22,227 nucleotides of DNA. Origin: a virus. Shown here piece after piece: positions 1-22,227 of this stretch. The translations under genes were made by a program, and so were the position numbers. The notes under the pieces were generated by a model. The model was not told where the DNA came from and made no database searches. It worked only from the letters and a program-made list of their open reading frames with translations. Position 1 is the stretch's first letter, and each line of letters opens with the position of its first letter. Where the stretch lies: the IMG/VR virus record IMGVR_UViG_3300031687_000115, positions 1 to 22,227 of that record, one strand, 5' to 3'.

Positions 1-2129
1 TCAAGCTGCATTGTACTTTGCATCAAAGCTTGGTTTTTTTGCACTTCTGCTTGTGCAGCTACCTTTTGAGCTTGAGCATTAGCGTTAGCCTGAGTTTCTA
101 TATTTTTTTGTTGTAGTAGTTCGTCTCTTTCTCTTTTCTTTTTTCTTCTAACCTTCAACAATTCATTAGCTAATTTAACATTTTTAATGTTTCTAAGATC
201 AATAGCATCTTCTAAGTCTATCATTTGCTGACCTAAAGCTACTTGAATATTGTTTTCTAATAGTTGTTTTTCTTCTTCATCAGGAGCTACATCTAAGAAT
301 ATACCAAAATCATACAAATGTAAACTAGCTATATCTTCTAATGTACCAACATTGTGACCACCAATCTTTTGAATAAAAGCTTCTTTTGTTGGTGAATATT
401 CTAGTATATCAGATATTCTTAATGATATAGACTCAGCTACTTCGGCTGTAAGATACAAACCAGCATTTAATATATGTCTAGTAGCAGTGTTACTATTAGC
501 GGCAGCTAATTTTTGTACACCTACTAAAGCTCTAGAATCAGGCGTACTACCATCTCTAGCTTCATTTAAACCAGTAGTATCTCTAATCATTTGCATGTAG
601 TAGTTATAGTTTTGTATTAAAACAGGTATTTTACCACCACCATTACCACTTGTTATTTCTTGAATAGGTATTTTACCAGGATTCATATCACCTTCTGAAG
701 TGAATGATCTACCAATTACAGAACCCGTTTGAAAGAACATATTTAATGCTTCTTGTGGGTTGTAGTTAGTTCCATTACCTAAATCTATTTCAGCAAGTCC
801 ATCAGCATCTAAATATATACCATCTGGTACCATTCTTGATAACACTTGTTGTATTTTTAAATGAGTTAATTGAATCATATCAGCAAAACCAGTTATACGT
901 TTTACTAATGACTCGATCTTACCTTTATACATTCTTGGTGCAACTATACTATAATTCATTTTAACTTTAGTATAATCACTCTTAGGTCTCATCATGTTCT
1001 TAGCCATTTCCCACTTAAGTAGTTTGTCTGTACCTAAAACTAAAGCACCTTCATATAATACTTCTAATGATCTTTCTATTTTTTCATATTGACCAACCAT
1101 ATCTTGTATAGGTGGATCGAAAGTATCATCTCTTAGTATAACTTTACTACCACCACTCATAGTATCTTTAACCTTATAAACTTCGTTCATGTAAGTTTTA
1201 TAGTTAAAGTATAATATATCTACTGTATTTTTATCAGCTCTATTACTGCTACTGGATGTTCTATAATTTAAGTTTGATTTTTGATTAGGTTGCTTGATGA
1301 TCTTCATCAATTCGTCTTGATCTAAATTAGGAAACTCTTTTTTTAATTCATTTATAGGTATCGTCTTTACTTCACCTACATAGTACAAGTCATCAAAGTA
1401 AGGTGACTCAGTATGTGAATAAACTATATTAGCAGGATCTACATATTCTATTTTAACACCTTGTGAAGTTGTAAATCTATCTTTTACACAAGCTATACCT
1501 ATAGTTGTTATGTCGTAATATAATCTTTTTCTTGTTTCAGAAAACTTATTACCAGCTAATATAGTAGTTATAGCTTGCTCTTCAGCTAGCTCAACCTCTT
1601 GTTTATAACTAAGCTGCATGTGTAGGTTTAACTCTTCTTCACTATCAGGTAGCTTTTCAGGTGGATTTTCTTGTAGACTTATTCCTAACGATTCTTGAGC
1701 AAATTTTATAAGCTCTTGAGTTTCTATGTCTCTCATTATAGATTCCATATACTCAGTTCTTTTACTCATTCCATAAGGATCTTGAGAATAAGCTTTTATA
1801 TCGTAGGTTCTTTCTGCCATACCGTTAACAACTATATCTACAAACTTAGGTATAATAGGTACAGGTTTCCAGTCTAAATTAAGATAAGACAAATCACCGT
1901 TAATAGATAATTCATCTTTATATTTTTGTATTGATTGCTCTCCTCTAGCGTATAGTCTTAGTTTGTGATATTCGTTTTGGTTGTTGTAGAATCTAGTATT
2001 ACCAGAATCACGATCAAACCAATCACTCTCTATAGCTTTAGCAACTTTTAAACCATAGTCACGTCCAACCTTCTCAGAGTCGCTGACAACTTGACTTGGA
2101 AAATAACCTTTTGTAATTGATTCTGCCAT
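1..2129 (-). CDS. Phage portal protein (C-terminus beyond left edge)
   Basis: Portal proteins form the dodecameric ring at the capsid vertex through which DNA is packaged and ejected. I translated this frame by hand from ATG at 2129-2127; it stays open for 709 codons to the left edge, so the C-terminus is missing. The N-terminus (MAESITKGYFPSQVVSDSEK) and the NLDWKPVPIIPKFVDIVVNG segment look like the portal family found beside this type of terminase in marine Bacteroidota phages; this is from memory, not a search. The last ~60 visible residues are Ala/Gln/Lys-rich and helical, like the barrel or coiled-coil end of portals. The start lies 3 bases beyond the large-terminase stop, so the two are one transcription unit. 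Function is inferred from sequence feel plus the terminase neighbour. Confidence 0.82.
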   Translation of the reverse strand, partial: MAESITKGYFPSQVVSDSEKVGRDYGLKVAKAIESDWFDRDSGNTRFYNNQNEYHKLRLYARGEQSIQKYKDELSINGDLSYLNLDWKPVPIIPKFVDIVVNGMAERTYDIKAYSQDPYGMSKRTEYMESIMRDIETQELIKFAQESLGISLQENPPEKLPDSEEELNLHMQLSYKQEVELAEEQAITTILAGNKFSETRKRLYYDITTIGIACVKDRFTTSQGVKIEYVDPANIVYSHTESPYFDDLYYVGEVKTIPINELKKEFPNLDQDELMKIIKQPNQKSNLNYRTSSSSNRADKNTVDILYFNYKTYMNEVYKVKDTMSGGSKVILRDDTFDPPIQDMVGQYEKIERSLEVLYEGALVLGTDKLLKWEMAKNMMRPKSDYTKVKMNYSIVAPRMYKGKIESLVKRITGFADMIQLTHLKIQQVLSRMVPDGIYLDADGLAEIDLGNGTNYNPQEALNMFFQTGSVIGRSFTSEGDMNPGKIPIQEITSGNGGGKIPVLIQNYNYYMQMIRDTTGLNEARDGSTPDSRALVGVQKLAAANSNTATRHILNAGLYLTAEVAESISLRISDILEYSPTKEAFIQKIGGHNVGTLEDIASLHLYDFGIFLDVAPDEEEKQLLENNIQVALGQQMIDLEDAIDLRNIKNVKLANELLKVRRKKKRERDELLQQKNIETQANANAQAQKVAAQAEVQKNQALMQSTMQL

Positions 2130-2132
2130 TTG

Positions 2133-4337
2133 TTAATCTATTAATTTTGAATGCATCCCTTTATTTTTAAATTTTGATATGCTTATATTTAGTTTCTGTC
2201 TTTTTACTTCTGCATTAGGTCTATATAAATGTCTATTACAAGCCATTATAGCTAATCCCGAACTAATTGCAGCATCAAATTTTGTTCTATTGTTTATATC
2301 AAACTTAGCCCAGTCTTGTAATGTTTCAATGAAATATAAATCACCGTGTGTTCCATCTATTTTCGTACCAACGTGATCTTGTATGTACATTTCAATTGCA
2401 GCTGCATGAGCTTGTTTTATGTCTTCGCTTGAGTTAGGTATTCCACCAACTTCTTTTTCAGCAACAGATAGCTTGTTCCAAGACTTATCTGGTCTATTCA
2501 TTGAATATCCTCTATAACCACGTCTTCTCAAATAATACAATAGACGAGGTTTATTATTCTCTGCTAATATAGGCATCCCGTAAAATACAAGTGCCATTAG
2601 AACGTCTTCAAAGAAGATCTCGGCTGTTTGAGGTCTAGCTACATACTCTAAAAAGAAATGTGCGGGAGGACAATCCTCCATACTAAACTTTGTTAAACCG
2701 TGCAAAGCACCTTTAGATCCTTTACCATCAACTGTGCCAGATATATCATAAGAGTCACATCCAAATGAACCCATGTGTTCGTTAGCAGGATATTTAATTC
2801 CATTTTTTATTATATGCTTATTTTGTAATTCAGACTTAGGCGTCCAGCTAACTTTAAATCTACCGTTAGCATTTGGGTAAAATATAACTTTACCATCTTT
2901 AACACCATTAACCCATTGAAAATTACCTTTTGTCAAAGGAACATTAAGCTCCTCGTTGTAGTCTATTTGCTCGTATATCTTTGCTAAATTAAATATACTG
3001 TTTTGTGTCTCATCTCTGAAAGCATGTTCTTCAGTTCTTGGAAATTGCCTGTAAAATTCATTTAAAGCATCTCCATCATTTTTTAAGCCATCAACTTCGT
3101 TTTGCCAGTGCTCGATGATTCCCATCTCGATGTATTCTCCGTAAGGTCCTTTAACCTCTTGCTCCGGCGTATCAAAGACAGGGTGTCCATAAGCATCAAT
3201 GAATCCTTCGTAGTTCCATTCCATAGGTATGAACAAAGAATATAATCCTGTGCTAGTCTGTCCATTACGGTTTCTTTTTTTAACATCTGATCCATTGTAA
3301 AGTTTTTTGAAGTTATCTCCTCCTTTGTCTAGAGCATTTGATGTTGAACCCATCATACACTTACCTATAATTCTAGAACCTAATCTAAGGGTAGTTTTAG
3401 TAACACGCCAGTTGTTTAGTATGTTATTAGGTCTTTCCCATTTACCACTTTCATCGTGAGCTAGTAGTTTTAGTTTTTCACCATCATAACTATTATCTCC
3501 TGTATTTTTCCAATCAATGGTAGTGTCTAATCCTTGTAAGTCTTCTTGATCACTTCCTGATTCTATTTTTCTCCTTGTTAATTTAGATGCTGGTACTCTA
3601 TATGCTAATTCTGTTTTAGGTCGATCCATACCATCTTGAATCGGTTTAAAAAAGAAAGGATAGTTGACTGATATAGGTACAACTTTATCTGTAAACATTT
3701 TCTTAGCATCTGGTCCAGTTTTAGATAATATACCTAATCTAGCATCACTAGATATTGTAGCCATATTAACTAACTCTCCTGACGCCATAAAAGAAAAACC
3801 TGAACGTCTGTTTTTAAGGTAACACATACCATAACATCTTTTATCAGCTTTACAAGCTTCCCAAAATATATAGAATAATCTATTAGCTTCTCTAAAATCT
3901 GGTTGGCCTACATCTATCTTAGACCATTGTAAGTACATATAGTGTGTACCGGTTATGTAAGTATCTACTCCTTTGTTTTTAAACCAAAATCCTTCTTCTC
4001 TTCTTTTAAACTCTTCCTCTATGTAATCTATATGTTGTTCTTTGAAATCTTTAGGTATTTCTTTCCAATCAAATATAGTTTTTAATCTAGATAAAGCTTT
4101 AGGTTGTGGACTTACTTGCCACGTATCATTTTCAAACTTATTTACACCAGTTACCTTCGGTAATGCTATTCTTAAATTTTGTATGCTATACACCTCACCT
4201 ATCTGACCTGTCTTGCTTATAACAATAAGATCATGTTCTTTATTATAACCATATTCCCAGGCTTTCTTTTTGTTTAGCCTTTTTATGGTGTTTATCTTTA
4301 TAGGTTCTATAACCTCATATAAACTTTGCTTATACAT
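2133..4337 (-). CDS. terL: Terminase large subunit (TerL)
   Basis: This is the DNA-packaging motor: an N-terminal ATPase and a C-terminal RNase H-like nuclease that docks on the portal. At 734 aa it is long for a TerL. A P-loop-like segment lies at about residues 172-182 (CYLKNRRSGFS), where the usual GKS/T is replaced by GFS. Walker B is LKLLAHDE (D295/E296) and the coupling motif is near GSTSN (330-334). Candidate nuclease acidic residues are D528 and D531 (FGCDSYDIS), E593 (ILAENNK) and D688 (KFDAAISSG). The start overlaps the upstream gene's stop as TAATG, suggesting translational coupling. The deviant P-loop resembles crAss-like phage terminases as I remember them. Confidence in TerL is high, in lineage moderate. 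Confidence 0.93.
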   Translation of the reverse strand: MYKQSLYEVIEPIKINTIKRLNKKKAWEYGYNKEHDLIVISKTGQIGEVYSIQNLRIALPKVTGVNKFENDTWQVSPQPKALSRLKTIFDWKEIPKDFKEQHIDYIEEEFKRREEGFWFKNKGVDTYITGTHYMYLQWSKIDVGQPDFREANRLFYIFWEACKADKRCYGMCYLKNRRSGFSFMASGELVNMATISSDARLGILSKTGPDAKKMFTDKVVPISVNYPFFFKPIQDGMDRPKTELAYRVPASKLTRRKIESGSDQEDLQGLDTTIDWKNTGDNSYDGEKLKLLAHDESGKWERPNNILNNWRVTKTTLRLGSRIIGKCMMGSTSNALDKGGDNFKKLYNGSDVKKRNRNGQTSTGLYSLFIPMEWNYEGFIDAYGHPVFDTPEQEVKGPYGEYIEMGIIEHWQNEVDGLKNDGDALNEFYRQFPRTEEHAFRDETQNSIFNLAKIYEQIDYNEELNVPLTKGNFQWVNGVKDGKVIFYPNANGRFKVSWTPKSELQNKHIIKNGIKYPANEHMGSFGCDSYDISGTVDGKGSKGALHGLTKFSMEDCPPAHFFLEYVARPQTAEIFFEDVLMALVFYGMPILAENNKPRLLYYLRRRGYRGYSMNRPDKSWNKLSVAEKEVGGIPNSSEDIKQAHAAAIEMYIQDHVGTKIDGTHGDLYFIETLQDWAKFDINNRTKFDAAISSGLAIMACNRHLYRPNAEVKRQKLNISISKFKNKGMHSKLID

Positions 4338-4609
4338 TACTTAGATCTTCTTTCTGCAAAACCACCAAAGCTTTTCTTTTCATCTTCTTTAGGTTTGTTA
4401 TCAAGTATGTCTTGCTCGTTTTGTATCCTGTTTAATATTTCAAACGCATCGAATATAGCTAGCTTTTTTGTAGCGGCAGCATTTTTAAGTCTGTCAGCTG
4501 ATATGTCATCATCTGTTTCAACTATAGGTTCTTTAGCTACCTTGATTAATTCATCTACTGCTCTATGTCCAGCTTGGATTATATTCCTTTTCGTTTCCTT
4601 GATATTCAT
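4337..4609 (-). CDS. Small helical protein upstream of TerL; possible small terminase
   Basis: A 90-aa protein starting MNIKETKRNIIQAGHRAVDE. The frame is open 51 bases further upstream to 4660, but that extension lies wholly inside the preceding gene's coding sequence. The start at 4609 is preceded by an A/T-rich leader (ACAATTAAAT) typical of this phage. It overlaps the upstream gene by 47 nt and the terL start by one base (TAATG). The sequence is charged and predicted helical, with a Lys/Glu-rich tail (KPKEDEKKSF). Position directly before TerL, small size and helicity fit a small terminase subunit, but no helix-turn-helix is obvious, so that role is only a hypothesis. Confidence 0.7.
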   Translation of the reverse strand: MNIKETKRNIIQAGHRAVDELIKVAKEPIVETDDDISADRLKNAAATKKLAIFDAFEILNRIQNEQDILDNKPKEDEKKSFGGFAERRSK

Positions 4610-5147
4610 ATTTAATTGTAATAAAATTAGATAAAACCCTATATAGTCTTTGACCATCAACTATAAACTCATATTCACTGTTAGGTGTAAAACCTATTAA
4701 ATCTCCTTCGTTTACATCTAGCTTATCGTTTGTGTATTTAACAACACCTACTAATGGTTTTTCTTTGTCTTCAAATATGTCATCTGACTTCAAAGGTTTT
4801 ACAAAACAATAACTAGGTAGGCTTGACCACTTGTCTTTGTTTTTGTATAAAAATATTTGATCTATAGAAACAAAATACTTATCTTCTTCAAAATAAGATT
4901 TACTATTTCTTTCCACACCTTGTTGATCGTGCCATCTTCTAAAAACATTGTGATGTATAATAACTGTATCTCCAATGCTTATATCTGTTTCAACAGACTT
5001 AGGTAGAGAAACTACTATAGCTTCTCTATTAACGTATTGATGATTAAAGATCTCTGAGTTAAGTATTAACTCTTTGTCTCCAATTTTTTTTACGTTATTA
5101 TATCTAGATCCTTTTGGCTTAACAACAAAGTTAAATAATCCCTGCAT
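4563..5147 (-). CDS. Tandem GroES (cpn10)-like fold protein in packaging module
   Basis: A 194-aa protein that looks like two consecutive GroES-like beta-barrels. In the first half, FVVKPK, ELILN, REAIVVSLPK, ISIGDTVIIHHNVFRR and KYFVSIDQIFLYK follow the order of co-chaperonin strands: start strand, mobile-loop region, 'GxV' strand, 'GDxV' strand, closing strand. The second half repeats it: YCFVKPLK, PLVGVVKYTN, VNEGDLIGFTPNSEYEF, RLYRVLSNFITIKYE. Canonical GroES is about 95 aa, so 194 aa suits a duplication. The start overlaps the upstream stop as TAATG. A separate conventional GroES is encoded at 18063-18320. The role could be a co-chaperonin or a structural protein reusing the fold. The fold call is by eye. 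Confidence 0.78.
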   Translation of the reverse strand: MQGLFNFVVKPKGSRYNNVKKIGDKELILNSEIFNHQYVNREAIVVSLPKSVETDISIGDTVIIHHNVFRRWHDQQGVERNSKSYFEEDKYFVSIDQIFLYKNKDKWSSLPSYCFVKPLKSDDIFEDKEKPLVGVVKYTNDKLDVNEGDLIGFTPNSEYEFIVDGQRLYRVLSNFITIKYEYQGNEKEYNPSWT

Positions 5148-5368
5148 TAATACTCTAAATTGTATTCTACAGCTATAGCCATGTTTTTATTAAAATCTTT
5201 CCAAGGTAAAATCTCTTCATTTTTCATGATATAAATACTAAACTTCTTGTCTTCTTCTATTATATCACAAATCGTATGACCACCGTAGACCTCTTGGCCT
5301 ACGGAATAGTGCATAGCTTCATTTTTATAGTCTTTACCTATACTAATTTTTCTAATTAGAGTTTTCAT
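5147..5368 (-). CDS. Small conserved hypothetical protein
   Basis: A 73-aa protein (MKTLIRKISIGKDYKNEAMH...) ending in AIAVEYNLEY. It carries alternating beta-like segments (SVGQEVYGG, FSIYIMKNEE) and a WKDF motif, so it is probably a small beta-rich domain. It overlaps the upstream gene by 17 nt and the downstream tandem-GroES-like gene by one base (TAATG), so it is firmly inside the packaging-module operon. I do not recognise a function. A virion or connector accessory role is only suggested by position. Confidence 0.75.
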   Translation of the reverse strand: MKTLIRKISIGKDYKNEAMHYSVGQEVYGGHTICDIIEEDKKFSIYIMKNEEILPWKDFNKNMAIAVEYNLEY

Positions 5369-5636
5369 TTTTAGGTAAATTTTTTATAGTTCCATCTTCT
5401 ATATTAACAGAGACGTCACCGTATGTTTGTTTTAGTAATTCGTTATTCTTATATAACTGCTCCTGTGTTAGCATGATCTGATCTACCATCATCTTTTTTT
5501 GAACTTCTAAATTTCCAACTCTCATTTGTTGTTTGTTCAATGTATCTACAAAAGCTCTTATAATTTTCAACTCGTCTTCTGTAACTGTTTTAGGTTTTAA
5601 ATCTACTGTCTTAGGTTTTTTCTTGTACGTTGCCAT
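5352..5636 (-). CDS. Short coiled-coil protein
   Basis: A 94-aa protein with a Lys-rich N-terminus (MATYKKKPKTVDLKPKT), then a long amphipathic helix (residues ~20-70) rich in Leu, Gln, Lys and Glu that reads as a coiled coil. It ends in YGDVSVNIEDGTI, a phrase I associate with small conserved proteins in packaging regions of marine phages. It ends in TAG, and the next gene's start overlaps its end by 17 nt. No catalytic motifs are visible. The role is unknown, plausibly an oligomeric virion-assembly or scaffold-like factor. Confidence 0.75.
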   Translation of the reverse strand: MATYKKKPKTVDLKPKTVTEDELKIIRAFVDTLNKQQMRVGNLEVQKKMMVDQIMLTQEQLYKNNELLKQTYGDVSVNIEDGTIKNLPKNENSN

Positions 5637-5657
5637 AATTTATTATTTAATTAAAAT

Positions 5658-6557
5658 TTACTTCTTTTTAGCTGGTGAAGATATATACCAGTTTTTATAT
5701 TTTTCTCTTTTAGCACAGATGTAGTCTATGTATTTGTCAACTTTCTCTTTCCAATTCTTATCTATAGCTGGATTTATTATACCAGATTTATAACTTGAAA
5801 AAGTTTTATTAACGTATTCTACGATATTGTCTTGGTTGTGATATAAGAAGCTATTTATACAATAGAAGGATCCTTGTTGTATGTTGTTCCAAATGTCCAC
5901 AGGTTCTATACGTTTTCCTAACACGCCAGCAAATAAAGGGCTTTCACTTATATGAGTGGAATAAACGCCTTTAGCTTTTTGCATGTAGTAATACATATCT
6001 ACGTTTTTAGGAAGAATATTTTCTTCGCCAAAAAAATCTTTTAACTCACCTATTATTTGATGTGTAGTTATAGGATGTGGTTTAAATAAAACATTATTAC
6101 CGTGGTTGTTAACTATATGCTTTAATCTGTTTAAACATACGTTTTCTCTAAGTTTGTTAGAACCCGGTAAAACTATTAAATAGTCCTTAGGAGGAAATCT
6201 GTCCAATTCTTCTTGCCTTTCTTTGTATTTGTTAGCATTGTTGTCAACAACTTTTTTTACTAACCAAGAAGAATAGTCTAGCACTTTACTTTCTGTATCG
6301 TGCCAAGCGTCGAGCATTTGCTCGTTACGCATTTTAAAATTTAAAGGTTGTAGATAAAAACTACCACCGTACTCAGTGTATGCTAGTGTTTTAAAGTAAG
6401 GCATTTCTTCGGCCATTACATCATAGCTATGTTCTAAGCCATTTTCACCGCATTTTCTAATGACATAACCTTCTACCTGTTCTAGGTCATATAGGCTGTC
6501 ATTTTTTTTAAGAGGGCCTATTCTTTTCTTAAGCTCCTGCTTGTTAAACATTTCCAT
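5658..6557 (-). CDS. GT-B-type glycosyltransferase (capsule-synthesis-like)
   Basis: A 299-aa protein whose second half has the signature of GT-B enzymes of the capsular-polysaccharide/polysialyltransferase type. A beta strand (YLIVLPGS, ~126-133) leads to a KPHP motif (159-162). About 40 residues later comes YSTHISESPLFAGVLGK (199-215), matching the 'S-ES-x-x-x-A-x-x-GK' nucleotide-sugar binding element. The family transfers or exports activated sugars. The N-terminal ~110 residues are not recognised. It is the first gene after the Thr/Ser/Asn-rich fibre at 6614-8191, so modifying fibre side chains is an attractive but unproven role. Altering host surface sugar is the alternative. The 56-bp gap upstream contains an AT-rich stretch but no convincing promoter. 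Confidence 0.78.
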   Translation of the reverse strand: MEMFNKQELKKRIGPLKKNDSLYDLEQVEGYVIRKCGENGLEHSYDVMAEEMPYFKTLAYTEYGGSFYLQPLNFKMRNEQMLDAWHDTESKVLDYSSWLVKKVVDNNANKYKERQEELDRFPPKDYLIVLPGSNKLRENVCLNRLKHIVNNHGNNVLFKPHPITTHQIIGELKDFFGEENILPKNVDMYYYMQKAKGVYSTHISESPLFAGVLGKRIEPVDIWNNIQQGSFYCINSFLYHNQDNIVEYVNKTFSSYKSGIINPAIDKNWKEKVDKYIDYICAKREKYKNWYISSPAKKK

Positions 6558-6613
6558 AAAATTAAATTTAATTTGTTATAATACTATAGTCACACATTTT
6601 TGCGCTTTTCTAC

Positions 6614-8191
6614 CTACTCGTTATTACCTTGAAACGGATTAGTTCCTAGTTGTCCAAATTGATTGAAGTTTTGATAATACCCAGTGTTAGTTGAATATAT
6701 CGTGGTAAAAGCAGTTGACGTGTCAAATGATGTTGTTGTACTAGTACTTGTATTATAGTTTGTAGTCCTGTTAGTTTCAAAAGTAGTAGTATACGCAGTT
6801 GTTGTGTTTTTGCTTGTAGCTGATGTTTCAGTCGTGTTTCTATTTGTTGAAACCACCGTTGATGTTGACGTGTTATACGTAGTAGTATATACCGTTGACG
6901 TTGATTTACTAGTGCTAATCGTAGTGTTTGTACTTTTACTTGTTGAAAGAGTTGTAGCTGTACTTGTGTTGAATTGGGTTATTGTTGTTTTACTAGTAAT
7001 TGTACTTGTGTTAAAAGTAGTAGTATATACAGTTGTTGTATTTTTAGATGTTTCTTGTGAAATAGTACTTTTACTTGTAGAAACTACTGTTGATTTACTT
7101 GTAGAAACTACTGTTGATCTACTTGTGTTAAAAGTAGTGGTAGTGTTTTTACTAGTTTCAAAAGTCGTAGTATAAGTTGTAGTTGTATTTTTACTAGTTG
7201 CAAAAGTCGTATTTTTACTTGTAGACGTTGATTTACTTGTAGACACAACAGTTGTTGTTGTGGTGTTATACACTGTTATCGTTGCAACACTTGTTGATTT
7301 AGTTGTGTTTCTAGATGTTGCTGCATTTACATTTGTTAAACCAATAGTTTGTAATGTAGTAGTATATATAGTATTAGTAGACGTGTTATAAGTAGTAGTT
7401 GTATTAGTACTAGTGTTATAAGTAGTTAACGTGTTTTTGCTTGTACTAACCACAGTTGATCTAGACGTTGAAGTTGATTTACTTGTTATAGTACTTGTGT
7501 TAAAAGTTGTAGTAGTTGTATAAGCAGTAGTTGTTGATCTGCTTTCAGCTGTCGTAGTGCTAGTATTGTAATTGGTTGTTGTACTATACGCGGTTGTAGT
7601 GTTAAAAACTGTTGATGTTGTTTTACTAGTTGATGTATTTCTACTTTCAACCGTTGTAGTACTAGTGTTATACGCGGTAGTAGTACTATAAGTAGTTGTT
7701 GTGCTTTTATTTGTTGATGTACTTTTACTAGTTGACACGGTAGTAGTTCTACTTTCAACCGTTGTTTTACTAGTACCGTATGTAGTTGTTGTACTTCTAC
7801 TAGTTGATACTGTAGTGTTTCTAGATGTTGAAGTATTTTTGCTAGTATTATATGTAGTTGACGTAGTGTAAGTAGTCGTAGTATTAAACGTTGTAGTTGT
7901 ACTTTTAGTTGTATTATAAGTTGTAGTTGTACTTTTACTTGTTGCTGTAGCAAATGTAGTGGTTGTAGTATATGTAGTGGTTGTAGATCTACTCTCAGCT
8001 GTACTTTTACTCGTACTAGTGCTTCTTGTTTCTGCTGTAGCTCTAGATGTGTTAAAATTAGTAGTAAAAGAAGTAGTATAAGTAGTCGTGGTATTTCTAG
8101 ACTCTCCAGTACTCTTACTAGTACCTCTTGAGGTATTCCTCAGGGTATTTCGACTTGTATTTCGTAATGTAGCTCTAGTAGTATTTGGCAT
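6614..8191 (-). CDS. Thr-rich dyad-repeat fibre-like protein A
   Basis: A 525-aa protein almost wholly made of a two-residue repeat. From residue ~3 to ~503 every second residue is Thr, replaced at intervals by Lys, Arg, Glu, Tyr, Phe or Val; the alternate residue is small (Ser, Asn, Thr, Ala, Gly). Typical stretches are TTTTYNTSKNT and TVESRNTSTSK. Such alternation means a long extended beta structure with one polar-small face and one Thr/aromatic/charged face. The N-terminus is Arg-rich; the last ~22 residues (GYYQNFNQFGQ...) are Gln/Asn/Gly-rich and non-repetitive. There is no signal peptide or membrane segment. Thr codons vary, so the pattern is kept at protein level. It sits in the fibre cluster and has a larger paralogue at 8743-10797. 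It is probably a fibre shaft or decoration; exact role unknown. Confidence 0.85.
   Translation of the reverse strand: MPNTTRATLRNTSRNTLRNTSRGTSKSTGESRNTTTTYTTSFTTNFNTSRATAETRSTSTSKSTAESRSTTTTYTTTTTFATATSKSTTTTYNTTKSTTTTFNTTTTYTTSTTYNTSKNTSTSRNTTVSTSRSTTTTYGTSKTTVESRTTTVSTSKSTSTNKSTTTTYSTTTAYNTSTTTVESRNTSTSKTTSTVFNTTTAYSTTTNYNTSTTTAESRSTTTAYTTTTTFNTSTITSKSTSTSRSTVVSTSKNTLTTYNTSTNTTTTYNTSTNTIYTTTLQTIGLTNVNAATSRNTTKSTSVATITVYNTTTTTVVSTSKSTSTSKNTTFATSKNTTTTYTTTFETSKNTTTTFNTSRSTVVSTSKSTVVSTSKSTISQETSKNTTTVYTTTFNTSTITSKTTITQFNTSTATTLSTSKSTNTTISTSKSTSTVYTTTYNTSTSTVVSTNRNTTETSATSKNTTTAYTTTFETNRTTNYNTSTSTTTSFDTSTAFTTIYSTNTGYYQNFNQFGQLGTNPFQGNNE
6683..8185 (-). repeat. Degenerate hexanucleotide-periodic repeat encoding X-Thr dyads
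   Basis: About 500 codons with six-base periodicity on the minus strand (plus-strand text is dominated by variants of GTAGTTGTACTAGT). The repeat is degenerate at DNA level, with all Thr codons used, yet near-perfect at protein level. One phase break is visible near the ISQET stretch, where the small/large alternation shifts by one residue. Confidence 0.85.
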
Positions 8192-8201
8192 CTTTAAATT
8201 A

Positions 8202-8741
8202 TTATAACATAGGTATTATTAACTTACCATCTGTTTTTAAATTATTACTATAGTTATTTTCTAAAGCTGTTTTATGGTCTTCAGATACATCATCTGGTTC
8301 AGCCCATAGATCAGCTATTATTATATCATATTTTTTTGATGTATCGTATGACCATTCATCATGTGTTATTACATTTATATCACTATGTAACCAATCGACT
8401 GTGGATACTATTTCAGCATCTTCTTCGACAACATCTACACTTGAAGGGCTTTTATTATCTTTTATATATTGTGGCACCACACCTAAACCTAGACCTAATA
8501 CTAAAACATCTCCCCAAGTTACACCATCAAAAAGTGAAGCTTTAAAACCACAATCACTACAATCACCTACTTTAACTTTAGCTGAATATTCGCTATTGTA
8601 ATATTTGTGTAATACATCGGCTTTATATTTCAGATGAGAAATTACATATTGTGTTTCACCATCTTCAATAGAAGTTAGAGTTTCTTTTACTATTTCAAAG
8701 TTGGTGCCATCATGAGCACTTATTAAATCTTCGTTTATCAT
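8202..8741 (-). CDS. Class I SAM-dependent methyltransferase-like protein (spermidine-synthase-like)
   Basis: A 179-aa Rossmann-fold protein. Motif I is VLVLGLGLGVVP (79-90), the acidic SAM-ribose loop is VDVVEED (102-108), and motif IV is YDIIIADLW (138-146), followed by a terminal strand LKTDGKLIIPML. The order and spacing fit class I methyltransferases; the ADLW pocket recalls the spermidine-synthase branch. At 179 aa it is shorter than typical spermidine synthases (~280 aa) and ends right after the strand, so it may be a minimal catalytic domain. It is inserted between the two Thr-rich dyad-repeat genes, with 1 nt and 10 nt gaps, suggesting it acts on them or on the tail. The substrate is unknown. 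Confidence 0.75.
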   Translation of the reverse strand: MINEDLISAHDGTNFEIVKETLTSIEDGETQYVISHLKYKADVLHKYYNSEYSAKVKVGDCSDCGFKASLFDGVTWGDVLVLGLGLGVVPQYIKDNKSPSSVDVVEEDAEIVSTVDWLHSDINVITHDEWSYDTSKKYDIIIADLWAEPDDVSEDHKTALENNYSNNLKTDGKLIIPML

Positions 8742-8742
8742 T

Positions 8743-10797
8743 TTATTTAATTTTTTTAAATTCTACATCTAGTATACTGTAATCAACCCATTTAGTACCT
8801 TTCCAATTCATTACTGCACCTGCTACATTTTCAACTTCATCAGCCATAACACCTTGCCATTTCCCTGGGTATTCATCAGCAAATTTACCTTCTTTAAACT
8901 CAAACGTGTATATGTTAACACCTTTTTTAGATTTACCTATTAACTCAATGTTTTTCTTTAATGATCTTTGAGATGGTCCACCAAAACCTCCACCACCAGA
9001 ACATTGGTTAACTGCTATAACACCACCACCACCGCCTTGTGTTCTAAACTTATGCGTTGGACTAAAACCTGAAGCATTTGTTGCTCCGTACCAAGCATCA
9101 CTTAATGCTGATGAACCACCAGAGTTTGTATATACAAAACTATTTACTTGGGGTATACCACTACTAACGTTAGTTCCGTAATAAGTGTTACCCATAAATT
9201 GATTACACACAAAGCTAAAGTTAGATGCTCCTGATGCTACAAAACTAGTAAGAGATGCTGCTGTAGAAAAAGTAGTTATATATGCTGTTTGATAAGTTGT
9301 TGTAAATGCAGTTGCATAAGTTGTACTGTATGACGTCGTTGTGTTATAAGACGTACTAGTTGACTTACTCGTGCTTTTACTTGTTGTTCTACTAGTTCCA
9401 AACGTCGTAGTTGTGTTATATCTAGTTGTTGTATTAAACACAGTAGTGGTTGTATAAGCAGTAGTTGTGCTTCTTGTTTCAGTTGTACTTCTAGTTGTGT
9501 TTGTATTAAAAGTAGTTGTTGTACTTCTGCTAGTTGCAAAAGTAGTAGTGGTTGCTCTTGTTGTGCTAGTGTTTCTTGATTCTATAGTATTTTTACTAGT
9601 ATTAAAAGTTGTTGTTGTATTAAAAGTAGTTAACGTACTAGTATTGTAAGTTGTTGTAGTAGTTGTACTAGTATTATAAGACGTTGTAGTATTATATACA
9701 GTTGTCGTAGATGTGTTAAAAGTGGTAGTAGTATTAAAAGTTGTTGTTGTACTTCTAGTTTCTATCGTTGACGTACTAGTATTATAACGTGTTGTAGTAT
9801 TATATGTAGTTGTTGTATTAAAAGTTGTCGTAGTGTTTTTACTTGTAGACGTGGATCTACTCTCAGCCGTCGTAGTAGATGTATTGAAAGTCGTTGTTGT
9901 AGTGTAAGCTGTTGTTGTAGACCTACTTTCAGCTGTACTTTTACTAGTTGCAAAAGTTGTCGTGTATACAGTAGTAGTGTTAAAGGTTGTAGTTGTAGCT
10001 GTGTTGAAAACAGTACTTGTATTTTTACTAGTGCTAACTACAGTGCTAGTTGCTCTAGACGTGCTTATAGTGGTTGTTCTATTAGTTGTAGTACTAGTAT
10101 TGAATATAGTAGCTGTTTGCTTTATAGTATTACCTAGAAACGTATTGTATGTAGTTGTATAAACAGTTGTAGTATCTTTAGATGTACTATGAGTTGTAAC
10201 AGTAGATGTGTTGAAAGTAGTAGTCGTGTTAAATGTTGTAGTCGTACTAGTGTTAAAAGCAGTGCTAGTTGTTTTATTAGTAATCGTAGACGTGTTGTAC
10301 GCAGTGCTAGTTGTTTTAGTTGTATTGAATACAGTAGTAGTACTAGTGTTGAATACAGTTGTAGTACTAGTGTTATACGTGGTAGTTGTACTAGTATTAA
10401 ATGCCGTTATAGTTATAGTTGATGTTACCTTACTTGTGTCGTAGGTCGTAGTGTATACTGTCGTCGTGTCTTTTGTAGTATTAAAAGCTGTAGTGCGCAA
10501 CGTGTTAAATGTAGTTGTTGTTGCAGTCGACGTATTATATGTAGTTGTTGTATTTTTATTTGTTATTCTTGAAGTAGAAACTACAGTTGTTGTAGCTGTA
10601 TTGTAAACAGTATTAGTAGTAGTACTAGTGTTAAACGCTGTTGATGTTGATTTATTAGTGACAGTACTAGTATTAAACACCGTTGTAGTACTAGTATTAA
10701 ATGTGGTAGTCGTGTTTTTTGACGTTCCCGTATTTTTACTGGTTGTTCTTTGCGTTGTTTTGCTCCAGAAAACTATCTTACTCCATAGAAAATTCAT
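8743..10797 (-). CDS. Thr-rich dyad-repeat fibre protein B with C-terminal peptidase S74-like chaperone
   Basis: A 684-aa protein in three parts. After a short N-terminus (MNFLWSKIVFWSK), residues ~13-515 are the same strict two-residue repeat as protein A (FNTSTTTVFNTSTTTV and so on). Residues ~520-608 are a Gly/Ser/Asn-rich non-repetitive domain with GGGGG and SGGGGFGG runs. Residues 609-684 resemble the S74 intramolecular chaperone of phage tailspikes and fibres: SQRSLKKNIELI, IYTFEF, WQGVMADEV, VDYSILDV. In that family a Ser/Lys pair self-cleaves after helping trimerise; S609 and K614 have the right spacing, but the usual Asp after Ser is Gln. The chaperone is the strongest evidence that this is a trimeric tail fibre. 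Confidence 0.9.
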   Translation of the reverse strand: MNFLWSKIVFWSKTTQRTTSKNTGTSKNTTTTFNTSTTTVFNTSTVTNKSTSTAFNTSTTTNTVYNTATTTVVSTSRITNKNTTTTYNTSTATTTTFNTLRTTAFNTTKDTTTVYTTTYDTSKVTSTITITAFNTSTTTTYNTSTTTVFNTSTTTVFNTTKTTSTAYNTSTITNKTTSTAFNTSTTTTFNTTTTFNTSTVTTHSTSKDTTTVYTTTYNTFLGNTIKQTATIFNTSTTTNRTTTISTSRATSTVVSTSKNTSTVFNTATTTTFNTTTVYTTTFATSKSTAESRSTTTAYTTTTTFNTSTTTAESRSTSTSKNTTTTFNTTTTYNTTTRYNTSTSTIETRSTTTTFNTTTTFNTSTTTVYNTTTSYNTSTTTTTTYNTSTLTTFNTTTTFNTSKNTIESRNTSTTRATTTTFATSRSTTTTFNTNTTRSTTETRSTTTAYTTTTVFNTTTRYNTTTTFGTSRTTSKSTSKSTSTSYNTTTSYSTTYATAFTTTYQTAYITTFSTAASLTSFVASGASNFSFVCNQFMGNTYYGTNVSSGIPQVNSFVYTNSGGSSALSDAWYGATNASGFSPTHKFRTQGGGGGVIAVNQCSGGGGFGGPSQRSLKKNIELIGKSKKGVNIYTFEFKEGKFADEYPGKWQGVMADEVENVAGAVMNWKGTKWVDYSILDVEFKKIK
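9264..10761 (-). repeat. Degenerate hexanucleotide-periodic repeat encoding Thr-X dyads
   Basis: About 500 codons with the same six-base period and the same length as the repeat in 6683-8185. Aromatic residues (F/Y) recur at even spacings only (4, 6, 8, 10, 14, 18 residues), always on the Thr face. One short interruption near FLGNTIKQTA breaks the pattern, roughly in the first half of the shaft. Confidence 0.85.
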
Positions 10798-10809
10798 ATA
10801 AGAACAGTG

Positions 10810-11472
10810 TTATTGTGGATAACTTGAGAAATTACCTACATAGTTAATTAATACTTTTGTGTTTGAAATTACAAAATAAGTGATAACAGCTATTTTATTC
10901 GCTGTTACATTAAATGTTATAGCGCTTCCACCAGGTGTATAACCTGTGTTTGGTAAAGCAGGACTAGCCCATGTTAAATTTCCAACTTCATTTGGATTAT
11001 TTATTATGATAGTACCTTGTTGACCAATGCTATTAGTCATATTCGCAAAAGTAAAGCTATGATCAACAGATGATGAATTAGCTGCAGCACATATGTAATG
11101 ATTAGTTTCATGTGCGAAATCTATAGCAAAAACTCCGCTACTGTGATTTATTGTTTTTGGATTCGATTTTTGATGACTAAAACCTCCAGATATATTAAGA
11201 CCTGCAGCCCCAACGCTCATTTGTTTTATCCCTGCACCACCACTAGTATTGTGATCCCAAAATTCAAATCGTTGATTATTGTTACCACCAAAGTGGACAC
11301 TCATAAAACCGTTACTTCCGGTGTTTATAAAAGGTCCATATGTTATGTCTGATGCAAATTTTATGTCTCCGCCAAGAACCTCTAGATCTCCGCCAAATTC
11401 ACCGTGTCTTCCGACGGTTAAATCAGATGTAGACCCTTTTATGTCTAAGCCATTATAAATATCTATTGCCAT
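10810..11472 (-). CDS. Tail fibre / appendage protein
   Basis: A 220-aa protein. The N-terminus (MAIDIYNGLDIKGSTSDL) resembles that of the 508-aa fibre upstream (MAIPILNHLDFFKAGE) and may be a shared docking peptide. The middle is Gly/Asn-rich (FGGNNNQRFEFWDHNTSGG), and the C-terminal ~90 residues alternate beta strands (GTIIINNP, GGSAITFNVTANKIAVITYF, KVLINYVGNFS) like the beta-sandwich ends of marine phage fibres. It lies downstream of a stable hairpin and 12 bp before the dyad-repeat fibre B, so it is probably part of the same adhesion apparatus. No enzymatic motif was seen. Confidence 0.75.
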   Translation of the reverse strand: MAIDIYNGLDIKGSTSDLTVGRHGEFGGDLEVLGGDIKFASDITYGPFINTGSNGFMSVHFGGNNNQRFEFWDHNTSGGAGIKQMSVGAAGLNISGGFSHQKSNPKTINHSSGVFAIDFAHETNHYICAAANSSSVDHSFTFANMTNSIGQQGTIIINNPNEVGNLTWASPALPNTGYTPGGSAITFNVTANKIAVITYFVISNTKVLINYVGNFSSYPQ

Positions 11473-11496
11473 ATTGTTTAATTAAATTAAATACAA

Positions 11497-11516
11497 ACGG
11501 CACCCGAAGGTACCGT
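11497..11516 (-). terminator. UUCG-tetraloop hairpin, likely attenuator or intrinsic terminator
   Basis: On the minus-strand transcript, ACGGUACC and GGUGCCGU form an 8-bp stem (one G-U pair) closed by a C(UUCG)G tetraloop, an exceptionally stable fold, followed by UUUGUAUUUAAUUU. It lies between the 508-aa fibre gene and the 220-aa fibre gene. The T-run is imperfect, so it could be a terminator, a partial attenuator, or an RNA-stabilising/processing hairpin. Confidence 0.65.
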
Positions 11517-11536
11517 TAATATTAATCATGTTGAAA

Positions 11537-13063
11537 TTATGTTGTGTAAACTGGTGTTTTAACTGTAGAACCTTTTATTGAAGTAATCATAACCTCAAGA
11601 TCGTTTGCAGGAGCAACAGCAAAAACAATTTTAATCTCAGCAGTAGAAGCAGTACCATCTTTGTCTGTTCTATTTATTTCAGCAAAACACTGTTGCTTTG
11701 TAACTGAATCAAATAACTGAACTATAACATCTTCAGTTCCTAAACCATGAGGAATAACAGCAAATAAATTACTTACAAAGTTAGATTCGTCATGATCTAT
11801 AGTAGCATGTACTGATTTAGCAGCTAATGTATCAGGTGTTACTGCTCTAGCAGCATCTGTACCTACTAATGTTTCGGCAGCAGTTGCTAATTCAATAATA
11901 CCTTTTACCGTAGCGCTTGAATCTGGCTCATCACCAGTGTTACTACCGCTAAGAGTTGTAATACCGTCTAGAAGATTTAATTCCGTAGGTGTTGAAGATA
12001 TTGTTGTTGTACTAGGATCAGCAGCGAATAAAGCTACGTGACCAGTTACGTTTGGTAGTGTGTATGTTTTATCAGAAGTTGCGACAGCAGATTTTAAAAT
12101 TGCATCGTGACCGTCAGCAGCAGCACCTTCAAATTGAATACCATTTGACGTACTTACTGTTACAACGTTATTTGTAGTTGTGGTACCAGTTACTGTTAAA
12201 GAACCTGGTATTGTTGTTACCGTGTCACCGTTACCTATTTGTAAAGCGTTAGAAGCTATTGCACCACCTAATGCAGCTTTTACATTTACAGCATCTGTTA
12301 CATCTGCACCATCTTCTACACTAAGTATTGCTAATGCTTCAGCTTTTGATAAAGCTTTTGGAACACCAGCATTATCAGCAGTTCTACCTATAAAAGTATC
12401 TGTAGCTATATTAGCTAGCTTAGCCATTGTTATATTAGCATCAGTAATTTTAGCAGTTGTTACTGCGCTTGCAGCTAATTTTCCAGTTGTAACGTTTAAG
12501 TCAGCTATTTTAGCTGTAGTAACGTTAACATCAACTATACTAGCTGTAACAACAGCATCTGAAGCTAAGTTATCAGCATCAACCGCGTCATCAGCAAGCA
12601 TTGAGTGAACAATATCACCAGCACCAATAACAAAGTCTAAGTTACCATTAGCATCATCGTACCCAACAGTAATACCTGTTTCAGTACCATCTAACATTCC
12701 ACCTACGAAATCTTCAACTTGTTCTTGTGTTAATTGAGTTCCTGTTGCAGCTATTGTAACTACACCACCAGCTTCTGCTATTGTAACACCAGTTCCTTTT
12801 TTGAAAACCAATGATTCTCCTAGTTCTAATGTGTTGTTTACAGATCCATCACCGTTGGTGTCGACTGCAACTGTTCTGGTACCACCGCCAGAAGCTAGTG
12901 ATAACCATGCTGATCCATTATAGACTTTTACTGTGCCTGAGTCATAAATTATTTGCCCCGTACCTGGTGAACTGACACTACTAGTTGCTGTGGTATGAAG
13001 CAGTACGTTTTGGATTTCACCTGCTTTGAAGAAATCCAAATGATTTAAAATTGGTATTGCCAT
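11537..13063 (-). CDS. Tail fibre protein with repeat shaft
   Basis: A 508-aa fibre. The N-terminal domain (1-65) has IIYDSGTVKVYNGSAWLSL, a common phage-fibre head motif, ending in a GGG hinge. Residues ~155-225 are a shaft of short repeats (ASIVDVNVTTAKIADLNVTT, AVTTAKITDANITMAKL), roughly 10 residues each and alternating beta/turn. Later come STPTELNLLDGI and the fibre phrase VKGIIELATAAETLVGTDAA, then RAVTPDTLA. The last ~90 residues (FAVIPHGLGTEDVIVQLFDS) form a beta domain resembling the end of the next upstream gene's product. Start ATG at 13063 is preceded by an A-rich leader and a triple 9-bp repeat. Receptor binding is the inferred role. Confidence 0.88.
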   Translation of the reverse strand: MAIPILNHLDFFKAGEIQNVLLHTTATSSVSSPGTGQIIYDSGTVKVYNGSAWLSLASGGGTRTVAVDTNGDGSVNNTLELGESLVFKKGTGVTIAEAGGVVTIAATGTQLTQEQVEDFVGGMLDGTETGITVGYDDANGNLDFVIGAGDIVHSMLADDAVDADNLASDAVVTASIVDVNVTTAKIADLNVTTGKLAASAVTTAKITDANITMAKLANIATDTFIGRTADNAGVPKALSKAEALAILSVEDGADVTDAVNVKAALGGAIASNALQIGNGDTVTTIPGSLTVTGTTTTNNVVTVSTSNGIQFEGAAADGHDAILKSAVATSDKTYTLPNVTGHVALFAADPSTTTISSTPTELNLLDGITTLSGSNTGDEPDSSATVKGIIELATAAETLVGTDAARAVTPDTLAAKSVHATIDHDESNFVSNLFAVIPHGLGTEDVIVQLFDSVTKQQCFAEINRTDKDGTASTAEIKIVFAVAPANDLEVMITSIKGSTVKTPVYTT

Positions 13064-13073
13064 TTTTTTTTTA

Positions 13074-13100
13074 GTTTAAGTTGTTTAAGTTGTTTAAGTT
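13074..13100 (-). repeat. Three perfect tandem 9-bp repeats (GTTTAAGTT)
   Basis: GTTTAAGTT occurs three times head to tail in the 39-bp gap between the short fibre-like gene and the 508-aa fibre gene; on the transcribed strand it reads AACTTAAAC. It is just upstream of the 508-aa fibre start, so it could affect translation or transcription of that gene. Confidence 0.8.
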
Positions 13101-13102
13101 AT

Positions 13103-13453
13103 TTATTTTTTTAAGTATGCATATCCGCTTTCACTTCCTAAGAACTCTATCTTTAATTGATCCTTAGTTATATAAGTAACGATACCCATTGACTGAACGT
13201 TATCGTATGTTTTACCACCAGACATTTTAACATTAACATGAGGTAGATAGTGCTCTAAATCTAAGTTATGTGTTATTGTCCACGTGGCTGAAGCCGTATT
13301 TTGATGATGTTTATGCGCGCTAGTACCAGTGACTAGAAACTCAGCTAAAGCTGATAAAGGAAAATTTCTTGTTGCTCCAGTCGAGTCACTACCTAGTAAT
13401 TTATCATTGTTAGATAAAGTAGCATCATTTATTATGTTCTGAATTCTTGGCAT
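13103..13453 (-). CDS. Short fibre-tip-like protein
   Basis: A 116-aa protein starting MPRIQNIINDATLSNNDKLLGSD. The frame extends 48 bases upstream to 13501, but that lies inside the holin gene, and the ATG at 13453, one base past the holin stop, is the better start. The N-terminal phrase 'NDKLLGSDSTGATRNFPLSAL' is common in phage fibre and neck-fibre proteins. The second half (ATWTITHNLDLEHYLPHV, then GIVTYITKDQLKIEFLGSE) matches the layout of the C-terminal beta domain of the 508-aa fibre (IPHGLGTEDVIVQLFDS). It is probably a small adhesin or fibre accessory. Confidence 0.75.
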   Translation of the reverse strand: MPRIQNIINDATLSNNDKLLGSDSTGATRNFPLSALAEFLVTGTSAHKHHQNTASATWTITHNLDLEHYLPHVNVKMSGGKTYDNVQSMGIVTYITKDQLKIEFLGSESGYAYLKK

Positions 13454-13454
13454 A

Positions 13455-13853
13455 TTATTTCTTTTTAATCTTTTCGATACTACGTCCACCAAAATAAGCA
13501 CCTATAACAGTGATTAATATTAATTGAAGAAGATCTGTCCATTTTTGTTCGACATTAAAACCTATTGATCCACTGTCAATAAATACCATTAACACTGTGG
13601 ATACAATTAAAAATACAAGTACCATAGGCCTAACCGATCTTGTCAACCAGTTTCCATGTTGCAGATCTGACTGCCATCTTTCAGTGACATTTTTTTGCAT
13701 TTCAGCTTCTGCTTTAATCATTATCTCTGTCATCTCTTTTTCAAAAGCTGCTTTTTCTTCTTTAGTCTGTATAAACTTATCAGCAACGCCAGCTATCTTT
13801 TGTAGTATAGAACCACCAGCATTACCAAATAACTTGGCTAACAACTTACTCAT
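13455..13853 (-). CDS. 3TM-type phage holin
   Basis: A 132-aa membrane protein. The N-terminal half is an amphipathic/charged helix region (KFIQTKEEKAAFEKEMTEIM). The signature ERWQSDLQHGNWLTRSVRPM (58-77) is followed by a hydrophobic segment (VLVFLIVSTVLMVFID, 78-93), then a second (LLQLILITVIGAYFGG, ~108-123), ending in a Lys-rich tail. This layout, with 'RSVRP' before the first helix and 'GAYFGGRSIEK' at the end, matches the 3TM holin family (GTA_holin_3TM type). Holins form the inner-membrane lesion that starts lysis. No endolysin was recognised nearby; it may lie outside the window. Confidence 0.85.
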   Translation of the reverse strand: MSKLLAKLFGNAGGSILQKIAGVADKFIQTKEEKAAFEKEMTEIMIKAEAEMQKNVTERWQSDLQHGNWLTRSVRPMVLVFLIVSTVLMVFIDSGSIGFNVEQKWTDLLQLILITVIGAYFGGRSIEKIKKK

Positions 13854-15641
13854 CTATTTTTTATAATGTTTTTGAAATCCACTAAAACCTTTTTGCTTAA
13901 ATCCAGCTGATGATTTTAATTGATCTTCTAATCCTTTTATTGTTACCTTACCACTTGTTACAGCGTCTATAGCGCTTCCACCGCCTAATTTCTTAGCTTG
14001 CTCATATTGCGAGCTATTCATAACTCTAGGCATAGTTACTTGTGATTGAGATCCAGAAGGCATGTTACCAGCTTTTCTCATCTGCTTATTCTTTCTTACT
14101 TCTTGTCTGCTTAATCCAGCAGCTTTGTCTTTTTGTTTAGCTATTCTAATATCACGTCTTGAAGTTTGTTTTCTACCTTCTAACTTACCTAGCTTATTAA
14201 GAGCTTTACCTTGCTTATTACTAACGGTAGGCTTTCTTTCTGGTTGTGATATTTTATCTAAGTTTACAGGAGCTTTTACTTTAACATCACCTGATACTGG
14301 TTTGACACCAGAAGGTTTGATAGTACTCACTGGTCCTGGGTCCTTAGGAGCATTCTTATAATCCCATTTACCTGTACTGGCAAATACGTCATTTTGTCTT
14401 TTAGCTTCCTTTATATAGTTAGATTTATTCATATGACCATACGTCTTTCTATTTCTATCTTTATAAGCTTGATCGTATGATTTACCTGTTTTAGTAGGTT
14501 TAACTTCTGGTTTAACTTCTGGTTTATCTGAATCACTAGATCCAAGTATTGCTTTACCACCAAGATAACTACCAACTAAAGCAGTTAATCCTAAAGCACC
14601 TTTTTTAAATAAACCAGCTTTACCTTTATTAGGCATAGCATTAAGACCTTTATTTACTTTGTTTAATAATTTAGTTCCACCACTATTAGCAGCTTTAGGA
14701 CCTTTATAAGGAACTACATCAGAACTAACTTTAGAGAAACTACCAGTTTTACTTACGTCACCAAGTTTTTTACCTGAAGGATCTAACAACTCAGTTTGTT
14801 TCTTGTGTGACTTAGGATTTTGTTGATAACCACTATAACCTTGTTGAGTATAACCAGTTTTTACCTTTTGAACGTTAGATGACTGTAACTCCTCTTTTTC
14901 TACACGTTCTCTATTTGCTTTGTTATTAATATTACCACCAGAGGTTTTTAACGTAGTACCAATGCTTCTACTCATATCACCCATAGCATTTTCAAGATTA
15001 CTACCAGTTATATTTCCTTCAGCATCTCTTGTAACATTACCACCTGATCCAGATGTGTATCTATTATCATTATAATATTTTAAATCATTTTTTTGTTGAT
15101 CTGATAAAGTTCCTTTTCTTGCTTGTTTATTTAAACCTCTTCTAGCTTTATTGTTTTCTCTTTTAATATTTCTTTGAAGAGATCTATTTCTTCTAACCTG
15201 GTTCATTGTTTCAGATCTACCTTGAATATCTTGATATTCATTTTCAAGTTCAATAGGTACGGTGTTACCGTAATTTTTTGGTTTTGCAGCATTAGCAGCG
15301 TTTTGAGTATCTGCTTCATCTTGAGTAACAACACCTTCTCTTACGCCAGCCGCTTGTTGTTGTCCTAATCTTTCTGCTTTTCTTTCTGCAGACTCATTAG
15401 CTAGGTATTTTGTCCAATTTTCATCGGTCATTTTTGCACCTGGCATTTGACCGGTTACTGTACCTTCACTAGCTTCAATTAAGGGTGGAGCTTCTGCTCC
15501 TAATTGAGATTTATCCTCAAGGTTGTAACTTAACTGATTAGTATCGCTAACCACTATTTCCGGTGACTTCTTTTTTAAATCCTCCGCAACTGTGCTTTGT
15601 TTAAAAGCTGCTTTTACTCTTTCTGTTATTGGTGTTGCCAT
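13854..15641 (-). CDS. Long basic low-complexity protein with one hydrophobic segment (candidate ejection/cargo protein)
   Basis: A 595-aa protein, strongly Lys/Gln/Asn/Gly-rich and probably largely disordered. One hydrophobic segment (LTALVGSYLGGKAILG, ~352-367) follows a basic stretch. An internal phrase (QQGYSGYQQNPKSHKK, ~266-281) is echoed at the C-terminus (KQKGFSGFQKHYKK). A PEVKPEVKPTK segment follows the hydrophobic stretch. No enzyme motif is seen. Size, charge and a single membrane-like stretch in a virion operon suit a DNA-associated cargo or ejection protein, but this is inference. The start abuts the upstream stop (1-nt gap) and the stop abuts the holin ATG with no spacer. Confidence 0.7.
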   Translation of the reverse strand: MATPITERVKAAFKQSTVAEDLKKKSPEIVVSDTNQLSYNLEDKSQLGAEAPPLIEASEGTVTGQMPGAKMTDENWTKYLANESAERKAERLGQQQAAGVREGVVTQDEADTQNAANAAKPKNYGNTVPIELENEYQDIQGRSETMNQVRRNRSLQRNIKRENNKARRGLNKQARKGTLSDQQKNDLKYYNDNRYTSGSGGNVTRDAEGNITGSNLENAMGDMSRSIGTTLKTSGGNINNKANRERVEKEELQSSNVQKVKTGYTQQGYSGYQQNPKSHKKQTELLDPSGKKLGDVSKTGSFSKVSSDVVPYKGPKAANSGGTKLLNKVNKGLNAMPNKGKAGLFKKGALGLTALVGSYLGGKAILGSSDSDKPEVKPEVKPTKTGKSYDQAYKDRNRKTYGHMNKSNYIKEAKRQNDVFASTGKWDYKNAPKDPGPVSTIKPSGVKPVSGDVKVKAPVNLDKISQPERKPTVSNKQGKALNKLGKLEGRKQTSRRDIRIAKQKDKAAGLSRQEVRKNKQMRKAGNMPSGSQSQVTMPRVMNSSQYEQAKKLGGGSAIDAVTSGKVTIKGLEDQLKSSAGFKQKGFSGFQKHYKK

Positions 15642-15642
15642 A

Positions 15643-15966
15643 TTATTTTATATTTTTTGCTATTTTAGCCTCTAGCTTGGTTATTTGTTCCTGTAGTGTT
15701 TGTTTTTTAGCTACGTCTGTTTCTTTATTTAATTGTTCTTGTAAACTTTTTAAAGCAACAGCATCTGTATTATCTCCTTCTTCAACTTCGTTGTTACCAA
15801 ATGTATACTGTTGAGGTTGAGTTTGAGCTTGAGATTCAGGATGTAGTTCTGCAGCTGAATCAGCTAAAGGAACTCCCCTACCCATATCTCTAGCACCTTG
15901 TATTAACATAGCTGATGCTTTATATGGTGAATTACTTTTTTGCCTTTGAAACCATGTCTTGTACAT
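15643..15966 (-). CDS. Hypothetical protein with C-terminal coiled coil
   Basis: A 107-aa protein. The N-terminus has KSNSPYKASAMLIQGARDMG; the middle is Gln-rich (SQAQTQPQQYTFGNN) and acidic (VEEGDN); the last ~40 residues (LKSLQEQLNKETDVAKKQTL...) are a clear coiled coil. The start at 15966 overlaps the upstream gene by 35 nt. No function is recognised. Its place beside the 595-aa and toxin-like-segment proteins suggests an internal virion or assembly component. Confidence 0.65.
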   Translation of the reverse strand: MYKTWFQRQKSNSPYKASAMLIQGARDMGRGVPLADSAAELHPESQAQTQPQQYTFGNNEVEEGDNTDAVALKSLQEQLNKETDVAKKQTLQEQITKLEAKIAKNIK

Positions 15967-16363
15967 TGTTTATATTTTTTGTGGCTTCCTCTTTAGCTTC
16001 TTTCTCCCATCTGTGTCCAGGATCTCCTTCGCTACCATTAAAATTAGCCTTGTTAGTTATTGGTACTATATTATCACCTTGTCTTTTAAATATATTAAAC
16101 TCAGAAGGTGTGTTTTCTATAATCAAATCATTAGTATATTGATTACCTCTTTTCATTTGTTTTAAATGACTTACTTCTTCCTCTAATGTTAAATTATTTT
16201 TTAATAACTCATCAGGAGCATCTTCTGAAACAAATATAGTATTATCTCTATTAGCTTCAGCTACAACGCCTGGATCTAGCTTTTTATTAAAAACAGGTAT
16301 GTTACCATCTATTATAGTTCTTATACCAAATAAATTGGCTTTGCTTTTCATTTGAAAACTCAT
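15932..16363 (-). CDS. Hypothetical protein with degenerate zincin-like motif
   Basis: A 143-aa protein. The phrase DNTIFVSEDAPDELLKNN leads to LEEEVSHLKQMKRG (60-73), laid out like the strand-helix and 'HExxHxxQ' of small zinc-peptidase-like domains, but the first His is replaced by Glu (EEEVSHLKQ), so catalysis is doubtful. The rest is polar, with a Lys/Glu-rich C-terminus (KEAKEEATKN). It is linked to the upstream gene by an ATGA overlap. Function unknown; an inactive peptidase-like structural protein is one reading, chance resemblance another. Confidence 0.65.
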   Translation of the reverse strand: MSFQMKSKANLFGIRTIIDGNIPVFNKKLDPGVVAEANRDNTIFVSEDAPDELLKNNLTLEEEVSHLKQMKRGNQYTNDLIIENTPSEFNIFKRQGDNIVPITNKANFNGSEGDPGHRWEKEAKEEATKNINNVQDMVSKAKK

Positions 16364-17217
16364 TTCTTATAAGAATTTAAACCTTGTCTATTAGATGATG
16401 CAACACCACCCATATATCTTTGTTTGTTAGAACTAGTTATTCTATGTTTTATATTTTTATCTTTAGCGTATTTTTGACCAGCTGTAGTATTCCACCATGC
16501 GTTTGATTCATCTTTAAACTTTTGCATGTCACCTTTACCACCTTTTGCTTTATAATCACCATAACCTTTAGACCATGACTTTGTTTTACCAGAGCTCATT
16601 GGATCGTTTATAGCTTCATCGCCTTTACGTTCACTTTCTAATACAGCTTCTCTTGAATTATCTAAATCTCCTTGAACAGTTGTTTTATTGTAATCTGTAT
16701 TAGCTATTTCCTCAACACCATTTTTTAAATTTAAACCTCCAAGTCCAACATCAAGTCCTGTCATGATTTTATTATTCTTAGCGTATTTAATAATAGGTTT
16801 AGAAGCTCCTTTAAAACCTTTCATAGCGTATTTACCTGCAGTAGCATATTGACCAGCTCCTGGTATCGCAGCAGCAGCAGAAAAAGCTGCATTAGTATAA
16901 TCACCTTCTCCAGCGTACCAAGCCGCATTTATACCATCCGCAACTGCACCAAATATTGGTATCATACCTAAGGCATCTAACCCCACGTGACCGTAGTCTG
17001 AAAATTTTTCATAACCACTTCTTGTTTCGCTTTTTTCAATTTCCTTATGCTTTTCTGTTGTACCACCAGACATACCACCATACATTGATGTCATAAATTT
17101 TGCATCTTTATTAAAAGATACAGGTCCACCACTTCCATCAGCATTCATAGAAACCTCTTGGTTCTTAGGAAACTGAACAGACCTAGTAGCATTTACTCTA
17201 TTTATGATGTTACTCAT
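16360..17217 (-). CDS. Protein with polymorphic-toxin-type hydrophobic helical segment
   Basis: A 285-aa protein starting MSNIINRVNATRSVQFPKN. The frame is open 36 bases upstream to 17253, inside the previous gene; the start at 17217 (8-nt overlap) is preferred. Residues ~79-135 (LDALGMIPIFGAVADGINAA, then WYAGEGDYTNAAFSAAAAIP, GAGQYATAGKYAMK) match the 'P-x-x-G-x-x-x-D-x-x-N-A-x-x-Y-x-x-x-G-D-Y-x-x-A-x-x-S' region common before toxin domains in polymorphic toxins and in some phage proteins. The C-terminal ~90 residues are basic and end in NSYKK, with no known toxin fold recognised. It could be a membrane-active ejected protein or a true effector. Confidence 0.68.
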   Translation of the reverse strand: MSNIINRVNATRSVQFPKNQEVSMNADGSGGPVSFNKDAKFMTSMYGGMSGGTTEKHKEIEKSETRSGYEKFSDYGHVGLDALGMIPIFGAVADGINAAWYAGEGDYTNAAFSAAAAIPGAGQYATAGKYAMKGFKGASKPIIKYAKNNKIMTGLDVGLGGLNLKNGVEEIANTDYNKTTVQGDLDNSREAVLESERKGDEAINDPMSSGKTKSWSKGYGDYKAKGGKGDMQKFKDESNAWWNTTAGQKYAKDKNIKHRITSSNKQRYMGGVASSNRQGLNSYKK

Positions 17218-17623
17218 CACAGTTACAATCTTCTTGTGATTTAGGACATCCACAATCTTTTTTAGGTCCTATATTTTTTTTAGGTTGAGTTATAGATTTT
17301 ATTCCATAACTAGATGATTTGTTGTTATCTTGATTCTGTGAAGTGTTTATGCCTCTTCCCATTGGATTTTTAAATACTTGACTGTTTGGTGATTTAGCTT
17401 CTTTCACAATACCAGCATATAACTCTGGGTTTGGGTTTGATCCCTCAGGACCAAATGTATTTGTTTGACCGCTGGTTTGCTTGTAACCTGATTTACACCC
17501 CATTTTGTTGTAAGGTGATCCGAATCCTGGTATGCTAGGATCTGAATATCTTCCTGATTCTGGATTATTTTGTATTCCTTTATTTTGGAATATGTTAATT
17601 GCTTTCGCTCCTGGTTTACCCAT
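17210..17623 (-). CDS. Disordered small protein with C-terminal Cys cluster
   Basis: A 137-aa protein rich in Asn, Gly, Pro, Ser and Lys (for example PESGRYSDPSIPGFGSPYNK), probably disordered. It ends in a tight cysteine cluster, CGCPKSQEDCNC (C-x-C-x6-C-x-C), with another Cys at MGCKSGYK. The spacing could bind one metal ion or form disulfides. It lies 2 nt after the winged-helix-like gene and overlaps the next gene by 8 nt. No homologue is recognised; a virion-associated role is a guess from context. Confidence 0.65.
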   Translation of the reverse strand: MGKPGAKAINIFQNKGIQNNPESGRYSDPSIPGFGSPYNKMGCKSGYKQTSGQTNTFGPEGSNPNPELYAGIVKEAKSPNSQVFKNPMGRGINTSQNQDNNKSSSYGIKSITQPKKNIGPKKDCGCPKSQEDCNCDE

Positions 17624-17625
17624 AA

Positions 17626-18066
17626 CTATCTGTTTTTGTCTTTTATCATATCATCAATAGCTTTATTATATACTTTGTCTGAATATGATTTATTATTATA
17701 AAATGTACTTCTTTCTGATGTGGGAAGGTCCTCTTCACCTAGTAGGATTCTGTATATACGGGATATGAGTTGAGAGCATTTAAATGAGGTTTTGTATATA
17801 CTATATTTAATTGTAGTGCGGTTGCGATGCCTCCATACTTCTATCCAACCTTGTTGCCTTAATCTTTCCCAGCGGTTTTTGTCCCAGCTGTAAGTATAAG
17901 AGCCATCTATAAAGCTATTACGTGTAAATCGCGATTTGCAATCTAAATACACTAAAAGTTCTAAATCAGCATCGTTTAGGTTATAAGTTTTACAGGCCCA
18001 TTTTCTAACGAGCCTGTAATACTTAAATAAACCTATATCTCTTAAATCTTGCGCCTTTAGTTTCAT
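17626..18066 (-). CDS. Winged-helix (MarR-like fold) protein
   Basis: A 146-aa protein. LRDIGLFKYYRLVRKWACKT and LNDADLELLVYLDCKSRF form the helical start; WDKNRWERLRQQGWIEVWRH is a recognition-helix-plus-wing look-alike, followed by NRTTIKYSIYKTSFKCSQLI and a helical tail with LGEEDLPTS. This is the pattern of MarR-like winged-helix proteins repeatedly seen next to structural genes in marine Bacteroidota phages (from memory). It may bind DNA as a late regulator, or be a virion protein using that fold. It is joined to groES by an ATGA overlap. It ends in TAG two bases before the next start. Confidence 0.72.
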   Translation of the reverse strand: MKLKAQDLRDIGLFKYYRLVRKWACKTYNLNDADLELLVYLDCKSRFTRNSFIDGSYTYSWDKNRWERLRQQGWIEVWRHRNRTTIKYSIYKTSFKCSQLISRIYRILLGEEDLPTSERSTFYNNKSYSDKVYNKAIDDMIKDKNR

Positions 18067-18320
18067 TCAACTAAAACGACGTCTTGTATCTTTATAACTT
18101 GAAATAACTTATCTTTCCAGTTTATACCATGTCCAGCATGTTTGTCATAGTATATAGTACTATTGTCATCTATGCCTTCGACTAGGTTGCCTTTAGTTAT
18201 AACTTTTGCCTTTATATACCTATTGTCAACGTCTGTTTTTTCTGTTAAAATCAAACCTGCAATCTTTTTAGGCTCTTCTTTTATCTTTTCGACTACTATG
18301 TAATAATTAACTGCTTGCAT
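18063..18320 (-). CDS. groES: Co-chaperonin GroES (cpn10)
   Basis: An 85-aa protein, slightly shorter than bacterial GroES (~95 aa). YYIVVEKIKEEPKK is the first strand; IAGLILTEKTDV is the mobile loop that docks on GroEL (compare GGIVL); IKAKVITKG is the 'GxVxxxG' strand; STIYYDKHAGHGINW corresponds to the 'VlFxkyaGtxv' segment; LFQVIKIQDVVLVE is the closing strand. GroES caps the GroEL ring during folding. It overlaps the 3' end of groEL by 14 nt and follows it in transcription, the reverse of the normal bacterial order. Confidence 0.9.
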   Translation of the reverse strand: MQAVNYYIVVEKIKEEPKKIAGLILTEKTDVDNRYIKAKVITKGNLVEGIDDNSTIYYDKHAGHGINWKDKLFQVIKIQDVVLVE

Positions 18321-19878
18321 TTGGTATTCTTATATTAGAGATTACACAATCTGCAGAAATTATAGTAGACACGACACTAACTGCATTCTTTAGTGCTGTC
18401 TTTGTAACTAGTACTGGGTCAATTATGCCATTTTTTATCATATCAACCTCTTCTCCGGTTGTTACGTCAATACCATACCCAATTTTTGCTGGAGTTTTTA
18501 TTAATACTATGCCAGCATTGTCTAAAATTGTTTTAAAAGGTGATATAATAGAAGAAAGTAGTATTTTTTCTCCAATATTGTCACTTTTTATATGTAAAGC
18601 AGCATTTAGTAGGGCAACTCCACCGCCAGGAACAATTCCTTCTTGCAAAGCAGCCTTAACTGCGTAGATAGCATCTTCAACTCTGTCTTTCTTTTCTTTC
18701 AATGCTACTTTAGAGTCAGCACCTACATTAATTATACCTACAGAACCGCTTAACATAGCTAATCTGTCTTGTAGTCTCTTCTTAAAGTAAGGCTTATTCT
18801 CTTTATTAATCTTATCTTTAACATCTTTGATCCTTTCTTCAAGGTCTTCAGCTTTTAAACCAGTTGTAAGGACTGTAGTTCTGTTATCTGTGACAGATTT
18901 CACTACTTCACCCAAACAATCTGGCTGGATCAGATCTAAATCGTCTCCAAGCTCTTCGTTCATAACTTGCGCTCCAGTTAAAAATGCTAAATCTTCTATA
19001 GTATCTGCTTTACTAGGGCCAAAACCAGGTGTATCAATAATGTTTACATTGATATTACCTTTAACCTTGTTCATTAACAGGGCAGATTTAACCTGTTGAT
19101 CAACTTCTGCTATAATAAGTAGAGGTTTTCTCTTCTTTATAACATGTTCTAGTATATTCTGTATCTTTCTTACTGTTGGTATAGGTGAAGAAACTATTAA
19201 AACCAACGGGTTTTCTAGTTCTGACACCATTTTATCCTTATTAGTGGCAAAGTGTGGTGACGTTAGGCTACTATCAAACTGTACGCCCTCTACTATTTCA
19301 GTGTATGTCTCATCACTCTCACTTTCCTCCATCAGTACTACACCGTCTTTACCTACTTTTTTGTAAGCTTCTGCAATAATTGTTCCAAGCTCCGCATCAT
19401 TGTTGCACGAAATTGAGGAAACACTGGATAACTGTGTTCCAGATACTGCTTTGGAGTGTTCTGAAAGGTACTCCACAACTTTTTTATATCCTGATTCAAT
19501 TCCATTTTTTATATCTCTTATGCTTTCACCCTTATTTTCCGGGTTGTTAACTTCTTTTAACAGTGCTTCAGCAAGGACGATAGCCGTTGTGGTACCGTCA
19601 CCTGCTTCTTTCACCGTATTCTTAGATGCTTCTTTAATTAGTGTAGCTCCTATGTTTTCTACAGGATCTATTAAAACTACAGAGTCGGCAACTGTTACAC
19701 CATCTTTGGTTATAACTGGTCTGCCTAATCCATCTTCATATACTACACACTTACCTGAAGCTCCTAGGGTAGATTTAACTGCTTTCGCTAGTTTATCTAC
19801 ACCTTTAATAATTCTACTTTTAGCGTCGTCACCGAAGTACAGATCTTTTACGATCTCGCTAGGTTGATTAAATTCCAT
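18307..19878 (-). CDS. groEL: Chaperonin GroEL (cpn60)
   Basis: A 523-aa full-length chaperonin subunit. The ATP site is intact: VITKDGVTVA (D59), AGDGTTTA (D94) and the hydrolytic Asp in RVEDA (D402, equivalent to E. coli D398), then VPGGGVALL (417-424) and GIIDP (D487). The apical domain reads VEGVQFDSSLTSPHF, KPLLIIAE, then VNIIDTPGFG. It ends at NIRIPNASS without the Gly-Met tail of bacterial GroEL, which lines the cavity floor. Phage chaperonins are known in some large phages, where they fold capsid or other virion proteins. It is the third gene of the leftward operon. Both partners being present suggests a self-sufficient folding machine. Confidence 0.95.
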   Translation of the reverse strand: MEFNQPSEIVKDLYFGDDAKSRIIKGVDKLAKAVKSTLGASGKCVVYEDGLGRPVITKDGVTVADSVVLIDPVENIGATLIKEASKNTVKEAGDGTTTAIVLAEALLKEVNNPENKGESIRDIKNGIESGYKKVVEYLSEHSKAVSGTQLSSVSSISCNNDAELGTIIAEAYKKVGKDGVVLMEESESDETYTEIVEGVQFDSSLTSPHFATNKDKMVSELENPLVLIVSSPIPTVRKIQNILEHVIKKRKPLLIIAEVDQQVKSALLMNKVKGNINVNIIDTPGFGPSKADTIEDLAFLTGAQVMNEELGDDLDLIQPDCLGEVVKSVTDNRTTVLTTGLKAEDLEERIKDVKDKINKENKPYFKKRLQDRLAMLSGSVGIINVGADSKVALKEKKDRVEDAIYAVKAALQEGIVPGGGVALLNAALHIKSDNIGEKILLSSIISPFKTILDNAGIVLIKTPAKIGYGIDVTTGEEVDMIKNGIIDPVLVTKTALKNAVSVVSTIISADCVISNIRIPNASS

Positions 19879-19897
19879 TAAATTCGATTTTAATTAA

Positions 19898-20185
19898 TTA
19901 CTTAAATGTTTTTACTACCTTAGGTCCTTTTAAGAACTCTAACCTTTTCTTATAATGTTCGATACTACCATCAATCGATGCTTCTGCAGCTTCAATAGTT
20001 TCTCTTCTTGTAACATCTGACCAGATATTAGAGTTAACAGCTAAGTGTTCGGTTTGAAAAAATCCGTTTGGTAGCTGAACAATTCTCCAGTTTTTCTTCT
20101 TAGATAGATGCTTCCATTCATTAATAGTTTGTTCGGTAATTGGAGGTTGACTAGACCACGAATGAGTCTTGTAAAAATACGTCAT
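19898..20185 (-). CDS. Conserved hypothetical protein
   Basis: A 95-aa protein. The open frame reaches 20251 but the first 22 codons overlap the preceding gene's 3' end, and MTYFYKTHSWSSQPP at 20185, after an A/T-rich leader, is the better start. Features: WRIVQLPNGFFQTEHL (a beta pair), then TRRETIEAAEASIDGSIEHY (a helix), ending KGPKVVKTFK. I recall similar short proteins in marine phage contigs but know no function. It sits 19 bp before groEL. Confidence 0.72.
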   Translation of the reverse strand: MTYFYKTHSWSSQPPITEQTINEWKHLSKKKNWRIVQLPNGFFQTEHLAVNSNIWSDVTRRETIEAAEASIDGSIEHYKKRLEFLKGPKVVKTFK

Positions 20186-20216
20186 GTTTAGGTATTTTAG
20201 GTTATCAGAGGTATGG

Positions 20217-20450
20217 TTACTCTTTCTTCGTACCGTGTCCTCTGTTTCCACGGTTCGCTTTAATACTGGTAAATCGCCTGGTTTTGTGGTCGTAATCTTT
20301 ACCTTTTATATTCTTACCTGCTTTCTTTGCCGCTCTTCTTCTTCGCTGGTTCTCAGCTCTCATCTTCTCACGTCTTCTGGTATTGGCAGCAGCTAGGTCT
20401 CTTTTCCTTTTAGCCGCTGCAGCTCTTGCGGACAATTTCTGCTTAGGCAT
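20217..20450 (-). CDS. Very basic small protein, first gene of the late operon
   Basis: A 77-aa protein, strongly Arg/Lys/Ala-rich: LSARAAAAKRKRDLAAANTR, then ENQRRRRAAKKAGKN, then KGKDYDHKTRRFTSIKANRG. Most of it is a charged helix with a Gly/Asn-rich tail. Such peptides bind nucleic acid or act in capsid assembly; I recall similar ones in marine phage structural modules but cannot name the family. It is the first leftward gene after the divergent control region. The leader is TATAAAGAATTAACT, without a Shine-Dalgarno sequence. Confidence 0.78.
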   Translation of the reverse strand: MPKQKLSARAAAAKRKRDLAAANTRRREKMRAENQRRRRAAKKAGKNIKGKDYDHKTRRFTSIKANRGNRGHGTKKE

Positions 20451-20466
20451 AGTTAATTCTTTATAG

Positions 20467-20506
20467 TTACTAGTATAATCACATATAGTAGAAAGTATTT
20501 ACTAGT
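20467..20506. promoter_or_regulatory. Paired TTACTAGT boxes upstream of the late operon
   Basis: TTACTAGT occurs at 20467-20474 and 20499-20506, 32 bp apart (about three helical turns), just upstream of the first leftward gene. They could be operator half-sites. ACTAGT is common elsewhere in the fibre repeats, so significance is limited. Confidence 0.35.
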
Positions 20507-20582
20507 GACACTTGCCTGTTACTATTATACCTTTAATGGCTAATGTCATAAAAAAATTATAAGAAGTTTTGAGAGTATGTGT

Positions 20583-20725
20583 TGCCCCCCTCCCCTATAG
20601 CCCGCTGCCTTTTTGGAAAGTCAATTTGTTTTTCCCGGCCCCACCTCTATTATCCGTTTCCACCCGTATTTCCCATGTCTAACCTCTCCAATATCCTAAC
20701 TACCTCGCTTCGCTTCACTACTTTT
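20583..20725. other. C-rich, G-poor tract in AT-rich surroundings
   Basis: A ~140-bp stretch with CCCCCCTCCCC, CCCGGCCCC and repeated CC/CT runs, and few G, unlike its AT-rich flanks. On the minus strand it gives runs of G (GGGCTATAGGGGAGGGGGG) that could approach a quadruplex. No ORF is obvious. Confidence 0.6.
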
Positions 20726-20743
20726 CTATATACATTTCACATA

Positions 20744-20834
20744 TGACATAATGACATACACATGACACAATGACATGACACAACTATATATTATTGTATG
20801 ACAACTTGACACAGTGTGCAATGACACATTGACA
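20744..20834 (+). repeat. Iteron-like TGACA direct repeats (9 copies in 91 bp)
   Basis: TGACA starts at 20744, 20752, 20763, 20771, 20776, 20799, 20807, 20822 and 20830. Four of the eight intervals are exactly 8 bp, giving a TGACAYAN-type unit, and the cluster flanks an AT-only stretch (ACTATATATTATTG). This resembles replication iterons or clustered binding sites for a phage protein. Confidence 0.7.
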
Positions 20835-20870
20835 TATACATTCACTAAACAATTCATATACCTTTACAAA

Positions 20871-20900
20871 CCAAATACGACTTGACTTCGATTATATATA
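20871..20900 (+). promoter_or_regulatory. 30-bp repeated motif, copy 1
   Basis: CCAAATACGA, then CTTGACTTCG, then ATTATATATA. It shares CAAATACGA and the TCGAT-AT block with copies at 20943 and 21976. The dyad CGA-N7-TCG is weakest in this copy. Likely a promoter or operator for the rightward genes. Confidence 0.6.
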
Positions 20901-20942
20901 TGTAAGTCAAACAAACTATGTAACAACAAAAGATATTACATA

Positions 20943-20972
20943 CCAAATACGAAATGACTTCGATAATATAAT
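20943..20972 (+). promoter_or_regulatory. 30-bp repeated motif, copy 2
   Basis: CCAAATACGA, then AATGACTTCG, then ATAATATAAT. The dyad is CGAA-N5-TTCG. The AT block contains TATAAT, a good -10-like box, and lies about 35 bp before the ATG at 21006. Confidence 0.6.
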
Positions 20973-20988
20973 GTAACTAATTAATAAT

Positions 20989-21008
20989 AAATAAATATAA
21001 TAACTATG
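20989..21008 (+). promoter_or_regulatory. A/T translation leader, copy 1
   Basis: AAATAAATATAATAACTATG, ending in the start codon of the 75-aa gene. The same leader with one difference precedes the genes at 21418 and 22022. A-rich, SD-less leaders are typical of Bacteroidota translation. Confidence 0.6.
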
Positions 21009-21233
21009 AGTAATCAAATCACTAAAAGATTTGTCGTAAGACAATCACTAATCGGTAAAAATGTAACATTCGAATTCACTAACAAAAAAGGTGACAAAGT
21101 AATTTACAATCACGACAAAGTATTTTCAATAATGAAAGATACACTAACTGCACTTCCATGTTGGTTAAAGTACAAGTCGTACACTGCAACTAATAACATT
21201 CCGTTAATAGTAAGAGGTAAAGAGTTAGTATAA
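21006..21233 (+). CDS. Small hypothetical early protein
   Basis: A 75-aa protein (MSNQITKRFVVRQSLIGKNV...) with beta-like segments (VTFEFTNKKGDKVIYNHDKV) and a helix (FSIMKDTLTALPCWLKY), ending IPLIVRGKELV. It is the first rightward gene, behind two copies of the 30-bp motif. Its first residues (MSNQITKRF) resemble those of the membrane peptide at 21737 (MSNKATRKF). No function is recognised. Confidence 0.75.
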   Translation: MSNQITKRFVVRQSLIGKNVTFEFTNKKGDKVIYNHDKVFSIMKDTLTALPCWLKYKSYTATNNIPLIVRGKELV

Positions 21234-21262
21234 TCTAACTTACTTCTAAAGTAGTCGCAAAG

Positions 21263-21350
21263 GTGGGCGTTAAAAGTTCTCTCCACTCTAAATACAGTTG
21301 AACATAAGTGTGTGTTAAGTACTCTCTACACTATAAATATAGTTGAACAT
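21263..21350 (+). repeat. 43-bp imperfect tandem duplication in non-coding DNA
   Basis: Copies at 21263-21305 and 21308-21350 align without gaps at 34 of 43 positions. Both end in AGTTGAACAT and contain a CTCT-rich centre. They lie in the 184-bp gap between two rightward genes, with no ORF of note. They may be part of a small structured RNA or protein-binding sites. Confidence 0.65.
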
Positions 21351-21354
21351 CTTC

Positions 21355-21394
21355 TGACATAATGGTTAACGTGAGTTCGATTCTCACCATGTCA
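21355..21394 (+). ncRNA. tRNA T-arm/acceptor-like hairpin element
   Basis: GTGAG-TTCGATT-CTCAC (21371-21387) has the exact geometry and loop of a tRNA T-arm (5-bp stem, 7-nt TTCGATT loop). It is enclosed by TGACAT (21355-21360) and ATGTCA (21389-21394), like an acceptor stem, leaving a 10-nt stub (AATGGTTAAC) where the D- and anticodon arms should be. No complete tRNA fits. It could be a tRNA remnant, a tRNA-mimic RNA, or an attachment-site relic. Confidence 0.45.
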
Positions 21395-21401
21395 ACTAAT
21401 A

Positions 21402-21420
21402 AAATAAATATAATAATATG
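21402..21420 (+). promoter_or_regulatory. A/T translation leader, copy 2
   Basis: AAATAAATATAATAATATG, ending in the start codon of the 39-aa gene; identical over 19 nt to the leader at 22006-22024. Confidence 0.6.
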
Positions 21421-21537
21421 TATAATCACTCAGCTTTAATTAGAATAGCAAAGCAACTATTCCCAGAAAAAAATGTCTTTCAATTAACTAAACAAGAACA
21501 GTCAAAAGTTCTATCAATCTATAATGAATATAACTAA
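21418..21537 (+). CDS. Very small hypothetical protein (39 aa)
   Basis: MYNHSALIRIAKQLFPEKNV followed by FQLTKQEQSKVLSIYNEYN. It is a polar, predicted helical peptide read from an ATG behind the conserved A/T leader, which is the main support that it is translated. The stop is one base before the next ATG. Function unknown. Confidence 0.6.
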   Translation: MYNHSALIRIAKQLFPEKNVFQLTKQEQSKVLSIYNEYN

Positions 21538-21538
21538 T

Positions 21539-21598
21539 ATGACAAATCAAGAAATTAATCAAGCAATGACTGACTATCTAAATAGATACTACTTATGA
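21539..21598 (+). CDS. Tiny ORF (19 aa), possible translational coupler
   Basis: MTNQEINQAMTDYLNRYYL, starting one base after the previous stop and ending in an ATGA overlap with the next gene. Its size makes it uncertain; the tight spacing on both sides suggests it is translated, perhaps mainly to couple its neighbours. Confidence 0.4.
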   Translation: MTNQEINQAMTDYLNRYYL

Positions 21599-21732
21599 AT
21601 GACTTACTAGACTATATCGATTTCACTTCAATATGTGAAGATCACAACTTAGCAAGTGGCGACTTAACACCAACTCAAACTGGTGAACTAGAATCTATAA
21701 TACAAGAATTTATAAAACAAAATAAACAATAA
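21595..21732 (+). CDS. Small acidic hypothetical protein (45 aa)
   Basis: Reads MNDLLDYIDFTSICEDHNLA, then SGDLTPTQTGELESIIQEFI and a KQNKQ tail. It is acidic and helical; the pattern 'ICEDHNLxSGDLTP...LExIIxEFI' is one I associate with small early proteins of marine phages. It starts in an ATGA overlap with the 19-aa ORF. No known activity. Confidence 0.65.
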   Translation: MNDLLDYIDFTSICEDHNLASGDLTPTQTGELESIIQEFIKQNKQ

Positions 21733-21736
21733 TAAT

Positions 21737-21889
21737 ATGAGTAACAAAGCAACTAGAAAATTCACACATCAACTACTATCAGTAATAGTAAAAGTATGGT
21801 TAGGAACACTGTCAACAATGGCAATAGTAGGTTTAATAGCAGTAATAAGTCACCTTTTAAATGGTGCAACATCTCACTATGGATTCTAA
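21737..21889 (+). CDS. Small single-pass membrane peptide (50 aa)
   Basis: MSNKATRKFTHQLL is a basic N-terminus, followed by a hydrophobic segment from about residue 15 to 41 (SVIVKVWLGTLSTMAIVGLI then AVISHLL) and a short polar tail. It is preceded by TAATAATATG, a partial version of the shared leader. Likely an inner-membrane early peptide; the target is unknown. It overlaps the next gene's start. Confidence 0.6.
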   Translation: MSNKATRKFTHQLLSVIVKVWLGTLSTMAIVGLIAVISHLLNGATSHYGF

Positions 21890-21971
21890 TATAGACTACT
21901 GGATAATGTATGTTGAAGGTGATATTTCACTAGAAGAACTACTCAAATTCCTTGGCGGAATAAATAGATAA
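21879..21971 (+). CDS. Very small acidic protein (30 aa)
   Basis: Reads MDSNIDYWIMYVEGDISLEE then LLKFLGGINR. The ATG lies inside the 3' end of the membrane-peptide gene (11-nt overlap). The amphipathic, acidic sequence is plausible as a real peptide, but size leaves doubt. Confidence 0.5.
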   Translation: MDSNIDYWIMYVEGDISLEELLKFLGGINR

Positions 21972-21975
21972 CAAT

Positions 21976-22005
21976 ACAAATACGACAAAGTGTCGATAAT
22001 ATAAT
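21976..22005 (+). promoter_or_regulatory. 30-bp repeated motif, copy 3
   Basis: ACAAATACGA, then CAAAGTGTCG, then ATAATATAAT. The dyad is strongest here: CGACA-AAG-TGTCG. The last ten bases equal those of copy 2, and the shared A/T leader follows directly. It suggests an internal promoter within the early region. Confidence 0.6.
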
Positions 22006-22024
22006 AAATAAATATAATAATATG
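22006..22024 (+). promoter_or_regulatory. A/T translation leader, copy 3
   Basis: AAATAAATATAATAATATG, ending in the start codon of the 44-aa gene; identical to the copy at 21402. Confidence 0.6.
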
Positions 22025-22156
22025 CAGTGGATTTTAAAATGTGATAACGGTAAAGAAATAGATATGACTCACTATATCGGTAAACAAATGGACGGTAAGA
22101 TGACTAGAGAACAAGTAGAACAAAGAATTGAATTCTATAAAACTACTAACTCATGA
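22022..22156 (+). CDS. Small hypothetical protein (44 aa)
   Basis: Reads MQWILKCDNGKEIDMTHYIG, then KQMDGKMTREQVEQRIEFYK, TTNS. A short beta start and a C-terminal helix. It has its own copy of the 30-bp motif and leader upstream, so it probably opens a new transcript. The TGA stop overlaps the next ATG (ATGA). No function recognised. Confidence 0.65.
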   Translation: MQWILKCDNGKEIDMTHYIGKQMDGKMTREQVEQRIEFYKTTNS

Positions 22157-22227
22157 ACTATAATAAACTACAGTCACTGTTACCTAATGATGAACTACAT
22201 TATATAGAAGACGATGGTAGCTCTGAA
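22153..22227 (+). CDS. Start of a further small gene (runs off right edge)
   Basis: Twenty-five codons, MNYNKLQSLLPNDELHYIED then DGSSE, open to the end of the window. Translationally coupled to the previous gene by ATGA. Too little is visible to assign. Confidence 0.55.
   Translation, partial: MNYNKLQSLLPNDELHYIEDDGSSE

Follow-up and report, generated by a model that had tools for sequence, protein, structure and literature searches.

Paired two-residue-repeat fibre proteins beside a glycosyltransferase-fold gene suggest long sugar-coated fibres in many phages

Introduction

Serine-rich repeat adhesins of Gram-positive bacteria possess a very long, low-complexity stalk rich in Ser and Thr, and their gene clusters include their own GtfA and GtfB genes. 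Glycofibrils from freshwater (CryoSeek, in a study cited by PMC12967142) reportedly consist of glycans coating linear tetrapeptide repeats; we know of no link between these fibrils and phages. In flagellin, nonulosonic acids are O-linked directly to Ser/Thr of the filament by a dedicated enzyme (Maf or FlmG), and Kdo, too, can serve as a substrate of one Maf (PMC11339370; PMC7591256). For phages, a putative case has been proposed in which a glycosyltransferase encoded by a mycobacteriophage would modify one of the phage's own structural proteins (PMC11256854).

The window analysed here, a stretch of 22,227 nucleotides of DNA from a marine phage (IMG/VR record IMGVR_UViG_3300031687_000115), encodes two proteins, F1 and F2, with shafts of alternating residue classes (the “dyad”), as well as a neighbouring protein with a predicted glycosyltransferase fold. 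The relevant features are:

5658-6557, minus strand: predicted GT-B fold glycosyltransferase of family phrog_26179, 299 residues, KxHP motif at K159-P-H-P162 (PHROG match, fold, motif)
6614-8191, minus strand: F1, dyad fibre protein of 525 residues without any chaperone domain, N-terminus MPNT (open frame, dyad model)
6683-8185, minus strand: F1 dyad shaft, residues 3-503, with a slip near residue 377 (segmentation)
8202-8741, minus strand: methyltransferase-like gene between F2 and F1, 179 residues (phrog_15480 methyltransferase, E 1.7e-05)
8743-10797, minus strand: F2, dyad fibre protein of 684 residues with a C-terminal S74 chaperone (open frame, dyad model, S74 matches)
8746-9237, minus strand: F2 C-terminal head and Peptidase_S74 core, residues 521-684, S74 from about Ser609 (phrog_6121, PF13884, pLDDT)
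9238-10764, minus strand: F2 dyad shaft, residues 12-520, with an internal slip near residue 219 and another at the very end (segmentation)
10810-11472, minus strand: gene upstream of F2, probably fibre-associated (position and partial similarity in paired loci)
11537-13063, minus strand: tail fibre protein (phrog_28766 tail fiber, 2.8e-10; phrog_910 tail collar fiber, 6.4e-08)

The interval of the original prediction, 6683-10761, is bounded by the end of one shaft and the start of the other, with the unrelated gene at 8202-8741 lying inside it.

Dyad loci resemble those of serine-rich repeat adhesins in that the gene for a low-complexity Ser/Thr stalk adjoins its own glycosyltransferase gene. 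The adhesins, however, employ UDP-GlcNAc-type enzymes, apparently of another family, are located at the cell surface, need accessory secretion, and lack the strict two-residue face alternation of the dyad shafts. The CryoSeek fibrils and the dyad fibre share a short repeat, an origin in natural water and a glycan coat, which is putative for the dyad fibre, but the repeat comprises four residues in the former and two in the latter. Maf and FlmG belong to other enzyme families and act on a folded helical subunit rather than a dyad ladder. The mycobacteriophage transferases, again of other families, have a capsid protein as proposed target and no dyad fibre.

Alternation of two residue classes in both shafts

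In the shafts of F1 and F2, about 500 residues each, a face of Thr, Tyr, Phe, Lys, Arg and Glu alternates with a face of Ser, Thr, Asn, Ala and Val. A two-state alternation model requires one phase slip per 498 residues in one shaft and one per 491 in the other, whereas shuffled shaft residues need at least 12 slips and score about 20 s.d. worse. This bears out the original prediction of two proteins built on a two-residue alternation with few phase breaks. The excess at lag 2, whose absence was named there as a refutation, is likewise present: the autocorrelation of Ser+Asn amounts to +0.41 (z 9) and +0.27 (z 6) in the two shafts, with its sign flipping at each odd lag up to lag 24. The proposed strict X-Thr repeat needs refinement, since Thr makes up 61% of one face but also 30% of the other. 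Because of this share in the second face, the lag-2 correlation of Thr alone is slightly negative, and “X-Thr” is therefore to be read as an alternation of residue classes. Aromatic residues, said to fall only at even spacings, do so in general, with three exceptions (35 in F1; 3 and 23 in F2). Among related phages, the indels between shafts number 75 of even and 5 of odd length, a count that, as the aligner itself favours phase, lends support without being independent proof.

The proposal that the shaft has no named family held up as well: neither shaft is matched by Pfam, PHROG, NCBIfam or PDB sequences, and the literature covered here, namely open-access papers, yielded no description of such a shaft. 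In line with the prediction, the shafts are neither collagen-like nor homopolymeric; Gly-X-Y repeats are absent, with Gly at 4 of 500 and 3 of 507 shaft residues. Gly and Pro are nearly absent, and no residue class shows an excess at lag 15, the approximate repeat length of a triple beta-spiral of the adenovirus/reovirus type with its conserved turn Gly/Pro. On the long continuous beta architecture of the original prediction, AlphaFold2 is uninformative: in the model of single-chain F2, built with 12 relatives, the shaft has a pLDDT of about 25 and no secondary structure, and a fold search with this model returned no match.

Two further explanations of the pattern were considered. A slippage artefact is rejected, being at odds with the mixed Thr, Ser and Asn codons and with peptide words of up to 35 residues that F1 and F2 share without a common 30-base DNA word. 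An ice-binding TxT solenoid fits poorly with the pattern, which shows no periodicity of coil length and is present in phages from many kinds of setting.

The S74 domain of F2

The predicted assignment to phage fibres agrees with the Peptidase_S74 domain at the end of F2 and with the tail-fibre PHROG matches of the gene two positions upstream. On F2, phrog_6121 matches residues 597-674 (4.7e-08). PF13884 matches 14 of 15 homologous F2 C-termini (best 7e-07), with the F2 of the window itself below the cut-off (E 0.026). The Ser that opens the S[DQE]RxLKxxI motif is invariant in 15 of 15 sequences (A3 column S90); in known S74 members, this Ser is the autocleavage site. AlphaFold2 models the F2 C-terminus with a pLDDT of 70-94 over most of residues 514-684, and in two relatives (L146, L150) the S74 domain is replaced by a different head. 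F2 thus ends in the same chaperone domain as S74 tailspikes and fibres of the endosialidase type, with the invariant Ser at the expected cleavage position, but differs from them in that the domain follows a dyad shaft and in having an equal-length partner without one: domain searches with profile families found no chaperone or trimerisation domain in F1.

A gene with a predicted CMP-sugar transferase fold

The next gene beyond F1 (5658-6557) belongs to the unannotated family phrog_26179, and its product is predicted to fold like CMP-Kdo/CMP-sialic-acid glycosyltransferases. The AlphaFold2 model (pLDDT 86) has its best PDB matches among beta-Kdo transferases, namely WbbB (Foldseek E 2.7e-05) and KpsC (Z 10.4, 228 residues, 4.0 A), and the structural matches ranked 1-17 consist entirely of transferases for Kdo or polysialic acid. 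The polysialyltransferase 5wcn matches with Z 8.7 (126 residues, 3.1 A). Foldseek TM-scores are low (0.41/0.33), as is the identity to similar solved enzymes (8-14%). The closest folds, WbbB (GT99), KpsC (GT107), KrkA (GT140) and polysialyltransferase (GT38), have the KxHP motif in common with the phage protein. CMP-sialic-acid transferases and retaining Kdo transferases are described as sharing the CMP-binding motif (K/R)XHP, and the latter also carry QXXXD with a nucleophilic Asp (PMC12887879). In phrog_26179, KxHP is invariant in 24 divergent members and S204-E205 is likewise kept through very deep divergence. Unlike in the retaining beta-Kdo transferases, QXXXD is absent from the family, with LPG[S/T]N at the matching place (by motif order, not superposed coordinates), and the phage transferase is therefore not filed under GT99/107/140; GT38-like CMP-sialic acid transferases share with it the CMP-binding-domain fold and the HP motif. 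Pfam has no match to the family at threshold (Capsule_synth PF05159 reaches E 0.15 in one member). GtfA (4pqg) turns up only with weak structural similarity (Foldseek E 0.041), without a sequence match to the GtfA/GtfB type.

Linkage of dyad and transferase genes across phages

The original prediction missed three points: the Thr-dyad is common and spread over many unrelated phages, the two shafts are matched in length (see below), and a dedicated glycosyltransferase-fold gene accompanies it almost without exception. Starting from the transferase, a dyad frame lies directly upstream in 94 of 99 non-identical loci, mostly within 100 bases; starting from the dyad, the transferase is present within the fetched stretch in 54 of 71 loci. 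Among 14 records without a local transferase, five carry one elsewhere, and in three of these a second dyad frame immediately precedes it. A tblastn search of whole fibres against cultured phages gave no match, probably because BLAST masks low complexity, and cultured phages were reached via flanking genes instead. The linkage was also found, only via the transferase, in cultured phages of other families, namely of Caulobacter (Percyvirus BL198 gp046/gp047, Lullwater gp41/gp42) and Vibrio (KVP40 0254/0256, VS2, F86, D484, D479), whose fibres have nothing in common besides the dyad. Linked loci thus span Flavobacterium-type podoviruses, T7-like Caulobacter phages and T4-like Vibrio phages. No dyad gene was found beside the transferase of Stenotrophomonas phage DLP_6, nor within the short stretch examined in two further loci (L226, L227). 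In bacterial genomes, none of 64 shaft-pattern matches was confirmed, which, given low-complexity masking, is no proof of absence.

Some of these phages also carry genes of the CMP-Kdo pathway. In the lineage with a dyad protein of about 3300 residues, KdsA (TIGR01362, E 1.6e-116, over cut-off) directly follows the transferase. In the 67 kb L120 record, a relative of the window phage, genes for a cupin, a KdsB-like protein and KdsA follow one another, and this cupin is 50% identical to that next to KdsA in the former lineage. A search of 44 records, many of which are fragments, found Kds genes in only 4.

Matched shaft lengths and a model of the fibre

Across 28 phages, whose shafts of 262-1185 residues cover more than a fourfold span, F1 and F2 shafts deviate from each other in length by about 1% (r=0.999, with a median difference of 8.5 residues), and the correlation survives phylogenetic correction (independent contrasts, 28 loci: r 0.984, slope 1.03). 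F1 and F2 probably build one fibre, as the matched shaft lengths indicate. Cross-correlated by offset, F1 and F2 show, apart from the parity signal, no more than a few modest peaks that stem from related long phages, and exact shared words lie no closer to zero offset than by chance (11 versus 14 expected). Because there is no such positional register and indels of F1 and F2 sit at different places (with the exception of one 12-residue insertion at nearly the same axial position in L004/L007), the case for side-by-side packing draws on total length and not on position.

The mechanism that we consider fairly likely is that F2 and F1 are two chains of one long fibre, whose Thr/Ser rows would be O-glycosylated by the CMP-sugar-dependent GT-B enzyme encoded downstream, with S74 as a chaperone of the tip. 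The shaft would form an extended ladder in which residues alternate and almost every other one carries a hydroxyl group. From the above we infer the shaft to be the acceptor and the sugar to be most likely an acidic one of 8 or 9 carbons, with Kdo as the best candidate. At the tip, the S74 domain of F2 might nucleate and chaperone folding as in trimeric tailspikes, and F1, lacking S74, might co-assemble along F2, which would therefore require shafts of equal length. The result could serve as a stiff, charged, protease-resistant coat or as an adhesin stalk. More tentatively, and with rather less confidence than in the mechanism itself, the loci may represent an unnamed, widespread fibre class, in which two equal-length Thr-dyad chains form one long hetero-oligomeric shaft and a phage-specific family of transferases coats it densely with an O-linked acidic sugar of 8 carbons, some lineages making their own CMP-Kdo.

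Phage virions commonly carry fibres of two types, and F1 and F2 might instead be separate homomeric fibres selected for equal reach, which would agree with the unconserved register between them. We regard this as somewhat unlikely: F1 lacks its own chaperone or trimerisation domain, the length match is tighter than reach seems to need, and in the paired lineage the two genes are always adjacent, with only the small methyltransferase-like gene between them. Equal lengths could also be maintained by gene conversion copying blocks between the two genes. F1 and F2 of the same phage are indeed richer in shared words than those of different phages (6.0% versus 2.6% for 12 residues, 2.0% versus 0.5% for 16), but their DNA has no 30-mer in common and its proportion of shared 20-mers is barely above that of unrelated partners (0.41% versus 0.32%), and conversion would not equalise net length changes when indels sit at different positions, which renders this explanation highly improbable.

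As for the transferase, phage enzymes that alter the host O-antigen are well known, and the enzyme might modify a host surface glycan, e.g., against superinfection, next to an unmodified shaft that is all-beta as in the original prediction, of which strict alternation is expected as of any extended beta strand. Such an enzyme, however, would have no reason to adjoin one kind of fibre in nearly all loci across three phage groups, and the structureless AlphaFold2 model of the lone shaft, albeit weak evidence for a partner-dependent fibre, also speaks against it; we consider this reading unlikely. A catalytically dead fold that acts as chaperone or export factor for a sticky low-complexity fibre has a precedent in the Asp1-family accessory secretion proteins of serine-rich adhesins, which share a glycosyltransferase-like fold and are represented further down the list of structural matches (6lnw, 5vae). 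Against it stand the deep conservation of the CMP-binding KxHP and of S204-E205 as well as the Kdo synthesis genes alongside the transferase in some phages, and we judge it very unlikely. O-glycosylation of the shaft by the adjoining enzyme hence remains the preferred reading.

Implications and flanking genes

Taken together, the loci suggest that many phages carry long, hitherto undescribed sugar-coated fibres. If so, a large fraction of the tailed phages in marine and fresh waters, as well as cultured phages such as KVP40 and Lullwater, would bear mucin-like or glycofibril-like appendages, which are invisible to annotation because the shaft is of low complexity and the enzyme is labelled “unknown function”. 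A function would be gained for phrog_26179 and phrog_30602, and Kdo genes in such phages would serve fibre supply rather than host manipulation. Caulobacter phages would offer a genetic system for direct O-glycosylation of a simple two-residue repeat, and the fibres a template for stiff glycosylated protein fibres.

Among the flanking genes, the methyltransferase-like gene (8202-8741) is conserved in the pair lineage, at the same position in paired loci, and the gene upstream of F2 (10810-11472) is variable among relatives.

The fibre genes and their surroundings

The window, a virus record of 22,227 bases, is a fragment of a podovirus-like phage: the nearest relatives of its terminase (2133-4337) are found in an uncultured 'Podoviridae' genome (63%) and in Flavobacterium elemo, Cellulophaga, Maribacter and Tenacibaculum phages. 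The other features considered here are:

4563-5147, minus strand: protein matching a phage GroES family
6614-8191, minus strand: F1, dyad fibre protein with a ~500-residue dyad shaft
8202-8741, minus strand: methyltransferase-like small gene, between F2 and F1
8743-10797, minus strand: F2, dyad fibre protein with a ~500-residue dyad shaft and a C-terminal Peptidase_S74
18307-19878, minus strand: GroEL (Pfam Cpn60, 9.7e-57)

In the F2-type loci examined, F2 is followed by the methyltransferase-like gene, F1 and a putative transferase gene (5658-6557 in the window). The methyltransferase-like gene separates F2 from F1 in all cases of the paired lineage, and either the fibre or its putative glycan could be the methylation target. 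The chaperone domain Peptidase_S74 is found at the C-terminus of F2 in 14 of 15 relatives (best 7e-07); F1 carries no chaperone domain of this type. In two relatives, L146 and L150, a different head replaces S74, while a distant F2 relative (L071:12650-13258) shows at the same place a weak Hint/intein-like match, at an E-value of about 0.01 and below the cut-off. Modules of both kinds are capable of self-cleavage. In T4-like marine phages (L022, L019, L065 and similar loci), a conserved protein of the baseplate region (LEKFISPFI..QFPSIYKEEGP) either forms one chain with the dyad shaft or immediately precedes it.

A two-residue alternation maintained at the protein level

One face of the F1 and F2 shafts consists of Thr (61%) and otherwise of Tyr, Phe, Lys, Arg, Glu or Val; the other is made up of Ser, Thr, Asn, Ala and Val. 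The original observation of a ~500-residue alternation with very few phase breaks is borne out: a two-state model finds one phase slip per shaft, compared to at least 12 in shuffled sequences. Non-Thr residues of the Thr face stand two or three dyads apart and are almost never adjacent, except in Glu-x-Arg, which occurs ~100 times in 18 F1 proteins and again ~100 times in 18 F2 proteins. Indels between related shafts are of even length in 75 cases vs. 5 of odd length. Since the shaft codons are mixed, the dyad is maintained at the protein level, and recent DNA slippage is ruled out as its origin. No sequence match in Pfam, PHROG, NCBIfam or the PDB covers the shafts, and AlphaFold2 gives the F2 shaft no structure (pLDDT about 25). 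Where shafts are longest, slips in F2 come as pairs 28 residues apart that repeat every 98 residues (L004 F2, 587-4501), whereas the partner F1 has hardly any.

Matched shaft lengths of F1 and F2

Across 18 non-redundant F1/F2 pairs, the two shafts differ in length by 8 residues on average (correlation 0.9996), as opposed to 232 for shuffled partners. A larger set of 28 pairs (262 to 1185 residues), which includes more loci under a slightly looser dyad model, gives r 0.999 and a median difference of 8.5. Independent contrasts on the transferase tree (n 27) yield r 0.984 and a slope of 1.03, while 5000 permutations reach at most 0.64. The matching extends to L069, a two-gene system that is unrelated to this one (773 and 791 residues), and to the distant system L071 (1002 and 1004 residues). 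Equal net change arises from indels that lie mostly at differing positions in F1 and F2, words common to both are out of register, and no recent DNA exchange between the two genes was seen, which together indicate that total length is the matched quantity. The simplest explanation is that F1 and F2 belong to one fibre, with their chain ends tied together; the main alternative accounts for the matching by two fibres of equal reach instead of one mixed fibre. Within one phage (6614-8191 and 8743-10797), F1 and F2 have identical peptide words of up to 35 residues in common, yet their genes share no DNA word of 30 bases. Their synonymous codons seem to have been shuffled, perhaps against recombination between repeats.

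Linkage of the dyad shaft to a putative transferase

The transferase lies within the fetched stretch in 54 of the 71 loci retrieved by their dyad; among the other dyad loci, 5 of 14 records carry it elsewhere, and in three of these a second dyad frame immediately precedes it. Conversely, a dyad frame directly precedes the transferase in 94 of 99 non-identical loci with enough upstream sequence, a number that is not a tally of independent events, because many of the loci are close relatives. Thresholds of the dyad detector were set by the analyst and kept identical throughout these counts. Five loci are exceptions. The dyad gene of Quill escaped the detector because its frame is interrupted, Cr30 encodes gp254, which is short and dyad-like, and DLP_6, L226 and L227 have no dyad gene in the stretch examined. 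At least seven arrangements, with no end domains in common between their fibres, show the linkage: the F1/F2 pair, the MAIYVND, MTIKV and ~3300-aa MANGAF types, and the cultured Caulobacter Percyvirus, Lullwatervirus and Vibrio KVP40-like phages, which were detected via the transferase alone.

A predicted CMP-sugar transferase and its candidate donor

The gene at 5658-6557 encodes a 299-aa member of phrog_26179, a family annotated in PHROG as 'unknown function'. The AlphaFold2 model of this protein, built from an alignment of 28 relatives (pLDDT 86), is closest in fold to the β-Kdo transferases WbbB and KpsC, followed by KrkA and a polysialyltransferase, at 8-14% sequence identity; ranks 1-17 of a second structural list are exclusively users of CMP-Kdo or CMP-sialic acid. 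A (K/R)XHP motif is common to CMP-sialic-acid and Kdo transferases, and QXXXD is the nucleophile motif of retaining Kdo enzymes (PMC12887879; PMC10148158). In 24 divergent members of the family, KxHP, D46, G132, N134 and E205 are invariant and QXXXD is missing. Fold and motifs thus identify a predicted CMP-sugar transferase that is not of the classical retaining Kdo type. Directly after the transferase, 13 of 25 representatives (e.g., L020, L051, L069, L160, L223) encode a second conserved family of ~210-310 aa, possibly another sugar enzyme; three members had no Pfam match.

In the lineage of the ~3300-aa dyad protein, the Kdo-8-phosphate synthase KdsA is encoded 13 bases past the transferase (TIGR01362, 1.6e-116, over the cut-off); next come a cupin gene and one that weakly matches GT29 (sialyltransferase). 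The L120 record, which is a 67 kb relative of the window phage, has consecutive genes for a related cupin, a cytidylyltransferase that is nearest to KdsB and scores below the curated cut-off, and KdsA. Gram-negative hosts produce CMP-Kdo in any case. Together, these observations make Kdo the best-supported donor sugar, at about even odds, and another nonulosonic acid is possible. The KdsA, KdsB-like and common cupin genes of dyad-fibre phages lie in L229 and in L013 (downstream of 17838), and KdsA of L013 and L062 has a ~200-residue C-terminal extension.

A possible route to a glycan-clad fibre

The transferase, co-produced with the fibre genes, could place sugars on shaft hydroxyls in the cytoplasm. 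Folding of F2 would start at its S74 tip and F1 would be built in along F2, resulting in a long, straight, charged fibre clad in glycan, which might serve as an adhesion stalk, a shield or a receptor mimic. An extended chain measures at most 0.33 nm per residue, which limits the fully extended length to about 165 nm at 500 residues and about 390 nm at 1180.
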